This document shows, in pieces, positions 1 to 64,000 of a DNA stretch of 64,000 bases. This DNA comes from Ruania rhizosphaerae (GTDB lineage: Bacteria; Actinomycetota; Actinomycetes; Actinomycetales; Beutenbergiaceae): positions 124,001 to 188,000 of the forward strand of contig NZ_VSMB01000007.1 of assembly GCF_009805705.1 (NCBI RefSeq). The letters run 5' to 3'. Within the stretch, counting starts at the first letter, position 1; every line of letters starts with the position of its first letter. Made by a program: the position numbers and the translations under genes. The notes beneath the pieces were generated by a model, which was not told the DNA's origin, searched no databases, and saw only the letters and a program-made list of their open reading frames with translations.

Positions 1-2157
1 GAGCCCGCCGAGCAGCGCGAGGACGAACCCGTGGAGCTGCCGGCTGACCGCTTCGCCGACCGGGAGCTGAGCTGGCTGCAGTTCAACGAGCGAGTGCTCG
101 AGCTCGCCGAGGACACGCGCCTCCCCCTGCTCGAGCGCGTGCGGTTCCTGGCGATCTTCGCCTCCAACCTGGACGAGTTCTTCATGGTGCGGGTGGCCGG
201 CCTCAAGCGCCGTATCGCCACGGGCATGGCCGTCCAGGCCGCATCCGGGTTGCTGCCCCGGCAGGTGCTGGACCTGATCTCGGCGAAGACGCACGAGCTC
301 ACCGATCGGCACGCGGCGGTGTTCTCCGACAAGGTGCAACCGGCGCTCGCGGCCGAGGGCATCACGCTCGTGCACTTCGACCACCTGCACGAGAGCGAGC
401 GGGACCGGCTGCACAAGTACTTCCGGAAGATGATCTTCCCGGTGCTCACCCCGCTGGCCGTGGACCCGGCGCACCCGTTCCCCTACATCTCCGGCCTCTC
501 GCTCAACCTCGCCGTCGTGGTGCGCAATCCCACCACCGGTAAGGAGAACTTCGCCCGGGTGAAGGTGCCGCCGCTGCTGCCGCGGTTCATCGCCGTGGAC
601 GCCCGCGGCCGTCCCCACCGCCCCGAGGATGCTCCCGACGACGACGGGTACCGTTCGTTCGTCCCGATCGAGGACGTCATCTCCTCCTTCCTCTACTACC
701 TGTTCCCGGGGATGGAAGTGGTCGAGCACCACGTGTTCCGGGTGACGCGCAACGAGGACCTGGAGGTCGAGGAGGACGACGCCGAGAACCTCCTGCAGGC
801 ACTGGAGAAGGAGCTGCTGCGGCGGCGGTTCGGTCCGCCCGTGCGGCTCGAGCTGGCGACCGGGTTCACCCCGCGGCTGCGCGAGATGCTGATCCGCGAG
901 CTCGACATCTCCGAGCCGGACGTGTACGAGCTGCCGATGCCGCTGGATCTGACCGGGCTCAACCTCGTGGCCGACCTCGACCGCCCCGAGCTGCATTATC
1001 CCAAGCACGTGGCCATCACCCCACGCGGGCTGGCCGAGGTGGAGAGCGCCACACCCACCGACATCTTCCAGGCGATCCGCGGCCGGGACATCCTGCTCCA
1101 TCACCCCTACGACTCGTTCTCCACGAGCGTGCAGCAGTTCGTCGCCCAGGCCGCGGCCGACCCGAAGGTGCTGGCGATCAAGCAGACCCTCTACCGCACC
1201 TCCGGCGACTCCCCGATCGTGGACTCCCTCATCGATGCCGCGGAGGCGGGCAAGCAGGTGCTCGCGATCGTGGAGATCAAGGCTCGCTTCGACGAGGAGG
1301 CGAACATCTCCTGGGCCCGCAAGCTTGAGCAGGCGGGTGTGCACGTGGTCTACGGGATCGTCGGGCTGAAGACGCACTGCAAGCTCTCCCTCGTGGTGCG
1401 CCAGGAGGCTGACGGTCTGCGTCGCTATTGCCACGTCGGCACGGGCAACTACCACCCCAAGACCGCGCGTCTGTACGAGGACCACGGGTTGCTCACCTGC
1501 AACCCGGAAGTGGGCCAGGACCTGACGCGGTTGTTCAACCAGCTCTCCGGCTACGCGCCGAAGAGCCGGTTCCACCGGCTGCTGGTGGCACCGCGGGGTA
1601 TCCGGCGCGGACTGGTCGAGCGCGTGGAGAAGGAGATCGCGAACGCGCGGGCGGGTAAGCCTGCCTGGGTGAAGTTCAAGGTCAACTCGGTGGTCGACGA
1701 GCAGACCATCGACGCCCTGTACCGGGCCTCCCAGGCCGGAGTGCCGGTCGATGTGGTGGTGCGTGGGATCTGCGCGATCAAGGCGGGGGTGCCGGGTTTG
1801 AGCGAGAACATCCGGGTGCGTTCCATCCTCGGCCGGTTCCTCGAGCATTCCCGCGTGTACGCCTTCGCGAACGGCGGTGAGCCGGAGGTGTTCTTCGGAT
1901 CGGCCGACCTGATGCACCGCAACCTCGATCGCCGGGTGGAGGTGCTCGTGCGGGTGACCGACCACGATCAGATCGCCGACCTGGTGGGGCTGATCGACAC
2001 CTCGGTGGCCGATACGACCACGTCCTGGCACCTGAGCACGGCCGAGGACGGTGAACCGGTCTGGACCAGGCACCACCTCGGTGAGGACGGCCGCCCCCTG
2101 ACGGATCTGCAGGAACACCTCATGTCCGTCCATCGCCGGCGCAGCGCGGACAGCTGA
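1..2157 (+). CDS. ppk1: Polyphosphate kinase 1 (5' end outside window)
   Basis: This enzyme reversibly polymerises the gamma-phosphate of ATP into polyphosphate in the cytoplasm. The reading frame is open to the left edge with no stop, and the first in-window start (GTG at 31) would remove acidic residues that precede the conserved [19 protein letters not shown] block, so the real start is probably upstream. Family motifs are clear: [12 protein letters not shown] near the N terminus, [13 protein letters not shown], and the catalytic histidine block [19 protein letters not shown], followed by the PLD-like C-terminal region with [16 protein letters not shown]. Three bases separate it from the Nudix/phosphatase gene, so the two are probably co-transcribed. 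The pst genes lie just downstream, giving a phosphate-themed block. Confidence 0.96.
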
Positions 2158-2160
2158 CTC

Positions 2161-3138
2161 GTGGGTTCTGACCGCGTGCACGCGGCCGGGGCGCTGGTCT
2201 GGCGTGTGGTGGGCCGCCGTCTCGAAGTGCTGCTGATCCACCGCCCCCGCTACGACGACTGGTCCTGGCCGAAGGGCAAACTCGACTCCGCGATGGAGAG
2301 CCTTCCGATGTGCGCCGTGCGGGAGGTGCAGGAGGAGACCGGGATCCCGGTGGTGCTGGGTCTGCCCTTGCCGACGGTGAGCTACCGGCTCGCGAGCGGT
2401 CAGCAGAAGGTGTGCCACTACTGGGCTGCGACCCCGGCCGATGTCGACGGTGTGGACGTGGCGGCGCTCAATGCTCGCCAGAAGATCAAGCTCGCGCCCA
2501 AACATGAGGTGGACGAGGCTCGATGGGTGGAGGCGCGCAAGGCGCGCAAGATGCTCACCCGGGCCGACGACGTCGAACCGCTCGGTGCGCTGATCGACCT
2601 GTGGGACGACGGGCTGCTGCGCACGTGGACCCTGATCGTGGTGCGCCACGGACGTGCCAGGAAGCGTTCGGCCTGGCCGGGCGGCGAGGAGACCCGCCCA
2701 CTGACGCCGGTGGGGCAAGGGCAGGCGAGGGCGCTCGTGCCCGTGCTCGCCGCCTACGGGGTGCACGAGGTGATCTCCTCACCGTGGCTGCGGTGCCGGG
2801 CCACCATGACCCCCTACTCCGACGCCTGCGACACGGCGATCATGTCCGCACCGCAACTGACCGAGGCGGCCGTCAAGGACCGGCCCGCCGGCGCGCGGTC
2901 CCTCGTCAGCGATCTGCTCGGCAGCCCGCGGGAGGCCACCGTGGTGTGCACCCACCGCCCGGTGCTGCCGTTCGTGCTGGAAGCCGTCCAGGCGCGCAGT
3001 CCGCACCGGGTGAGCAAGCGGCTGCCGCAGGCGAACCCATACCTGCGCACCGGCGAGATGCTGGTGGTGCACATGGCCCGCCGGGAGCAGCGCCGCGCCC
3101 GGGTCGTGGCCGTCGAGACGTACCGCCCGCCCAGCTGA
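2161..3138 (+). CDS. Nudix hydrolase fused to a histidine phosphatase (MutT1-like)
   Basis: The protein has 325 residues in two parts. Residues 1-150 are a Nudix domain with REVQEETGI at its core. Residues 155-325 are a phosphoglycerate-mutase-type histidine phosphatase with the RHG motif (VVRHGRARKR) and a second histidine block (VCTHRPVLPF). This architecture matches mycobacterial MutT1, which hydrolyses 8-oxo-(d)GTP and diadenosine polyphosphates. Oddly, the Nudix box has six rather than five residues between its first Gly (GKLDSAM) and the following Glu. The GTG start lies four bases after the ppk1 stop, which supports an operon. The substrate is inferred from the family only. Confidence 0.88.
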   Translation: MGSDRVHAAGALVWRVVGRRLEVLLIHRPRYDDWSWPKGKLDSAMESLPMCAVREVQEETGIPVVLGLPLPTVSYRLASGQQKVCHYWAATPADVDGVDVAALNARQKIKLAPKHEVDEARWVEARKARKMLTRADDVEPLGALIDLWDDGLLRTWTLIVVRHGRARKRSAWPGGEETRPLTPVGQGQARALVPVLAAYGVHEVISSPWLRCRATMTPYSDACDTAIMSAPQLTEAAVKDRPAGARSLVSDLLGSPREATVVCTHRPVLPFVLEAVQARSPHRVSKRLPQANPYLRTGEMLVVHMARREQRRARVVAVETYRPPS

Positions 3139-3180
3139 CCGGCCCGCACTGTGGCCGGGATTACGACACTGTCGGCGGTC

Positions 3181-3202
3181 GTTCACCTGATGTTCACCTG
3201 AT
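3181..3202 (+). promoter_or_regulatory. PHO box upstream of pstS
   Basis: Two perfect 11-bp direct repeats of GTTCACCTGAT lie end to end, 100 bp before the pstS GTG. Actinobacterial PhoP binds tandem 11-bp units starting GTTCAYY, so this is a very good match. A TAGCGT hexamer at 3231-3236 could serve as the -10. The phoR/phoP genes are not in the window. Confidence 0.85.
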
Positions 3203-3302
3203 CCCGAACGTGCCGTCACCCGGGGTCCCTAGCGTCAGGTCTGGTTGCGCCGGTCTGTGCACCGGCCGCATCCCTCAGACCTCGACAAGAACGGGATTCA
3301 AC

Positions 3303-4451
3303 GTGAAGCTTGCAACTGGCCGCCGGATGGCCGGCATCACCGCGATCAGCGCACTCGCGCTTACGCTCGCTGCCTGCGGCAGCGACTCTTCCGCTGACGA
3401 CACCACCGACAGCGGCGACACCGGCAGCAGCGAAGAGACCGGCGGCGAGGACATGGGTGCCGAGCTGTCCGGCACCGTCGCCGGCTCGGGTGCCAGCTCC
3501 CAGGAGAACGCGGTGCAGGGCTGGCTGGCCGGGTTCATGGAGGCCAACCCGGGTGCCACGGTCACCTACGACCCCACCGGTTCGGGTACCGGCCGGGAGC
3601 AGTTCATCAACGGCACCGTGCAGTTCGCCGGTTCCGACGCCGCCCTGGACGGTGAGGAGCTCGCCGCCGCGCAGGAGCGTTGCGGTGGCACCGTGATCGA
3701 GGCCCCGCTGTACATCAGCCCGATCGCCGTGGTGTACAACATCCCGGACCTGAACGACACGAACATCAACCTCGGCCCGGACACCATCGCCGGCATCTTC
3801 GCCGGCGAGATCACCAACTGGAACGACCCGGCGATCGTCGAGGCCAACCCAGACATCGAGCTGCCCGACCTGGAGATCGTGCCGGTCAACCGCTCGGACG
3901 ACTCCGGCACCACCGAAAACTTCACCGAGTACCTCGCCGCCGCGGCGCCCGAGGTCTGGACCCACGAGCCGTCCGGCCTCTGGCCGGTCGAGGGCACCCA
4001 GTCCGGTGCGCAGACCTCCGGTGTGCTCGGTGTGGTCGAAGCAGCTGAGGGCACCATCGCCTACGTCGACGCCTCCCGCGTCGGTGAGCTGGGCAGTGTG
4101 GCCGTCGGTGTGGGCGATGAGTTCGTGCCGTTCTCCCCGGAGGCTGCCGCGAACGTCGTGGACGTCTCCCCGGCCGCGGCTGACGCTACGGACACGATCC
4201 TCACGATCGACCTGGCCCGCGACACCCAGGAGTCGGGCGCCTACCCGATCGTGCTGGTCTCCTACTCCCTCGCCTGCGGCACTTACGACAGCGAGGAGCA
4301 CGCCTCCCTCGTCCAGGGCTACCTGACCTACGTGGCCAGCGAAGAGGGCCAGAACCGCGCCGCCCAGCCGGACGTCGCCGGTTCGGCCCCGATCTCCGAC
4401 GGAATGCGTGAGCGCGTGAACGCGGCGCTCGAGACCATCTCCGCGGGCTGA
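3303..4451 (+). CDS. pstS: Phosphate ABC transporter substrate-binding lipoprotein PstS
   Basis: This is the extracellular phosphate-binding component of the high-affinity Pst system, 382 residues. It begins with a lipoprotein signal ending in LTLAAC, so the acylated Cys is about residue 23. A Ser/Asp/Gly-rich tether follows, then the phosphate-binding fold with GSGASSQEN, DPTGSGTGREQFING and NRSDDSGTTENF. I chose the GTG at 3303 because it places the signal peptide correctly; the longer frame upstream is just open GC-rich DNA. The gene is preceded by a PHO box and followed by a strong hairpin before pstC, so induction under phosphate limitation is expected. Confidence 0.95.
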   Translation: MKLATGRRMAGITAISALALTLAACGSDSSADDTTDSGDTGSSEETGGEDMGAELSGTVAGSGASSQENAVQGWLAGFMEANPGATVTYDPTGSGTGREQFINGTVQFAGSDAALDGEELAAAQERCGGTVIEAPLYISPIAVVYNIPDLNDTNINLGPDTIAGIFAGEITNWNDPAIVEANPDIELPDLEIVPVNRSDDSGTTENFTEYLAAAAPEVWTHEPSGLWPVEGTQSGAQTSGVLGVVEAAEGTIAYVDASRVGELGSVAVGVGDEFVPFSPEAAANVVDVSPAAADATDTILTIDLARDTQESGAYPIVLVSYSLACGTYDSEEHASLVQGYLTYVASEEGQNRAAQPDVAGSAPISDGMRERVNAALETISAG

Positions 4452-4471
4452 TCTAGCAGTACCCTGCATCG

Positions 4472-4510
4472 GGCGGGTCGGCGGTCCGGGATCGTGACCG
4501 CCGACCCGCC
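4472..4510 (+). terminator. Hairpin between pstS and pstC
   Basis: Perfect 15-bp arms (4472-4486 and 4496-4510, left arm GGCGGGTCGGCGGTC) enclose a 9-nt loop. There is no T-tract, and pstC begins 36 bp later with no separate PHO box. It is therefore more likely an attenuator or mRNA-stabilising element that lets pstS be made in excess over the permeases than a full terminator. Confidence 0.75.
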
Positions 4511-4546
4511 TGAGGCACGCTCCCCTACGTAGACGACGGAGGAACT

Positions 4547-5518
4547 GTGGCAACCACCACGCCCCCGCAGGATCAGAGCCGCCGTGGCACAGGTGAACGT
4601 GCGCCGGGGCGGCTCGGGAACGTCATCTTCAAGGGCATCTCCACCACCAGTGGTGTGATGATCCTGGTGACGCTGGCCGCCGTGGCGATCTTCCTGCTCT
4701 ACCGTGCCTGGCCGGCGCTGGTGGCCAATGCCGAGGAGTTCGCCGACGTCAGCTTCATCGAGGGCAACCTGTGGGAATGGGTGGCTCCGCTCCTGTTCGG
4801 CACCGTGCTCGCCGCGGTCATCGCCCTCGTGGTGGCGATGCCGTTGAGCATCGGGATCGCGCTGTTCATCTCGCACTACGCCCCTCGCCGGCTCGCCCAG
4901 CTGCTCGGCTACATCATCGACCTGCTCGCCGCGATCCCCTCGGTGATCTTCGGTCTGTGGGGCTTCCAGTGGCTGCGGCCTCTGGTCGAACCGTTGTTCG
5001 CCTGGTTGAGCTCGAACCTCGGTTTCATCCCGCTGTTCGCCGACTACACCTCCCCGGCGCGTAACATCACCACCGGTGGCCTGGTGCTGGCGATCATGAT
5101 CGTGCCGATCATCACCGCCACGATCCGTGAGGTCTTCCTGCAGACCCCGCGGCTGCACGAGGAGGCCTCGCTCGCGCTCGGTTCCACCCGCTGGGAGATG
5201 ATTCGCCAGGCCGTCCTGCCGTTCGGCCGCTCCGGCATCATCTCGGCCGCCATGCTCGGACTCGGCCGCGCACTCGGGGAGACCATGGCGATCCTGATCG
5301 TGCTCTCGCCCGGTTACGCGATCAACTTCTTCCTGCTGCAGGCGGGTCAGCACAACACGATCGCGGCGAATATCGCCCTGCACTTCCCGGAGTCCAGCGG
5401 CATCGCCGTCGATGCCCTGATCGCCTCCGGGCTCATCCTGTTCGCGGTGACCTTCGGGGTGAACATGCTCGCCCGCTGGATCATCAACCGTCGCGCCGAG
5501 TTCTCGGGAGCCAACTGA
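4547..5518 (+). CDS. pstC: Phosphate ABC transporter permease PstC
   Basis: This is an inner-membrane permease of the Pst importer, 323 residues with about six transmembrane segments. The binding-protein-dependent transport signature EEASLALGSTRWEMIRQAVLP contacts the ATPase. The GTG start has a GGAGGA ribosome site 4 nt upstream. It follows pstS after a hairpin, and its stop overlaps the pstA start (TGATG), so the two permeases are translationally coupled. Confidence 0.95.
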   Translation: MATTTPPQDQSRRGTGERAPGRLGNVIFKGISTTSGVMILVTLAAVAIFLLYRAWPALVANAEEFADVSFIEGNLWEWVAPLLFGTVLAAVIALVVAMPLSIGIALFISHYAPRRLAQLLGYIIDLLAAIPSVIFGLWGFQWLRPLVEPLFAWLSSNLGFIPLFADYTSPARNITTGGLVLAIMIVPIITATIREVFLQTPRLHEEASLALGSTRWEMIRQAVLPFGRSGIISAAMLGLGRALGETMAILIVLSPGYAINFFLLQAGQHNTIAANIALHFPESSGIAVDALIASGLILFAVTFGVNMLARWIINRRAEFSGAN

Positions 5519-6567
5519 TGTCCGTCGCAGCTCCTCCCGTCCCCACCCGCACCTACCGGCGGCTGCCCGCCTGGGCCCCTTACGCCGTCCTGGTGGCATC
5601 GCTGGCGGTCACCGCCGGCGTGCTGACCGCCCTCAACGGGTTCACGATCGCCTCGATGTTCTTCGTGAGTGCGATCGTCTACGCCGTGGCCATCACGGCA
5701 ACCTCGACCGCGGTCGAGGGGCGCCGCTGGGCCACCGACCGGCTCGCCACCACGTTGGTGACCTTCGCTTTTCTGCTCGCCGTCATCCCGCTCATCTCGC
5801 TGTTGTGGATCGTGATCGGTGACGGCGTCGAACGGTTCGGCCCGACATTCCTGACGACCGATATGGTGGGCATCTTCGGCTCCATGGTCGAAGGCGGTGT
5901 GGCCCACGCGATCGTCGGCACCGTCTACGTCACCGGGATTGCCGGCCTCATCTCCGTGCCGCTGGGGATCTTCACTGCGATCTACCTCGTGGAGTACGGC
6001 AGAGGTCCGATCAAACGAGGCATCACGCTGCTGGTCGACGTGATGACCGGTATCCCCTCGATCGTGGCGGGGCTGTTCGCCTACACGATGTTCCTGGTGA
6101 TCTTCGGCCCGGCATACAAGGCAGCCCTCATCGGTGGTATCGCCCTGGCGGTGCTGATGACTCCCTACGTCATCCGCAGCGTGGAGGAGATGCTGAAGCT
6201 GGTGCCGAACGAGCTCCGCGAGGCCTCGTATGCCCTCGGGGTGCCGAAATGGCTGACCATCGTCAAGGTGGTGCTACGCACCGCCGTCGCCGGCATCACC
6301 TCCGGCATCATGATCGCCACCGCCCGTGTGATCGGTGAGACGGCGCCGCTGCTGGTCACGGTCGGCACTATCCAAGCGATGAACTGGAATCCCTTCGACG
6401 GGCGCATCGAGACCCTGCCGGTCTACGTGTTCCGTCAGTATGCCCAGGGTGGACCGGCCGCCGATCGTGCCTGGGCGGCCGCACTCACGCTGCTGCTGAT
6501 CGTCATGCTGCTCAACCTCATCGGCCGCCTGGTGAGCAAGTTCTTCTCCCCGAAGGGTGGACGATGA
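5518..6567 (+). CDS. pstA: Phosphate ABC transporter permease PstA
   Basis: This is the second Pst permease, 349 residues. About 60 extra residues at the N terminus include two predicted membrane segments (YAVLVASLAVTAG and FVSAIVYAVAITA) ahead of the usual fold, as is common in actinobacterial PstA. The EAA-type loop reads REASYALGVPKWLTIVKVVL. The ATG overlaps the pstC stop. A 75-bp gap with a good ribosome site precedes pstB. Confidence 0.94.
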   Translation: MSVAAPPVPTRTYRRLPAWAPYAVLVASLAVTAGVLTALNGFTIASMFFVSAIVYAVAITATSTAVEGRRWATDRLATTLVTFAFLLAVIPLISLLWIVIGDGVERFGPTFLTTDMVGIFGSMVEGGVAHAIVGTVYVTGIAGLISVPLGIFTAIYLVEYGRGPIKRGITLLVDVMTGIPSIVAGLFAYTMFLVIFGPAYKAALIGGIALAVLMTPYVIRSVEEMLKLVPNELREASYALGVPKWLTIVKVVLRTAVAGITSGIMIATARVIGETAPLLVTVGTIQAMNWNPFDGRIETLPVYVFRQYAQGGPAADRAWAAALTLLLIVMLLNLIGRLVSKFFSPKGGR

Positions 6568-6642
6568 TCACGGACCAACCTGCCCCCTCGCCCTGCTGTT
6601 CCCGCCGCGTGACCACCGCGGCAACCCCCGGAAGGACTGCCC

Positions 6643-7422
<780 letters not shown>

Positions 7423-7530
7423 TCTGCCCAGGCTGAGGCAGCGCCCCTGGGTGGACGCCTTCTCCCATCGCCGGATCCTGGAGGGGGCTTCGGCGGTGGG
7501 ATGAGGAGTTCACCGGGGACGGGAATGACG

Positions 7531-7560
7531 AAGGGCCGCACGCGATCGCGTGCGGCCCTT
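7531..7560. terminator. Bidirectional terminator between pstB and the lipoprotein gene
   Basis: A perfect 30-bp palindrome with arms beginning AAGGGCCGCACGC is centred on GATC. Read on either strand it ends in a CCCTT-type arm. It lies 108 bp after pstB and 14 bp before the convergent gene's stop, the expected position for a shared terminator. Confidence 0.8.
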
Positions 7561-7573
7561 CGTGGTGGGTGGC

Positions 7574-8029
7574 TCAGATGCCTGAGCCCTCCCAGGACTC
7601 GGTGGCCATGGAGCCGTCATTCAGGTAGAGCACGCAGAGGATCTCGCGGTCGTTGGCGTCGTTCCAGCTCTCCTCGCTCGGTCCGATGAAGTTCACGTAC
7701 AGCGCGGACTCCTGGAAGTCGGTGCCGACAAACGGCTCGAACTCAGCGAGGCAGCCTTCCTCAGCAGCGGCCGAGATCCCGTCTCGCCCCGGGAAGTCGC
7801 CGTCGTCCATGTCGAACTTGTAGAAGAACTGCGCGTCGTGCTCCTCGGTGCAGTCAATCGGGTCGATCTCGGTAATCGACTGGCTGTTGAGGTCGTCGTA
7901 CATGATGCACTCGCCTACCTCGGCCGTGGCCACTGACCCACCCAGCAGGCTGCAGGCGCTCATCGAGGCGGTCAGACCGGCCACGCCGAGGACGGCGAGC
8001 GCGGAGCGGGTCAGGGTACGGGTGTTCAT
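7574..8029 (-). CDS. Septum-formation-family lipoprotein
   Basis: The predicted secreted lipoprotein has 151 residues. The N terminus is basic, then hydrophobic, ending SMSACSLLGG, so Cys would be lipidated at about residue 27. The mature part has VGECIMYDDL, IDCTEEHDAQ and a late Cys (ILCVLYL), a spacing typical of the actinobacterial 'septum formation' family (Septum_form), whose molecular role is not well defined. The ATG at 8029 has GGAGAG upstream. It converges with pstB and is followed upstream on the same strand by pit. Confidence 0.7.
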   Translation of the reverse strand: MNTRTLTRSALAVLGVAGLTASMSACSLLGGSVATAEVGECIMYDDLNSQSITEIDPIDCTEEHDAQFFYKFDMDDGDFPGRDGISAAAEEGCLAEFEPFVGTDFQESALYVNFIGPSEESWNDANDREILCVLYLNDGSMATESWEGSGI

Positions 8030-8154
8030 AGACTCTCCCAAGTCGTGACAGATCGGGGTGTGGCCCCGTGGTCTCGGACTTACCTTATGGGATCCGGAAG
8101 GTCGCGCGCCGCCCTCGTGACGGGTCGAACTCCCCATGGGCGCGGGTCTGTGAC

Positions 8155-9147
8155 TCAGGTGAACAGCGATAGCACCAGGTACATCCCCGCAGCCACCAGG
8201 CCCGCCCCGGGGATCGTCAGCACCCAGGCCATCACGATCCGGCGTGCGACGCCCCATCGCACCGCCGAGAGCCGCCGCGTCGCCCCTACGCCCGTAATCG
8301 CAGCCGTGATGGTGTGCGTGGTGGAGATCGGGGCGTGCAACACGAACGCCGTGGTGTAGAGCACACTCGCCGCGACCGATTCGGCGACGAACCCGCGGGC
8401 CGGGTCGAGCTCGATCACCCGGCGCCCCAGTGTCTTCATGATCCGCCACCCACCGGCATAGGTCCCGAGCGAGATGGCTGCCGCTGCGGCGAGCTTGACC
8501 CACAGGGGGATCTCCGAACCCGTCTGCAGCCCACCGGCCACGAGCGCGAGCACGATCACCCCCATCGTCTTCTGCGCGTCCTGCAACCCATGACCGAGTG
8601 CCATCGCTGCCGCCGAGATGGTCTGCAGCAGCCGGAACCGGCGCGTGGTGCGCCCCGGAGCCGCGTTGCGCACCACCCACAGGACCCCCACCACAACTAG
8701 ATAGGCGAGCACGAAACCCACCAGCGGGGAGGCGAACATCGGCAGCACCACACGCTCCCAGATGACGTTCCAGTGCACGGTGGCAGCCGAGGCCACCCCG
8801 GCCCCGGTCAGGCCGCCGATCAGCGCGTGCGAGGACGAGGACGGCAGCCCCAGCCACCAGGTGAGCAGGTTCCACGCGATCGCGCCCACGAGAGCCGAGA
8901 GCACCACCACCAGCCCGTAGTTGCCCAGCGGGGTGTCGATGATCCCGCTGCCGATCGTCTCGGCCACCCCGGTGCCCAGGAGTGCCCCCACGAAGTTCAT
9001 GACGGCGGCCAGCACCACCGCCACCCGCGGCGTCAGGGCACGGGTGGAGACGGAGGTGGCGATCGCATTGGCCGCGTCGTGGAACCCGTTGGTGTAGTCG
9101 AAGGTGAGGGCGATCGCCACCACGAGCAGGACGAGAGCGAGCTCCAC
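8155..9147 (-). CDS. pit: Low-affinity inorganic phosphate transporter (Pit family)
   Basis: This is a multi-spanning phosphate symporter of 330 residues. The PiT signature is present twice as an inverted pair: TNGFHDAANAIATSV near the N terminus and LGHGLQDAQKTMGVI in the middle. The GTG start directly abuts the stop of the upstream DUF47 gene, so the two are co-translated. At 330 residues it is the short bacterial form without a large central loop. Together with pstSCAB the cell carries both high- and low-affinity uptake. Confidence 0.92.
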   Translation of the reverse strand: MELALVLLVVAIALTFDYTNGFHDAANAIATSVSTRALTPRVAVVLAAVMNFVGALLGTGVAETIGSGIIDTPLGNYGLVVVLSALVGAIAWNLLTWWLGLPSSSSHALIGGLTGAGVASAATVHWNVIWERVVLPMFASPLVGFVLAYLVVVGVLWVVRNAAPGRTTRRFRLLQTISAAAMALGHGLQDAQKTMGVIVLALVAGGLQTGSEIPLWVKLAAAAAISLGTYAGGWRIMKTLGRRVIELDPARGFVAESVAASVLYTTAFVLHAPISTTHTITAAITGVGATRRLSAVRWGVARRIVMAWVLTIPGAGLVAAGMYLVLSLFT

Positions 9148-9789
9148 TCAGGATTCCTTCAGGTACAGCGCCTCGACCAGATGGGCGACCCGTTCGAACG
9201 CGTCTGCGGCCTGCTCGAGGGTGTCGATCACGCCCTTGAGCTTGATGAGCTCGATCACCGCAGCCGGGCTCTCCTGGTAGCGCGGGCTCTGGAACAGCAA
9301 CGCCAGCAGCTCCCGGTAGGCGCGGTCGGCCTCGTTCTCCAGCCGGTTGATCTCGATCCAGTACGAGCGCACATCTTCACCCATCGTGCGCAGCTTGGGC
9401 ATGACGGCGGCCGTCAGCTCCGCGGCCCGGTGCAGCACCGTGACTTGGGTCGAGATCCCGGGGGGCAGTTCGTGCAGCTGGTAGAGCACCACCAGGTCAC
9501 CGGCGGTCTCCATCGCGTCCATGCAGTCGTCCAGCGCGGAGGTCAGCTGGTAGATGTCGTCCCGGTCGAAGGGGGTGACGAAGGTCTGGTTCAGCCGGCG
9601 CAGCACCTCATGGGCGGCGTCGTCAGCCTCGTGCTCGGCCTCGCGCAGGCGCAGACCGAGACGCTCCCGGTCGGGGCCGTCGTCGCCGATGAGTTGAGCG
9701 AGCAGGTCTGCTCCGGGTGCGAGATGACCGGCCAGCACGGCCAGCAGGTCGAAGAACGCATCGTCGCGCGGGGTCAGGCGAAAGCGCAC
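9148..9789 (-). CDS. DUF47 family PhoU-like protein, Pit accessory
   Basis: The 213-residue helical protein has the PhoU-like DUF47 pattern, with DAFFDLLAVLAGHL at the start, EADDAAHEVLRRLNQTFVTPFDRDDIYQLTSALDD in two parts, and LENEADRAYRELLALLF. Members of this family sit beside Pit transporters and are thought to regulate them. I place the start at the GTG at 9789, which follows a GGGAG ribosome site; an upstream ATG would add an unconserved segment. No phoU is seen with pst, so this is the only PhoU-like protein in the window. Confidence 0.85.
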   Translation of the reverse strand: MRFRLTPRDDAFFDLLAVLAGHLAPGADLLAQLIGDDGPDRERLGLRLREAEHEADDAAHEVLRRLNQTFVTPFDRDDIYQLTSALDDCMDAMETAGDLVVLYQLHELPPGISTQVTVLHRAAELTAAVMPKLRTMGEDVRSYWIEINRLENEADRAYRELLALLFQSPRYQESPAAVIELIKLKGVIDTLEQAADAFERVAHLVEALYLKES

Positions 9790-10087
9790 CACGGCTCCCA
9801 GGGTAGAACCACGTGTGAATCGGGACGGACAACGCGACACAGGCTAGAGCATGCGTACCAGTCACTAGATCGGGCGGCGCACCAGGTTCACCGGAAGGAA
9901 TGGTGCTCCATGTGTGTGGAGGACGCCGGGCCGCCCAGCGCCTGACGGCGCGAAGGCCGCTCGTAGCGGCAGATGTTGGAGCCCGGGGCTAGTGCGACCC
10001 GGCGTCGCCATCCAGTTTCGCACATGCTCCGGACAGGATGCACACGCGATGCCTGCGCGGGATGCCTGCGCGAACGGGTGGTGGACG
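9790..10087. other. 298-bp intergenic region with clustered small hairpins
   Basis: No convincing gene is present. The segment 9938-10010 packs short inverted repeats: GCGCC/GGCGC (9938-9951), GCCGCT/AGCGGC (9956-9970) and CCGGG/CCCGG (9983-10002). It lies downstream of glnR and upstream of the DUF47-pit pair on the minus strand, so it may be a glnR terminator or a structured leader of the phosphate transporter operon. It matches no riboswitch class I can recognise. Confidence 0.4.
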
Positions 10088-10801
10088 TCAGACCTCGTCA
10101 GCGGACCGTACGTCGGCACCGGGAGCATGGCGGGGCAGATCGAAGCGGTATCCCACGTTGCGCACGGTTCCGATCATCTGGTCGTGCTCGGGACCCAGCT
10201 TGGCGCGCAGGCGGCGCACGTGGACGTCCACGGTGCGGGTGCCGCCGTAGTAGTCATAGCCCCACACCTCCTGCAGCAGCTGAGCGCGGGTGAACACCCG
10301 GCCCGGGTGCTGGCTGAGGTACTTCAGCAGTTCGAACTCCTTGAACGTCAGGTCCAGGGCATCCCCGCGCAGTCGCGCGGTGTACCCGCTCGCGTCGATC
10401 GTCAGGTCGCCGGCCTCGATCTGTTCCGGGTCGTCATCGCCGGCAGCGAGCTGGCTACGGCCCACCACCAGTCGCAGACGAGCATCCACCTCGGCCGGAC
10501 CAGCGGCGGCCAGCACGATGTCGTGCGCCCCCCAGTCGGGCCGGACCACCGACAATCCGCCCTCGCCGAGGACGAGGACCACCGGGACCTCCATCCCGGT
10601 CGAGCGCATCAGCTGGCAGGTCGCGCGGGCCCGGGCAAGATCGTGCCTGGCGTCGATGAGTACCACCTCGGACTCGGGTGCCTCCAGCAGAGCCGCCGGC
10701 TCGTTCGGCACCACCCGCACGCGGTGGCTCAGCAGCGTCAGTGCAGGCAGCACCCGCGCGGACCCTCCGGCTTCCTGGGTCAGCAGAAGAAGGTCGACCA
10801 C
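10088..10801 (-). CDS. glnR: Nitrogen regulator GlnR (OmpR-family, orphan)
   Basis: The DNA-binding response regulator has 237 residues. The N-terminal receiver-like domain is the divergent GlnR type ([45 protein letters not shown]). The C-terminal winged helix is almost consensus ([55 protein letters not shown] in parts). GlnR in actinobacteria controls nitrogen assimilation genes and has no cognate kinase; none is seen here. I chose the GTG at 10801, which follows GGAGGAGG; the longer frame would read through the ribosome site. Confidence 0.9.
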
Positions 10802-10893
10802 TGCTCCTCCTCCCAGATCACTCCGACTCACTCTATTGCAGGTACGGCCCTGAGCTGTGCCGCGCTCCCCACGGCGGGCAACGACGCTCGGCA

Positions 10894-10914
10894 GGATGTG
10901 ACACGATCACATCC
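10894..10914. promoter_or_regulatory. Palindrome between glnR and a membrane-protein gene
   Basis: Perfect 8-bp arms GGATGTGA and TCACATCC are separated by CACGA. The site sits 93 bp from the glnR start and 18 bp before the divergent membrane-protein ATG, so it overlaps the latter's promoter. TGTGA/TCACA resembles a CRP half-site pair, but the spacer is five rather than six bases. The binding protein is unknown. Confidence 0.5.
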
Positions 10915-10931
10915 GTGAGGTGGATCCAGGC

Positions 10932-11660
10932 ATGATCAGCGGGACGTTCCGTGCGGTCGTCACGGCCACGGCGGCAGCGGGTATCGGCATCACCGCCTTC
11001 GGTGAGCGCGGCCTCCTCGTGGGCACCATCGCCGGGATCGTCGCGGTGTTCGCGATCGGCTGGCCCCGGCTGCTGGGCCTGCCGGCCCCGCGCGGCGCGA
11101 CCGTGGTGCTGCTGCTCACCGCAGCAGCCGCCTTCAGCGCGCTCCTCATCTGGGAGGATCTGCTCTACGTCGCCGTCGCGACCGGGCTCGGTGTGGTCGG
11201 TGCGTTCCTGCACGAGCTAACCCGACGAGACGGGCGCCCCCGGCTCGTGGAATCCGTCTCGGGTGTGGTGACGGGCGCCGTCGTGGTCTCCTCGGCAGCC
11301 GGATGGCTGGCCGTGGGCACGGGAGAAGTGGCCACTGCGCTGCTGCTGGTGGGCGCGGTGACGATCACCGCGGGCTCGGCCTGCACGGCGCTGCCCATCC
11401 CCGGCTGGCTCGGATCCGCCGCCACGATCGTCATCGCCGCCGCCGCAGGGCTGCTCGTGGGCTCCCTGCTCTCCGACCTCGGGCTGCTGGTCGGCGGGTT
11501 GGTCGGTCTCTCCTCGGGTGTCCTGATCGCCGCCGTGCACGCCCTCTTCGGCCAGTTCCCGGCGTCGGGGCGTCCGACGGCCGCGCTCGCCGCCGCGATG
11601 CTGCCGGTGGCCGTGGCCGGGGTGCCGGTCTACGTGCTCGGGCGCGTGCTGCTGGGCTGA
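10932..11660 (+). CDS. Polytopic membrane protein of unknown function
   Basis: The protein has 242 residues, almost entirely hydrophobic, with seven or eight predicted membrane segments and one short polar loop (HELTRRDGRPRLVE). I see no catalytic or transport motif. I prefer the ATG at 10932 over the GTG at 10920 because GAGGTG lies at ribosome-site distance from the ATG. It is divergent from glnR, and similar permease-like genes are often found beside glnR in actinobacteria, but no function can be assigned. Confidence 0.7.
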   Translation: MISGTFRAVVTATAAAGIGITAFGERGLLVGTIAGIVAVFAIGWPRLLGLPAPRGATVVLLLTAAAAFSALLIWEDLLYVAVATGLGVVGAFLHELTRRDGRPRLVESVSGVVTGAVVVSSAAGWLAVGTGEVATALLLVGAVTITAGSACTALPIPGWLGSAATIVIAAAAGLLVGSLLSDLGLLVGGLVGLSSGVLIAAVHALFGQFPASGRPTAALAAAMLPVAVAGVPVYVLGRVLLG

Positions 11661-11690
11661 GCGGTGAGCCGGTGGGTCAGCCTGCGCGAG

Positions 11691-11703
11691 TAGCATCGCC
11701 TGC
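11691..11703 (+). promoter_or_regulatory. Apparent leaderless -10 element for the nitrobindin-like gene
   Basis: TAGCAT at 11691-11696 is followed by seven bases and then the ATG at 11704, with no ribosome site between. Transcription would begin at or next to the start codon. No clear -35 is visible. Confidence 0.5.
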
Positions 11704-12270
11704 ATGAGTTTCGCCATCCCCGAAGGCCTCGCCCCGGAGACCTACCCGATCGCCTGGCTGGTCGGCACCTGGCGCGGCCCCGGATTCCTCGGTTACCCGG
11801 GCATCGACGAGCAGCCGATCCTGGTGGAGGCCACGTTCTCCTCAGACGGCGGCCCCTACCTCGCGTACAGCGCCACCACCTGGCTGCTGGAGAACCCGCC
11901 CGCCTCCCTGGAGGGGGAGATCGACGTCGCAGCGATGCAGGCGGGACAGGTGTGGGCCACCGAGTCGGGCCACTGGCGCGTTCCCCCGCAGGAGAACTCC
12001 GCTACCGAAGCAGACCCGCCGCGCACCGACCTGGAGGTCCTGCTCACCGAGCCCACCGGTCACGCCAGCGTCTACCTCGGCGTCGCCCAGGGGCCGCGGG
12101 TCTCGCTGGCCACCGACCTGATCGCCCGGACCGCCTCCGCCGCCGAGATCACAGCCGCACGCCGGATGTACGGACTGGTCAACTCTGAGCTGATGTGGGC
12201 CACCGATCTCGCCGCATTCGGCCACGAGATGCAGTCCTACTCCTCCGGGCGGCTGCAGCGGCAGGAGTGA
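11704..12270 (+). CDS. FABP/nitrobindin-like beta-barrel protein lacking the heme His
   Basis: The protein has 188 residues. It has the family's N-terminal GTWRGPG motif (residues 21-27) and the expected short beta-barrel pattern. Actinobacterial nitrobindins bind heme through a histidine near the C terminus in an HLSARL-type motif. Here the matching stretch reads MQSYSSGRLQR, with Tyr179 at the His position. A His lies five residues earlier (His174) but is out of register. The protein may therefore not bind heme in the normal way. It sits alone between a membrane protein and ygfZ and seems to have its own leaderless promoter. Confidence 0.85.
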   Translation: MSFAIPEGLAPETYPIAWLVGTWRGPGFLGYPGIDEQPILVEATFSSDGGPYLAYSATTWLLENPPASLEGEIDVAAMQAGQVWATESGHWRVPPQENSATEADPPRTDLEVLLTEPTGHASVYLGVAQGPRVSLATDLIARTASAAEITAARRMYGLVNSELMWATDLAAFGHEMQSYSSGRLQRQE

Positions 12271-12304
12271 GGGGCGGACAGAACTGACGGTTCAGGGCGC
12301 GTGC

Positions 12305-12320
12305 GTGCCACATCTGGCAC
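12305..12320. promoter_or_regulatory. Short inverted repeat upstream of ygfZ
   Basis: GTGCCA and TGGCAC (6-bp arms) flank CATC, 66 bp before the ygfZ ATG. It is a candidate operator, but the arms are short and could arise by chance. Confidence 0.3.
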
Positions 12321-12385
12321 AGACTTTCCCACAGCCGTCAGGTGTGTCCGGGAATGCTGACTCCGCCACCTGCATTGAGGAGAAC

Positions 12386-13495
12386 ATGAGCCTGCTGAAC
12401 CGACCTGGAGCGGTCGCCGCCGCCGGTCCCGACACCGGTGTGGCCGCGCACTACGGCAACCCCGTGACCGAGCAGCGCGCCCTCGAACGCGGGATCGGGG
12501 TGGTCGACCTCTCCCACCTGGGCGTGGTCACCGTGACCGGACCGGACCGGCTCACCTGGCTGAACACGCTCTCCTCGCAGGTGATCGACCTCACTCCCGG
12601 TGCCGGGACCGAACTGCTGCTGCTCGACCCGAACGGACGCATCCAGCACGCGGCCGCCGTCACCGACGACGGTCAGACGGCCTGGCTGATCACCGAGACC
12701 GAGCACACCCAGGCCCTGGCCGACTTCCTGGACTCGATGCGGTTCATGCTCCGGGTCGAGGTCGCGGTCCGGGGGGATGCCGCCGTACTCGGCACCACCA
12801 CGGACGGACCCGACCTCAGCTCCCTCGCCGAGACGCCCCTGGCCCACGACGGGTCTGCGCTGACCTGGAGCGACCCGTGGCCGGCCACGGCCCCCGGCTC
12901 CACCCGGTACGGACCGGCCGAGGAGGAGCACCCCGGCAACCAGTGGCACCCCCGCCTGCACCTGGTCGGCCGCGACCAGGTCGAGCAGATCGTCGCCGCG
13001 GCCGAGGGCGCCGGTGCCCGGCTCGCCGGAGCCTGGGCATGGGAGGCGTTGCGCGTGGCCGCATGGCGCCCCCGCCTGGCACGCGAGGTCGACGAGCGCA
13101 CGATCCCGCACGAGCTGGACTGGCTGCGCACCGCGGTCCACCTGGACAAGGGCTGCTACCGCGGGCAGGAGACGATCGCGCGCGTGTTCAACCTGGGGCG
13201 GCCGCCCCGGCGCCTGGTGATGCTGCACCTCGACGGCAGTGAGCACGTCCTGCCCGAGGTGGGCGACGCCGTCAGCCTGGGTGAGCGGGCCGTGGGAAGG
13301 GTGACCTCCGTGGTGCGCCACCACGAGCTCGGACCGGTCGCGCTCGCGGTGATCAAGCGCTCCGTCGACCCCACCGCCGAGCTCATCGCAGGATCGATCG
13401 CCGCCGCCCAGGAGGTCGTCGTCGGCCCTGAGGGTCAGGGCACCGGGAGGCCCGAACAGGCTCCCGCAACGGGCTTGCGCCGCCGGACCCTCTGA
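12386..13495 (+). CDS. ygfZ: Folate-binding YgfZ/GcvT-like iron-sulfur assembly protein
   Basis: This tetrahydrofolate-dependent protein supports iron-sulfur cluster assembly or repair and resembles the T protein of glycine cleavage. It has 369 residues. The family signature K-G-C-Y-x-G-Q-E is exact (DKGCYRGQETIARV at about 255-268), with the N-terminal GIGVVDLSHLGVVTVTGPDR block. The ATG at 12386 follows GAGGAGA; the longer upstream frame adds unconserved sequence. The FUSC gene starts four bases after its stop, so they probably share a transcript. Confidence 0.92.
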   Translation: MSLLNRPGAVAAAGPDTGVAAHYGNPVTEQRALERGIGVVDLSHLGVVTVTGPDRLTWLNTLSSQVIDLTPGAGTELLLLDPNGRIQHAAAVTDDGQTAWLITETEHTQALADFLDSMRFMLRVEVAVRGDAAVLGTTTDGPDLSSLAETPLAHDGSALTWSDPWPATAPGSTRYGPAEEEHPGNQWHPRLHLVGRDQVEQIVAAAEGAGARLAGAWAWEALRVAAWRPRLAREVDERTIPHELDWLRTAVHLDKGCYRGQETIARVFNLGRPPRRLVMLHLDGSEHVLPEVGDAVSLGERAVGRVTSVVRHHELGPVALAVIKRSVDPTAELIAGSIAAAQEVVVGPEGQGTGRPEQAPATGLRRRTL

Positions 13496-13499
13496 GCCG

Positions 13500-14687
13500 A
13501 TGCCGGCCGGCCCGTCGAGCCCCGACAGCCTGAACGGCCCCAGGCCGCCGGTCCGGTCACGTGGGCGGATCAGGGCTGCACGTGCAGGGCTCTCGGGCAG
13601 GTTGCGGCGCGGGGGGCGACGGTTGCGCGGTGACGCCTGGCCGATCGTCACCGGGGCGCTCGCGGCCGGGGCCGCCTACGGCATCGCCCACTGGGTGGTC
13701 GGTCACGAGATCCCCATGTTCGCGGCCATCGCCGCCTGGGTCTCGCTCGGCTTCAGCGCCGACCGCCGTCCCCGCAAGGTGGCCGAACTCGCCCTCGGCG
13801 TCACTGTCGGTGTGGCCGCCGGGGAGGTCGTCGGGGCGGTCATCGGTTCCGGCCCGGTGCAGATCTTCGTGGTCCTCGCCGCCGCAGTGGCCGTCGCCCG
13901 GCTCATCGACGGCGCCGCGATGCTGGCCATGCAGGCCGGGGTGCAGTCCGTCGTGGTCATCGCGCTGCCACCCACCCTCGGAGGAGACGGCATCGGCCGC
14001 TGGCTGGACGCGCTCATCGGCGGCGCGCTCGCCCTGCTGGTCGCCTCGCTGCTGCCGATCGACGTCCGCCGCCGTGCCCGCAACCTCGCCTCCTCGGGAC
14101 TCACCGAGGTCTCCCTCACTCTTGCCGACGTCGCCCGCGGTATCCGCACCGGCGACGAGGAGACCGTCGACGACGCCCTCACCCGGGCCCGCGGCTCCCA
14201 AGGCGTGATCGACGAGTGGAGCACCCTGGTACGCGATGCACTCGCCGCCACCCGGTTCACCCCCAGCCGGCTGCGGCACGATGCCGACCTGCTGCGGCTG
14301 CAGCGCGCCGCCACCCTGTGCGACCGGGCCATGCGCAACACCCGCGTCATCACCCGCCGCGCCTGGACCGCCGCGCAGGAGATGACCGAGCAGGAGCGGC
14401 TCGCACGTTTGCTCGCCACCCTCTCCCAGTCCGCCGCCGACCTGGCCTTCGCGCTCGGCTCCGGGTCCGAGCCCTCCGGGCTGCGGCACCAGCTGCTCGC
14501 CGTCGCGGCCGAGCTCGACCCGCCGACGTTCACCGGCTGGCGCGCCCAGACCCTGGTGGTGCTGATGCGCTCCCTCGTGGTGGACCTGCTGGAGATGACC
14601 GGGATGTCCGCCGAGCAGGCCCGCCGTGCACTCGCCGAGATCGGTCCGGACGTCGAGGACGATCTGCCTCCTAGGCTGACCGGATGA
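13500..14687 (+). CDS. FUSC-family membrane protein (putative aromatic acid exporter)
   Basis: The protein has 395 residues. A very basic N terminus of 45 residues leads into about six membrane segments (roughly 50-185), with AAIAAWVSLGFSADRRPRKVAELALG matching the FUSC/ArAE conserved loop. A long cytoplasmic helical domain with many Arg residues follows (residues 190-390). Related proteins export aromatic carboxylates or are of unknown substrate. The last four bases overlap the start of the threonine aldolase gene. Confidence 0.75.
   Translation: MPAGPSSPDSLNGPRPPVRSRGRIRAARAGLSGRLRRGGRRLRGDAWPIVTGALAAGAAYGIAHWVVGHEIPMFAAIAAWVSLGFSADRRPRKVAELALGVTVGVAAGEVVGAVIGSGPVQIFVVLAAAVAVARLIDGAAMLAMQAGVQSVVVIALPPTLGGDGIGRWLDALIGGALALLVASLLPIDVRRRARNLASSGLTEVSLTLADVARGIRTGDEETVDDALTRARGSQGVIDEWSTLVRDALAATRFTPSRLRHDADLLRLQRAATLCDRAMRNTRVITRRAWTAAQEMTEQERLARLLATLSQSAADLAFALGSGSEPSGLRHQLLAVAAELDPPTFTGWRAQTLVVLMRSLVVDLLEMTGMSAEQARRALAEIGPDVEDDLPPRLTG
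14672..14683 (+). promoter_or_regulatory. Leaderless -10 for the threonine aldolase gene, inside the FUSC gene
   Basis: TAGGCT at 14672-14677 is six bases before the ATG at 14684 and there is no ribosome site. This would give the aldolase its own leaderless transcript even though it overlaps the FUSC gene. Confidence 0.5.
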
Positions 14688-15721
14688 TCCAGCTTGCTTC
14701 CGACAACTACGCGCCCCTGCACCCGGAGGTACTCGAGGCGCTCGCAGCCGTGGGCAGCGCGCCGGCCCCGGCGTACGGGGCTGACCCGCTGACGGCGTCC
14801 CTTGCCGACGTCGTCCGCCTCACCTTCTCCGAGCGCGCCCAGGTGTATCCGGTGCTCACTGGCACCGGCGCGAATGTCGTCGCCCTGACCTCGATGCTTC
14901 CCCGGTGGGGTGCGGTGATCGCCACCGAGCGTGCTCACCTGCACACCGATGAGAACGGTGCACCCGAACGGGTCGGTGGCATCAAGGTGCTCCCGGTCCC
15001 CGCGGCCGATGCCCGCCTCACGCCGGAGGCCATCGCTCGCTACGCCGCCGACCTGGGGGACGTGCACCGCGCCCAGCCGCTGGCCGTCTCCCTCACGCAA
15101 GCCACCGAACTGGGGACGGTCTACACCCCGGACGAGGTGCGGGCCGTGGCCGAGGCGGCCCACGCCGTCGGGATGGCGGTGCATATGGACGGATCCCGGC
15201 TGGCGAACGCGGCCGCCTCGCTCGGACTGGGCCTGCGGGAGATCACCGCCGACTGCGGCGTGGACGTGGTCTCCTTCGGCGGCACCAAGAACGGCGCCGC
15301 GCTCGCTGAGGCGGTCCTCGTACTGAATCCGGACGCGGTCTCCGGGGTGGAGATGGTGCGCAAGGCGAGTATGCAGCTGGCCTCGAAGCAGCGCTACGTG
15401 GCCGCCCAACTGCTCGCCCTACTGGGCGGACCCGACCCGCTGTGGCGACGTAACGCCACCCACGCCAACGCGATGGCGAGACGGCTGCGGGAGGCGAGCT
15501 CCGCCGTCGCTGGGGTGCGGGTGACGCAGCCGACGGAGGCGAACGTGGTGTTCGCGACCGTGCCGCGCACGCTGGCGGCCGCGCTCCGGGAGGAGTTCAC
15601 CTTCTACGACTGGGGGCCGGGCGAGGAGCCGGATCGGGTGGAGGTGCGGTGGATGTGCTCTTGGGACACCCGCCGGGAGGACGTGGATGCGTTCACGCGG
15701 CGACTGGCCGCGCTCGCGTAG
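14684..15721 (+). CDS. ltaE: Low-specificity threonine aldolase (PLP enzyme)
   Basis: This enzyme cleaves L-threonine or allo-threonine to glycine and acetaldehyde. It has 345 residues and fold-type I features: a Gly-rich phosphate-binding loop (TGTGANVVAL), HMDGSRLANA with the PLP-pyridine Asp, and the Schiff-base lysine in SFGGTKNGA. Its product glycine links to the folate-related ygfZ upstream only loosely. The start overlaps the FUSC stop by ATGA. The allelic specificity (L, D or allo) cannot be told from sequence. Confidence 0.85.
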   Translation: MIQLASDNYAPLHPEVLEALAAVGSAPAPAYGADPLTASLADVVRLTFSERAQVYPVLTGTGANVVALTSMLPRWGAVIATERAHLHTDENGAPERVGGIKVLPVPAADARLTPEAIARYAADLGDVHRAQPLAVSLTQATELGTVYTPDEVRAVAEAAHAVGMAVHMDGSRLANAAASLGLGLREITADCGVDVVSFGGTKNGAALAEAVLVLNPDAVSGVEMVRKASMQLASKQRYVAAQLLALLGGPDPLWRRNATHANAMARRLREASSAVAGVRVTQPTEANVVFATVPRTLAAALREEFTFYDWGPGEEPDRVEVRWMCSWDTRREDVDAFTRRLAALA

Positions 15722-15731
15722 GCTCAGATCC
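15719..15731 (+). promoter_or_regulatory. Leaderless -10 for the DUF2516 gene
   Basis: TAGGCT at 15719-15724 begins inside the aldolase stop codon and lies seven bases before the GTG at 15732. It is the same hexamer and spacing as in front of the aldolase, again with no ribosome site. Confidence 0.5.
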
Positions 15732-16040
15732 GTGATCGCGCTCATCCAGTTCTACGTCTTCCTGCTCCTCGGCTTCTCGGCGATGGCGCTCGCCCTGTGG
15801 GCGCTCATCGACGCCGCGATCCGGCCGACTCAGGCGTTCGTCAGCGCGGACAAGCGGACGAAGGTGTTCTGGCTGGCGATGTCCGGGGGTGCGACGCTGC
15901 TCGCGTGGCTGGCGGTGGTCGGTGCGTTCTCCGGTCTGCTGTTCAGCCTGATCGCCGGTGTGATGGCCGGGGTGTACCTCGCCGATGTGCGCCCGGCGGT
16001 CCGCGACTACGGATCGCGTGGCGGTTCCAGCCCGTGGTGA
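15732..16040 (+). CDS. DUF2516 small membrane protein
   Basis: The protein has 102 residues and about three membrane segments (LIQFYVFLLLGFSAMALALW; VFWLAMSGGATLLAWLAVV; LLFSLIAGVMAGVYLAD). The conserved DADKRTK-like polar turn (SADKRTKVFW) and YLADVRPAV ending fit the actinobacterial DUF2516 family of unknown function. GTG 15732 is chosen because the -10 is directly upstream. Its stop overlaps the asparaginase start, as GTGA. Confidence 0.8.
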   Translation: MIALIQFYVFLLLGFSAMALALWALIDAAIRPTQAFVSADKRTKVFWLAMSGGATLLAWLAVVGAFSGLLFSLIAGVMAGVYLADVRPAVRDYGSRGGSSPW

Positions 16041-17023
16041 GCCGTCCCGCACCCGGTGAGGTGCTGGTGTGGGTGGTGCGCGGGCAGATGGTCGAATCGG
16101 TGCACACCGGGCACCTGGTGGCTCTGGACGCGTCGGGGCGGGACGTGCTGCGCCTGGGGGAGCCGGAGCAGCAGATCTACCCCCGCTCGTGCCTGAAGCC
16201 GCTGCAGGCGGTGGGGATGCTCCGTGCCGGGGTGTCCCTCACCACTGATCAGCTGGCGCTGGCATGTGCCTCCCACAATGGTGAGGAGCGGCACCGGGAG
16301 GTCACACTCGGCATCCTGGAGTCGGTGGGGCTGGACGCTACGGCGCTGGCGAACACACCCGACCTGCCGCTCGAACCGGCCGCTGCGTTGGCGTGGCAGC
16401 GGGGTGGTCGCGGACCTGAGCCGATCGCGCAGAACTGTTCCGGCAAGCATGCGGCGATGGTGGCCACCTGCGTGGCGGCCGGCTGGCCGGTGGCCGGGTA
16501 TCTCGACGCTGAGCACCCGCTGCAGCGGCATCTTCTCGCCGTGATCGCCGAACTGACCCAGGTGGCGCCGGCCCACGTGGCCGTGGACGGGTGCGGGGCG
16601 CCGCAGCCGGCGACGACGGTGCGCGGCCTGGCCGGCGCATTCGCCCGGATCGCTGCCGCCGAGGAGGGGACGGTCGAGCACCGGGTGGCGGAGGCGATGC
16701 GAGCCCACCCGTTCCTGGTGGCCGGTACCGGGCGGGAGGACACCGAGGCCATGCGCGCGGTGCCGGGGTTGATCCTCAAGGGCGGGGCCGACGGGGTGCA
16801 CGCCGGGGCCCTACCGGACGGGCGGGCGCTCGCCTTCAAGGTCTCGGACGGCGCTGCGCGGCCCCGGCCGGTGGTGCTGGGGGCCGTGCTGCGGGAGCTG
16901 GGGGTCGAGCCCGCGGAGGACTGGGCCTGGGAGCGGGTGCCGGTGCTCGGTCACGGTGAACCGGTGGGGGCCGTGTACCCGGCTTTCGGAGCGGATGCCC
17001 TGGCGTTCGGTGGTGCGGCGTGA
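16037..17023 (+). CDS. Asparaginase (PF06089-type, thermolabile/rhizobial family)
   Basis: This enzyme hydrolyses L-asparagine to aspartate and ammonia. It has 328 residues of the family unlike E. coli AnsA/AnsB, with the characteristic [13 protein letters not shown], the S-C-x-K motif in [23 protein letters not shown] and [13 protein letters not shown]. The GTG at 16037 overlaps the DUF2516 stop (GTGA), and its own stop overlaps dtd the same way, giving a tightly coupled three-gene unit. The link between asparaginase and D-aminoacyl-tRNA deacylase is positional only. Confidence 0.85.
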
Positions 17024-17442
17024 GGGCCGTGCTGCAACGCGTCACCCGCGCGTCGGTGACGGTGGACGGCGAGGTGGTCGGGCAGATCGGACCGGGTATC
17101 TGTGCGCTGGTGGGTGTGACGCACGAGGACACGGCCGCCCAGGCGCACACGGTGGCCCGGAAGATCGCCGAGCTGCGGATCCTGCGGAACGAGGAGTCGG
17201 TGGCCGACTCCGGCGCCGAGGTGCTCGTGGTCAGTCAGTTCACGCTGTACGGGTCCACGAAGAAGGGGCGTCGTCCGTCCTGGACAGCGGCCGCTCCCGG
17301 CCCGGTGGCCGAACCGCTGGTGGCGGCAGTGGTGGAGGCCCTGCGGGGGAGGGGCGTCACGGTGGCGACCGGGGTGTTCGGTGCCGATATGGCCGTGGAG
17401 ATGGTCAATGACGGGCCGGTGACGGTCGTGGTGGAGGCGTAG
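17020..17442 (+). CDS. dtd: D-aminoacyl-tRNA deacylase
   Basis: This enzyme clears D-amino acids and glycine mischarged onto tRNA. It has 140 residues, near the family norm of about 145. Both active-site motifs are visible: SQFTLYG (SQFT motif) and NDGPVT (the GP motif providing chiral proofreading), with KKGRRPSW between them. The GTG overlaps the asparaginase stop. Confidence 0.95.
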
Positions 17443-17480
17443 CAGGAGCTCCGCGGACGTCTCGGCGTTGCATTTCCTCC

Positions 17481-17522
17481 GTCGATGTGATCGGACCGGC
17501 CGGAGTACTCCTGGTTCAGACA
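17481..17522 (+). repeat. Degenerate direct repeat, left copy
   Basis: This 42-base stretch begins GTCGATGT and ends AGACA. It matches 18746-18788 at 33 of 43 aligned positions, including an exact GGCCGGAG. The two copies flank the AAA ATPase gene, with the macro-domain remnant lying just outside the right copy. Confidence 0.45.
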
Positions 17523-17532
17523 ACGCAGCAAG

Positions 17533-17582
17533 ACCATGTAATTCCTCCAGTCGGCGGTGGAATTGCATGGTATCTTCGATAC
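17533..17582 (+). promoter_or_regulatory. Operator-like inverted repeat and leaderless -10 for the AAA ATPase gene
   Basis: Arms 17533-17545 and 17559-17571 (ACCATGTAATTCC and its near complement) pair over 13 bp with one mismatch. TATCTT at 17571-17576 is six bases before the ATG at 17583. The repeat covers the -35/-10 region, a typical place for autorepression. Confidence 0.45.
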
Positions 17583-18734
17583 ATGCTGCGACGACATCAG
17601 GCGGAGCGCGAGTTGAGCGACGCGCTCAGGCGATCGCCCGTCGTTCTCCTGGTCGGCGCGCGTCAGGTCGGGAAGACGACGCTCGCGCGCAGGGTGGTAC
17701 CCGCGGGAGATCCCAACTATTTCGATCTCGAGGATCCGATCGACCTGGCGAGGCTTGACGAGCCGATGCTGGCGTTGCGTGAACTTCGCGGAACTGTCGT
17801 GATCGACGAGGTGCAGCGGCGGCCAGATCTCTTCCCAGTGCTGAGGGTATTGGCAGACCGCGACGATCACCCGGCGCGATTTCTCGTCCTGGGGAGCGCC
17901 TCCCCGGGCGCGTTGCGGCAATCGTCGGAATCGCTCGCCGGCCGCGTCGAGGTGGTCGAGCTCAGGGGCCTTGGACCGGCCGATAGAGCGCACGAGATCG
18001 ACCGTGTGTGGGTTCGCGGCGGCTATCCGCGATCGTTGCTCGCGGGTAGTGACACTGACTCGCTCCGGTGGCGAGAGTCTTATGTGCGCGCATTGGCTAG
18101 TCATGACCTTGCCGACTTCGGGCTCTCGCTGCCCGCAGCGACGATCGAGCGGTTTCTCGGCCTGGTCGCCCACCAGCAGGGCAATCTCTGGAACGCCGCG
18201 TCGATCGCGCGTGCACTCGATATGGGCGAGACCACCGCCCGCCGGTACCTGGACGGGCTCCAGGATGCGATGCTGATACGCGTGCTGTTGCCGTGGCATG
18301 CGAATCTGGGCAAGCGGCTGGTCCGGTCTCCGAAGGTGTACTTCCGGGATACCGGAATCCTTCATGCGCTCTGGGGCGGAGTTCCTGATCGGGCCGCCCT
18401 GCTGAGACACATCGGTGTCGGATCCTCCTGGGAGACGTTCGTGATCGAGGAGATCCTCCGGCGCGCTCCGGGTTATCGGCCGTACTTCTGGCGCACCAGC
18501 AATGGAGCGGAGCTTGATCTGCTGCTGGAGGGGCATGGGAAGAGGCTGGGCTTCGAGATCAAACGAGCCGACGCCCCCCGCGCGACGGTGTCGATGAGAT
18601 CCGCTCTTGCCGACCTCGATCTCGATCGGCTCTCCGTGGTGTATCCAGGAGAGCGCCGCTACGCCATCGCCGAGGGACTCGCTGCCGTGCCGCTCACCGA
18701 GATCCTCGACGTGGAGGACGTCGGCGAGCTGTAG
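17583..18734 (+). CDS. AAA+ ATPase with C-terminal DUF4143
   Basis: The protein has 383 residues. Walker A is GARQVGKTTL, Walker B is VVIDEVQRRPDL, and sensor 1 is FLVLGSASP. The DUF4143 region follows (VYFRDTGILHALWG), ending in a restriction-nuclease-like ELDLLL...GFEIKRAD pattern that in this family is usually non-catalytic. Such ATPases are common accessory genes with no settled role. The ATG at 17583 is set by the leaderless -10; longer frames upstream have no ribosome site. It has more AT-ending codons than its neighbours and is flanked by degenerate direct repeats, so it was probably acquired. Confidence 0.8.
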   Translation: MLRRHQAERELSDALRRSPVVLLVGARQVGKTTLARRVVPAGDPNYFDLEDPIDLARLDEPMLALRELRGTVVIDEVQRRPDLFPVLRVLADRDDHPARFLVLGSASPGALRQSSESLAGRVEVVELRGLGPADRAHEIDRVWVRGGYPRSLLAGSDTDSLRWRESYVRALASHDLADFGLSLPAATIERFLGLVAHQQGNLWNAASIARALDMGETTARRYLDGLQDAMLIRVLLPWHANLGKRLVRSPKVYFRDTGILHALWGGVPDRAALLRHIGVGSSWETFVIEEILRRAPGYRPYFWRTSNGAELDLLLEGHGKRLGFEIKRADAPRATVSMRSALADLDLDRLSVVYPGERRYAIAEGLAAVPLTEILDVEDVGEL

Positions 18735-18745
18735 AGTCGCGCGCT

Positions 18746-18788
18746 GTCGATGTCATCCGGCTGGCCGGAGCGCTCCCGGCTTGAGACA
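18746..18788 (+). repeat. Degenerate direct repeat, right copy
   Basis: This is the partner of 17481-17522, 12 bp after the ATPase stop codon. Shared blocks are GTCGATGT, ATC, GGCCGGAG, CTCC and AGACA in order. Confidence 0.45.
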
Positions 18789-18796
18789 GTGGTTCG

Positions 18797-18859
18797 ATGC
18801 ACATCGAGGCCATCGTCGGTGACATCACCACCCAGGCCACGGATGCCGTGGTCCTGTGA
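18797..18859 (+). pseudogene. Remnant of a macro-domain (ADP-ribose-binding) gene
   Basis: The 20-codon reading frame MHIEAIVGDITTQATDAVVL ends in TGA. It matches the N terminus of macro-domain O-acetyl-ADP-ribose deacetylases (consensus roughly IxxxxGDITxxxxDAIVNAAN). The stop falls exactly where the conserved VNAAN should begin, and GCCGCG appears eight bases later, as if a short rearrangement broke the frame. Only 12 bp remain before the convergent MFS gene, so the rest of the gene is gone. Confidence 0.6.
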
Positions 18860-18871
18860 CCAGCGCCGCGC

Positions 18872-20179
18872 TCAGATCAGGGCGCGCTCGGTGTCGCGCC
18901 GCTCCACCAGGACCGAGGCTCCCGCCACCACCAGCCCGGCGACCGCGAGGATCGCTCCAGCCCACGCCGGCGCCAGATACCCCAGACCCGCCGCGATCAC
19001 GAGACCGCCGATCCAGGCACCGGTCGCGTTCCCGATGTTCAACGCGGAATGGTGCAGCGCCGCTGCCAGGGAGGGTGCGTCCGGGGAGGCGTCCAGCAGC
19101 CGGGTCTGCAGGGACGGCCCGAGGAACTGGGAGATCGTGGCGATCAGGAACAAGCCGGTCATCCCGAGGATCGGCAGGCCTGCGGTCAGCACCGGCCCGG
19201 TGACGGCGAACACCACCAGCAGGACCGCCATCCCGACCAGTCCGGCCACCACCGTGCCCATCACCGACCGGTCCGCCAGCCTTCCGGCCACCAGGTTCCC
19301 CACGGTCATCCCGATCCCGAACACCAGGAGTGCCAGCGGCACCGCCGCCGAGGTCAGCGAGAACACCTCCGGGACGATCTCGCCGATATAGCTGTAGACG
19401 GCGAACATGCCGCCGAAGCCGATCGCCCCGATGCCGAGCGCGAACCACACCTGCGGGTAACGGAACGCCCGCAGCTCGCTGCGCGCGGATGCCGGCGCTG
19501 CCGGGCGGGGGAGCGGTGGCACCAACCGCCAGACGGCCACGACAGTGGCCAGCGCGGTGAGGACGACCAGCCCGTAAGTCGAGCGCCAGCCCACCGCCTG
19601 GCCCAGCGCCGTGGCGAGCGGGACGCCGACCATCGTGGCGATGGTCAGTCCCAACATCACCATGGAGACGGCGCGGGCCCGGCGCGCAGGACCAGCCAGT
19701 GCGGCGGCGATCAGGGCCGCCACCCCGAAGTACGCCCCGTGCGGCACTCCGGCGAGGAACCGCGCCGCGAGCATCGTCGGATAGGTCGGTGCCACCGCCG
19801 AGAGCGCGTTCGTGACGGCGATGCTCGCAGCCAGCAGCACCAGCAGCCGCGTGCGTTCCATCCGGGCGGCGGCCATCACGATCAACGGTGCACCGATGAC
19901 GACCCCGAGTGCATAGGCCGAGATCAGCCGGCCCGCTTCCGGCACTGTGACGCTCAGCCCGGTGGCGATCTGCGGCAGCAGGCCCATGCTCGCGAACTCG
20001 GTGGTCCCGATCGTGAACCCGCCCAGTGCCATCGCGGCCAGAGCGAGGGTCAGGCGGCGCCCGGTGAGCACAGGTGAGTTCGACGCAGTCCGGCCCGGAA
20101 GGCTACGAGAGGATTCCGGTGACGGCCGGGTGGGTGCGCCGTCAGTGGAACGTGCGGAAGCGGCACACGGGGTGGTCAT
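18872..20179 (-). CDS. MFS transporter, DHA1-type (AraJ/NepI-like)
   Basis: The predicted 12-segment exporter has 435 residues. The N terminus is polar (about 38 residues), then LALAAMALGGFTIGTTEFASMGLLPQIA in two parts matches the DHA1 group that includes arabinose-efflux-like and purine-riboside exporters. The conserved loop is ARMERTRLLVLLA and the MFS motif C-like stretch is GVPLATALGQAVGWR. The ATG at 20179 has GGAGC upstream. The substrate is unknown. Confidence 0.83.
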   Translation of the reverse strand: MTTPCAASARSTDGAPTRPSPESSRSLPGRTASNSPVLTGRRLTLALAAMALGGFTIGTTEFASMGLLPQIATGLSVTVPEAGRLISAYALGVVIGAPLIVMAAARMERTRLLVLLAASIAVTNALSAVAPTYPTMLAARFLAGVPHGAYFGVAALIAAALAGPARRARAVSMVMLGLTIATMVGVPLATALGQAVGWRSTYGLVVLTALATVVAVWRLVPPLPRPAAPASARSELRAFRYPQVWFALGIGAIGFGGMFAVYSYIGEIVPEVFSLTSAAVPLALLVFGIGMTVGNLVAGRLADRSVMGTVVAGLVGMAVLLVVFAVTGPVLTAGLPILGMTGLFLIATISQFLGPSLQTRLLDASPDAPSLAAALHHSALNIGNATGAWIGGLVIAAGLGYLAPAWAGAILAVAGLVVAGASVLVERRDTERALI

Positions 20180-20279
20180 CGTGGCTCCAGCGGAGAAGGG
20201 GGGAGTGCTACCGACATTGGGAGCCGCGGGCACTCTCAGTCTACGGCGTATCCGGCGCTTCACCCCTCTGTGCTGCCGC

Positions 20280-20942
20280 TCACCCGGCACCGAGTTCGGC
20301 GTCCACCCACTCCTGCCCGTGCAGGATCAACTCGGCGGTGCCGCCCGTGGCAGCGGCGAGACGGTGGCGCAGGTGACCTACGCCGTCGGGGGCGCATGCC
20401 AGCTGCAGCCGCGCCTGGGTGCCGTACTCGGTGCCCAGCACGAGGACCCCGTGGCCGCGCAGGTCGGCCTCGACCCGGCCGGCGTCGGCGTGGGGGAGAT
20501 CCACCGATGCCAGCTCTCGACGAACCCGCTGCACGAGCCTGCCCTGGCTGCTCGCCTGGTCCACGGCCGCCGTGACGGCACCGGAATAGGCGCGCACCAG
20601 CCCGCCCGCTCCGAGGAGAACGCCCCCGAAGTACCGGGTGACGACGGCGACGCAATCCACCAGACCGTGCCCCGTGAGCACCTCGAGCATCGGGGCGCCG
20701 GCGGTCCCGGACGGCTCGCCGTCGTCGTGGGAGCGGCGGATCTGGCCCTGCCCGGCCCCCAGCACGAACGCCGAGCAGTGGTGGCGGGCATCGTGGTGCT
20801 CCTTGCGAGCATTCTCGACGGCGGCCCTCGCCTCCTCCTCCCGCGTCACCCGCACGAGACGGCACAGGAAGCGCGATCGCTTCTCCTCGATCTCGGCCTC
20901 CACCCGGGTGCCCGGGCCGCCGCGCAGGGTGAGAGGGGACAT
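20280..20942 (-). CDS. yigZ: YigZ/IMPACT family protein
   Basis: The protein has 220 residues. The IMPACT N-terminal domain shows EKRSRFLCRLVRVTREEEARA, HHDARHHCSAFVLG, DDGEPSGTAGAPMLEVL and VTRYFGGVLLGAGGLVRAY, all diagnostic. A DUF1949 domain closes the protein. The eukaryotic homologue modulates GCN2, while the bacterial role is unclear. The ATG at 20942 is preceded by GGAG. It is divergent from clpC. Confidence 0.88.
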   Translation of the reverse strand: MSPLTLRGGPGTRVEAEIEEKRSRFLCRLVRVTREEEARAAVENARKEHHDARHHCSAFVLGAGQGQIRRSHDDGEPSGTAGAPMLEVLTGHGLVDCVAVVTRYFGGVLLGAGGLVRAYSGAVTAAVDQASSQGRLVQRVRRELASVDLPHADAGRVEADLRGHGVLVLGTEYGTQARLQLACAPDGVGHLRHRLAAATGGTAELILHGQEWVDAELGAG

Positions 20943-20997
20943 CGCTCCATTGTGACGCGAGCGGGGCGCAGGAGGTTCGTGACCCAACCGTGCTCTC

Positions 20998-21011
20998 TGC
21001 CGCTGGCGAAC
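20998..21011 (+). promoter_or_regulatory. Possible ClgR site upstream of clpC
   Basis: TGC-N5-GCGAAC differs by one base from the reverse complement of the actinobacterial ClgR motif GTTCGC-N5-GCG. It lies about 90 bp before the clpC start. ClgR activates clp genes in actinobacteria. It is a single, short match. Confidence 0.3.
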
Positions 21012-21102
21012 AGGGGCATAGGGGCATGCCTGCCCCGGTTAGCCTGGATGACACACCGCCACGACTGCCACCTGCGGTCCGAGGCCAGTGAGGAGCACCG
21101 AG

Positions 21103-23628
21103 ATGTTCGAGAGATTTACCGACCGAGCCCGTCGGGTTGTCGTCCTTGCCCAAGAAGAGGCACGGATGCTCAACCACAACTACATCGGCACCGAGCACAT
21201 CCTGCTCGGTCTCATTCACGAGGGCGAGGGGGTCGCTGCCAAGGCCCTCGAATCCCTGGACATCTCCCTGGAGGCTGTGCGCCAACAGGTGCAGGAGATC
21301 ATCGGGGAAGGCCAGCAGGCGCCGAGCGGGCACATCCCGTTCACGCCGCGCGCCAAGAAGGTGCTCGAGCTCTCCCTGCGGGAGGCGCTCCAGCTCGGCC
21401 ACAACTACATCGGCACCGAGCACATCCTGCTCGGCCTCATCCGCGAGGGTGAAGGCGTGGCCGCCCAGGTGCTCACCAAGCTCGGCGCCGACCTGAACCG
21501 GGTGCGCCAGCAGGTGATCCAGCTCCTCAACGGCTACCAGGGCAAGGAGACCGTGTCCGCCGGCGGTCCGGCCGAGGGCACGCCCTCCGGCTCTGCCGTG
21601 CTGGACCAGTTCGGCCGCAACCTCACCCAGGCGGCACGCGAGTCCAAGCTCGACCCGGTGATCGGGCGCAAGCTCGAGGTCGAGCGCGTGATGCAGGTGC
21701 TCTCCCGCCGCACCAAGAACAACCCGGTGCTGATCGGTGAGCCCGGCGTCGGAAAGACGGCCGTGGTGGAGGGGCTGGCTCAGGACATCGTGCGCGGCGA
21801 CGTGCCCGAGACCCTCAAGGACAAGCAGCTCTACACCCTTGACCTCGGCGCCCTCGTGGCCGGTTCCCGCTACCGCGGTGACTTCGAGGAGCGGCTGAAG
21901 AAGGTGCTCAAGGAGATCCGCACCCGCGGTGACATCATCCTGTTCATCGACGAGATCCACACGCTCGTCGGTGCGGGTGCTGCCGAGGGCGCGATCGACG
22001 CTGCGAGCATCCTCAAGCCGATGCTGGCCCGTGGTGAGTTGCAGACCATCGGCGCCACCACCCTGGAGGAGTACCGCAAGCACATCGAGAAGGATGCGGC
22101 GCTCGAGCGTCGTTTCCAGCCGATCCAGGTGGCCGAGCCGACGCTCAGCCACGCGATCGAGATCCTCAAGGGTCTGCGTGACCGGTACGAGGCCCACCAC
22201 CGGGTGACCATCACCGATGCCGCGCTTGTGGCCGCTGCGAACTTGGCCGACCGGTACGTCAACGACCGGTTCCTGCCGGACAAGGCGATCGACCTGATCG
22301 ATGAGGCCGGTGCTCGCCTGCGCATCCGCCGCATGACCGCACCGCCGGAACTGCGTGAGCTCGACGAGCAGATCGCCGAGACGCGCCGCGCCAAGGAGTC
22401 CGCGATCGATGACCAGGACTTCGAGAAGGCAGCACGCCTGCGGGACGAGGAGAAGCACCTCTCCAGCACGCGACTGGACAAGGAGAAGGCCTGGAAGGCC
22501 GGCGATATGGACAACGTCGCCGAGGTGGACGAGGAGCTGATCGCGGAGGTGCTCGCCGCCTCCACTGGCATCCCGGTGTTCAAGCTCAGCGAGGAGGAGT
22601 CCTCGCGGCTGCTGCGCATGGAGGACGAGCTGCACAAGCGGATCGTCGGCCAGGATGCCGCCGTCAAGGCGCTCTCCCAGGCGATCCGCCGCACCCGCGC
22701 CGGTCTGAAGGACCCCAAGCGCCCGGGTGGGTCGTTCATCTTCGCCGGACCCACCGGCGTCGGGAAGACCGAGCTCGCCAAGGCACTCGCGGAGTTCCTG
22801 TTCGGTGATGAGGACGCCCTCATCCAGCTGGACATGAGTGAGTACTCCGAGAAGCACACCGTCTCCCGGATGTTCGGTTCGCCTCCCGGCTACGTCGGCT
22901 ACGAAGAGGGTGGCCAGCTCACCGAGAAGGTGCGGCGCCGTCCGTTCTCCGTGGTGCTCTTCGACGAGGTGGAGAAGGCCCACGCGGACATCTTCAACTC
23001 GCTGCTGCAGATCCTCGAGGATGGTCGCCTGACCGATTCGCAGGGCCGTGTGGTCGACTTCAAGAACACCGTGATCATCATGACCACCAACCTCGGCACC
23101 CGGGACATCGCCAAGGGTCTGATCACCGGTTTCCAGGCCGGCGGCGACCTCTCGACGAGCTACGACCGGATGAAGACCAAGGTGAACGAGGAGCTCAAGC
23201 AGCACTTCCGCCCCGAGTTCCTCAACCGCGTGGACGACACCATCGTGTTCCCGCAGCTCTCCCAGGAGGAGATCTACCAGATCGTCGATCTCATGGTGGC
23301 CCAGCTTGCTGGTCGCCTGGCCGACAAGGACATGGACCTCGAGCTCACCATGGCCGCCAAGGACCTCCTCTCCGAGCGCGGCTACGACCCGGTGCTCGGT
23401 GCAAGGCCGCTGCGCCGCGCGATCCAGCGCGAGATCGAGGACCAGCTCTCCGAGCGGATCCTCTACGGCGAACTGCACGCCGGCCAGAAGGTCGTCGTGG
23501 ACGCCACCGGCGAGGGCCTCCTCGGCGAGTTCACCTTCACCGGGGTGGACAAGGAGACCGAGAAGGAGCCGCTGGCCGTGGGAGCGGGCGCCTCACCCGA
23601 GCTCCCGGCGGCAGCCGGCGGAGAATAG
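21103..23628 (+). CDS. clpC: Clp protease ATP-binding subunit ClpC
   Basis: This Hsp100 unfoldase feeds substrates to ClpP. It has 841 residues. Two Clp-N repeats ([19 protein letters not shown] and [19 protein letters not shown]) are followed by AAA-1 with Walker [10 protein letters not shown], the UVR-type middle domain ([15 protein letters not shown]), and AAA-2 with Walker [10 protein letters not shown] and [16 protein letters not shown]. The ATG at 21103 gives the conserved [21 protein letters not shown] start. It is followed by a strong terminator and is probably monocistronic. Confidence 0.97.
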
Positions 23629-23648
23629 TCACGGCGGAGCCCACCATA

Positions 23649-23685
23649 CGAAGGCCGGTCACCCTGGGAGGGTGGCCGGCCTTCG
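23649..23685 (+). terminator. clpC terminator
   Basis: The 15-bp arms (23649-23663 and 23671-23685, left arm CGAAGGCCGGTCACC) have one mismatch and a 7-nt loop. It begins 20 bp after the clpC stop. Confidence 0.8.
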
Positions 23686-23749
23686 GTGTGGGTGGGGTGC
23701 GCGGGTCGTGCACCCGCCTGACTTGCACCGACGCCCTGCTCGCGGTCCC

Positions 23750-23818
23750 ACCGACGACAACCTCACCGGGGGTGAGGATGCCGTCGATCATGGGGTCGAC
23801 ACCGACGACAACCTCACC
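23750..23818. repeat. Repeated 18-mer with an internal hairpin
   Basis: ACCGACGACAACCTCACC occurs at 23750-23767 and again at 23801-23818, a 51-bp period. CCTCACC at the end of the first copy pairs with GGTGAGG at 23771-23777 across a GGG loop. It sits between the clpC terminator and the end of the convergent hydrolase gene. Function is unknown. Confidence 0.55.
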
Positions 23819-23863
23819 ACCTCGCCTGACGACTGGTCACTGCGCGACGCCAGACCGTGCACG

Positions 23864-26524
23864 TCAGCGCTGGTGGCGCAGCCTCCGCAGGAGCAGTAGC
23901 GCCGCTCCGGCGAGCAGCGCTACGGCGGCCGCACCGATCAGCACGCCGGTGCCCGATGCGCCGGTCTGCGGCAGGTCACCGCCGGCGGACTGCCCGGGGT
24001 CGGTGGGCTCACCAGGATCGGTTGGATCGGTGTCACCCGTGGCCGGGTCACCCGGGTCACCCGGGTCACCCGGGTCGGTCGGGTTGGTGGGGGTGCCCGG
24101 GTCGGTCGGATCGGGATCGACCGGTTCCTCCGCGAGCACGGTCACGGTGCTCGCGAGTTCCAGTGCGATCGGTGCGTCGGCGTCCTGCAGCACTGTGGCC
24201 GGCAGCTCGACGATGCCGGAGGCAGCGACGGCGCCGGGAGTCTGCGGGCTGTACCCCTCGAGAGTCCACGTCACAGGCACCTCATGCGTGACGCCGTCGG
24301 AGTCCGTGAGGGTGGTCGACGGCGCAAGGCCCGCCAGCGCATCGGCCTCGGAAGCGCCGAACGGCACCTCGACCCCGGCCACCTCCTCGAGCGAGGTCGC
24401 GATCGTGTAGTCGTCGCCGATCCCTGTCAATGCGCGGTAGACGTAGGCCGAGACAGGGACGAGATTGGCCAGCGGCATGCTGCCGGTCTCGAACCCGTTG
24501 GGTGGGCTGACGACGGGTGCGTGGCGCATGTTCGTCAGGATCGTGATCGTCATCTGGTGCACGGGATCGATCACCGTCAGAGTGCCGGTCCAGCCTTGGT
24601 GACCGTAGGTGTACCGGCTCGGGCCCCAGTTGAAGTAGTAGTACCCCTGGCCACCGTTGGTGTGCAGCCGCCACCCCAGGCCGTAACTGCCGTTGCCGGG
24701 TGTCGGTGCGAGGAACTCCTCGACGACGTCGGCGTCGAAGTACTCCTGCCCGCCGTACAGGCCCTGGTTCAGCATCAGCTGGGTGAGAACGGCCATGTCC
24801 GAGGTGGTGGAGAACAAGCCCGCGTGGCCGGCCACACCGGCCATGGAGTACCAGGCCTTCTCGTCGTGGACCTCACCCTGGAGGGTGTACTCGCGCATCG
24901 GAACCGGGTCGCCGCCCTCGAACTCACCGAAGGAGACGTTCCCGTCCCGGGTGTTGCCGTTGAGCTCGGTGGCCGCCACCTGGGAGGGGTCGATCCCGTG
25001 GTCCAGCGGGTTGAACATCGTGTTCTCGAGGCCGAGCGGGCCGTAGAAGTTCTCCTCCAGGTAGACGTCGAGACGCTGACCGCTGACCTGCTCCACGAGC
25101 AGTCCGAGGATCATGTAGTCGACGTCCGAGTAGGCGAACGTGGTGCGAGGGGCATACATCAGCGGGGTGCGGCTGATGGCGTCGATGATCCCGGTGCGGT
25201 CGTCCGGATCGTCGGCCTGGTACCAGAGTTCCCCGGCGGAGGTGAGGTTCGGGTACTCGGGGTCGGGGATGAGGCCGGCGCGGTGGTTGAGCAGATCACG
25301 CACGCGGATGGTCTCCTTGCCGGTGTACACGGCGTCGATGCCGCCCTCGCCGCCGACGGTCCACTTGCCGGTGTACTCGGAGTTCGCGTCGGTGAAGTTC
25401 TCCCAGCCGGGGAAGCTCGTGATGGTGGCGTCGAGGTCCAGCAGTCCTTCGCTGACCAGCCGCTGGATCGCGTAGTTCGTGGCGTACATCTTCGTGTTCG
25501 ATGCCAGGTCCCACAGAGTGTCAGTGGTGGCCGGGATCCGGCCTGCCTCGGGGAGAGGGGTCGCCTCGGTGATGGTCCCGTCGGAGTCGATTCCGGTCGA
25601 AGAGACCAGGGCGTCGCCCCACGCCTCTTCCAGGACGGTCTGGCCGTCCTTGGTCACCACGACTGCCAGGCCCGGCCAGCCTGAGTCGATCTGCTGCTGG
25701 GCGAACCGGTCGAGATCGGCGAGCCCGGCCGCGCTGAAGCCGAGCTGTTCGGGATCGGCCGTGCCGAGGTCGTCGTGCGCCACGGGCAGGGTGTCCAACA
25801 AGTATGTGCCGGAGGCGTCGATGTGAGTGCCGATCTGAAGGAGCCGCTCGACGGAGGCGAGGGAGAGAAAGTAGTCCTCGCCGTCGCGGATGCCGTCGAT
25901 GTCCTGGAAGACCAGGTTCGTGTAGTTGCTGAGCATCCGGCCGGTGGCGTTCGAGGCGAACCGATCGATATCCACCGCGATCTCGTGGTAGTCGCGGCCG
26001 CGTGTGAGGGTGAGGATATCGAGGCTGCCGGTGGCGTATCCGTCGAACTGGTAGCCGTTGCGTCCGGTGCTGACGCCGACGCCCAGCAGGTCGGCGAGCA
26101 CATCGACGTCGACATAGCCGCGCCGATCCTCGATGCGCAACTGGTCCTCGGGGACGCGTTGCGGTTCGGCGTAGGCCCGCGGGTCGCCGTCCATGACCCA
26201 GGTCTCGGCGTGATCGCCGTCGGCCCACACGTAGCGGACATCCTCGGCGAAGGTGGAGTCCCCGGCCACGCGGAAGCCGAGTGCACTGTCGTCGATCGCG
26301 CTCGGGAAAGTGAGCTGCGTCCACTGCCCGAACTCATCGGATCCGGTGTCGGTCACTGACGCATTTCCGTCGAGTGGCACACCCTCGATGGCCGGCTCAC
26401 CGGGCCCGGCATAGTGCACGATCAGGGTCGCCGGCGGTCCGGCCGAAGCGACTCCCGCTCCGAGCGTGGCAAGTCCGAGCGCTCCCACCAGCGTGAGTGC
26501 GACGGATCGGATTCGGCGGGTCAT
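23864..26524 (-). CDS. LPXTG-anchored serine hydrolase (beta-lactamase/PBP4B-like)
   Basis: This secreted wall-anchored protein has 886 residues. The signal peptide ends near VASA (28). Residues 30-250 resemble the PUD/copper-amine-oxidase-like N-terminal region of PBP4B-type enzymes. The beta-lactamase-fold domain follows with SNTK (342-345), YSD (465-467) and HQG (642-644) as the three active-site motifs. An Ig-like domain (about 700-790), a Pro/Thr/Asp/Gly tether with tandem GDP repeats, and LPQTG at 851 plus a hydrophobic stretch and Arg tail complete it. A MurR/RpiR-type regulator lies directly upstream, a pairing like murR-yfeW or ybbH-amlB, so cell-wall amino-sugar (MurNAc) salvage is a plausible role. 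The substrate is not proven by sequence. Confidence 0.8.
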   Translation of the reverse strand: MTRRIRSVALTLVGALGLATLGAGVASAGPPATLIVHYAGPGEPAIEGVPLDGNASVTDTGSDEFGQWTQLTFPSAIDDSALGFRVAGDSTFAEDVRYVWADGDHAETWVMDGDPRAYAEPQRVPEDQLRIEDRRGYVDVDVLADLLGVGVSTGRNGYQFDGYATGSLDILTLTRGRDYHEIAVDIDRFASNATGRMLSNYTNLVFQDIDGIRDGEDYFLSLASVERLLQIGTHIDASGTYLLDTLPVAHDDLGTADPEQLGFSAAGLADLDRFAQQQIDSGWPGLAVVVTKDGQTVLEEAWGDALVSSTGIDSDGTITEATPLPEAGRIPATTDTLWDLASNTKMYATNYAIQRLVSEGLLDLDATITSFPGWENFTDANSEYTGKWTVGGEGGIDAVYTGKETIRVRDLLNHRAGLIPDPEYPNLTSAGELWYQADDPDDRTGIIDAISRTPLMYAPRTTFAYSDVDYMILGLLVEQVSGQRLDVYLEENFYGPLGLENTMFNPLDHGIDPSQVAATELNGNTRDGNVSFGEFEGGDPVPMREYTLQGEVHDEKAWYSMAGVAGHAGLFSTTSDMAVLTQLMLNQGLYGGQEYFDADVVEEFLAPTPGNGSYGLGWRLHTNGGQGYYYFNWGPSRYTYGHQGWTGTLTVIDPVHQMTITILTNMRHAPVVSPPNGFETGSMPLANLVPVSAYVYRALTGIGDDYTIATSLEEVAGVEVPFGASEADALAGLAPSTTLTDSDGVTHEVPVTWTLEGYSPQTPGAVAASGIVELPATVLQDADAPIALELASTVTVLAEEPVDPDPTDPGTPTNPTDPGDPGDPGDPATGDTDPTDPGEPTDPGQSAGGDLPQTGASGTGVLIGAAAVALLAGAALLLLRRLRHQR

Positions 26525-26595
26525 TGGGCCTCCCGGGCTCGACAGATGACAGCGATGTCTGAGGTCGACCGAGTCGGAACCGGCACCCGGCCTGA

Positions 26596-26641
26596 TTAGA
26601 AAGTACCAACCGAGCGAGGCAAACGGAAGATTTGTTTCTAA
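26596..26641. promoter_or_regulatory. AT-rich inverted repeat between the hydrolase and its regulator
   Basis: TTAGAAA (26596-26602) and TTTCTAA (26635-26641) are 7-bp complementary half-sites 32 bp apart in an unusually AT-rich stretch. RpiR-family regulators often recognise GAAA/TTTC half-sites, so this may be the operator in front of the serine hydrolase gene. Confidence 0.4.
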
Positions 26642-26676
26642 ATCATCTGGAGGCGGGTCGCGGAGAAGTCATCGGC

Positions 26677-27552
26677 CTACTGGCGGAATTCTTCATCGAG
26701 GCGGAGCGCCTGGACGGCCTCGCGGGTGCGCTGCAGTGGCTCGGCCAGGTGCTCGACGTCGGCTTGGAGCATCCGGACCACCAGGTAGTCCACGACGGCA
26801 AGCTGTGCCATCCGGCTCGCGATCGCACCGGAGCGTCTCTCAGGCTCGCGGGCGTGGGTGGGCAGCAGGATCTGTGCTGCCTGGGCGACAGGAGAGGAAG
26901 GTGCGTTGGTGACTGCCACCGTGGTACCGCCGTGCTGACCGGCGGCGGTGAGGAACGCGACGGTTTCCTGCGTTCTGCCGCTGTGGGAGAAGGCCACGGC
27001 GACGCGTGCCTTGTTCGCCAGGCCTGCTGCTGTCAGTGCCAGGTGCGGATCGACGAAGCAACTCGACGCGATGTCGAGGCGGGTGAGCTTCTGGTGCAGG
27101 TCAGCGGCGGCGAGCCCGCTGGAGCCGCCGCCGTAGATGTCCACCCGCTCGGCAGCGCCGAGTGCGTGTGCGACATGGTCGAGTGCGGCCGCGTCGATGT
27201 GCTGGGCCGTCTCCTCGATCGCACGCATCTGCTGATAGGCGACCTTGGCGACCAGGGAGGGGACGTCGTCGTCGGCTGCGATCTCAGCGTCGGAGACGCG
27301 AAGGTAGCTGAGCGCCTCGGCCTCGCGGCTACGGGCGGACGCGACGGCCAGACGGAAGGACTTGTACCCATCGAATCCTGCAGCGCGGCAGAAGCGGACG
27401 ACCGTGGCCTGCGACGTGGCGCAACGCTGCGCCAGTTCGGCGATGGTGGAGGCGACGACGATCTCGGGGTCGGCGAGAATGGCACGCGCGAGCTTCCGCT
27501 CGGCCGGGGCCAGCGAATCGAGTCGCTGCTCGAGTTGGACGAGGACGTCCAT
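26677..27552 (-). CDS. MurR/RpiR family transcriptional regulator
   Basis: The protein has 291 residues. The N-terminal HTH (STIAELAQRCATSQATVVRFCRAAGFDGYKSF in two parts) and the C-terminal SIS sugar-phosphate-binding domain (VDIYGGGSSGLAA; VAFSHSGRTQETV) define the family. The effector would be a phosphosugar, by neighbourhood perhaps MurNAc-6-phosphate. No murQ or PTS gene is seen here. The ATG at 27552 overlaps a GTG one codon earlier, and either could be used because the ribosome site is weak. Confidence 0.85.
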   Translation of the reverse strand: MDVLVQLEQRLDSLAPAERKLARAILADPEIVVASTIAELAQRCATSQATVVRFCRAAGFDGYKSFRLAVASARSREAEALSYLRVSDAEIAADDDVPSLVAKVAYQQMRAIEETAQHIDAAALDHVAHALGAAERVDIYGGGSSGLAAADLHQKLTRLDIASSCFVDPHLALTAAGLANKARVAVAFSHSGRTQETVAFLTAAGQHGGTTVAVTNAPSSPVAQAAQILLPTHAREPERRSGAIASRMAQLAVVDYLVVRMLQADVEHLAEPLQRTREAVQALRLDEEFRQ

Positions 27553-27678
27553 CACGGCGCCCGGCGACCGATGGCGTCGGTGGAGCGGTGCATCGCTGCA
27601 CCGGCGACGCGATGACAGTGGCGAAGCATGGGCCCACTGTAGGAGATCGACGGCGGTGCGCTCGGGTGCGCCGGCTAC

Positions 27679-28266
27679 TCAGCGGCGGTAGTTGTCCAAC
27701 CAGAGGTCAGCGAGGAAGCGGTGTCCCGTCGGGGTGGGGTGCACGCCGTCGTGGGCGAGGAACTCCGGTGACGTGCGTGACGCCGTCTGGGTGAGCGGGC
27801 CGTCGGTGGCCAGATACTCGGCGTCGAACTCGGCAGCCAGACGGCGCACCGCCTGGATCTTCGGGTCGAGATCCTCCCGCCAGGCCCACTGGTCGGCGTT
27901 GACCGGCAGCAGGAACGGTTCGACCAGGATGATCCGCTTCACCCCGGCGGACCGGGAGCGGGTGAGCAGGTCGCGGTAGCCGGATTCGTAGGCCTCGGCC
28001 GAGGTGGGGTCGTCGGAGTCGTAGCGGCGCCAGGTGTCGTTGATGCCGATCATGATCGAGAGCACCTCGGGGGAGTGGGCGAGGACATCCTCCTCCCACC
28101 GGGCCTGGAGGTCGACCACGCGGTTGCCGCCGATGCCGGTATTGATCACCCGCTGCTCCGGAGTGTCCGCCGCCACCAGCGAGGCGTAGCCCTCGCCGAG
28201 GCTGGTCAGATCGGATCGGTCACGGCCGCAGTCGGTGATCGAGTCACCTGTCAGAAGAATGGTCAC
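27679..28266 (-). CDS. SGNH/GDSL hydrolase
   Basis: This esterase-type hydrolase has 195 residues. All four SGNH blocks are visible: block I TGDSITD (Ser), block II TGIGGN (Gly), block III MIGINDTW (Asn), and block V HDGVHPT (Asp/His). No signal peptide is seen, so it is likely cytoplasmic. The GTG at 28266 gives the usual VTILLTGDSITD beginning; an ATG at 28299 would add 11 residues. Nearby genes suggest carbohydrate or cell-wall ester removal, but that is inference. Confidence 0.8.
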   Translation of the reverse strand: MTILLTGDSITDCGRDRSDLTSLGEGYASLVAADTPEQRVINTGIGGNRVVDLQARWEEDVLAHSPEVLSIMIGINDTWRRYDSDDPTSAEAYESGYRDLLTRSRSAGVKRIILVEPFLLPVNADQWAWREDLDPKIQAVRRLAAEFDAEYLATDGPLTQTASRTSPEFLAHDGVHPTPTGHRFLADLWLDNYRR

Positions 28267-28386
28267 GAACTGTGAGCCTACCGATTGGAGTCGGGACATG
28301 AACTGTACGGTCAGCATGACTTCTGCTGTACATCTAGCATGACCACCGGCCCGGTGGCCGAACCGCATCGGTAGTGGAGCGGCGGA

Positions 28387-28398
28387 TAGTGTGCCTGC
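28387..28398 (+). promoter_or_regulatory. Leaderless -10 for the marR gene
   Basis: TAGTGT at 28387-28392 is six bases before the ATG at 28399, with no ribosome site. Confidence 0.45.
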
Positions 28399-28935
28399 AT
28401 GTCCTCGCCCGACCGTGAACCCACAGCTGACCCGGGAACCCATGGCGCCGAGCTCGCTGCGGCTGAAGCGGAGATCACGGCCTTCTGGCGCCGTGCCCGC
28501 TACACCTCGCGCAGCCTCGCGACCCAGGTGCATCCCCAGCTCGAACCCTCGGGCTACACCGTGCTCGCTGCCATCGACGATCTCCAGATCCCGGGCGAGG
28601 GGACCGGGGCGGGGGTGCGTGCCCAGGAGGTCGCCGAGCGCCTGGACCTGCACAAGTCCACGCTGTCCCGGGTGATCGCCGATCTGGAGGGGCTAGGTCT
28701 GTTGGAGCGCACGGTCGACCCCGGCGACGCCCGGGCCAGGCTGCTGCAACTGACGCCCGACGGGGCGGACTCGCTGCGAGAGGCGAGGCGGCGCCGTCGG
28801 GCGGTGTTCTCGGCCCGGCTCGCCCGATGGTCGCCGGAAGACTTGAGTGACCTGGCGCGCCTCATGGGCCGCCTCAACCACGACCTGCGCCCGGACGGGG
28901 CAGCCGGTGAGGAGCCTCACACCCCTCCAGGATAG
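28399..28935 (+). CDS. MarR family transcriptional regulator
   Basis: The protein has 178 residues. The winged helix includes RAQEVAERLDLHKSTLSRVIADLEGLGLLERTVDPGDARARLLQLT (read in parts), with the wing motif DPGDARARL typical of MarR. A 19-bp palindrome beginning inside its stop codon precedes the drug exporter gene, so this protein is the likely repressor of that exporter. The ligand is unknown. Confidence 0.87.
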   Translation: MSSPDREPTADPGTHGAELAAAEAEITAFWRRARYTSRSLATQVHPQLEPSGYTVLAAIDDLQIPGEGTGAGVRAQEVAERLDLHKSTLSRVIADLEGLGLLERTVDPGDARARLLQLTPDGADSLREARRRRRAVFSARLARWSPEDLSDLARLMGRLNHDLRPDGAAGEEPHTPPG

Positions 28936-28951
28936 TTGTGTTACACAACTA
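28933..28951. promoter_or_regulatory. MarR-type operator at the end of marR
   Basis: TAGTTGTGT-T-ACACAACTA is a perfect 19-bp palindrome. Its first three bases are the marR stop codon, and it ends 74 bp before the MFS gene. Length, symmetry and place fit a MarR-family dimer site controlling the exporter. Confidence 0.75.
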
Positions 28952-29025
28952 GTTGCTACGCTGGCTCCGCAGGTCACGCGGAGATGGCTGCCCCTCTCCG
29001 CGTGCCCGCTGGCGTCGAATGAGAG

Positions 29026-30591
29026 GTGAGCCAGGTCGTGACCGACACCATTGCCGAGCAGATCGAGACCCGCGAGTACACCCACAGGGAGATCCTGAAG
29101 GTCTTGACCGGCCTGCTGGCGGGCCTGTTCACCGCGATGATCTCCACCACGATCGTCTCCACGGCCCTGCCGACGATCATGGCCGACCTGGGCGGCACGC
29201 AGCGGCAGTACACCTGGGTGATCACCGCGGCCCTGCTGGCGATGGCGATCTCCACGCCGATCTGGGGCAAGCTCGCGGACCTGTTCAACAAGAAGGTCCT
29301 CGTCCAGACCGCGATCGTGCTCTTCGTGATCGGTTCCATCGGGGCAGGGGCTGCACAGGCGATTCCGGCGATGATGGCTTTCCGGGCCGTGCAAGGGCTG
29401 GCGATGGGTGGCCTGACCGCGCTCGTGCAGGCGGTGCTCGGCACGATCATCCCGCCCCGGCAACGCGGCCGGTACTTCGGCTACATGGGGGCCGTGATGG
29501 CCGTCGCCACGGTCTCCGGCCCGCTGCTGGGTGGCGTGATCACCGACCACCTGCACTGGCGCTGGTGCTTCTTCGTGTGCGTACCGCTCGCCGTGATCGC
29601 CATCGCGGTGCTGCAGGCCACCCTCACTCTGCCCACGTCGCCGCGTGCTCGGGTGCGCCTCGACATCGCCGGAGCGGTGCTGGTCGCGATCGCCGCTGCC
29701 CTGCCGATGCTGTGGGTCACCTTCGCCGGGAACGACTTCGCCTGGCTCTCCTGGCAGACGGGAGCCTTCTTCGGTGGTGCGCTGCTCGCTGTGGTGATCC
29801 TGGTGCGGGTGGAGTTGCGTGCCTCGCAGCCGATCATTCCGCTGCGGGTGCTGCGCAACCGCACCACTGGCCTGATGATCGTCGCGAGTATCGCCGTCGG
29901 GGTCGCGATGTTCGGCACCGGGGTGTTCGCCACGCAGTACTTCCAGCTCGCAGGCGGTCACTCACCCACCACGGCCGGGTTGATGACCATCCCGCTGATC
30001 GTCTCGCAGATGGCCGCCGGCATCGCCAGTGGTCAGATCGTCACCCGCACCGGCCGGTGGCGGCCGGTGATGGTGGTGGCGGCCGTGCTGCTCGTCGTCG
30101 GGCTCGGCGGGCTGGGGCTTGTGCTCGACCACACCACGCCCTACTGGGTCGTGGCTGTGTTCATGGCCGTCTCCGGCGTGGGCGTCGGGGGACTGATCCA
30201 GAACATCGTGCTCGCCGTGCAGAACACTGTGGACGTCAAGGATGTCGGCGCGTCCTCGGCCACGATCGCGTTCTTCCGATCGGTCGGGGGAACGATCGGA
30301 GTCTCCGTCCTCGGGGCGGTGCTGGCCAACCAGGTCACCTCACGCATCACCGACGGCGTCCAGGCCCTGGGTATGGACGCCTCCCAGGTGGGGGCGAGCC
30401 AGGGCAGCCTGGACGTGGCGAGCCTGCCCGCGGCGCTGCAGGAGCTCTTCCACCAGGCCTATGGCGACTCCTTCGGGCTGCTGTTCGAGATTGCCGGCGC
30501 CGCCTCGATCGTCACCCTGCTGGCGATCGTGCTGGTGCGCGAGACCGCGCTGCGCACGACGGTGCACATGGCGACCGAGCGGGCAGACTGA
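29026..30591 (+). CDS. MFS drug exporter, DHA2/EmrB-QacA type (14 segments)
   Basis: The protein has 521 residues. DHA2 motifs are clear: STTIVSTALPTIMADLGG (motif D1), GKLADLFNKKVL (motif A) and RAVQGLAMGG, with about 14 membrane segments. It is probably a proton-driven multidrug exporter repressed by the adjacent MarR. The start at 29026 (GTG) is taken, but the GTG at 29038 is equally well placed behind GAGAGGTGAG. Confidence 0.9.
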   Translation: MSQVVTDTIAEQIETREYTHREILKVLTGLLAGLFTAMISTTIVSTALPTIMADLGGTQRQYTWVITAALLAMAISTPIWGKLADLFNKKVLVQTAIVLFVIGSIGAGAAQAIPAMMAFRAVQGLAMGGLTALVQAVLGTIIPPRQRGRYFGYMGAVMAVATVSGPLLGGVITDHLHWRWCFFVCVPLAVIAIAVLQATLTLPTSPRARVRLDIAGAVLVAIAAALPMLWVTFAGNDFAWLSWQTGAFFGGALLAVVILVRVELRASQPIIPLRVLRNRTTGLMIVASIAVGVAMFGTGVFATQYFQLAGGHSPTTAGLMTIPLIVSQMAAGIASGQIVTRTGRWRPVMVVAAVLLVVGLGGLGLVLDHTTPYWVVAVFMAVSGVGVGGLIQNIVLAVQNTVDVKDVGASSATIAFFRSVGGTIGVSVLGAVLANQVTSRITDGVQALGMDASQVGASQGSLDVASLPAALQELFHQAYGDSFGLLFEIAGAASIVTLLAIVLVRETALRTTVHMATERAD

Positions 30592-30898
30592 CCGATCTGC
30601 CCGGTGCGGACCCAGGTTCCGGGCGCTGACCGAGGTTCCCGCCTCGGTCGGCGCCGGGAACTGAGGTCGGTACCGGGAACGCGGGTCGGCAGGTGGCGGG
30701 GCGGACGGTCCGCTTCATCCCGGCCGATGTGACACTCGCCACGCAAGTCGTGGTTTCGGGGCCCGATAGGGGAGACTGAGGGCAGGGCGTTGTCGACTCG
30801 CGCCCGGCATCGCGGTTTCGTGTGCGCTCACCTGGACGCCGAGTAGCACCAGTGACGGTCTCTGCGGTGAATCCCTACCTCAGAGAGCTGTTCTCTTC
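30592..30898. other. 307-bp gap between the exporter and the helicase gene
   Basis: The left part contains the exporter's terminator hairpin. The right 200 bp hold no reading frame I can support and presumably carry the helicase promoter and leader. DEAD-box helicase genes often have long cold-responsive leaders, but I see no cold-shock box. Confidence 0.5.
30617..30660 (+). terminator. Terminator after the MFS exporter gene
   Basis: The 19-bp arms (30617-30635 and 30642-30660) around a 6-nt loop have two mismatches; the inner 8 bp GACCGAGG/CCTCGGTC are perfect. The hairpin begins 26 bp after the exporter stop codon. Confidence 0.7.
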
Positions 30899-32476
30899 AT
30901 GTCTGATTCCCCCCTGTCCTTCCGCGCCCTCGGCGTACCCGCTTCGCTGGTGCGCTCCCTCGAAGGGCGTGGCATCACCGAGCCGTTCCCGATCCAGACG
31001 GCCACGCTGCGCGACACCCTCGCCGGCCGTGACGTGCTCGGCCGTGGTCGTACCGGTTCCGGTAAGACTCTCGCCTTCTCGCTGCCGCTGGTGGCGCGCC
31101 TGTCCGACTCCCGTCCGGGCAGGTCCGGCGCTCCGCGCGGACTCGTGCTGGCTCCCACGCGCGAGCTGGCCTCGCAGATCGCCGAGACCATTGCCCCGCT
31201 GGCCGCCGCCGCGGGTCTGACCCACACCGTGATCTTCGGTGGCGTCGGCCAGGGCAAGCAGGTGGAGGCGCTGCGCCGCGGCGTCGACATCCTCGTGGCC
31301 TGCCCCGGACGCCTCGAAGACCTCAAGGGCCAGGGCCACCTGCGCCTGGACGCCGTCGAGATCTCCGTACTCGACGAGGCGGACCACATGGCGGACCTGG
31401 GGTTCCTGCCGGCCGTCAAGCGCATCCTCGACGCGACGCCGCGCGGCGGGCAGCGGATGCTGTTCTCCGCCACCCTCGACAACGGTGTGGACATCCTCGT
31501 CAAGCGGTACCTCACCAACCCCCTCACCCACTCCGTGGACCCCTCCTCCTCGCCGGTGGCCGCGATGACCCACCACATCCTCGAGGTGGCTGACGTGGGC
31601 GCGAAGCGCGACCTGGTCGAGCAGCTCGCCTCGGGCCGCACCCGCCGGCTGTTCTTCACCCGGACCAAGCACCAGGCCCGCAAGCTGGCGCGCCAGCTCA
31701 CGGCTAGCGGAATCCCCGCCGTCGACCTGCATGGCAACCTCTCCCAGAATGCTCGCGAGCGGAACCTCGACGCGTTCTCCACGGGCGCGGTGAAGGTGCT
31801 CGTGGCCACGGACATCGCGGCGCGCGGGATCCACGTCGACGACATCGACCTTGTCGCGCACGTCGACCCCCCGGCCGAGCACAAGGCCTACCTGCACCGC
31901 TCCGGCCGCACCGCGCGCGCCGGTTCGGGCGGAACGGTCGTCACGATCATGCTCCCGGAGCAGCGCAAGGACGTTCGCCAGTTGCTGCGGGCCGCCAAGA
32001 TCGGCGCCCAGCCCACCGCACCGGAGGCGGCGATCGTCGCCGGCCTGGTCGGGGAGATGGCGCCGCGCGTGGCACCGAACGAGGCGCCGGAAGCTGCGGC
32101 CCGCAAGCCCGCCGCACAGCCCGCTCGCGGGCAGGGCGGATCCGGTCGCGCCGGTTCGGGTCAGGGCCGTTCCGGCCGGGGACGCCGCCCGCGCGGCGGT
32201 CAAGGAGCGTCGGGCTCGGCTCCAGATGGTGGGCAGCAAGGCCGGCGTCGCGACGACGGCGGCTCGCGCACGCGGAATGGCGCCCGTGGTTCCAGGCCCA
32301 CTGCCGACGGCGGAGCTCGCCTTGCGCGGACGGCGGAAGGTGGCGGTCGCGCGGTCTACGTGTCCGAGAGTGGGGCGCGCCCTGCTCGCGATACCTCCGC
32401 GGGGCGTGACGGGGGAGGGCGGCCATCTCGCCGTCGTGCTCCCCGCCGGGCCACCAGCGGCGGCACGCCCCGCTGA
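30899..32476 (+). CDS. DEAD-box ATP-dependent RNA helicase
   Basis: The protein has 525 residues. The core runs to about 380: Q motif FPIQTATL, motif I GRTGSGKT, Ia PTRELASQ, II DEAD (VLDEADHMADLGF), III SAT, V ATDIAARGIHVDD, VI HRSGRTARAG. The last 140 residues are a low-complexity Gly/Arg/Ser tail with RGG-like repeats, which in such helicases mediates RNA binding or condensate formation. The ATG is at 30899 with no strong ribosome site. Confidence 0.95.
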   Translation: MSDSPLSFRALGVPASLVRSLEGRGITEPFPIQTATLRDTLAGRDVLGRGRTGSGKTLAFSLPLVARLSDSRPGRSGAPRGLVLAPTRELASQIAETIAPLAAAAGLTHTVIFGGVGQGKQVEALRRGVDILVACPGRLEDLKGQGHLRLDAVEISVLDEADHMADLGFLPAVKRILDATPRGGQRMLFSATLDNGVDILVKRYLTNPLTHSVDPSSSPVAAMTHHILEVADVGAKRDLVEQLASGRTRRLFFTRTKHQARKLARQLTASGIPAVDLHGNLSQNARERNLDAFSTGAVKVLVATDIAARGIHVDDIDLVAHVDPPAEHKAYLHRSGRTARAGSGGTVVTIMLPEQRKDVRQLLRAAKIGAQPTAPEAAIVAGLVGEMAPRVAPNEAPEAAARKPAAQPARGQGGSGRAGSGQGRSGRGRRPRGGQGASGSAPDGGQQGRRRDDGGSRTRNGARGSRPTADGGARLARTAEGGGRAVYVSESGARPARDTSAGRDGGGRPSRRRAPRRATSGGTPR

Positions 32477-32612
32477 CAACTCGGTAGCGCGCTGCCCCCG
32501 GTTCCCCGGGTGGGCACTGTCCGGCGTGACACAGCTGCGCCGGGTGTGGGCGCTATGGTGCGCGGGCTGACGTATCGCGGTCGATTGCGTCGCTGAATCG
32601 CCCGCTATCAGG

Positions 32613-32661
32613 AATCCGTCGTCGATCTGGTCACTCACAGTGACCAGATCGACGACGGATT
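32613..32661. terminator. 49-bp perfect hairpin after the helicase gene
   Basis: Arms of 23 bp (32613-32635 and 32639-32661) pair without mismatch around CAC. The right arm is followed by TCGTGTTTTCGG, a partial T-tract. It contains GTCGATCTGG, also found in the direct repeats at 45746 and 45787. It may be a terminator, but the arms are longer than one needs. Confidence 0.65.
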
Positions 32662-32682
32662 TCGTGTTTTCGGGTCTGAGCC

Positions 32683-32718
32683 TTGCAACCTACAACCAAT
32701 CGGTTGTAGATTGTACTC
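32683..32718 (+). promoter_or_regulatory. ArsR operator and leaderless promoter
   Basis: CTACAACC-AATC-GGTTGTAG (32690-32709) is a perfect palindrome of the ACAACC/GGTTGT type seen with ArsR/SRPBCC pairs. It lies between a -35-like TTGCAA (32683) and a -10-like TAGATT (32707-32712) 18 bp apart. The ATG follows six bases after the -10, so the message is probably leaderless and autorepressed. Confidence 0.75.
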
Positions 32719-33099
32719 ATGACCGAGGGCACCAACGAGGACCGGGCAGATGCCCTGTTCCACGCGCTCGCCGACCGGACCCGGCGCGACATCATGCGCC
32801 GCGTCCTGGCCGGGGAGCACTCGGTCTCGGCGCTGGCTCAGCACTACGACATGAGCTTCGCCGCGGTGCAGAAGCACGTCGCCGTGCTCGAGAGAGCCGG
32901 TCTGATCACCAAGCGCCGCGTCGGTCGTGAGGCGCTCGCGACCGGCGATATCGACACCGTCCGCTCCGTCGGCTCCATGCTCACCGAGATCGAGCAGGTC
33001 TGGCGCGGACGCATCGCGAGGATGGACGACCTCCTCGCCTCCCCATCCGAGTCCGGCTCGTCTTCACCCAGCCCGATCGACACCACGAAGGAGCACTGA
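32719..33099 (+). CDS. ArsR family transcriptional regulator
   Basis: The winged-helix repressor has 126 residues, with DALFHALADRTRRDIMRRVL and SVSALAQHYDMSFAAVQKHVAVLERAGLI. It lacks the CxC metal site, so it belongs to the group that pairs with SRPBCC proteins rather than metal sensors. The SRPBCC gene follows after 2 bp. The operator upstream implies autoregulation of the pair. Confidence 0.87.
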   Translation: MTEGTNEDRADALFHALADRTRRDIMRRVLAGEHSVSALAQHYDMSFAAVQKHVAVLERAGLITKRRVGREALATGDIDTVRSVGSMLTEIEQVWRGRIARMDDLLASPSESGSSSPSPIDTTKEH

Positions 33100-33101
33100 T
33101 C

Positions 33102-33590
33102 ATGCCTGTCACCGGAGTCCAGAAGGACATCGACACCCGCACTCTCACCATCACCGCCGAGTTCGCCGCGCCTGTGGAGCAGGTGTGGGGGATCTACGCC
33201 GACCCGCGCAAGCTCGAGCAGGTCTGGGGTCCGCCGACCTACCCGGCGACTTTCGTTGAGCACTCACTCACCCCGGGAGCTCGAGTCACGTACTACATGA
33301 CGAGCCCCGAGGGTGAGAAGCACGGGGGGTGGTGGGAGATCGCCGAGGTCGACGCGCCGCACTCCCTCCGGTTCCGGGACGGCTTCGCCGACGCCGACCT
33401 CAGCCCAGTCGACACGGCGCCCGTCTCGGAGAACGTCTACCGGTTCGAGGCCATTGACGGCGGTACCCGAGCGGTCTACACCAGCACCTACGCCACGGCT
33501 GAGGCGCTCCAGCAGGTGCTCGACATGGGGATGGAGGAAGGTGCCACCCTCTCGATCAACCAGATCGACGGGTTCCTCGCCGCGGCCTGA
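33102..33590 (+). CDS. SRPBCC (AHSA1-like) domain protein
   Basis: The 162-residue START/SRPBCC fold protein has ITAEFAAPVEQVWGIYADPRKLEQVWGPPTYPATF (in parts), the usual first strand and WGPP loop, and a final helix QVLDMGMEEGATLSINQIDG. Family members bind small hydrophobic ligands; the ligand here is unknown. It is in an operon with the ArsR repressor and is followed by a long hairpin. Confidence 0.85.
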   Translation: MPVTGVQKDIDTRTLTITAEFAAPVEQVWGIYADPRKLEQVWGPPTYPATFVEHSLTPGARVTYYMTSPEGEKHGGWWEIAEVDAPHSLRFRDGFADADLSPVDTAPVSENVYRFEAIDGGTRAVYTSTYATAEALQQVLDMGMEEGATLSINQIDGFLAAA

Positions 33591-33611
33591 TCCTCGCATC
33601 GTCGCCGTAGG

Positions 33612-33666
33612 CGACAGTGCTGCGTCAGGTGGGCCACAGAGTGCTCCACCTGATGCAGCACTGTCG
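33612..33666. terminator. Long hairpin after the SRPBCC gene
   Basis: The 21-bp arms (33612-33632 and 33646-33666) beginning CGACAGTGCTGC pair with one G-T mismatch, and the 13-nt loop can pair further. It starts 21 bp after the stop codon, as expected for a terminator. Confidence 0.7.
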
Positions 33667-33743
33667 ATCGCGTGATGAAGCCCGCGCGAGGATCCGTCGC
33701 GCGGGGGATGACGAACCGTGCCGCCGGCAGGAACGCTGGGGGG

Positions 33744-34181
33744 ATGCGCTCACGATTGCTGTGGTTCGGCCTGCTCGTCCTCATCGCCGCGATGGCGGCT
33801 CTGATCGTCGCCGATATCTCGTGGTGGTTGATGATCCCCGTCGGCGTGCTGGTCGCGGTGTACGGCTGGTGGAGCTTTCCTGGCCGTGGTGGCGGTACCA
33901 CCCACGCCGTGGCCACCCAGCTCGCCGAGGTGGACTCTCGCGGCCGGGTGATCATCTACTGGCGCCCCGGTTGCACCTACTGCTCGGCGTTGCGGCGCCG
34001 CCTCGGATCGGCCAGGGACGAGGCCCTGTGGGTCAACATCTGGACCGATCCGGAGGCCGCTGCCTATGTGCGCAGCGTCAATGACGGCAACGAGACGGTG
34101 CCCACGGTCGTGATCGAGGGACGTGCGCACACCAACCCGGACGCAGGGCTGGTCCGCCGGCACCTGGCCACCGCGGCCTGA
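33744..34181 (+). CDS. Membrane-anchored glutaredoxin/mycoredoxin-like protein
   Basis: The protein has 145 residues. Two N-terminal membrane segments (about 5-48) precede a glutaredoxin domain with the redox motif CTYC (IIYWRPGCTYCSALR) and the cis-Pro loop TVPTVVI. Actinobacteria use mycothiol-dependent mycoredoxins with this fold, but the membrane anchor is less usual. Starts at 33675 and 33708 are possible; I chose 33744 because AGGA is suitably placed and residues before it look unstructured. Confidence 0.75.
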   Translation: MRSRLLWFGLLVLIAAMAALIVADISWWLMIPVGVLVAVYGWWSFPGRGGGTTHAVATQLAEVDSRGRVIIYWRPGCTYCSALRRRLGSARDEALWVNIWTDPEAAAYVRSVNDGNETVPTVVIEGRAHTNPDAGLVRRHLATAA

Positions 34182-34192
34182 GGGCGCAGCTA

Positions 34193-34216
34193 GCACTGCG
34201 GCACTGCGGCACTGCG
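34193..34216. repeat. Triple 8-bp tandem repeat
   Basis: GCACTGCG is repeated three times head to tail between the glutaredoxin-like gene and the lacI-type gene. A simple-sequence tract with no visible function. Confidence 0.7.
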
Positions 34217-34306
34217 TCGAGCCCGAGTGCTCCGACGTCGCACCGGAGGGCGGGCAGGTGCCGATGCGCCACTAGGCTCTCCCCACACGGCGAGCGAGGA
34301 GGACAG

Positions 34307-35344
34307 GTGGCGGGTAGCACGCGGACGCAGCGTCCGGGGATGAGCGATGTGGCCCGGGTGGCCGGTGTCTCGCACCAGACGGTGTCGCGGGTGCTGAACG
34401 ATCATCCCCATGTGCGCCCGGAGACCCGGGAGAAGGTGCTCGACGCGATCTCCGAACTCGGCTACCGCCGCAACAGCGCCGCCCGCGCGCTCGTCACCCG
34501 GCGTTCGGCGATCGTCGGCATCGTGACGAGCGGTTCGTTGCACTTCGGGCCGGCCACCACCCTCGCGGTACTCGAACAGTCAGCCCGCTCGGCCGGCTAC
34601 TTCGTCAGCGTCGCCACGGCGACCGACCCGACGCCAGAAGCCATGACCGACATCTTCGGCTCATTCATGGATCAGTCGGTGGAAGGCATCGTGGTGATCG
34701 CCCCGGACGAACGCGTGGCAGCGGCCGCCCGAGCCGCCTCGGCGCACGTGCCGGTGCTGCTGCTGGCCGCAATGACCAGTGCACCGGGAGACCCGCCGAT
34801 CCTCTCGGTGGATCAGGCCGGCGGAGCCCGGTTGCTGGCCCGTCACCTGATCGGGCTCGGGCATCGCGATCTCGTTCACATCACCGGCCCTGCCGACTGG
34901 TTCGATGCCATCTCCCGTCGCGATGCCTGGCACGCCGAGCTCGCGGCCGCGTCCTTGGTGCCTCGCGCCGACGTCCCGGGCGACTGGACCGCTGCCACCG
35001 GATACCAGGCGGCTCAGGGATTGCTCGGGAACCTGCCCGACGCTGTCTTCGCTGCCAACGACCAGACCGCACTCGGGGTGCTCCATGCCTTTGCCGACGC
35101 CGGAGTGCGGGTACCCGAGGACGTCTCGGTGGTCGGATATGACGACGTCGAGGGTTCCGACCACTTCATCCCGCCGCTGACGACCGTGCGCCAGGACTTC
35201 GGCGCGCTCGGCCGGCAGGCGATGGAGGTACTGATCCGCGCGGTGCAGGGAGAGCCTGCCCGTCCGGAACCGGTACCGCCGGAGCTGCTCGTGCGTTCCA
35301 GCACCGGGCCCCCCGCGGAGAGTGCGCGGCCCACCCATCGATGA
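34307..35344 (+). CDS. LacI family regulator of the arabinose genes
   Basis: The protein has 345 residues. The HTH is at residues 11-30 (MSDVARVAGVSHQTVSRVLN), then the hinge (NSAARALVTRRS) and a periplasmic-binding-protein-like sensor domain with VPEDVSVVGYDDVEGS. The GTG at 34307 follows GAGGAGG. It lies directly upstream of araBDA in the same direction, with a LacI-type operator in between, so it is most likely an L-arabinose-responsive repressor. That assignment rests on position. Confidence 0.85.
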   Translation: MAGSTRTQRPGMSDVARVAGVSHQTVSRVLNDHPHVRPETREKVLDAISELGYRRNSAARALVTRRSAIVGIVTSGSLHFGPATTLAVLEQSARSAGYFVSVATATDPTPEAMTDIFGSFMDQSVEGIVVIAPDERVAAAARAASAHVPVLLLAAMTSAPGDPPILSVDQAGGARLLARHLIGLGHRDLVHITGPADWFDAISRRDAWHAELAAASLVPRADVPGDWTAATGYQAAQGLLGNLPDAVFAANDQTALGVLHAFADAGVRVPEDVSVVGYDDVEGSDHFIPPLTTVRQDFGALGRQAMEVLIRAVQGEPARPEPVPPELLVRSSTGPPAESARPTHR

Positions 35345-35361
35345 GGGTGGCGCCGCCATGT

Positions 35362-35375
35362 TGTGAACGCTAACA
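35362..35375. promoter_or_regulatory. LacI-type operator in front of araB
   Basis: TGTGAACGCTAACA is a near-palindrome centred on CG, two changes from TGTTAGCGCTAACA. It is 112 bp before the araB ATG and 18 bp after the regulator's stop. Confidence 0.6.
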
Positions 35376-35486
35376 TTACGACGTGGGAGGCTGGACCAGC
35401 GGTCACGCCAGTCTCAGCCGGACCGCCCGGACCAGCACGCCTGCCCAGAACGCGACCTGTGCAATGACGCCGACCCAAGGAATGCC

Positions 35487-37214
35487 ATGACTGACCAGGA
35501 CACCTACACCATCGGTGTGGATTTCGGGACCCTCTCCGGCCGGGCGGTCGTCGTCCGGACCCGTGACGGTGCCGAACTCGGAAGCGCCGAGCACCCCTAT
35601 GCCCACGCCGTGATGGACCGGACCCTCACCGCCTCACCCGCCCGCACCGAGCTCCCCCCGGAGTGGGCGCTGCAGGTGCCGGCCGACTACGTCGAGGTAC
35701 TTCGCACCGCCGTGCCACGCGCCGTGGAGGCAGCCGGCATCGACCCGGCCCAGGTGGTCGGCATTGCCACCGACTTCACCGCCTGCACCATGATCCCGGT
35801 GACCGCCGACGGGACGCCGCTGTGCGAGCTCGAGCAGTTCGCCGACCGCCCGCACGCCTACGTCAAGCTGTGGAAGCACCACGCCGCTCAGCCCCACGCC
35901 GACCGCATCAACGCGATCGCCCGCGAGCGTGGCGAGTCCTGGCTGCCCCGGTACGGCGGACTCATCTCCTCCGAGTGGCAGTTCGCCAAGGGGCTGCAGC
36001 TGCTGGAGGAGGACCGCGAGATCTACGATGCGATGGACCTGTGGGTGGAGGCGGCCGACTGGATCGTCTGGCAACTCGGAGGTTCGTACGCCCGCAACGC
36101 CTGCACCGTTGGCTACAAGGGCATCCACCAGGACGGTGCCCATCCGGGTGAGGACTTCCTGACGGCGCTCAACCCTGACTTCGGAGGTTTCGTCCAGGAG
36201 AAGCTGGAGGCTCCGATCGCCCAGCTGGGGGACGCCGTCGGACATCTCACGGCCGAGGCGGCCGCCTGGACCGGCCTGCCGGAAGGCATCGCCGTGGCTG
36301 CCGGAAATGTGGACGCGCACGTCACCCTGCCGGCCGCGAACGCCGTCGGGAACGGGCAGATGACCCTCATCATGGGCACCTCCACGTGCCACGTGGTCAC
36401 CAGCGACGAACTGCACGAGGTCCCCGGCATGTGCGGCGTGGTCGATGGCGGGGTGATCGCCGGTACCTACGGCTACGAGGCCGGGCAGAGCGGCGTCGGG
36501 GACATCTTCGGGTGGTTCGTCTCCACCGGGGTGCCCGCCGAATACACGGCCGAGGCCGAGCGCCGGGGGATCTCCACGCATGCCTATCTCACCGAGCTCG
36601 CGCAGAAGCAGCCGATCGGCGGCCACGGACTGGTGGCCCTGGACTGGCACAACGGCAACCGGTCGGTGCTGGTGGACACCGAGCTCTCCGGGGTGATCAT
36701 CGGTCAGACGCTGGCCACGCGGCCCGAGGACGTCTACCGGGCGCTGCTGGAGTCCACGGCCTTCGGCACTCGCACCATCATCGAGGCATTCACCTCCTCC
36801 GGGGTGCCGATCACCGAACTGGTGGTGGCCGGTGGCCTGCTGAAGAACGAGTTCCTGATGCAGATGTACGCCGATGTGACCGGATTGCCGCTCAGCACGA
36901 TCACCTCGACCCAGGGCCCCGCGGTCGGGTCGGCGATCCATGCCGCTGTGGCCGCCGGCGTGTACCCGGACGTGCGTGCTGCCGCAGCAGCCATGGGGCA
37001 CCGCGTCGTGGGCGCGTACCAGCCGAACGCTGACGCGACTGAGGCCTACGACCGGTTGTTCGCCGAGTACACGCGGCTGCACGACTACTTCGGGCGCGGT
37101 GAGAACGACGTGATGAAGCGGCTCAAGACCATCCGCCGCGAAGCCTGGGAGGCGAGCAACGCCGTCGAGGCCGACGCCGCTCCAGCCCTGACCGTTCCCG
37201 AGGAGCTCTCATGA
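35487..37214 (+). CDS. araB: Ribulokinase
   Basis: This enzyme phosphorylates L-ribulose in arabinose catabolism. It has 575 residues. FGGY-kinase features include VDFGTLSGRAVVV (phosphate loop), TDFTACTMIPV, AGNVDAHVTLPAA and MGTSTCHVV. The ATG has AAGGAA upstream. The stop overlaps araD by ATGA, so the genes are coupled in the order kinase, epimerase, isomerase. Confidence 0.95.
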   Translation: MTDQDTYTIGVDFGTLSGRAVVVRTRDGAELGSAEHPYAHAVMDRTLTASPARTELPPEWALQVPADYVEVLRTAVPRAVEAAGIDPAQVVGIATDFTACTMIPVTADGTPLCELEQFADRPHAYVKLWKHHAAQPHADRINAIARERGESWLPRYGGLISSEWQFAKGLQLLEEDREIYDAMDLWVEAADWIVWQLGGSYARNACTVGYKGIHQDGAHPGEDFLTALNPDFGGFVQEKLEAPIAQLGDAVGHLTAEAAAWTGLPEGIAVAAGNVDAHVTLPAANAVGNGQMTLIMGTSTCHVVTSDELHEVPGMCGVVDGGVIAGTYGYEAGQSGVGDIFGWFVSTGVPAEYTAEAERRGISTHAYLTELAQKQPIGGHGLVALDWHNGNRSVLVDTELSGVIIGQTLATRPEDVYRALLESTAFGTRTIIEAFTSSGVPITELVVAGGLLKNEFLMQMYADVTGLPLSTITSTQGPAVGSAIHAAVAAGVYPDVRAAAAAMGHRVVGAYQPNADATEAYDRLFAEYTRLHDYFGRGENDVMKRLKTIRREAWEASNAVEADAAPALTVPEELS

Positions 37215-37963
37215 GCGATACCAGCAGACCTGTCCTTGCCCAGATGCCCGCGGCCGTTCAGGCCGAGGTGGCCGCGACCCGGGAGCGGGTCGCGCGGCTG
37301 CACGCCGAGCTCGTCCGCTACGAACTGGTGATCTGGACCGCCGGGAATGTCTCCGAGCGGGTCCGGCTCGAGTCCGGCAGCGACGCCCCCGAGCTGTTCG
37401 TGATCAAGCCCTCCGGCGTCTCCTACGACGAATTGACGCCGGAGTCGATGGTGGTGTGCACCCTCGACGGCACCAAGATCGACGACGGCACCCCGGACCG
37501 GTTGACTCCGAGCTCGGACACGGCCGCGCACGCCTACGTCTACCGGCACATGGACGACGTCGGGGGAGTGGTGCACACCCACTCCACCTACGCCACGGCA
37601 TGGGCCGCCCGGAACGAGCCGATCCCGTGTGTGATCACCATGATGGGCGACGAGTTCGGCGGCGAGATCCCGATCGGCCCGTTCGCGCTCATCGGTGACG
37701 ACTCCATCGGCCAGGGCATCGTGGAGACCCTGCGGGGCAGCCGCTCCCGGGCGGTGCTGATGGCCAACCACGGCCCGTTCACCATCGGTTCCGACGCCAA
37801 GGACGCCGTCAAGGCCGCCGTGATGTGCGAGGACGTGGCCCGCACGGTGCACATCGCCCACCAACTCGGCGGCGTCGTCCCGATCGCTCCCGAGCACATC
37901 GACTCCCTCTTCGACCGCTACCAGAACGTCTACGGCCAACGCGCCCAGGACGGTAAGGACTGA
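37211..37963 (+). CDS. araD: L-ribulose-5-phosphate 4-epimerase
   Basis: This enzyme converts L-ribulose-5-phosphate to D-xylulose-5-phosphate. It has 250 residues in the class II aldolase fold: [22 protein letters not shown], and the zinc-binding [12 protein letters not shown], with a later metal His in [11 protein letters not shown]. It overlaps araB by four bases and is followed by araA after 4 bp. Confidence 0.93.
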
Positions 37964-37967
37964 CGAC

Positions 37968-39476
37968 ATGGACAACCCCTTCGAAGGCCGCGAGATCTGG
38001 TTCCTCACCGGAAGCCAGGACCTCTACGGCGAAGAGACGCTGCAGCAGGTCGCCGAGCAGTCCCAGGAGGTGGCACGCCACGTGGAGCAATCCGCCGAGG
38101 TGTCGGTGCGCATCGTCTGGAAGCCCGTGCTCAAGGACACCGCCTCCATCCGCCGGGCGGCGCTGGAGGCCAACGCAGACGACAACTGCGTGGGCGTGAT
38201 CACCTGGATGCACACCTTCTCCCCGGCGAAGATGTGGATCACCGGCCTCGACGCGCTGCGCACTCCGATGCTGCACCTGCACACGCAGGCCGGCATGGAG
38301 CTGCCGTGGTCGGACATCGACATGGACTTCATGAACCTCAACCAGGCCGCCCACGGCGACCGGGAGTTCGGGTACATCGCCACCCGCCTCGGGGTGGCGC
38401 GCAAGATCGTCGTCGGGCACGCCAGCACGCCCGATGTGCAGGCGCAGGTCGGCACCTGGGCGAGGGCCGCCGTCGGGTGGGCCAGTCTGAGCGGGATGAA
38501 GCTCGCCCGCTTCGGCGACAACATGCGCAACGTGGCCGTGACCGAGGGCGACAAGACCGAGGCGGAACTGCGGTTCGGCGTCTCGGTGAACACCTGGGGC
38601 GTGAACGACCTGGTCGCCGCCGTGGACGCGGTGGACGAGGCGACGATCGATGGCCTCGTGCAAGAGTATCTGGACGCCTATGAGGTGGTTCCCGAACTGC
38701 GGCCCGGGGGCCCGCGGCACGAGTCGCTGCGCTACGGTGCCCGGCAGGAGGCCGGGATGCGGTCCTTCCTCGACGCGGGCGGGTTCTCGGCGTTCACCAC
38801 GAACTTCGAGGACCTCGGCGGGCTGCGTCAGCTCCCGGGCCTGGCTGTGCAGCGGCTGATGGCCGATGGCTACGGCTTCGGCGCCGAGGGCGACTGGAAG
38901 ACGGCGATCCTGGTGCGTTTGGCGAAGGTGATGGGCTACGGACTGCCCGGCGGTGCCTCGCTGATGGAGGACTACACCTACGAGCTCACACCCGGCAAGG
39001 AGAAGATCCTCGGCGCGCACATGCTCGAGATCTGCCCGTCACTGACCACCTCCCGGCCGCGGCTGGAGATCCACCCGCTCGGTATCGGCGACCGGGAGGA
39101 CCCGGTGCGGCTGGTGTTCGACACCGACCCGGGCGAGGGGCTCGTCGTGGCACTGTCCGACATGCGGGAGCGGTTCCGGCTGGTGGCGAACGAGGTCGAC
39201 ATCGTGGGCCCCGACGCCGAGCTGCCCAACTTGCCGGTGGCGCGGGCGGTCTGGGTGCCCCGCCCGGACTTCACGACTTCCGCCCGGGCCTGGCTGACCG
39301 CCGGGGGAGCCCACCACACGGTGCTGACCACGCAGGTGGGCACGGAGGTGTTCGAGGACTTCGCCGAGATCTCCCGCACCGAGCTGGCCCTGATCGATTC
39401 CTCGACGACGGTGCGCGCCTTCCAGCGTGAGCTGCGGTGGAACCAGATGTACTACCGCATGACTGCCGGGGCCTGA
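37968..39476 (+). CDS. araA: L-arabinose isomerase
   Basis: This enzyme converts L-arabinose to L-ribulose, the first step of the pathway. It has 502 residues, the usual length. Recognisable blocks are [49 protein letters not shown] and the metal-site region [11 protein letters not shown]. It is the last gene of araBDA and is followed by a long perfect hairpin. No arabinose transporter lies next to it. Confidence 0.96.
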
Positions 39477-39493
39477 GACCGGCGGCTCGTTCG

Positions 39494-39551
39494 CCGGGGG
39501 TGAAGTTGACGTCGATTATCCGGCCATAACCGACGTCAACTTCACCCCCGG
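39494..39551. terminator. Long perfect hairpin after araA
   Basis: Perfect 21-bp arms (39494-39514 and 39531-39551, left arm beginning CCGGGGGTGAAG) flank a 16-nt centre that extends the stem by TTAT/ATAA after one mismatch. It ends the ara operon. Confidence 0.75.
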
Positions 39552-39628
39552 TGGTCGTGGTGGCGGTACGCGCGGTGGGTGGCCGACCTGAGAGGATCTA
39601 CGATCGGCTCAGGCGCGAAGGGAGCACA

Positions 39629-40690
39629 ATGCCCGCCACCATGCGTGACGTCGCGAAGCTGGCCGGGGTCTCGGTCAAGACGGTCTCGAACGTCGTCAAC
39701 AACACCTACCCCTACATCCGCCCCGAGACCCGGGCGCAGGTCGAGGCTGCCATGGCCGAGCTGGGGTACCGGCTGAACGTGACGGCTCGCAAGCTCCGGA
39801 CGAACCGGACCGGACTGATCGGCTTGGCACTTCCGGAACTGCGGCACCAGTATTTCGCCGAGCTCGCCGACGATGTGATCCGCGAGGCAGCGAAGGCCGG
39901 TTTGAAGGTGATCATCGAGCAGGTCGAACCTTCCGAGCACGTGGCGGTGGAGCGCCTGGTGGGGTCGCACACCCATCTCGTGGACGGTGCGATCGTGGCG
40001 CCGGTCGGACACGGAGACGTGGTCTCGGAGTCGGCACCACCCGGGTTTCCGGTGGTGGTGCTGGGTGACCACCGCATCACCGACGACGTCGATCAGGTGT
40101 ACATGGCGAACGCGCGTGGGGCAGAGCTCGTGATGGAGCACCTCATCTCCCGGGGCGCCCGCCGCATCGTGGCGCTCGGCGCTGACCTCGGAGCCGTGGT
40201 GGGAGCGGAGGGGGAGCGCACCCGCGGCTACCTGGAATCGCTCGAGCGGCACGGCATCGAGGTTGACGACCAGCTCATCCTCACCACCGACGGCTGGAGC
40301 AAGGCGGTCGGTGTCGCGGCCATCCGCGACCTGACGACACGAGGGGTGTCGTTCGACGCCGTCTTCGGCTTCAACGACACACTCGCCCTCGGCGCTCTCA
40401 CCGAGGTGCTCCGCAGTGGCAGGCGCGTTCCGGAGGACGTGCAGGTGATGGGATTCGACAACATCGACGATGCCCAGTACAGCGTGCCGGCGCTGAGCAC
40501 GGTGGCCGTCGATCGCGCCCAGCTCGCCGAGCTGGCGGTCGACATGATCGTGCGGCGGTTGCGCAGCCTCTACGAGGCGGAGAACCGGTCCGAGCACGAT
40601 GCTGAGGGTGCGGCGCCGGAGCGATGGGCGATCGAGGTGCCCGCCAGCCTGGTGCTGCGTGACTCCACGCGGCAGGAACCCCGACCGTGA
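39629..40690 (+). CDS. LacI family regulator of the sulfatase locus
   Basis: The protein has 353 residues. The HTH is at residues 4-24 (TMRDVAKLAGVSVKTVSNVV), followed by the hinge (LNVTARKLRTNRTG) and an effector domain with VPEDVQVMGFDNIDDA. The ATG at 39629 follows GGGAG; earlier codons lie in the preceding hairpin. A 24-bp operator sits 53 bp after its stop, in front of the sulfatase, so it is likely the repressor of that operon. Confidence 0.85.
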   Translation: MPATMRDVAKLAGVSVKTVSNVVNNTYPYIRPETRAQVEAAMAELGYRLNVTARKLRTNRTGLIGLALPELRHQYFAELADDVIREAAKAGLKVIIEQVEPSEHVAVERLVGSHTHLVDGAIVAPVGHGDVVSESAPPGFPVVVLGDHRITDDVDQVYMANARGAELVMEHLISRGARRIVALGADLGAVVGAEGERTRGYLESLERHGIEVDDQLILTTDGWSKAVGVAAIRDLTTRGVSFDAVFGFNDTLALGALTEVLRSGRRVPEDVQVMGFDNIDDAQYSVPALSTVAVDRAQLAELAVDMIVRRLRSLYEAENRSEHDAEGAAPERWAIEVPASLVLRDSTRQEPRP

Positions 40691-40742
40691 CCGATCGGTG
40701 ACCTGACCAGGGTTGACTGGCTCGGAAAACGTCCGTAATCTT

Positions 40743-40766
40743 CCGTAGTACACCGTTGTACTACGG
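40743..40766. promoter_or_regulatory. Operator in front of the sulfatase gene
   Basis: CCGTAGTACA-CCGT-TGTACTACGG is a perfect 24-bp palindrome with 10-bp arms. Its right part, from 40749, recurs at 42439-42456 with 16 of 18 matching bases. LacI-family size and symmetry point to the regulator just upstream. Confidence 0.75.
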
Positions 40767-40790
40767 ACCTGACGAAGGGTTGAACACGCA

Positions 40791-42401
40791 ATGACGCGGC
40801 CAGATGTGCTCGTGATCCTCGCCGACGACATGGGCTTCTCCGACCTCGGCTGCTACGGCGGCGAGATCGAGACGCCCGTGCTCGACGGGCTCGCGCGCCG
40901 CGGTACGCGCTTCACCCAGTTCTACAACTCGCCTCGCTGTTCCCCCACCCGCGCCAGCCTGCTCACCGGACTGCAGCCGCACCAGGTGGGGATCGGGATC
41001 CTCACCGGTGATGAGCGCCCCCGCGGCTACCGCGGGGACCTGGCCGAGGAGTGTCACACGATCGCCGAACTTCTCCGCGACGCGGGATACGGCACCTACC
41101 TCTCCGGCAAGTGGCACCTCTCGGACGACATGGCCGCGCCCACGCCGTCGTGGCCGAATGCCCGAGGGTTCGAGCGCACCTTCGGCACCATCGAGGGTGC
41201 GGGGTCATTCTTCGACCCAGTGAGCCTGCACCGGGACGGATCTCCCGTGGACGAGGCGCAGGTTGAGGACTTCTACTACACCGACGCGATCGGGGCGGCG
41301 GGGGCGCAGTTCGTCGCCGAGCATGCCCGCGACCAGGCCGAGAACCCGATGTTCCTGTACCTGCCGTTCACTGCGCCCCACTGGCCGCTTCATGCGCGTG
41401 AGGAGGAGATCGAACGCTATCGCGGCCGCTTCGACGCGGGCTGGGACGAGCTGCGCGAGCAGCGCCGCCAGCGAATGATCTCCGAAGGCATCCTGGACGA
41501 GTCGTGGTCGCTCAGCGAGCGCGACCCCGACGTTCCCGCCTGGGAAGCCGCGGCGGACAAGGACTGGCAGGTCCGGCGGATGGAGGTCTACGCCGCCCAG
41601 GTGAGCGCCATGGACCGGGCGATTGGCGCCGTCGTGGATGCACTCGAGGCAGCAGGCCGGCTGGACAACACGCTCATCCTCTTCCTCTCCGACAACGGCG
41701 GCTGCGCCGAGGACCTCCCTCCCGGTGGTCATGACGGCTTCTGGGACCTGCGGATGATTCCGCAGGCCACCCGCGCCGGAGAGCCGATGCGCTACGGCAA
41801 CAAGCCGCACATTCTCCCCGGCCCCGAGGACACCTACGCCAGCTACGGCCCCGAGTGGGCCAATGTCTCCAATACCCCGTTCCGCGAATACAAGCACTGG
41901 GTGCACGAGGGCGGCATCGCCACACCACTGATCGCGCACTGGCCCGCCGGTCTCGGTCAACCAGGAGACCTGTGCCACGCCCCGGGCCAGCTCGTCGACC
42001 TGGTGCCGACCATCCTCGAGGCCACTGGCGCCGCCTATCCTGCCGAGCGCAACGGTGCGGCCGTGCCGCCGATGGAGGGAGCGAGCCTGCTCGCGGCCCT
42101 GCAGGGTGGCGACCGCTCAGATCGCCCAGAGCGCCCCCTCTACTGGGAGCACGAGGGCAACGCCGCGGTCCGCCTCGGCCAGTGGAAGCTGGCACGCAAG
42201 TACCCCGGCCCGTGGGAGCTCTACGATCTGCTCGCCGATCGCACCGAGACCCACGACCTTGCGGCCGATCGTCCGGAGCTCGTCGCAACCCTCGCTGCGG
42301 CGTATGAGCAATGGTCTAGGCGCGTGGGCGTCATTCCCCGTGAGCGGATCACCGGTGAGGGTGCGGTGGACGCCGCCGGTATCCCGTACATCAACCCCTG
42401 A
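40791..42401 (+). CDS. Sulfatase (formylglycine-dependent)
   Basis: This enzyme hydrolyses sulfate esters. It has 536 residues. The modification motif is C-S-P-T-R (Cys50, followed by ASLLTG); Cys50 must be converted to formylglycine. N-terminal metal ligands are in ILADDMGFSDLG, with KWHL and SDNGG further on. There is no signal peptide, so it acts in the cytoplasm, consistent with import of a sulfated sugar by the ABC transporter encoded downstream. No sulfatase-maturating enzyme is in the window. Confidence 0.93.
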   Translation: MTRPDVLVILADDMGFSDLGCYGGEIETPVLDGLARRGTRFTQFYNSPRCSPTRASLLTGLQPHQVGIGILTGDERPRGYRGDLAEECHTIAELLRDAGYGTYLSGKWHLSDDMAAPTPSWPNARGFERTFGTIEGAGSFFDPVSLHRDGSPVDEAQVEDFYYTDAIGAAGAQFVAEHARDQAENPMFLYLPFTAPHWPLHAREEEIERYRGRFDAGWDELREQRRQRMISEGILDESWSLSERDPDVPAWEAAADKDWQVRRMEVYAAQVSAMDRAIGAVVDALEAAGRLDNTLILFLSDNGGCAEDLPPGGHDGFWDLRMIPQATRAGEPMRYGNKPHILPGPEDTYASYGPEWANVSNTPFREYKHWVHEGGIATPLIAHWPAGLGQPGDLCHAPGQLVDLVPTILEATGAAYPAERNGAAVPPMEGASLLAALQGGDRSDRPERPLYWEHEGNAAVRLGQWKLARKYPGPWELYDLLADRTETHDLAADRPELVATLAAAYEQWSRRVGVIPRERITGEGAVDAAGIPYINP

Positions 42402-42438
42402 TCTCAATAGCCCCCTTCCCCCGCATCGGTCACCCTCA

Positions 42439-42456
42439 TACACCGATGTACTACCG
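42439..42456. promoter_or_regulatory. Second copy of the sulfatase-locus operator motif
   Basis: TACACCGATGTACTACCG matches 40749-40766 at 16 of 18 bases. The left half is degenerate, so the site should be weaker. It is 15 bp before the binding-protein ATG and just upstream of the ribosome site GGAGAA. Confidence 0.65.
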
Positions 42457-42471
42457 ATAAGGAGAACAAGG

Positions 42472-43785
42472 ATGTCCCCTTCAACGCCAGCACTACGCCG
42501 ACCGGCACGACGCCCACGCGGCGTGCTGCTCGCCGCAGGTACCGCGGCCGCTCTGACACTCGCTGCGTGCTCCTCTGGCACCGACGCCGGTGACTCCGGT
42601 GACGGCGACAGCGGTACCACCACCGTCAGCGTCTGGCACGGCTTCACCGAGGCCGATGGTGACGTGGTCAACCAGCTCGCTGATGAGTTCAATGCCTCCC
42701 AGGACGAGTACGAGATCTCCGTCGAGGTCAACCCGTGGAACGTCATCACCGACAAGCTCCTGCCCGCCGTCTCCGCCGGTAACGGACCTGACCTCGTGGT
42801 CCAGCCCGCCGACGCCGGTGAGGGCTACGTCAACCAGGGTGTCTTCGTCCCGATGGACTCCTTCTACGAGAATCCGGAGAACGAGACGGACAGCTACTAC
42901 CCGCACGTGGTCGACTACGCCACCTTCGACGGCAGCCGCTACGCCGTCCCGATGGCGTACGGTCCGTTCTCGGTCTGGTACAACACCGAGATGTTCGCCG
43001 AGGCGGGCATCACCGAGGATGACGTCCCCACCACGTGGGAGGAATGGGTCGCCCTCGCCGACGAGCTCACCGTGGACGAGAACGGTGACGGTGAGCCGGA
43101 GATCTACGGCCTCGCGCTGCCCGATGCCGACGGCACGTTCCTTCCGAGCTTCATCCAGGCCGGCGGCGGCTCCGTGTACACCGACGGCGACGTCACGCTG
43201 GACACCCCGCAGAATGTCGAGACGCTGCAGTGGTGGCAAGACGCCTACGAGGGCGGCTGGGGCCCGACGAATGTGACACTGCCGGAGGCGGTCGATCTGT
43301 TCAAGGCAGGAAAGGCCGCGATGACCGTGATCGGCCCGTGGATCATCACCGGAGCCGAGAGCGTGGGTCTGGACATCGACGTCTTCGAGATGCCGGCCGG
43401 CCCGGAAGGCGTGGTCACCCAGGCCGCGGCCAACTACTGGTGGCTGACTTCCCAGGCCGATGAGCAGACCACGGCTGGCGCCGAGGCGTTCCTGCGCTAC
43501 TACAACTCCCACGACTCGCAGGTGCTGTGGGCGCAGCAGTCCTACTACCCGCCGAACCGCACGGACATCACGGCCGATCAGATCGGCGACACGCCGTTCG
43601 TGGGCACCATGATCGACCACACCGAGAACTCCTACATCCGGATGTATGGCATCCCGGGCGGGCTGACCGACGTCAACGCCGAGCTGTCGACCCTGAACAC
43701 CACGGTCACCCAGGGCGGCGATCTCGCTGCTGTGACCACCGAGACTGCCGGCTCCATCGCCGACATCCTCTCCCGGTTCGAGTGA
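42472..43785 (+). CDS. Sugar ABC transporter substrate-binding lipoprotein
   Basis: The family-1 extracellular solute-binding protein has 437 residues. The lipoprotein signal ends LTLAACSSG (Cys about residue 27). VWHGFTEADGDVVNQLADEFNAS is typical of the N-terminal lobe, and a C-terminal FLRYYNSHDSQVLWAQQSYYPPNR also fits. The ATG at 42472 follows GGAGAACAAGG. With the sulfatase and glycosidase around it, the ligand is probably a sulfated mono- or oligosaccharide. No ATPase gene is present, so a shared MsiK-type ATPase is likely. Confidence 0.9.
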   Translation: MSPSTPALRRPARRPRGVLLAAGTAAALTLAACSSGTDAGDSGDGDSGTTTVSVWHGFTEADGDVVNQLADEFNASQDEYEISVEVNPWNVITDKLLPAVSAGNGPDLVVQPADAGEGYVNQGVFVPMDSFYENPENETDSYYPHVVDYATFDGSRYAVPMAYGPFSVWYNTEMFAEAGITEDDVPTTWEEWVALADELTVDENGDGEPEIYGLALPDADGTFLPSFIQAGGGSVYTDGDVTLDTPQNVETLQWWQDAYEGGWGPTNVTLPEAVDLFKAGKAAMTVIGPWIITGAESVGLDIDVFEMPAGPEGVVTQAAANYWWLTSQADEQTTAGAEAFLRYYNSHDSQVLWAQQSYYPPNRTDITADQIGDTPFVGTMIDHTENSYIRMYGIPGGLTDVNAELSTLNTTVTQGGDLAAVTTETAGSIADILSRFE

Positions 43786-43801
43786 TCGACTCCCACATCG
43801 A

Positions 43802-43832
43802 CGGTGGTGCCGGGGATTCCCCGGCACCACCG
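43802..43832 (+). terminator. Hairpin between binding-protein and permease genes
   Basis: Perfect 14-bp arms (43802-43815 and 43819-43832, left arm CGGTGGTGCCGGGG) enclose ATT. The first permease starts 17 bp later. As with pstS-pstC, it probably tunes or stabilises the upstream message rather than ending transcription completely. Confidence 0.75.
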
Positions 43833-43849
43833 GAGCCCTTGGAGACCTC

Positions 43850-44809
43850 ATGACCAGTGTGCAACCGGCCTACCGGGCCCCCAGGCGCCTCGGTGGCGGC
43901 ATTCCGCCGGACCGGTCTCGCCAGATCGCCCGCCACGAACGTGGCAGGGCGTTGCGGGCGACGGCGTTCCTCGCCCCGGCGCTGGCGGTGATCATCGCGT
44001 TCGTGTTCCTCCCGGCGTTCTCGGCGCTACGGCTGTCCTTCACCGACGCCTCCGGCTTCGGCGAGGAATCCTGGATCGGCCTGGACAACTACGTCGCCGT
44101 CTTCACCGACCCGGCGACGTTGCGGGCGATCTGGAACACGGTGGGGTACGCCGTCATGTACGGACCCTTGGTGATCGCCGTCGGACTCGGGGCGGCGCTG
44201 CTGCTTAACCGCAAGGACGTGCCGCTGCGCAGCTTCTTCCGCACGATCATCTTCCTGCCGTTCGTCATCTCGATGGCGGTGGCCTCCCTGGCCTGGGCTT
44301 TCCTGCTCGACCCGAACCTCGGCCTGATCCCGTACTGGCTCGGCAAGGTCGGCATCCAGATGGGTGACATCTTCGCCTCCACCACCTGGGCACTGCCGGC
44401 GGTGACCGCCGTCGCGATCTGGAAGAACTTCGGCTACTTCATGGTCATCTTCCTCGCCGGCCTACAGGGGATCCCGCGCTATCTGTACGAGGCCGCGATC
44501 CTCGACGGTGCCGGCGCCTGGCGTCAGTTCCGGGCGGTCACCATGCCTGGGCTGCGCGCGACGATGACGTTCGTGATCGTGTTCGCGATCATCGGCGCGT
44601 TCCAGGCCTTCGACCAGATCTACATCATGACCCAGGGCGGACCGGACCGGGCCACCGAGACGATCGTCTACCGCATCTACACCGACGGGTTCCGCGACTT
44701 CCGGATGGGCTTCGCCTCGGCCCTGTCCTACGTATTGCTGGTGATCACCCTCGCCCTGGGGCTGATTCAGCTCCGGATCGGGGCCAAGCGTGAGAAGGAC
44801 CTGGAGTGA
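43850..44809 (+). CDS. Sugar ABC transporter permease, MalF type
   Basis: The protein has 319 residues and six membrane segments after a basic N terminus. The EAA loop is YEAAILDGAGAWRQFRAVTMPGL. Its stop region overlaps the upstream edge of the next permease gene, so both are co-translated. Confidence 0.92.
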   Translation: MTSVQPAYRAPRRLGGGIPPDRSRQIARHERGRALRATAFLAPALAVIIAFVFLPAFSALRLSFTDASGFGEESWIGLDNYVAVFTDPATLRAIWNTVGYAVMYGPLVIAVGLGAALLLNRKDVPLRSFFRTIIFLPFVISMAVASLAWAFLLDPNLGLIPYWLGKVGIQMGDIFASTTWALPAVTAVAIWKNFGYFMVIFLAGLQGIPRYLYEAAILDGAGAWRQFRAVTMPGLRATMTFVIVFAIIGAFQAFDQIYIMTQGGPDRATETIVYRIYTDGFRDFRMGFASALSYVLLVITLALGLIQLRIGAKREKDLE

Positions 44810-44814
44810 GTGCC

Positions 44815-45711
44815 ATGAATCAGACCACGACGGCGTCCCTCGCCCCCGCGCGTCCGCCCGCCCGCCGTCGGGGCAGCGCAAGCACCGCCCGGCTGCTCAC
44901 GCAATCGGGTGTGGTGGCCGGCCTACTCGTGTTCGCGGCTCTCACCTCCTTCCCGGTGGTCGTGGTGGTGCTCTCCGCCTTCTCCCCGGAGTCGGAGGTG
45001 CTCTCCTGGCCACCGAACTTCATCCCGTCCCGGTTCACGCTCGAGAACTTCGACGGGCTCACTGCCCGCATCCCCGTGTTCGCGCAGTCGTGGAACTCCT
45101 TCGTGTTCGCGGCTGCCGTGACCGGGCTGTCCCTGGTGTTCAACTCGCTGGCTGCCTACGCGTTGGCCCGGATCGACTTCAAGGGCCGGTATGTGATCTT
45201 CACCGTGCTGATCGCGATCATGATGGTGCCCTTCCAGGCGCTGCTGGTGCCGCTGTACGAGCTGATCTCCGACATCGGCTGGGTCAACACCTACGCCGGG
45301 CTGGTCATCCCGCGCGCCGCGGATGTGGCCGGGATCTTCCTGCTGCGGCAGTTCTTCATCACCCTCCCGCGGGACCTGGACTCGGCGGCCCGAATCGACG
45401 GCGCCAGCGAGCTGCGGGTGTTCTGGTCGATCATCCTGCCGAATGCCAAACCGGCTCTGCTGACGATGGCGCTGTTCCACTTCGTCAACAACTGGAACGA
45501 CCTGTTGTGGCCGCTCATCATGACCAGCGATTCGAGTGTGAGGCCATTGACGGCGGGGCTCGCCCTGCTGACCGGATCGGCCACGGGTGTGGCCCCGTAC
45601 GGGGTGATGATGGCCGGCTCGCTCGTGGCGATCGTGCCGCTGGTGGTGCTCTACCTGCTCGTGCAGCGCCGCTTCATCGAAGGCGTGGCCATGACCGGCA
45701 TGAAGGGGTGA
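44815..45711 (+). CDS. Sugar ABC transporter permease, MalG type
   Basis: The protein has 298 residues and six membrane segments. The EAA-type loop is SAARIDGASELRVFWSIILPNAKPAL. I use the ATG at 44815, eight bases after GGAG; a GTG at 44806 overlapping the previous stop is the alternative. It completes the transporter except for an ATPase. Confidence 0.92.
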   Translation: MNQTTTASLAPARPPARRRGSASTARLLTQSGVVAGLLVFAALTSFPVVVVVLSAFSPESEVLSWPPNFIPSRFTLENFDGLTARIPVFAQSWNSFVFAAAVTGLSLVFNSLAAYALARIDFKGRYVIFTVLIAIMMVPFQALLVPLYELISDIGWVNTYAGLVIPRAADVAGIFLLRQFFITLPRDLDSAARIDGASELRVFWSIILPNAKPALLTMALFHFVNNWNDLLWPLIMTSDSSVRPLTAGLALLTGSATGVAPYGVMMAGSLVAIVPLVVLYLLVQRRFIEGVAMTGMKG

Positions 45712-45745
45712 CGCCGCAGCCCTCCACTCACCCGCCCCAGACATT

Positions 45746-45800
45746 GCACGTCGATCTGGTGGCGGGTCCTCCCCCCATCAGAAATCGCACGTCGATCTGG
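45746..45800. repeat. Pair of 14-bp direct repeats
   Basis: GCACGTCGATCTGG occurs at 45746-45759 and 45787-45800 (41-bp period) between the MalG-type permease and the GH1 gene. The core GTCGATCTGG also forms part of the long hairpin at 32613-32661. It may be an operator pair or a member of an intergenic repeat family. Confidence 0.65.
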
Positions 45801-45858
45801 CGGTGACGACCACCACCGCGCCCAGCGTGCGCGACCCAGCACACCTAGTGAGGACCTC

Positions 45859-47127
45859 ATGACCTGGTACCAGGACGGCCGACTGCACTTCGGCATCGGC
45901 GTCGAGGACACCTTCGTCCCGCAGACCCGCCCGGGCGAACGCGCCTTGGACGAATACGAGCTCACCGAGCACTACGACCAGTGGCACACCGACCTGGGCC
46001 TCGCCTCCGAGGTAGGAGCGGAGTTCATGCGCTGGGGAATCCCGTGGTACCGGATCAACCCGGCGCCGGGGCAGTGGGACTGGTCCTGGCTGGACCCGGT
46101 GATGGCGCGGTTCGCCGAGCTGGGGATCAGGCCGATGGTGGACCTGTTGCACTACGGCACTCCGCAGTGGCTGGAGGGGGAGTTCGCCCACCCGGACTAC
46201 CCGAAGCGCGTGGCCGAGTACGCGGTCGCGGTGGCCGAGCGGTATGCGGACACAGTCACCGATTACACCCCGGTGAACGAGCCCATGATCCACGCCCGGT
46301 TCTGCGGCGAGCTGGCCTACTGGCCGCCCTATCTCTCCGGTGAGGAAGGTCTCACCAGGATGGTCGCGGCGCTCGCGGACGGATTCGCGCGGACTCAGCA
46401 CGGCATCGCCGAGGTGCTCGGTGAGCGCGCGACCTTCGTGCACGTGGATGCGACCTCCCGGTTCTCCGGTGATGTGGACGGTGAGCACGCGGACAAGGTG
46501 CGGTTCCTGCGGGAGCAGAGCTACGTCGTCGAGGATCTCGTGACGGGACGTGTCCGCGAGGGGCACCCGATGCTCGAGCACCTGCTCGCGCACGGGTTCT
46601 CGCCCGATCTGCTTGACCGGCTCGCCGGCGCTCCCGTGCTGCCGGACGTGATGGGTGTGAACTACTACCCGCGCCACTCGACCACCCTGGTGCAGGACGG
46701 GGTCTGGCACGCGGGTGGGTTCGTGGACCCGGCTCCGCAGATCGACGAGGGCGTGCTCGGCCTGGAAGACGTGCTGCGTAGCTACGCCGATCGCTACGCC
46801 GTGCCCGTGGCGCTGACCGAGACCTGCGTGACCGCCTCCGTCGAGGAGCGAGTGGCGTGGCTGGACGACTCGGTCGCGCTCGTGCACCGGCTGCGGGAGG
46901 AGGGGGTGCCCATCGTCGGCTACACCTGGTGGCCGCTGTTCGACATGTACGAGTGGACGTACCGCCACGCGGACACACCGCGGGAGGCCTCGCTGCTCAC
47001 CATGGGCCTGTGGGACCTGGTCGAATCAGACCAGGGGTTGCTGCGCCGTCGGAACCCCGTGGCGGATGCGTTTGCCCGCCATGCTGCCGCTGATCGGGCC
47101 GTGGCTCCTTCCTTCACGAGGGGGTGA
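45859..47127 (+). CDS. Glycoside hydrolase family 1 enzyme
   Basis: The cytoplasmic TIM-barrel glycosidase has 422 residues and no signal peptide. The acid/base is Glu141 (DYTPVNEPMI) and the nucleophile is probably Glu321 (VALTETC). It is somewhat shorter and more divergent than typical beta-glucosidases of about 450-480 residues. It ends the sulfatase-transporter cluster and could cleave the desulfated sugar. It overlaps the convergent kinase gene by 14 bp at their 3' ends. Confidence 0.85.
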   Translation: MTWYQDGRLHFGIGVEDTFVPQTRPGERALDEYELTEHYDQWHTDLGLASEVGAEFMRWGIPWYRINPAPGQWDWSWLDPVMARFAELGIRPMVDLLHYGTPQWLEGEFAHPDYPKRVAEYAVAVAERYADTVTDYTPVNEPMIHARFCGELAYWPPYLSGEEGLTRMVAALADGFARTQHGIAEVLGERATFVHVDATSRFSGDVDGEHADKVRFLREQSYVVEDLVTGRVREGHPMLEHLLAHGFSPDLLDRLAGAPVLPDVMGVNYYPRHSTTLVQDGVWHAGGFVDPAPQIDEGVLGLEDVLRSYADRYAVPVALTETCVTASVEERVAWLDDSVALVHRLREEGVPIVGYTWWPLFDMYEWTYRHADTPREASLLTMGLWDLVESDQGLLRRRNPVADAFARHAAADRAVAPSFTRG

Positions 47128-47752
47128 GGAGGGCGCGCAGATCAGCCTCGGCGGCGGCGACACTCGTGGCACGGCACCCCTGCGCCGTCCAGGCGCGCAC
47201 CTTCGCCGGCTCGGCGCGATAGTGCGCCAGGCCGCGGCGGATCAGCGTCACCGGAGGCTTGCGTGCCTCGGCCAGATCGCGCAGGAGCCGGAACCAGAAC
47301 GTCTGCAGCCGGGGCCGGACGAGGCAGATCGCATCGGCGAGCACACCTTCGGATCGCAGGCTCGCCACCAGCTCACCGGCGAAGATCCCCTCGGCCAGGA
47401 CGATCGGGGACTCCTCGGCCACCACCGTCGTCGTCCCCGTCCGGCGGGAGGTGGGGATGTCGTAGATCGGCACCTGCGCCTCACCGTCGCGGCAGAGCGC
47501 TACCAGTGCTGCGGTCGCCGCCGAGGCATTCCAGCTCTGCGGTGCGTCCCAGTCCACGCTCCCGAACCGTTGCGGCAGGCCGGGAGTGCCGAGGTCGTGA
47601 TAGAAGTCGTCGAGTGCCACCACCGGCAGGCCCAGGCGCCGGCTGAGCGAGCTCTTCCCTGACCCGGACGGTCCGGTCAGCAGGACCACCTGGCGCGGGT
47701 ACCGGCGGGCGCCGTCGGGAACGGGGAAGAGGGCGGAGTCTGCGGGCGGCAC
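47114..47752 (-). CDS. Uridine kinase-like P-loop kinase
   Basis: The protein has 212 residues. The P-loop is LLTGPSGSGKSSLSRRLG, followed by VVALDDFYHD, which matches the uridine kinase/phosphoribulokinase pattern, and VLAEGIFAGEL (Walker-B-like). The substrate is not certain. A GATAAT hexamer six bases before the GTG at 47752 supports that start and a leaderless message. Confidence 0.8.
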   Translation of the reverse strand: MPPADSALFPVPDGARRYPRQVVLLTGPSGSGKSSLSRRLGLPVVALDDFYHDLGTPGLPQRFGSVDWDAPQSWNASAATAALVALCRDGEAQVPIYDIPTSRRTGTTTVVAEESPIVLAEGIFAGELVASLRSEGVLADAICLVRPRLQTFWFRLLRDLAEARKPPVTLIRRGLAHYRAEPAKVRAWTAQGCRATSVAAAEADLRALLTPS

Positions 47753-47764
47753 CAGGCGATTATC
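47753..47764 (-). promoter_or_regulatory. Leaderless -10 for the uridine kinase-like gene
   Basis: On the minus strand, GATAAT (47764-47759) is followed by CGCCTG and then GTG. The hexamer is within a small palindrome GGCGA-TAA-TCGCC. Confidence 0.5.
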
Positions 47765-47928
47765 GCCCGTACGCCACCGTGAGCTGGAGCGCGGGGGTGA
47801 CAGACATCTCAACGCCACCGGCGCCGTCAGGAATCCGACCTGGCTTGACACGCGGAGGTGACCTCGGAAGACTCCACTGAATCGTTCCATTCTTGCCGGC
47901 GGTGGCACTCGCCACGTCCGGAGTGCGG

Positions 47929-47940
47929 GAGTATTGAGGC
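47929..47940 (+). promoter_or_regulatory. Possible leaderless -10 for the FMN oxidase gene
   Basis: GAGTAT (47929-47934) lies six bases before the ATG at 47941. It is a weaker hexamer than the others. Confidence 0.3.
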
Positions 47941-49197
47941 ATGGTTCAGCGTCGAGTACCCAAGGTGCGCGATCTCGCGCCTCTTTTGCAGTTCAAGCGT
48001 CCGGAGCTCGATGGGCGCAAGCGCCGCCTCGATGCGGCCTTGACGGTGGCCGATCTGCGCCACATCGCCCAGCGGCGCACACCCAAGGCCGCCTTCGACT
48101 ACACCGAGGGTGCCGCCGAGCAGGAGCTTTCACTGGCCCGTGCCCGTCAGGCGTTCGAGGACATCGAGTTCCATCCCGCGATCCTGCGGGACGTCTCCCG
48201 CGTGGACACCGGCGTGGACATCCTCGGTGGACGGTCCGAGCTGCCGTTCGGGATCGCGCCCACGGGCTTCACCCGCATGATGCAGACCGAGGGCGAGATC
48301 GCCGGTGCCGGTGCCGCCGCCGCAGCCGGCATCCCGTTCTCCCTCTCGACCATGGGCACCTCCTCCATTGAGGACGTCGCCGCCGCCAACCCCGCGGGGC
48401 GCAACTGGTTCCAGCTGTACATGTGGAAGGACCGGGACCGCTCGATGGCGCTGGTGAACCGCGCCGCCGCAGCGGGCTTCGACACTCTGCTGGTGACTGT
48501 CGACGTGCCGGTGGCGGGCGCGCGTCTGCGGGACAAGCGCAACGGGATGACGATCCCGCCTTCGCTCAGCCTCAAGACCGTGATCAACGCGATCCCGCGG
48601 CCCGCGTGGTGGATTGACTTCCTCACCACCGAACCGCTCGCCTTCGCCTCCCTGGACCGCTGGTCCGGCACCGTGGCGGAGTTGCTGGACACGATGTTCG
48701 ACCCGACTGTGGACTTCGACGACCTCGCCTGGATCAGCAAGCAGTGGCCCGGCAAGGTCGTGGTCAAGGGCATCCAGACCCTCGAGGACGCCCGCCGTGT
48801 GGCCGAGCTCGGGGTGGACGGCATCGTGCTCTCCAACCACGGCGGCCGCCAGCTCGACCGCGCCCCCATCCCGTTCCACCTGCTGCCCGAGGTGGCCACC
48901 GAGCTCGGCGACCAGCTGGAGATCATCCTCGACACCGGCATCATGAGCGGCGCGGACATCGTCGCCTCGCTCGCGCTCGGTGCCGACTTCACGCTTGTGG
49001 GTCGCGCCTACCTCTACGGCTTGATGGCCGGGGGCCGCGAGGGCGTGGACCGGATGATCGAGATCCTTGGCTCCGAGGTTGAGCGCACGATGAAACTGCT
49101 CGGTGTCTCCTCCGTGGCCGAGCTCGAGTCCGAGCACGTGACGCAGCTGCGCCGGCTGCTGCCGGTCGAGCACGGGGTTCCCGCCCGCACCCGCTGA
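47941..49197 (+). CDS. FMN-dependent alpha-hydroxy acid dehydrogenase (LldD-like)
   Basis: The enzyme has 418 residues and oxidises L-lactate or a related 2-hydroxy acid. The active-site signature SNHGGRQLD is exact, with [34 protein letters not shown] and QLYMWKDR as other family blocks. The N terminus is extended by about 30 basic residues. In the context of rhamnose catabolism 12 kb away, which yields lactate, an L-lactate role is plausible, but the gene stands alone. Confidence 0.88.
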
Positions 49198-49208
49198 GGC
49201 GTTCGCCG

Positions 49209-50858
49209 TCAGCGGGTGAGCGAAGTGTCCCCGCACAGGTGCACCGGCACGCCCAGGGCGTCGAAGAGCGCGGCCTTCGCCGTGAGTGCGCGGTCGGCGG
49301 TCTCGGCGTCGGGTGCGTAGACGACGTTCAGGTGGTTGGCCTTGTGCCGCGCCATGAACTGGTCCCGGCTGACCCCGTGCAGCACCGCGTGCATGATCGG
49401 CCACTCCGGGTTGGTGGCCTCCTTGCGGCGCCGGGTCTCCTCCTCGGGGAGCGCGACCACCGAGGCCCGGCCCATGTCCACCTGGAGCTTGCCCTCGGCG
49501 ATGTAGACCCGCGACCAGACGATCTCGCCGGGCTTGGAGATCCCGTTGATCGTGGAGCCGCCGGCGGGGAAGAACACGGGTCCCTGCCGCCAGCCCTCGG
49601 CGTCGGCGTAGCCGTTCTCGAAGTGCGACGGCGGCACCGAACCGGAGATCTCGAAGACCCAGACGAACTGGCCGTCGTACTCCTCCCCCCAGCGCACGTC
49701 GTGCAGCGTGGTGGCCGGGTCCAGGCCCATCGCGGTCCAGATCCGGTTCGTCACCAGCGCGTCAACGGCCACGCCCTCGTCCGCCTCGTTGAAGTGCGGC
49801 AGCGCCTTGCCCTCCCAGAGCACGCGTTCGCCGTCGCGGGAGCGCACCGGCGGGCGGGAGACGTTGTTCAGCAACCCCTCGGGCAGGTCGGAGGCGGGGG
49901 AGAGGTCCTTCAGCCCTTGCTGGTACTGGATACCGACCGCGTCCAGTCCGAAGTCATCGGCGATCCGCAGTGCCGCGATATACATCTTGTGCTGCCAGCG
50001 CAACTGCTCCATCGTCAGCTCGGTGGCGTCGTCGGTGCCGAGTCGGAAGGTCATCCCGGCCTCCTCGAGCCACGCCTGTACCTCGTCCGCCTCTCTATCG
50101 GGCACCCGCTGCATCTCCGCCCACAGCGCGGACTGGGAGAGCCGCTCCTTGTAGATGCCGAGCCCGTTCAGCAGCTCGTCGTCGAAGATCGCGTTGTACA
50201 TGCCCATGCAGCCCTCGTCGAAGACACCGATGATCGCCTTCTCGCGCTGCAGCTGAGCGGCGAGCGCCCTGCCCAGCTCGGTCTCGGCGCTGTCCGGCAG
50301 CGCGGGGAGCGGGTGCACGTGCGAGGCGTCGTGGGCGATAGTCCCGGTGGTGACCCACGAGCGGATCGCGTTCTGGAACCACTCGTCCGTGCCGTCCACG
50401 GTCCACACGGTGGAGTACGCCTTGTCCATCTTGGTCATCCCGGCGTTGATCCCGAGCAGCCCCACCAGTCCCGGCCATTCACCGGCGAAGTTCGCGGCGG
50501 TGAGGATCGGGCCGCGGTGGGTGCGCAGGCCGGCGAGGATGTGGTGGCTGTACTGCCACACCGCCTCGGCCACGATCAGCGGAGCGTCCGGGGGAATGGT
50601 CCGGAACACCTCCAGTCCCATCCGCTGGCTGGAGATGAAGCCGTGCCCGGTGGCCGGGTCCACGTTGTTCGCGCGGATCACCTGCCAGCCGTTCGCGGCG
50701 AAGGCGTCGGTGATGATGCGCTCGAGCTCGACCTGGGTGGGCCAGCCGGCGCTGTTGGCGGACTCGCGCAGGTCACCGGAGGCCACCAGGTAGGCAGTCT
50801 TCTCCGGGGCGGCTGCGGGTTCGGTGAGGGTGGGGAGAGTGTAGGGCGATGTCGTCAT
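49209..50858 (-). CDS. L-fucose/arabinose isomerase-like protein
   Basis: The protein has 549 residues. It appears to belong to the FucI/AraA superfamily: an N-terminal Rossmann-like lobe, a central block FDEGCMGMYNAIFDDELL, and a C-terminal FucI-like region with RHKANHLNVVYA. It is an outlier to FucI proper, and the sugar is unknown. It is preceded by a GTAATCGATTAC palindrome and a LacI gene on the same strand, which suggests induction by its sugar. The ATG is at 50858; no kinase or aldolase accompanies it. Confidence 0.55.
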   Translation of the reverse strand: MTTSPYTLPTLTEPAAAPEKTAYLVASGDLRESANSAGWPTQVELERIITDAFAANGWQVIRANNVDPATGHGFISSQRMGLEVFRTIPPDAPLIVAEAVWQYSHHILAGLRTHRGPILTAANFAGEWPGLVGLLGINAGMTKMDKAYSTVWTVDGTDEWFQNAIRSWVTTGTIAHDASHVHPLPALPDSAETELGRALAAQLQREKAIIGVFDEGCMGMYNAIFDDELLNGLGIYKERLSQSALWAEMQRVPDREADEVQAWLEEAGMTFRLGTDDATELTMEQLRWQHKMYIAALRIADDFGLDAVGIQYQQGLKDLSPASDLPEGLLNNVSRPPVRSRDGERVLWEGKALPHFNEADEGVAVDALVTNRIWTAMGLDPATTLHDVRWGEEYDGQFVWVFEISGSVPPSHFENGYADAEGWRQGPVFFPAGGSTINGISKPGEIVWSRVYIAEGKLQVDMGRASVVALPEEETRRRKEATNPEWPIMHAVLHGVSRDQFMARHKANHLNVVYAPDAETADRALTAKAALFDALGVPVHLCGDTSLTR

Positions 50859-50874
50859 GTCCCCATCGTGCCAG

Positions 50875-50886
50875 GTAATCGATTAC
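50875..50886. promoter_or_regulatory. LacI-type operator in front of the isomerase-like gene
   Basis: GTAATCGATTAC is a perfect 12-bp palindrome centred on CG, 17 bp before the ATG at 50858. The shape is typical of LacI-family sites. The LacI gene at 51028-52047 is the nearest candidate regulator. Confidence 0.65.
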
Positions 50887-51027
50887 TAGGCTAGGTGTAG
50901 ACGTGTGCGTGACCCAAGTGACCGGCACGCGACGAACGCCGCACGATCATGCGCAGGCCGACGCATACGTGTCGAGCCGGTCAGGCCGGGTGCTGGATGA
51001 GCCACGGGCGGGCCCAGTGCCTAGGGC

Positions 51028-52047
51028 CTAGTGCCGGGCGCCCACGGGAGCGACGGTCTGCACGATCGAACGCACCGGCGAACCTGGATCGGTGAGGCGC
51101 TCCAGCAACAGTTGCGCCGCCGTCGTCCCCAGGGCACGTGGATTCAATGGCACCAGGTGCACATCTGTGGTGCGGGACGTGGCGAACGGCAGGTCGCCGA
51201 TGATCCCCACACCGACCGCGCCGCCGGGAACGGGTGCGCCGGCAGAGTCCCCCCGACCGTGGCCGGTCAGTGCCACATGCGAGTCCGCCAGCGCGCGCAG
51301 CACCCCGACCCCCACCAGGTTGTTCGTTGCCAGCACGGCATCGGGAGGCTCGGGCAGGTCGAGCAGATGGGCCAATGCTTCATATCCGCCGTCCACACGG
51401 AAGTTGGCGTGGACGAGTAGGTCCTCCGGTGCGTCCACACCGACGGCCCCGAGTGCGCGCGACCACCCGGAGGCACGTTCGATCGCCGTCCGGGTGCCGA
51501 CAGGCCCGGTGATGCATGCGATCCGGTGGAACCCGCTCGCCAGTAGTTCGCGGGCGCAGCGTTCACCCAGGGCCTGGTTGTCGAACGCCACCTGATCGAC
51601 CGGCCGTTCCACCTGCCGGTCCAGCACCACCACCGCCCGGCCACGGTCCAGGAGGGCGTCCAGCTGGGGTTGTCCGCTCGCCGGAGCGATGAGTACCCCT
51701 GCCATGTTCTCGTGCTCGGCCACGCCGAGGTACCGGCCCTCCTTGCCGGGATCATCGTCGGTGTTGCACAGCACCACCGAGTAGCCCGCGCCATGCAGCA
51801 CGTCCTCCACTCCGCGCGCCACGGCCGTGAAGAACGGGTTCTCGATGTCCGGGAGCACCAGGGCCACCACGTCACTCGCTCCCCGTCGCAGCGACCGAGC
51901 CGTGCGATCCGGGATGTACCCGAGGTTCTCGACGGCGGATCGCACCTTCGCCGCCAGCTCCCGGTTGACGTCCTTGCCGTTGAGCACCCGCGAGACGGTG
52001 GCCGTGGACACACCGGCCTCACGGGCCACATCCACGATCCGCGCCAT
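51028..52047 (-). CDS. LacI family transcriptional regulator
   Basis: The protein has 339 residues. The HTH is at residues 2-22 (ARIVDVAREAGVSTATVSRVLN), then LPDIENPFFTAVARGVEDVL. The sensor domain carries an unusual Gly-rich stretch (HGRGDSAGAPVPGGAVGV) just where most relatives read 'VPEDVAVVGFDD'. The ATG at 52047 has AAGGAGGAG upstream. It lies between the isomerase-like gene and the nucleoside hydrolase, and either could be its target. Confidence 0.85.
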   Translation of the reverse strand: MARIVDVAREAGVSTATVSRVLNGKDVNRELAAKVRSAVENLGYIPDRTARSLRRGASDVVALVLPDIENPFFTAVARGVEDVLHGAGYSVVLCNTDDDPGKEGRYLGVAEHENMAGVLIAPASGQPQLDALLDRGRAVVVLDRQVERPVDQVAFDNQALGERCARELLASGFHRIACITGPVGTRTAIERASGWSRALGAVGVDAPEDLLVHANFRVDGGYEALAHLLDLPEPPDAVLATNNLVGVGVLRALADSHVALTGHGRGDSAGAPVPGGAVGVGIIGDLPFATSRTTDVHLVPLNPRALGTTAAQLLLERLTDPGSPVRSIVQTVAPVGARH

Positions 52048-52090
52048 GTCTCCTCCTTGTCGTCCGCCACATCGTACGGAGGATGTCGAT

Positions 52091-52104
52091 TCCTGCCGGC
52101 AGGA
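52091..52104. promoter_or_regulatory. 14-bp palindrome between lacI-type and nucleoside hydrolase genes
   Basis: TCCTGCCGGCAGGA is a perfect palindrome centred on CG. It lies 44 bp from the LacI start and 43 bp from the nucleoside hydrolase start, in the divergent promoter region. Confidence 0.45.
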
Positions 52105-52134
52105 CGGGCGGAACGTCGTCCTGCACACGACTGG

Positions 52135-52146
52135 CAGACTGGGCAC
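52135..52146 (+). promoter_or_regulatory. Possible leaderless -10 for the nucleoside hydrolase gene
   Basis: CAGACT (52135-52140) is six bases before the ATG at 52147 and there is no ribosome site. The hexamer is a weak match. Confidence 0.3.
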
Positions 52147-53112
52147 ATGACTGGTGCTACCCCGCTCTACCTCGACTGTGACACCGGAATCGACGACGCG
52201 CTCGCCCTCGCCTACCTCCTCGCCTCTCCGGAAGTGCACGTGGCCGGGATCGGCACGGTCAGCGGGAATGTCTCGGCTGGCGTGGCCGCCGAGAACACGC
52301 TGGCCCTGCTGGCCCTGGCGGGCCGGGAGGAGATCCCGGTGTCCGTCGGATCCACCGACCCGCTGCGCGGGACCTTCGCCGGTGGATCGCCGGACGTCCA
52401 CGGCCAGAACGGTCTCGGTGGGGTGAGCCTCGAACCGGCGACGGCCCGGCCGGACCCGCGGGACGCCGTCGACCTCCTCATCGACTTGGCTCGCCACTAC
52501 CCCGGCGAGCTGCGGATCCTGGCCATCGGCCCGCTGACCAATCTCGCTCAGGCGCTTGAACGTGAGCCGGAGCTGCCGGCACTGGTGCGGGACGTCGTCG
52601 TGATGGGGGGCGCAGTCCTGGCCCCGGGGAACGTGAGCGCAGTGGCGGAGGCGAACATCGCCAACGACCCCGAGGCGGCTGCGGCGGTGATGAGTGCCGA
52701 CTGGGACGTCATGCTCGTGCCGCTCGACGTCACGATGGAGCACACGCTCGACGAGCTCGGCCGTCGTCGGCTGCTGGAGGCGCCGGAGGCGATCTCACGC
52801 GCGGTCGGTGAGTCGCTGGAGGCCTACCTCGACCGCTATCTGCAGGTCTACGGCTACCGCGCCTGCGCCCTGCACGATCCGCTCGCCGCCGCGCTGGTGG
52901 TGGGGACAGTACAGGCCACGCGCGCGCCCCGGGTTCCGGTGGTGGTCGACCACAGCGACGGACCGGGCCGGGGCCAGACGATCGCCGATATGCGTGAGCA
53001 GCGGCGAGGTCCCGTGGACGTACCGGGTGCACGGTGCCAGGTCGTCCTCGAGACCGACCTGCAGGTCGGACCGGTACTGCTCGATCGGTTGGCCGGGCCG
53101 CCGGTCGCGTGA
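52147..53112 (+). CDS. Inosine-uridine preferring nucleoside hydrolase family
   Basis: This enzyme cleaves ribonucleosides to base and ribose. It has 321 residues. The calcium-binding cluster D-C-D-T-G-I-D-D is at residues 10-17 (YLDCDTGIDDALAL), with ILAIGPLTNLAQAL and VVMGGAV further on, and a late His-Asp block (ALHDPLAAA). It converges with the next LacI gene, leaving only 6 bp between stops. Confidence 0.9.
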   Translation: MTGATPLYLDCDTGIDDALALAYLLASPEVHVAGIGTVSGNVSAGVAAENTLALLALAGREEIPVSVGSTDPLRGTFAGGSPDVHGQNGLGGVSLEPATARPDPRDAVDLLIDLARHYPGELRILAIGPLTNLAQALEREPELPALVRDVVVMGGAVLAPGNVSAVAEANIANDPEAAAAVMSADWDVMLVPLDVTMEHTLDELGRRRLLEAPEAISRAVGESLEAYLDRYLQVYGYRACALHDPLAAALVVGTVQATRAPRVPVVVDHSDGPGRGQTIADMREQRRGPVDVPGARCQVVLETDLQVGPVLLDRLAGPPVA

Positions 53113-53118
53113 GCCGGA

Positions 53119-54150
53119 TCAGATAGCCGAGCCGCTGGAGGCGCGCACGACCAGCTCCGGTTCGAACTCCACCTGCCGTGAGCGCCCGGGCTCGCTCTCG
53201 CGCAGCAGCATGTCGGCCGCGGTCCAGCCGAGGGTATGCATCGGCTGGCGGACCGAGGTCAACGGCGTGGTGAGCATCGAGGCGAAGATGACGTCGTCAT
53301 AGCCGACGACGGCCATGTCCCCCGGAATGGAGACGCCGCAGTCGCGTAGGGCTCGCAAGGCGCCCAGGGCGGTGAAGTCGTTCGCGCAGAACATGGCCGT
53401 CGGGCGTTCGGTCGTCTCGGCCAGCAACCGGTGGACGGCGGCGTCGGCGGCGTCGGCATTGAGCGCATCGAGGTTCACCTCGACCAGGGCCTCGGCCGGG
53501 TCGAAGCCGCGGGAGGTCAGGGTGGCGATGACGCCGTCACGCCGGTCCACGCACTGGCGGAGTGTGAGCGGGCCGTTGAGGAACACGAACCTCGTGTGCC
53601 CCAGATCGAGCAGGTGGTTCATCGCCAGCGATGCTCCGCCGACGTCATCAACGGCCACCGACCCGATCTCCGGAACCGGGGAGGTGTGGTCGAGCAGCAC
53701 CACGTCGGTGCCGCGTTCACGCAGCGCCAGCAGCCCGTCCAAGCTGCCGTGAGAGGGGGTGGCGATGACACCCCGCACCCCGCGCTCCTCGAACAGGCGC
53801 AGGAATCTGGCCTCACGCTCGGGATCCTCATCGGAGCTGCACAGCATGAGCGTGTGGTCGTCCTGAGCGAGCCGGTCCTCGATCCCGCGCGCCATCTCGG
53901 TGAAGAACGGGTTCGCGATGTCGAGCACCACGGCACCGACGGTGGTGATCTCGCCACTACGGAGCTGGCGGGCGGAGGCGTTCCGGACGAAGCGGAGCTC
54001 CCCGATGGCCTCCTCCACCTTGGCCCGGGTGGCGGGAGAGACGGAGTCGGGCCGGTTGAGGACGTTGGAGACCGTGCCGACAGAGACGCCTGCCTGCTTC
54101 GCCACATCGGTGACGCTCGGGCGTCTCGGGCCGCCGTTCCGCCTGGGCAT
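53119..54150 (-). CDS. LacI family regulator, probable rhamnose repressor
   Basis: The protein has 343 residues. The HTH is at residues 11-31 (RPSVTDVAKQAGVSVGTVSN), with LDIANPFFTEMARGIEDRL and IPGDMAVVGYDDVIFAS. The ATG at 54150 has GAGGAG upstream. TGTATCGTTTCA in its own promoter matches CTGAATCGTTTCAG in front of rhaI at 11 of 12 core bases, so it probably represses itself and the rhamnose operon 6 kb away. Confidence 0.85.
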   Translation of the reverse strand: MPRRNGGPRRPSVTDVAKQAGVSVGTVSNVLNRPDSVSPATRAKVEEAIGELRFVRNASARQLRSGEITTVGAVVLDIANPFFTEMARGIEDRLAQDDHTLMLCSSDEDPEREARFLRLFEERGVRGVIATPSHGSLDGLLALRERGTDVVLLDHTSPVPEIGSVAVDDVGGASLAMNHLLDLGHTRFVFLNGPLTLRQCVDRRDGVIATLTSRGFDPAEALVEVNLDALNADAADAAVHRLLAETTERPTAMFCANDFTALGALRALRDCGVSIPGDMAVVGYDDVIFASMLTTPLTSVRQPMHTLGWTAADMLLRESEPGRSRQVEFEPELVVRASSGSAI

Positions 54151-54191
54151 GGTGCTCCTCGTCTGTACCGGGTCTGCGCCGATCGGGTGAG

Positions 54192-54203
54192 TGTATCGTT
54201 TCA
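54192..54203. promoter_or_regulatory. LacI-type operator shared with the rhamnose promoter
   Basis: TGTATCGTTTCA differs by one base from the core at 60135-60146. It lies between the divergent LacI and phosphopantetheinyl transferase genes, 42 bp and 28 bp from their starts. Confidence 0.65.
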
Positions 54204-54230
54204 CCATTGGATGAGGGCGCATCTGCGACA

Positions 54231-54746
54231 ATGACGGCGATGGCCGCCCCCGTGCCGACCGGCATACCCATCAGTGTTCAGTGGCATCGTGCCGACCTCG
54301 GCACTGATGAGGCCCTGCGCCGCCACCTCGCCGACGACCTGATGCCCATGCCGGGAGCGGATCTGCGGATCGGTCACCTGTGCCCGCGATGCGGCGGCGC
54401 CGACCACGGCCGCCCGTGGGCGCGTGCCCGCGAGCGCACCATCGCCGTCTCGGCCGCGCGTGCCGGGGGGCACCTGGTGACCGCCGCTGGCCTCCCGCCC
54501 GTTCACCGGATCGGGGTCGATATCGAATGCGCTGACGCGGTACCCATCGACCCCACGCTCGTCCTGCACCGGGACGAGTCCGGTCAGGACGTCCTGCAGG
54601 TCTGGGTTGCGAAGGAGGCGATCCTGAAGATGCTCGGGGTGGGGCTCAGCGTGTCGATGCCCTCGATCCGGGTGGCCGACTTCTCGGTGCACGATCTGCC
54701 CGCACCCGCGGGCCTTCTTGCGCGGGTGTGCGTGAACTCACCGTGA
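54231..54746 (+). CDS. 4'-phosphopantetheinyl transferase family protein
   Basis: This is a probable Sfp-type enzyme that would load the phosphopantetheine arm onto a carrier domain. It is short, 171 residues. Visible motifs are HLCPRCGGADHGRPWA (the CxxCG...HG.P N-terminal block), IGVDIE (metal-binding Asp/Glu) and VWVAKEAILKMLG (the W-x-x-KEA-x-x-K block). The first half of the usual N-terminal lobe is reduced. Its place beside an aminopeptidase and a carrier-domain-containing Pls-like synthetase suggests that synthetase as the substrate. Its stop overlaps the aminopeptidase's by nine bases, tail to tail. Confidence 0.75.
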   Translation: MTAMAAPVPTGIPISVQWHRADLGTDEALRRHLADDLMPMPGADLRIGHLCPRCGGADHGRPWARARERTIAVSAARAGGHLVTAAGLPPVHRIGVDIECADAVPIDPTLVLHRDESGQDVLQVWVAKEAILKMLGVGLSVSMPSIRVADFSVHDLPAPAGLLARVCVNSP

Positions 54747-56075
54747 CGCGGGCAGTGTGACCTCGTGGAGCCAGGCGTCGAAGAAGGCGCGCAGCGACCG
54801 TCCGCTGACCTCCTCGGCCAACGCGAGGAAGTCCTCGGTGCAGACGACCCCACCGCGGTGCTGCGCGACCCAGCGGCGCAGCAGCTGCCCGAAGTCCTCG
54901 GCACCGATCAGGTCCCGCAGGGCCGCCAGCGTCAGCGCCCCGCGCTTGTAGACGCGATCGTCGAACATGTCCGCCGCACCCGGATCGCTGAGCCGCAGAT
55001 CCTGGGGCAGCGCGCTGAGCCGAGCGTGCTCGCGGGCCGCATGCTCGGCGATCCCCGGACCACCGGAGTGCTCGGACCACACCCATTCGCTGAAGCAGGC
55101 GAACCCTTCGTGCAGCCAGATGTCCTGCCAGGAGCTCGCCGTGACGGCGTTGCCGAACCACTGGTGGGACAGCTCGTGCGCGATGAGCCGGACGGCGTCC
55201 CAGTCCGCCGAGCAGTGGTTGCGTCCGAAGGTCGAGAGGGCCTGTGACTCGAGCGGGATCTCCAACGGGTCGTCGGTGATCACACACGAGTAGGAGTCGA
55301 AGGGGTAGGGCCCGAACGCGTCCTCGAAGCACGTCAGCATCTCGCGCTGCCGGCCGAAGGACGCCGCGAAAGCGTCCGTGGGCAGTCCCTCCGGCCGGAG
55401 GATCCGGATCGGTACGCCGGGTCCGTCCAGCGACTGCTCGCGGTACTTCCCTATCTGCACCGAGGCCAGGTACGGAGCCATCGGGTGGCGCTGCTGGAAC
55501 GTCCATGTCCGCCGTGAGCCACGGCGTCTCACCTCCCGCGTCTCACCGCTGAAGGCCACGGTGTAGTCGGCGGGCAGGGTGAGGTGCACGTCGTAGCTGG
55601 CCTTGTCCCGCGCCTGGTCGTTGCACGGGAACCACGACGGCGACCCGTGCGGCTGCGAGGCCACGATCACCCCGTCGGTCAGCTCCTCCCAGCCTGCCTC
55701 GCCCAGGGTGGCCGAGCGCACCGGCCTGGGGTTGCCCCCGTACTCGATGCGGACGACGAGCTCCGACCCGGCGGGTGCGGGCTTCTTCAGGGTGACGGTG
55801 AGCCGCTTCGGCTTGCGGGTGTACTTGCCGAGCGTGGCGCCCGTCACGGACACCTTCGTCACGCGCAGCTCGTGCAGGTCGAAGCGCAGTGCGGAGGTGT
55901 CGGTGAGGGTGTGCAGCCGCACCTCGGCCACGCCGTCGAGCAGGTTGCTGCGGGGTTGATAGGTCAGGTCCAACTGGTAATGGTCGACGGCGTAGCGCGG
56001 GTCGCCATGGTCGGGCATGTACGTATCGGTCGTGCCGGGTGTAACGGGCGTCTCGGGGGTGTGCGTTCGCGTCAC
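54738..56075 (-). CDS. M1 family zinc aminopeptidase
   Basis: This zinc peptidase of the gluzincin clan has 445 residues. The metal site is HELSH at about 300-304 with the third ligand Glu323 in LHEGFACFSEW. The substrate-binding GxMEN motif of typical M1 enzymes is altered: DPLEIPLESQALSTF replaces the usual GGMEN. It lacks the C-terminal HEAT domain and has no signal peptide. The GTG start overlaps the stop of the Pls-like synthetase (GTGA), so they are made together. In epsilon-poly-lysine producers an aminopeptidase degrades the polymer, and this one could trim or detoxify the product. Confidence 0.88.
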   Translation of the reverse strand: MTRTHTPETPVTPGTTDTYMPDHGDPRYAVDHYQLDLTYQPRSNLLDGVAEVRLHTLTDTSALRFDLHELRVTKVSVTGATLGKYTRKPKRLTVTLKKPAPAGSELVVRIEYGGNPRPVRSATLGEAGWEELTDGVIVASQPHGSPSWFPCNDQARDKASYDVHLTLPADYTVAFSGETREVRRRGSRRTWTFQQRHPMAPYLASVQIGKYREQSLDGPGVPIRILRPEGLPTDAFAASFGRQREMLTCFEDAFGPYPFDSYSCVITDDPLEIPLESQALSTFGRNHCSADWDAVRLIAHELSHQWFGNAVTASSWQDIWLHEGFACFSEWVWSEHSGGPGIAEHAAREHARLSALPQDLRLSDPGAADMFDDRVYKRGALTLAALRDLIGAEDFGQLLRRWVAQHRGGVVCTEDFLALAEEVSGRSLRAFFDAWLHEVTLPASR

Positions 56076-59000
56076 GCCTCCTCCTCCCAGGGGCCGATCG
56101 GGTTGCCGAGCCACCGGGTGCGGCTCGGTACGGATTCACCGCGCATCACCAGGGAGGCGGGCCCTACTGTGGCATCACGGTCGAGATGCGCAGCAGGCAG
56201 GATCACACTGTTCGGCCCGAGAGTGGCTCCGGCGCCGATGACCACGCGGTCCATGGCGAGCACACGGTCGTGGAACAGATGGGTCTGGACCACGCATCCG
56301 GCGTTGATGCATGATCCTGCGCCCAGCTCGACCAGATCCGGTTCGGGAAGCCAGTACGTATCGCACCAGACGCCGTCACCGATCTTTGCCCCCATGGCGC
56401 GGAACCACACGTTCAGGGCGACGGTGCCCTGCGCCAGGGAGCAGAACCAACGCGCGGCGAGAACTTCGGTGAACGTGTCCGCCAACTCACCGCGCCACAC
56501 AGCCCCGCTCCAGAGCGGGTGCTCACTGACCCGGTGCGTACCCACCAGGAGCCACTTCGCGGCCACGGTGATCCCCGCGGCGATCAGACCGGCGAGCAGG
56601 AGGACCAGCGGGCCCAGCAGCACTGCGGCGATGAGGCCCGTCCAGGACCAGGGTTCACCGGCCGACCCTCCGAGGAGCACCAGCAGTGCGGTGCCCACGA
56701 CGAGCATGAGGCACACGGAGCCGAACAGGGGGATCACCCGGCCCGTCTCGACCAGTCCGCGCAGCACTCGCAGGCGGGTGCTCGGTTCATAGGTGCGCGT
56801 CTCGTCGGCCGGCCCGCCCTCGCGGCGCAGCTGGGTGGGCGGGCTACCGATCCACGACGTCCCCGCCCGCGCGGTGCCGCGCTTGGGTGCCGCGGAGAGG
56901 ACGGCCACGAGGGAGGCCTTCGGGATCTTCCGCCCGGGTGCGGCCATCCCGGAGTTGCCGAGGAAGGCGCGCTTGCCGATCTTCACGCGTTCGGCTCGCA
57001 GCCAACCACCGGTGAGCTCGTAGCCGCCCACGAGGGTGTCGTCCGCGAGGAAGGACTGGTCGCCGATCTGCGTCAGCTTCGGGATCAACACCACCGTGGA
57101 GGCCTCGACGCCGCGGCCCACACGGGCGCCGAGTGCTCGCAGCCACCACGGCGTGAGTGCTCCGGCATACAACGGAAAGAGCCAGTCGCGGGCTTCGTCC
57201 ATGAGCCGTACCGTGGCCCACACCGCCAGACCCCGCCCGGAGCGGACGGGCACCGGGCCGCTCCGGACGGCCGGGGCGAGGATCCGCACGACGGCGATGA
57301 CGAGGATCATCAACGTCGCGTAGCCGGCCAGTGCGGCCAGTGGCAGCCACGGCCACACTTTCGCCCACGCGTGGCTCAGGTCCGTCGTGGTACGAAGCAC
57401 CGGCCACAGCACCAGCGCACCGACCGCGGCGGCGCACCAGGGCAGGGCGGCCAGGAGCATGCCGATGACGGCGTAGCCCGCCACCCAGGCGCGACCACCG
57501 GCCGGGGCTCGCTTCGACCAGGGCCCCCGGGCGGAGCCGGTGACCTCAGCGGGAGATCCGGAGACCAGCCGCTCGGCCCGCACCCTGCCGGCGACGAACG
57601 ATCCCGCAGCCACTTCGGCGCCCCGGCCCACTGTGGCGCCTGGGCCGAGCGTGCTCCGGGCACCGATCCGCGCCCGGGCGGCGATCGAGATCCGGCCCAG
57701 ATGCACCCGGTCACCGTCGATCCATGCACCGGTCAGGTCCACCTCGGGTTCGACGCAGGCGCGTTTGCCGATCCGGAGGAACCCGGTGACTGGCGGCAGG
57801 GAGTGCAGATCCACGTTCGAGGCGATCTTGGCGCCGAGCAGGCGGGCGTACCACGTGATCGAGGCGGCACCGGCGAGACCCGTCGCAGCCAGTTCATCCT
57901 GGATCCGGCCGGCCAGCCAGTACCGCAGATGGACCTTCCCGCCGCGGGGGTAGGTGCCCGGCTGGATGCCACGCAGCACCACCCGGATCAGCCCGGCCGC
58001 GACGAGCATCCGGCCCTGCGGGAGGACGAACAGTGCGGTGGTCACGACCACCAGCCAGATCGGGGGCGCCGGCCACCAGCCGAGTACCGGGTGCAGCAGC
58101 GCGCCGGCGAGCAGCAGCCAGGCGATCCATCGCAGCGTCGCCAGTGCGCGCAGCGGGTAGAAGGCGAGGATCTGCCCCACCTTCGTCCTCGTGCGGATGG
58201 GGGAGACCGCGCGGTTCGTGCGTGTGGTGGTCGTGCTTGACTGGACGAGGCTGTCCAGATATGCCGATAGTGCGCCCAGGGTCGGGTAGGCGTAGATGTC
58301 GCCGACGGCGACCTCCGGATGGCGTGCCCGGATCCGCCCGACGGTCTGTGCCGCGGTGAGCGAACCGCCGCCGAGGTCGAAGAAGTCCGCTCCGGCGTCG
58401 GCCGGATCCGCGGCGAGTACATCGCGCCAGATGCCCACCAGCCACTCCTGGGTGGGTGACCATCGTGCGGTCGTGCTCGGTGTGCTGGGCAGCGGCCACG
58501 GCAGCGCGTCCCGGTCCACCTTGCCGGAGGTGCGGGTGGGAAGGGTGTCGACCACGGCGAGGCGCGGCACCAGTGCCGCTGGCATGCGCTCGCGCAGCAG
58601 AGCGAGTGCGGCGCTCTGATCGAAGGTCTCCTCGACGGTGAGGTAGCCGACCAGCACCTGGTTGCCGGCGGAGGTCTCGCGCACGGCAGCGGCGGCGCCG
58701 GCCACCCCGGCCAGTCGCAGCAGTTGGCCATCGATCTCGCCGAGCTCGATCCGTCGGCCGCCGAGCTTGATCTGATCGTCGGCCCGCCCGGCGAAGACCA
58801 GGCCGGCCGGGTCGTTCCTGACCAGATCGCCTGAGCGGTACCCGCGCGCCCAGCCCAGGGTGGGCACCGGCGCGTACTTCTCAGCGTCCTTGTCCGGATC
58901 GAGGTAGCGGGCCAGTCCCACGCCGCCGATGATCAACTCACCGGTCTCACCTTCGGCCACCGGGACGCCGTCGTGATCGACGACGGCGAGGTCCCACCCG

Positions 59001-60016
59001 TCCAGCGGCAGTCCGATCCGGACCGGCTCGGACCCGTCCAGGGGTGCTGCGCATGCCACCACAGTGGCCTCGGTCGGGCCGTAGGTGTTCCACACCTCGC
59101 GGCCGGGCCCTTGCAGCCGGGCGGCGAGCTCGGCCGGTGCCGCCTCGCCGCCGAGGATCACCAGCCGGACACGATCCAGCGACGCTGGTGGCCACAGCGC
59201 CACCAGGGTGGGCACCGTGGAGACGATGGTGATGTCGTTGGCCGTCAGCCACGGCCCGACGTCCACACCGGAGCGCACCAGCGAGCGTGGCGCGGGGACG
59301 AGGCAGGCGGCGTGCGCCCAGGCGAGCCACATCTCCTCACAACTGGCATCGAAACCGACCGAGAGCCCGGCCATCACCCGGTCTCTCGGACCGATCGGGT
59401 CGGCGGTGAGGAAGAGACGGGATTCGGCATCGACGAAGGCGGCGGCACTGCGGTGGGAGACGGCGACGCCCTTCGGCGTTCCGGTGGAACCCGAAGTGAA
59501 GATGATCCACGCGTCATCGGCAGGGCGTGGGGTCCGCTCGGGTGCTTCTGCGGGCGAAGGTGCGCCGTGGACGCCAGGGGGAGGGCCGCCGTCGGGGGTG
59601 GTGAACTGCACCGTGGGAGCGGTGGCCGTGATCTCGAGACTGTTGCCGATGATGGCGATCACGGCAGCCTCGGTGAAGACGGTGCGCGCCCGCTCCGGCG
59701 GGTCATCCGCATCGACCGGCACGTAGGCGGCGCCGGCCATCAGAGTGCCCAAGATCGCGACGTACAGCTCCGTGGTTCCGGAGCTGACCCGCACCCCCAC
59801 CCGATCGCCGCGGCGCACACCGAGGGTGGTGAGCCGGTCGGCCAGGTCCGCAGCAGCTTCGGCGAGTTCGCGGTACGAGAGCTGGGTGAGGCCGCTGTCG
59901 AGGGCGGGGGCCTCGGGATGGGCGTTCACGGAGTCCGTGAAGATGTCCATCAGGGTGCGGGGCGGGGTGGCGCGGTCGGAGGCGAGCAGCGAGGGCAGCA
60001 AGCTGGCGGCGGGCAC
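56072..60016 (-). CDS. Pls/PosA-type nonribosomal peptide synthetase (probable poly-amino-acid synthetase)
   Basis: The membrane synthetase has 1314 residues. The adenylation domain (about 20-510) has FTSGSTGTPKG (173-183), YGPTEATVV, YRSGDLVR and the catalytic Lys499. A carrier domain has Ser552 in LGGGSLTA. Then come paired membrane segments alternating with three soluble hexapeptide-repeat-like domains (KIASNVDLHSLPPVTGFLRIG; GARVGRGVEASTVVLIP; GAKIGDGVWCDTYWLPEPD, shown in parts). There is no condensation or thioesterase domain. This is the layout of Streptomyces Pls, which links lysines through epsilon-amide bonds and is about the same length. Pocket residues read by hand as D-A-E-S-I-G-T-V-V-K, close to known lysine codes. 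A GTG start at 60016 is used. It is divergent from rhaI. Confidence 0.88.
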   Translation of the reverse strand: MPAASLLPSLLASDRATPPRTLMDIFTDSVNAHPEAPALDSGLTQLSYRELAEAAADLADRLTTLGVRRGDRVGVRVSSGTTELYVAILGTLMAGAAYVPVDADDPPERARTVFTEAAVIAIIGNSLEITATAPTVQFTTPDGGPPPGVHGAPSPAEAPERTPRPADDAWIIFTSGSTGTPKGVAVSHRSAAAFVDAESRLFLTADPIGPRDRVMAGLSVGFDASCEEMWLAWAHAACLVPAPRSLVRSGVDVGPWLTANDITIVSTVPTLVALWPPASLDRVRLVILGGEAAPAELAARLQGPGREVWNTYGPTEATVVACAAPLDGSEPVRIGLPLDGWDLAVVDHDGVPVAEGETGELIIGGVGLARYLDPDKDAEKYAPVPTLGWARGYRSGDLVRNDPAGLVFAGRADDQIKLGGRRIELGEIDGQLLRLAGVAGAAAAVRETSAGNQVLVGYLTVEETFDQSAALALLRERMPAALVPRLAVVDTLPTRTSGKVDRDALPWPLPSTPSTTARWSPTQEWLVGIWRDVLAADPADAGADFFDLGGGSLTAAQTVGRIRARHPEVAVGDIYAYPTLGALSAYLDSLVQSSTTTTRTNRAVSPIRTRTKVGQILAFYPLRALATLRWIAWLLLAGALLHPVLGWWPAPPIWLVVVTTALFVLPQGRMLVAAGLIRVVLRGIQPGTYPRGGKVHLRYWLAGRIQDELAATGLAGAASITWYARLLGAKIASNVDLHSLPPVTGFLRIGKRACVEPEVDLTGAWIDGDRVHLGRISIAARARIGARSTLGPGATVGRGAEVAAGSFVAGRVRAERLVSGSPAEVTGSARGPWSKRAPAGGRAWVAGYAVIGMLLAALPWCAAAVGALVLWPVLRTTTDLSHAWAKVWPWLPLAALAGYATLMILVIAVVRILAPAVRSGPVPVRSGRGLAVWATVRLMDEARDWLFPLYAGALTPWWLRALGARVGRGVEASTVVLIPKLTQIGDQSFLADDTLVGGYELTGGWLRAERVKIGKRAFLGNSGMAAPGRKIPKASLVAVLSAAPKRGTARAGTSWIGSPPTQLRREGGPADETRTYEPSTRLRVLRGLVETGRVIPLFGSVCLMLVVGTALLVLLGGSAGEPWSWTGLIAAVLLGPLVLLLAGLIAAGITVAAKWLLVGTHRVSEHPLWSGAVWRGELADTFTEVLAARWFCSLAQGTVALNVWFRAMGAKIGDGVWCDTYWLPEPDLVELGAGSCINAGCVVQTHLFHDRVLAMDRVVIGAGATLGPNSVILPAAHLDRDATVGPASLVMRGESVPSRTRWLGNPIGPWEEEA

Positions 60017-60133
60017 GGTGAACAGTCTGGCGTATGCCGGACCGTACGCGCCGCCATGGGGCCCGGTCGCGACGCGCGTTCCTCGACGGCCCAGCCCTTG
60101 ACGGCAGCGGCAGGCATCTTCTAATCTGATGCT

Positions 60134-60147
60134 GAATCGTTTCAGAT
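60134..60147. promoter_or_regulatory. LacI-type operator between the Pls-like and rhaI genes
   Basis: CTGAATCGTTTCAG is a 14-bp palindrome with one central mismatch. It is 61 bp before the rhaI ATG and 118 bp from the synthetase start, so it could affect both divergent promoters. The core recurs at 54192. Confidence 0.75.
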
Positions 60148-60180
60148 CGGATGTCGACTGCTGTCGTCACCATCGGACTT

Positions 60181-60192
60181 GGAGTGCACTCC
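60181..60192 (+). promoter_or_regulatory. Self-complementary ribosome-binding site of rhaI
   Basis: GGAGTGCACTCC is a perfect palindrome whose first four bases are the only Shine-Dalgarno match for the ATG at 60195. If folded, it would hide the ribosome site. Confidence 0.4.
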
Positions 60193-60194
60193 CC

Positions 60195-61373
60195 ATGACC
60201 ACCTCGGCCACCGCCGCCCCGCAGGTACGTGAAGCCCTCGCCGCCCAGACCATCGAGCTCCCCTCGTGGGCGTTCGGCAACTCCGGCACCCGGTTCAAGG
60301 TGTTCTCGACCCCCGGGGTGCCGCGCGATCCCTTCGAGAAGATCGCCGACGTCGCCCAGGTGCACGCCTATACCGGCGCTGCGCCGCGGGTCTCCCTGCA
60401 CATCCCGTGGGATCTGGTGGACGATTACGAGGCGCTCGCTGCACATGCGAGCGATCTCGGTGTGCAGATCGGGGCGATCAACTCCAACCTGTTCCAGGAG
60501 GACATCTACAAGCTCGGCTCGCTCACCCATGTCGACCCCGCCGTGCGCCGGAAGGCGATTGACCACCACAAGCAGTGCATCGACGTGATGCGCGCGACCG
60601 GGTCCACCGACCTCAAGCTCTGGCTCCCCGACGGCACCAACTACGCCGGCCAGGACGACATCCGGGGCCGGCAGGATCGCCTCGCCGAGTCCCTGCAGGA
60701 GATCTACGCCGCACTCGACCCGAACCACCGGCTGCTGATCGAGTACAAGTTCTTCGAGCCGTACTTCTACACGATGGACATCCCCGACTGGGGCACCTCG
60801 CTGGTGCACTGCCTGGCCCTCGGCGACCAAGCCGCCGTCGTGCTCGATACCGGCCACCACGCGCCGGGGACGAACATCGAGTTCATCGTCGCCCAGCTGG
60901 TGCGGCTCGGGAAGCTCGGCGCGTTCGACTTCAACTCCCGCAACTATGCCGATGACGATCTCATCGTCGGCGCCGCGGACCCCTTCCAGCTGTTCCGGAT
61001 CATGAACGAGATCGTCACCAATGACGCGCTGAAGGCGGAAGCGGGCGTGAACTTCATGCTCGACCAGTGCCACAACATCGAGCCGAAGATCCCTGGCCAG
61101 ATTCGCTCGGTCATGAACGTTCAGGAAGCCACGGCCAAGGCACTGATCGTCGACCGCGAAGCCCTGCGCGAGGCGCAGATCTCCGGTGACGTGCTCGGTG
61201 CCAACGCCGTGCTGATGGACGCCTACAACACCGACGTGCGCCCGCTGCTCGCCGAGATCCGCGCCGAGAAGGGGCTGGCCGAAGACCCCTACGCCGCCTT
61301 CAACGCCTCCGGATACCTCGACCAGATCGCCGCCGAGCGGGTCGGCGGGCAGCAGGCCGGCTGGGGCGCCTGA
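60195..61373 (+). CDS. rhaI: L-rhamnose isomerase
   Basis: This enzyme converts L-rhamnose to L-rhamnulose. It has 392 residues of the Pseudomonas-type RhaI TIM-barrel family rather than E. coli RhaA. Metal ligands are in LLIEYKFFEPYFY, VLDTGHHAPGTN and FDFNSRNYADDDL. The ATG at 60195 is chosen over the 60129 frame, which would translate through the operator. It begins the operon rhaI, rhaD-dehydrogenase, rhaB. Confidence 0.9.
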   Translation: MTTSATAAPQVREALAAQTIELPSWAFGNSGTRFKVFSTPGVPRDPFEKIADVAQVHAYTGAAPRVSLHIPWDLVDDYEALAAHASDLGVQIGAINSNLFQEDIYKLGSLTHVDPAVRRKAIDHHKQCIDVMRATGSTDLKLWLPDGTNYAGQDDIRGRQDRLAESLQEIYAALDPNHRLLIEYKFFEPYFYTMDIPDWGTSLVHCLALGDQAAVVLDTGHHAPGTNIEFIVAQLVRLGKLGAFDFNSRNYADDDLIVGAADPFQLFRIMNEIVTNDALKAEAGVNFMLDQCHNIEPKIPGQIRSVMNVQEATAKALIVDREALREAQISGDVLGANAVLMDAYNTDVRPLLAEIRAEKGLAEDPYAAFNASGYLDQIAAERVGGQQAGWGA

Positions 61374-61423
61374 GCGCCCCGACGCATCTCTCGACAGTTC
61401 AGTCTCCCATCCAGAAAGCGATC

Positions 61424-63460
61424 ATGACGAACCAGGCAGTCACCGACCTGATCACCCGTTCCAACCGCCTCGGCGCCGACCCGCGCAACACCAACTACGC
61501 CGGCGGCAACACCTCCGCCAAGGGGTCCGAGACCGACCCTGTGACCGGCGAGCAGATCGAACTGTGCTGGGTGAAGGGGTCCGGCGGGGACCTCGGCACC
61601 CTGAAGGCGTCCGGCTTGGCCGTGCTTCGCCTGGACCGGCTGCGCTCGCTCGTCGACGTCTACCCCGGCCTGGACCGCGAGGACGAGATGGTCGCTGCCT
61701 TCGACTACTGCCTGCACGGCAAGGGCGGCGCGGCGCCGAGCATCGACACGGCCATGCACGGACTGGTGGACGCCCCGCACGTCGATCACCTGCACCCCGA
61801 CTCCGGCATCGCGATCGCCACCGCCGCCGACGGCGAGGCCCTGACCTCGACCATCTTCGGCGACCGGGTGGTCTGGGTGCCGTGGCGCCGCCCCGGGTTC
61901 CAGTTGGGGCTTGATATCGCCGCGATCAAGGAGAAGAACCCGCAGGCGATCGGCTGCGTCCTCGGCGGCCACGGCATCACCGCCTGGGGTGAGACCTCCG
62001 AGGAGGCGGAGGCGAACTCCCTGGAGATCATTCACACCGCCGAGTCCTACATCGCCGCCCACGGCAAGGCTGACCCGTTCGGCGCCGTCCGGCCCGGCTA
62101 CGAGGCGCTCCCCGAGGCCGAGCGCCGCGCGAAGGCGGCTGCGCTCGCCCCGACCATCCGGGGCATTGCCTCCACGGATGCTCCGCAGATCGGGCACTTC
62201 ACCGATTCCGACGTCGTCCTGGACTTTCTCGCGAGCGAGAAGCTCGCCCCGCTGGCCGAACTCGGCACCTCCTGCCCGGACCACTTCCTGCGCACCAAGG
62301 TCAAGCCGCTCGTAGTTGACCTGCCCGCCGACGCCCCGGTCGAGGACGTGGTGGCACGGCTGGAGGAACTGCACGAGACCTACCGCGCCGACTACGCCGG
62401 CTACTACGACCGCCATGCCAGTGCGGACTCACCGGCGATGCGCGGTGCGGATCCGGCCATCGTGCTCGTGCCCGGCGTCGGGATGTTCTCCTTCGGCAAG
62501 AACAAGCAGACCGCCCGCGTGGCCGGTGAGTTCTACGTGAACGCCATCAACGTGATGCGCGGCGCCGAGTCACTCTCCACCTACGCCCCGATCGAGGAGT
62601 CCGAGAAGTTCCGGATCGAGTACTGGGCACTCGAGGAGGCCAAGCTCCAGCGGATGCCGAAGCCGAAGGCCCTGGCCACCCGCGTCGCCCTGGTGACCGG
62701 TGCGGCTTCCGGGATCGGAAAGGCCATCGCCACGCGACTGGCTGCTGAGGGGGCGTGCGTCGTCATCGCCGACCTCAACCTGGAAGCGGCCCAGGAGGTC
62801 GCCGACGAGCTCGGTGGCTCCGACGTCGCTGCGGCCGTGGCGTGCGACGTGACCGACGAGGCGCAGGTCAGCGCCCTCATCGACGCCGCCTCACTCGCCT
62901 TCGGTGGTGTGGACCTCGTGGTCAACAACGCCGGCCTGTCGATCTCCAAGCCGCTGCTGGAAACCTCCGTCAAGGACTGGGACCTGCAGCATGATGTGAT
63001 GGCCCGGGGCTCCTTCCTGGTGGCCCGCGAAGCCGCCCGGGCGCTGATCGCTCAGAAGCTCGGCGGCGACATCGTCTACATCGCGTCCAAGAACTCCCTG
63101 TTCGCCGGCCCGAACAACATCGCCTACTCGGCCACCAAGGCCGACCAGGCCCATCAGGTGCGCCTGCTCGCGGCCGAGCTCGGTGAGCACGGTGTGCGCG
63201 TGAACGGCATCAACCCTGACGGTGTGGTCCGCGGCTCCGGCATCTTCGCCGGCGGCTGGGGCGCCAAGCGGGCTGCCGTCTACGGCGTCAAGGAGGAGGA
63301 GCTGGGCCAGTACTACGCCCAGCGCACGCTACTCAAGCGCGAGGTGCTTCCCGAGCACGTCGCCGCCGCGGTTTTCGCCCTCACCGGCGGGGACCTCAGC
63401 CAGACCACCGGTCTGCACATCCCGGTCGATTCCGGGGTGGCGGCCGCGTTCCTGCGCTGA
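61424..63460 (+). CDS. rhaD: Bifunctional rhamnulose-1-phosphate aldolase/alcohol dehydrogenase
   Basis: The 678-residue fusion cleaves rhamnulose-1-phosphate to dihydroxyacetone phosphate and L-lactaldehyde, then oxidises lactaldehyde to lactate. Residues 1-410 are the class II aldolase part (NYAGGNTSAKG; HVDHLHPDSGIA). Residues 420-678 are a short-chain dehydrogenase with the NAD motif TGAASGIGKA, NNAG and the YSATK catalytic motif. The arrangement matches RhaEW of Bacillus and actinobacteria. It overlaps rhaB by one base. Confidence 0.94.
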   Translation: MTNQAVTDLITRSNRLGADPRNTNYAGGNTSAKGSETDPVTGEQIELCWVKGSGGDLGTLKASGLAVLRLDRLRSLVDVYPGLDREDEMVAAFDYCLHGKGGAAPSIDTAMHGLVDAPHVDHLHPDSGIAIATAADGEALTSTIFGDRVVWVPWRRPGFQLGLDIAAIKEKNPQAIGCVLGGHGITAWGETSEEAEANSLEIIHTAESYIAAHGKADPFGAVRPGYEALPEAERRAKAAALAPTIRGIASTDAPQIGHFTDSDVVLDFLASEKLAPLAELGTSCPDHFLRTKVKPLVVDLPADAPVEDVVARLEELHETYRADYAGYYDRHASADSPAMRGADPAIVLVPGVGMFSFGKNKQTARVAGEFYVNAINVMRGAESLSTYAPIEESEKFRIEYWALEEAKLQRMPKPKALATRVALVTGAASGIGKAIATRLAAEGACVVIADLNLEAAQEVADELGGSDVAAAVACDVTDEAQVSALIDAASLAFGGVDLVVNNAGLSISKPLLETSVKDWDLQHDVMARGSFLVAREAARALIAQKLGGDIVYIASKNSLFAGPNNIAYSATKADQAHQVRLLAAELGEHGVRVNGINPDGVVRGSGIFAGGWGAKRAAVYGVKEEELGQYYAQRTLLKREVLPEHVAAAVFALTGGDLSQTTGLHIPVDSGVAAAFLR

Positions 63461-64000
63461 TGCCTGGGCCGGCAGCCTTCGCGGCGGTCGATCTGGGCGC
63501 CACCTCCGGGCGGGTCATCCGCGCGGAGGTGGCTGGGACCTCCGACGGCGTGGTGTTGCGTGAGGTGGCGAGGTTTCCCAACGCAGCCACGGCGGATGAC
63601 GGCGGAACGTTGCGTTGGCACCTCACCGCCCTCTTTGAGGAGGTGCTCGAGGGGTTGCGGGCGGCCGGTGAGGCAGGGCCGCTCGACGGGATCGGGATCG
63701 ACACGTGGGCAGTCGACTACGGGCTGCTGGATGCTGACGGCCAGCTGCTCGCCGAGCCGGTCGCCTACCGCGACCCGCGCACCGAGGCGGTGATCGACGA
63801 CGTCCACACGAGAGTTCCGCCGTCGGACCTGTACGCCGTCTCGGGGATGCAGCACTTGCCGTTCAACACGGTCTACCAGCTGGCTGCCGAGCAGCGCGGT
63901 CCGCTGTGGGGCCGTGCCGAGCAGGCGCTGTTGCTGCCGGACCTTCTCGCTTACTGGCTCACCGGCGCGCGGGTGAGTGAGTACACGAACGCGTCCAGCA
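63460..64000 (+). CDS. rhaB: Rhamnulokinase (3' end outside window)
   Basis: This enzyme phosphorylates L-rhamnulose. About 180 residues of the N-terminal FGGY-kinase lobe are visible: AVDLGATSGRVIRAE (phosphate loop), GIDTWAVDYGLLD, YRDPRT and QHLPFNTVYQLAAE, all typical of RhaB. The ATG overlaps the stop of the aldolase-dehydrogenase gene (TGATG). The frame is open to the window edge. Confidence 0.93.
   Translation, partial: MPGPAAFAAVDLGATSGRVIRAEVAGTSDGVVLREVARFPNAATADDGGTLRWHLTALFEEVLEGLRAAGEAGPLDGIGIDTWAVDYGLLDADGQLLAEPVAYRDPRTEAVIDDVHTRVPPSDLYAVSGMQHLPFNTVYQLAAEQRGPLWGRAEQALLLPDLLAYWLTGARVSEYTNASS

Follow-up and report, generated by a model that had tools for sequence, protein, structure and literature searches.

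The window analysed here is a 64,000-nucleotide stretch of Ruania rhizosphaerae contig NZ_VSMB01000007.1, in which genes for an epsilon-poly-L-lysine synthetase homologue (pls), an M1 metallopeptidase and a 4'-phosphopantetheinyl transferase (PPTase) lie between a lacI-family regulator gene and rhaI. The features of the locus, in window coordinates, are as follows.

53119 to 54150, minus strand: lacI-family regulator, left border (PF00356/PF13377; ATG at 54150)
54192 to 54203, no strand: putative operator-like near-palindrome TGTATCGTTTCA in the gap between lacI and the PPTase gene, recognised from sequence
54231 (ATG) to 54746, plus strand: Sfp-type 4'-phosphopantetheinyl transferase (PF01648, invariant motifs, AF2/Foldseek)
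54738 to 56075, minus strand: M1 metallopeptidase, PldII-like (PF01433/PF17900, 6a8z, HExxH...E, GTGA overlap)
56072 to 60016, minus strand: pls, epsilon-poly-L-lysine synthetase homologue (TIGR02353, TIGR01733, PF00550, pocket residues, AF2 model)
60133 to 60144, no strand: putative operator-like near-palindrome TGAATCGTTTCA in the gap between pls and rhaI, recognised from sequence
60195 to 61373, plus strand: rhaI, L-rhamnose isomerase, right border (TIGR02635, 603.3 bits)

The interval given in the original prediction, 54231-60016, spans the three-gene set from one outer gene end to the other.

The pls open reading frame encodes 1314 residues, and its product is, judged by sequence, a member of the Pls/PosA family. 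Residues 615-1307 match TIGR02353 at 637.8 bits against a cut-off of 423.1, covering positions 3-695 of the 695 in the model, and profile searches place an adenylation (A) domain at residues 26-370 (PF00501) or 47-442 (TIGR01733) and a carrier domain at residues 524-587 (PF00550). The C-terminal half is predicted to consist of three repeats, each with a transmembrane helix pair and a beta-helix-like domain. The AF2 model of residues 598-1314 (pLDDT 87, pTM 0.90) has long helices in three pairs with a run of short strands after each pair, and hydropathy peaks near residues 624-646, 655-680, 850-868, 892-910, 1097-1115 and 1128-1146 mark six predicted transmembrane helices, that is, three pairs around three C domains. 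Searches of the PDB with the C domain returned 24 matches at E <= 0.001, by title mostly hexapeptide-type acetyltransferases, with TM-scores over the query of no more than 0.18; these matches fit the predicted beta-helix, not a mechanism. Neither a Condensation nor a thioesterase family is among the four Pfam families listed for Pls. The original prediction of a Pls/PosA-type synthetase with an A domain, a carrier domain and membrane repeats but no condensation or thioesterase domain is thus upheld, including the coverage of the C-terminal half by TIGR02353 and the predicted membrane topology.

As originally described, the peptidase gene overlaps pls; the shared stretch is 4 bases (GTGA). Translation probably begins at the GTG within this overlap with the pls stop codon, in frame after GGAGGAGGAGG, which yields a product of 445 aa, rather than at the start of a longer ORF of 458 aa, and because of the overlap the peptidase is probably translationally coupled to pls. 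An M1 gene lies downstream on the same strand in all 100 pls loci compared, with a gap of fewer than 60 bases in 93 and an in-frame 4-bp overlap in 54. The best solved-structure match of the window M1 is 6a8z, the HExxH...E residues and a Tyr are conserved, and the protein is 38% identical to the M1 encoded next to the annotated Streptomyces pls. By hydropathy, which leaves room for other export routes, no N-terminal hydrophobic stretch was detected at a cut-off of 1.2, a value set after 1.6 had just missed the Streptomyces M1 (1.59). Since PldII is reported outside the membrane, the site of action of the window M1, with no such N-terminus, may differ from that of PldII. The trimming role originally assigned to the peptidase is contested: according to a review, inactivation of Pld and PldII changed neither production nor chain length, whereas a CRISPRi study reported a shift upon pldII repression.

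The third gene converges on the peptidase gene, and the 3' ends of the two overlap by 9 bp. Its product scores 31.1 bits against PF01648 (cut-off 25) and matches none of the NCBIfam models. Sfp-type PPTases are characterized by the motifs GvDxE and WxxKEAxxK; in a 37-row alignment, residues C50, C53, H58, G59, D96, E98, W124, E128 and K132 are invariant, and the last five of these fit the two motifs. Foldseek searches with the AF2 model (pLDDT 91) matched 2cg5 (human AASDH-PPT), Sfp (4mrt) and PptT (4qjk), and all 17 matches at E <= 0.001 were PPTases, with query TM-scores of about 0.5-0.6. The small convergent PPTase gene that had been proposed therefore agrees with both the family match and the predicted Sfp-type fold.

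Of the 100 pls loci, 37 have an Sfp-type PPTase gene convergent with the peptidase gene, and in plain genome counts such PPTases occur in 58 of 59 pls-positive versus 39 of 140 pls-negative relatives. The PPTase gene lies outside the pls operon, and it could encode a general activator that is located there by chance, pls and the M1 gene alone being the functional unit. In favour of this explanation, the gene occupies the strand opposite to pls, the other 63 loci showed no PPTase beside pls (in all but 2 of them at least 600 bases remain past M1), 39 of the pls-negative genomes have such a PPTase, and 23 of the 59 pls-positive genomes lack one within 12 kb of pls. On the other hand, within the genus the PPTase profile was matched in 4/4 genomes with pls and 0/4 without, the only other ACPS match in the window's genome lies on another contig (C22) and is presumably AcpS, and no condensation-type NRPS was found in that genome. 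A chance location of a general activator is considered unlikely.

Comparison within the genus bears on the same question. The three genes occur together between lacI and rhaI in four of the eight same-genus genomes, and the three cassettes other than that of the window share its arrangement, with identities of 81-96% for Pls, 78-93% for M1 and 57-93% for the PPTase. The cassette was not detected between lacI and rhaI in the other four genomes, and the stretches taken from them contained no remnants of pls, M1 or PPTase (tblastn, E 1e-6, >45% identity). The empty site of one of these genomes (G001) was too diverged for exact breakpoints to be defined. In all seven other genomes, the best match of lacI adjoins rhaI or has either the cassette or a DeoR-family ORF between itself and rhaI, and rhaI itself is 81-98% identical; the lacI product is likely the rha regulator. 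The near-palindrome TGAATCGTTTCA was found beside rhaI in 8/8 genomes, and both it and TGTATCGTTTCA are candidate operators. Flank clustering revealed no other gene kept beside most pls loci, the largest cluster spanning 17 of 100; some of the flank clusters resemble the shadow ORFs that GC-rich DNA produces. Because of the convergent PPTase genes among the pls loci, the excess of such PPTases in pls-positive genomes and the joint presence in half of the genus, the data support pls, M1 and PPTase as one make/activate/degrade cassette, in line with the unit first envisaged. It is very unlikely that this cassette is silent or decaying and yields no product: a native coryneform pls was silent in culture according to Jiang 2021 (PMC8117764), but here all three frames are open with intact motifs, and the three proteins are conserved in the same arrangement in the other cassettes of the genus.

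With regard to the substrate, the best PDB match of the Pls A domain is 7wew, the adenylation domain of epsilon-poly-L-lysine synthase, at 612 bits (983 bits for the annotated Streptomyces Pls). The ten pocket residues, DAESIGTVVK, are identical at 10/10 positions to those of the annotated Streptomyces Pls, and visual inspection of the 7wew alignment also points to a lysine-type pocket. The same pocket is common to the window Pls and 99 of 100 homologues, the remaining one (L119) being truncated, and full-length identity is 50% to the Streptomyces and 54% to the Kitasatospora Pls encoded beside M1 genes. Because of the shared pocket and the 7wew match, the predicted product is epsilon-poly-L-lysine and not an undescribed polymer, contrary to the first proposal of a poorly described product. 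Another cationic homopolymer (delta-poly-ornithine, poly-diaminobutyrate, poly-diaminopropionate or beta-lysine) was rejected as very unlikely, since, even though the name of TIGR02353 covers Pls and PosA alike and PosA makes poly-ornithine, the pocket agrees fully with Streptomyces Pls, its position 2 is Ala, which the PosA paper links to lysine (Met to ornithine, Phe to PDAP/PDAB; PMC10522769), and dat/ask genes are absent among the seven locus proteins searched. A second NRPS as partner was likewise rejected, as a genome-wide search found no Condensation domain and Pls is the only A domain above the TIGR01733 cut-off in the genome. Two sub-cut-off TIGR01733 matches were checked: L135 is an acetate-CoA ligase, and L134 is an AMP-binding enzyme for which AMP-binding_C, but no carrier domain, is listed.

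Taken as a whole, the locus is best explained as an epsilon-poly-L-lysine cassette of activator, synthetase and degrading peptidase, to which we assign a probability of about 0.88. The PPTase would transfer phosphopantetheine onto carrier serine S552 of Pls, whose A domain would adenylate L-lysine and load it onto the carrier. Lysines would then be joined through isopeptide bonds between alpha-carboxyl and epsilon-amino groups by the threefold C-terminal domain in the membrane rather than by a condensation domain, and the polymer would be exported from the cell. The coupled M1 would break the polymer down, the role that PldII has in S. albulus. Epsilon-poly-lysine is an antimicrobial polymer, and its degradation would most likely serve self-protection.

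The supposed rarity of Pls in such genomes did not hold, as TIGR02353 was above cut-off in 59 of 199 genomes (the window's own included) and Jiang 2021 (PMC8117764) describes Pls homologues in Arthrobacter, Microbacterium, Brevibacterium, Micrococcus and Dermacoccus and a pls-peptidase operon in Corynebacterium. With Micrococcales homologues and an operonic peptidase already in print there, the locus is an ordinary, complete epsilon-poly-lysine gene set of a type known in many actinobacteria, and is further evidence that Pls operons with a lysine pocket are widespread in this group beyond Streptomyces. Its one less familiar feature is the co-travelling small PPTase gene; no description of a PPTase as third gene of pls loci was found in the literature. 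We tentatively suggest, as something short of an even chance, that many actinobacterial epsilon-poly-lysine loci outside Mycobacteriales are three-gene cassettes with a dedicated, fast-diverging Sfp-type PPTase and an intracellular coupled peptidase, unlike that of S. albulus. The same paper reports that the C. variabile pls works in S. coelicolor although C. variabile itself makes no detectable polymer in culture, and that a coryneform pls in C. glutamicum was expressed as protein with no polymer, regulation being suspected. If a matching PPTase is needed, its absence might, speculatively, be one reason for the latter result, and the co-inherited PPTase is a candidate partner that might be used to help activate epsilon-poly-lysine genes that are silent. 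The locus also raises the question of where the coupled peptidase acts.

Among known systems, the S. albulus pls-pldII pair shares with the window the lysine-type pocket (window A domain aligned to 7wew) and a peptidase gene directly downstream with a published 4-bp overlap. In Streptomyces NBC_01454 the annotated pls is likewise overlapped by an M1 gene by 4 bases, but no PPTase is annotated in the 4.5 kb past the peptidase in its incomplete gene table, and its M1, unlike that of the window, has an N-terminal hydrophobic stretch. The C. variabile Pls is, like that of the window, a non-Streptomyces actinobacterial enzyme with a peptidase operon and a lysine-type pocket, according to Jiang 2021 (PMC8117764), whose Results, Discussion and Bioinformatics text does not mention a PPTase gene such as that of the window. 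PosA of Acinetobacter baumannii, a delta-poly-L-ornithine synthetase (PMC10522769), likewise combines an A domain and a carrier with a terminal domain bound to the membrane but differs in its pocket (DMEHNGTVSK), its ornithine substrate and its single-gene operon. Finally, the synthetase of Streptomyces NBC_01527 is a full-length homologue of the window Pls but only 33% identical, with pocket DFECLSAVTK and other neighbours, and its adjacent dat and aspartate kinase (ask) genes point to a poly-diaminobutyrate type.

The 1314-residue synthetase belongs to the Pls/PosA family, as had been predicted from its domain layout: the NCBIfam model TIGR02353 scores 637.8 bits (cut-off 423.1) and aligns over residues 615-1307 with model positions 3-695 of 695, covering the C-terminal half. 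Its Pfam families are AMP-binding, PP-binding and hexapeptide repeats, and neither a condensation nor a thioesterase family is among the Pfam matches, in agreement with the original prediction. The features discussed here are as follows.

56072-60016, minus strand: pls, 1314 aa (TIGR02353, AMP-binding, PP-binding, hexapeptide repeats)
54738-56075, minus strand: M1 peptidase gene (Pfam), downstream of pls
54231-54746, plus strand: phosphopantetheinyl transferase (PPTase) gene, convergent with the M1 gene (ACPS superfamily, PF01648 31.1 bits)
60133-60144: operator-like near-palindrome TGAATCGTTTCA, LacI-type by sequence
54192-54203: operator-like near-palindrome TGTATCGTTTCA, LacI-type by sequence

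An AlphaFold2 model of Pls residues 598-1314, built from 62 sequences (pLDDT 87, pTM 0.90), contains three repeats, in each of which a pair of long helices precedes a series of short strands, which fits the expectation of six membrane segments and three soluble domains. Three left-handed beta-helices upon six helices are described for PosA in PMC10522769, and the strand runs of the window Pls would share this handedness, judging from that paper and the hexapeptide match. Foldseek matches of the model are mainly hexapeptide-type acetyltransferases, with low TM-scores. An alignment of 65 sequences, including an outgroup linked to dat/ask, has 67 invariant positions. D992, N1021, E1177, E1225 and, within the third repeat, Q1244-T-H-L-F-x-D-R1251 belong to this set; these are candidates for a substrate-independent core, either catalytic or structural.

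For the adenylation domain, the ten pocket positions were set by the GrsA scheme and read DAESIGTVVK (D223, A224, E227, S266, I287, G289, T311, V319, V320 and K499). Of 100 homologues, 99 have the same ten residues as the window protein, the exception (L119) being N-terminally truncated; a Kitasatospora homologue and a Streptomyces protein annotated as Pls (NBC_01454) have this pocket too. Among solved structures, the window domain is best matched by 7wew, from epsilon-poly-L-lysine synthase, against which the domain of NBC_01454 scores 983 bits. Alanine at the second pocket position is associated with lysine in the PosA paper (PMC10522769). The 7wew match, the pocket and this alanine therefore lead to epsilon-poly-L-lysine as the predicted product, a known system, and the earlier expectation of a poorly described product is not borne out.

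The M1 gene lies downstream of pls on the same strand in 100/100 loci (80 genus-named homologues and 20 chosen stretches from further relatives), a figure valid for these close homologues and not for the whole Pls family. The computed gap is below 60 bases in 93 loci and 80 to 2,106 bases in seven, and 54 loci have a start codon in frame within a four-base overlap with the pls stop. The M1 start in the window most likely lies at a GTG that overlaps the end of pls, with GGAGGAGGAGG just before it. In S. albulus, pldII and pls are reported to overlap by 4 bp (PMC4361855), and PldII to be translationally coupled and located outside the membrane (PMC9223678). HExxH...E and the conserved tyrosine are kept in the window protein and 102 other aligned M1 proteins; by a hydropathy cut-off, a hydrophobic N-terminus was found only in the one Streptomyces protein among these 103. 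An intracellular site of action is only suggested, because the gene starts in this comparison are guesses. Reports conflict on whether the peptidase sets polymer chain length.

Around these loci, a convergent PPTase gene within 300 bp of the M1 3' end was identified in 37 of the 100, including the 17 BLAST-found neighbours that, with the window, formed the locus profile; fewer than 600 bases remained past the M1 gene in two. When the 80 homologues were sorted by genus, with the order presumed from the genus name, 25/37 non-Mycobacteriales and 0/43 Mycobacteriales loci carried it, as did 12/20 of the further relatives. The PPTase motifs are kept in an alignment of the window and 36 loci (A2, leaving out L082) with a mean column identity of only 20%, and the model (pLDDT 91) matches the structures of human AASDH-PPT, Sfp and PptT.

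Among 199 genomes (own included), 59 carry pls above the cut-off and 97 a PPTase match among at most 17 scored candidates per genome, using a profile that includes 12 rows from these genomes and the window. Matches occur in 58/59 pls-positive versus 39/140 pls-negative genomes (Fisher P 1.5e-22, shared ancestry ignored). The PPTase is within 12 kb of pls in 36 of the 59, and within 2.4 kb in 33 of these. Two counts argue against exclusivity: 15 of those 36 have a further PPTase match, and 23/59 have none near pls.

Each of the eight genomes from this genus has a lacI-family gene and rhaI in divergent orientation around an interval of variable content (54151-60194 in the window; a variable spot in L113-L115 and L144-L147). 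It holds pls-M1-PPTase in four genomes (G000, G002, G004, G005), 243 nt without any of the three in G001, and about 1.1-1.2 kb with a DeoR-family regulator in G003, G006 and G007. The A2 profile matches 4/4 genomes with pls and 0/4 without; PF01648 counts are 2, 2, 2, 2 and 2, 1, 1, 0, respectively, the second ACPS match of G001 being unclaimed by the profile. This joint presence or absence supports the three genes as one real unit, although with so small a set of genomes the pattern may reflect very few events. The make, activate and trim genes had been proposed as one set, and its ends, 54231 and 60016, stand.

Near-palindromes resembling LacI operators (TGWATCGTTTCA) lie to either side of the cassette, with a one-mismatch copy at 47878-47889. 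Allowing up to one mismatch, the pattern has three sites where 0.12 are expected, which is optimistic since the pattern was written after both sites had been seen; a symmetric pattern with two mismatches gives 3 versus 1.72. The rhaI-side site is present in 8/8 same-genus genomes and therefore probably serves rhaI, and the lacI-side copy is exact in 3/4 genomes with the cassette. Both are tentatively regarded as putative LacI-type operators. A 571-aa ORF at 51028-52743 (minus strand) matches the LacI family from about residue 233. Ahead of that lie ~230 residues that have no family match at E 0.001 but show conservation within the genus (L114, 92% over 571 aa; L113, 49% over residues 1-208), which may make this ORF a fused regulator. 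The LacI-family regulator has 41 to 80 matches per genome in G001-G007; so large a LacI repertoire would be consistent with a life of sugar catabolism.

Full-length pls homologues (49-56% identity; H1-H18 of a plasmid collection search) occur on records filed as plasmids, some chromosome-sized, from Rhodococcus, Nocardia, Arthrobacter, Streptomyces, Kitasatospora and Mycobacterium avium/intracellulare, and the gene may thus be mobile. Searches of an open-access library on pls in Nocardioides/Micrococcales, on a PPTase tied to Pls and on wider terms brought up no recognisably relevant paper among the matches listed.

Pls homologues in coryneform actinobacteria, Micrococcales genera among them, are already published in Jiang 2021 (PMC8117764). 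The same paper reports a pls-peptidase operon in C. variabile, whose Pls is functional in S. coelicolor and whose pls is expressed in C. glutamicum with no polymer made. The window locus is a well-formed member of the known Pls system; its pocket is unlike that of a synthetase adjoining dat and aspartate kinase genes (DFECLSAVTK), and the conserved PPTase partner is, from sequence comparison, its modest new point.
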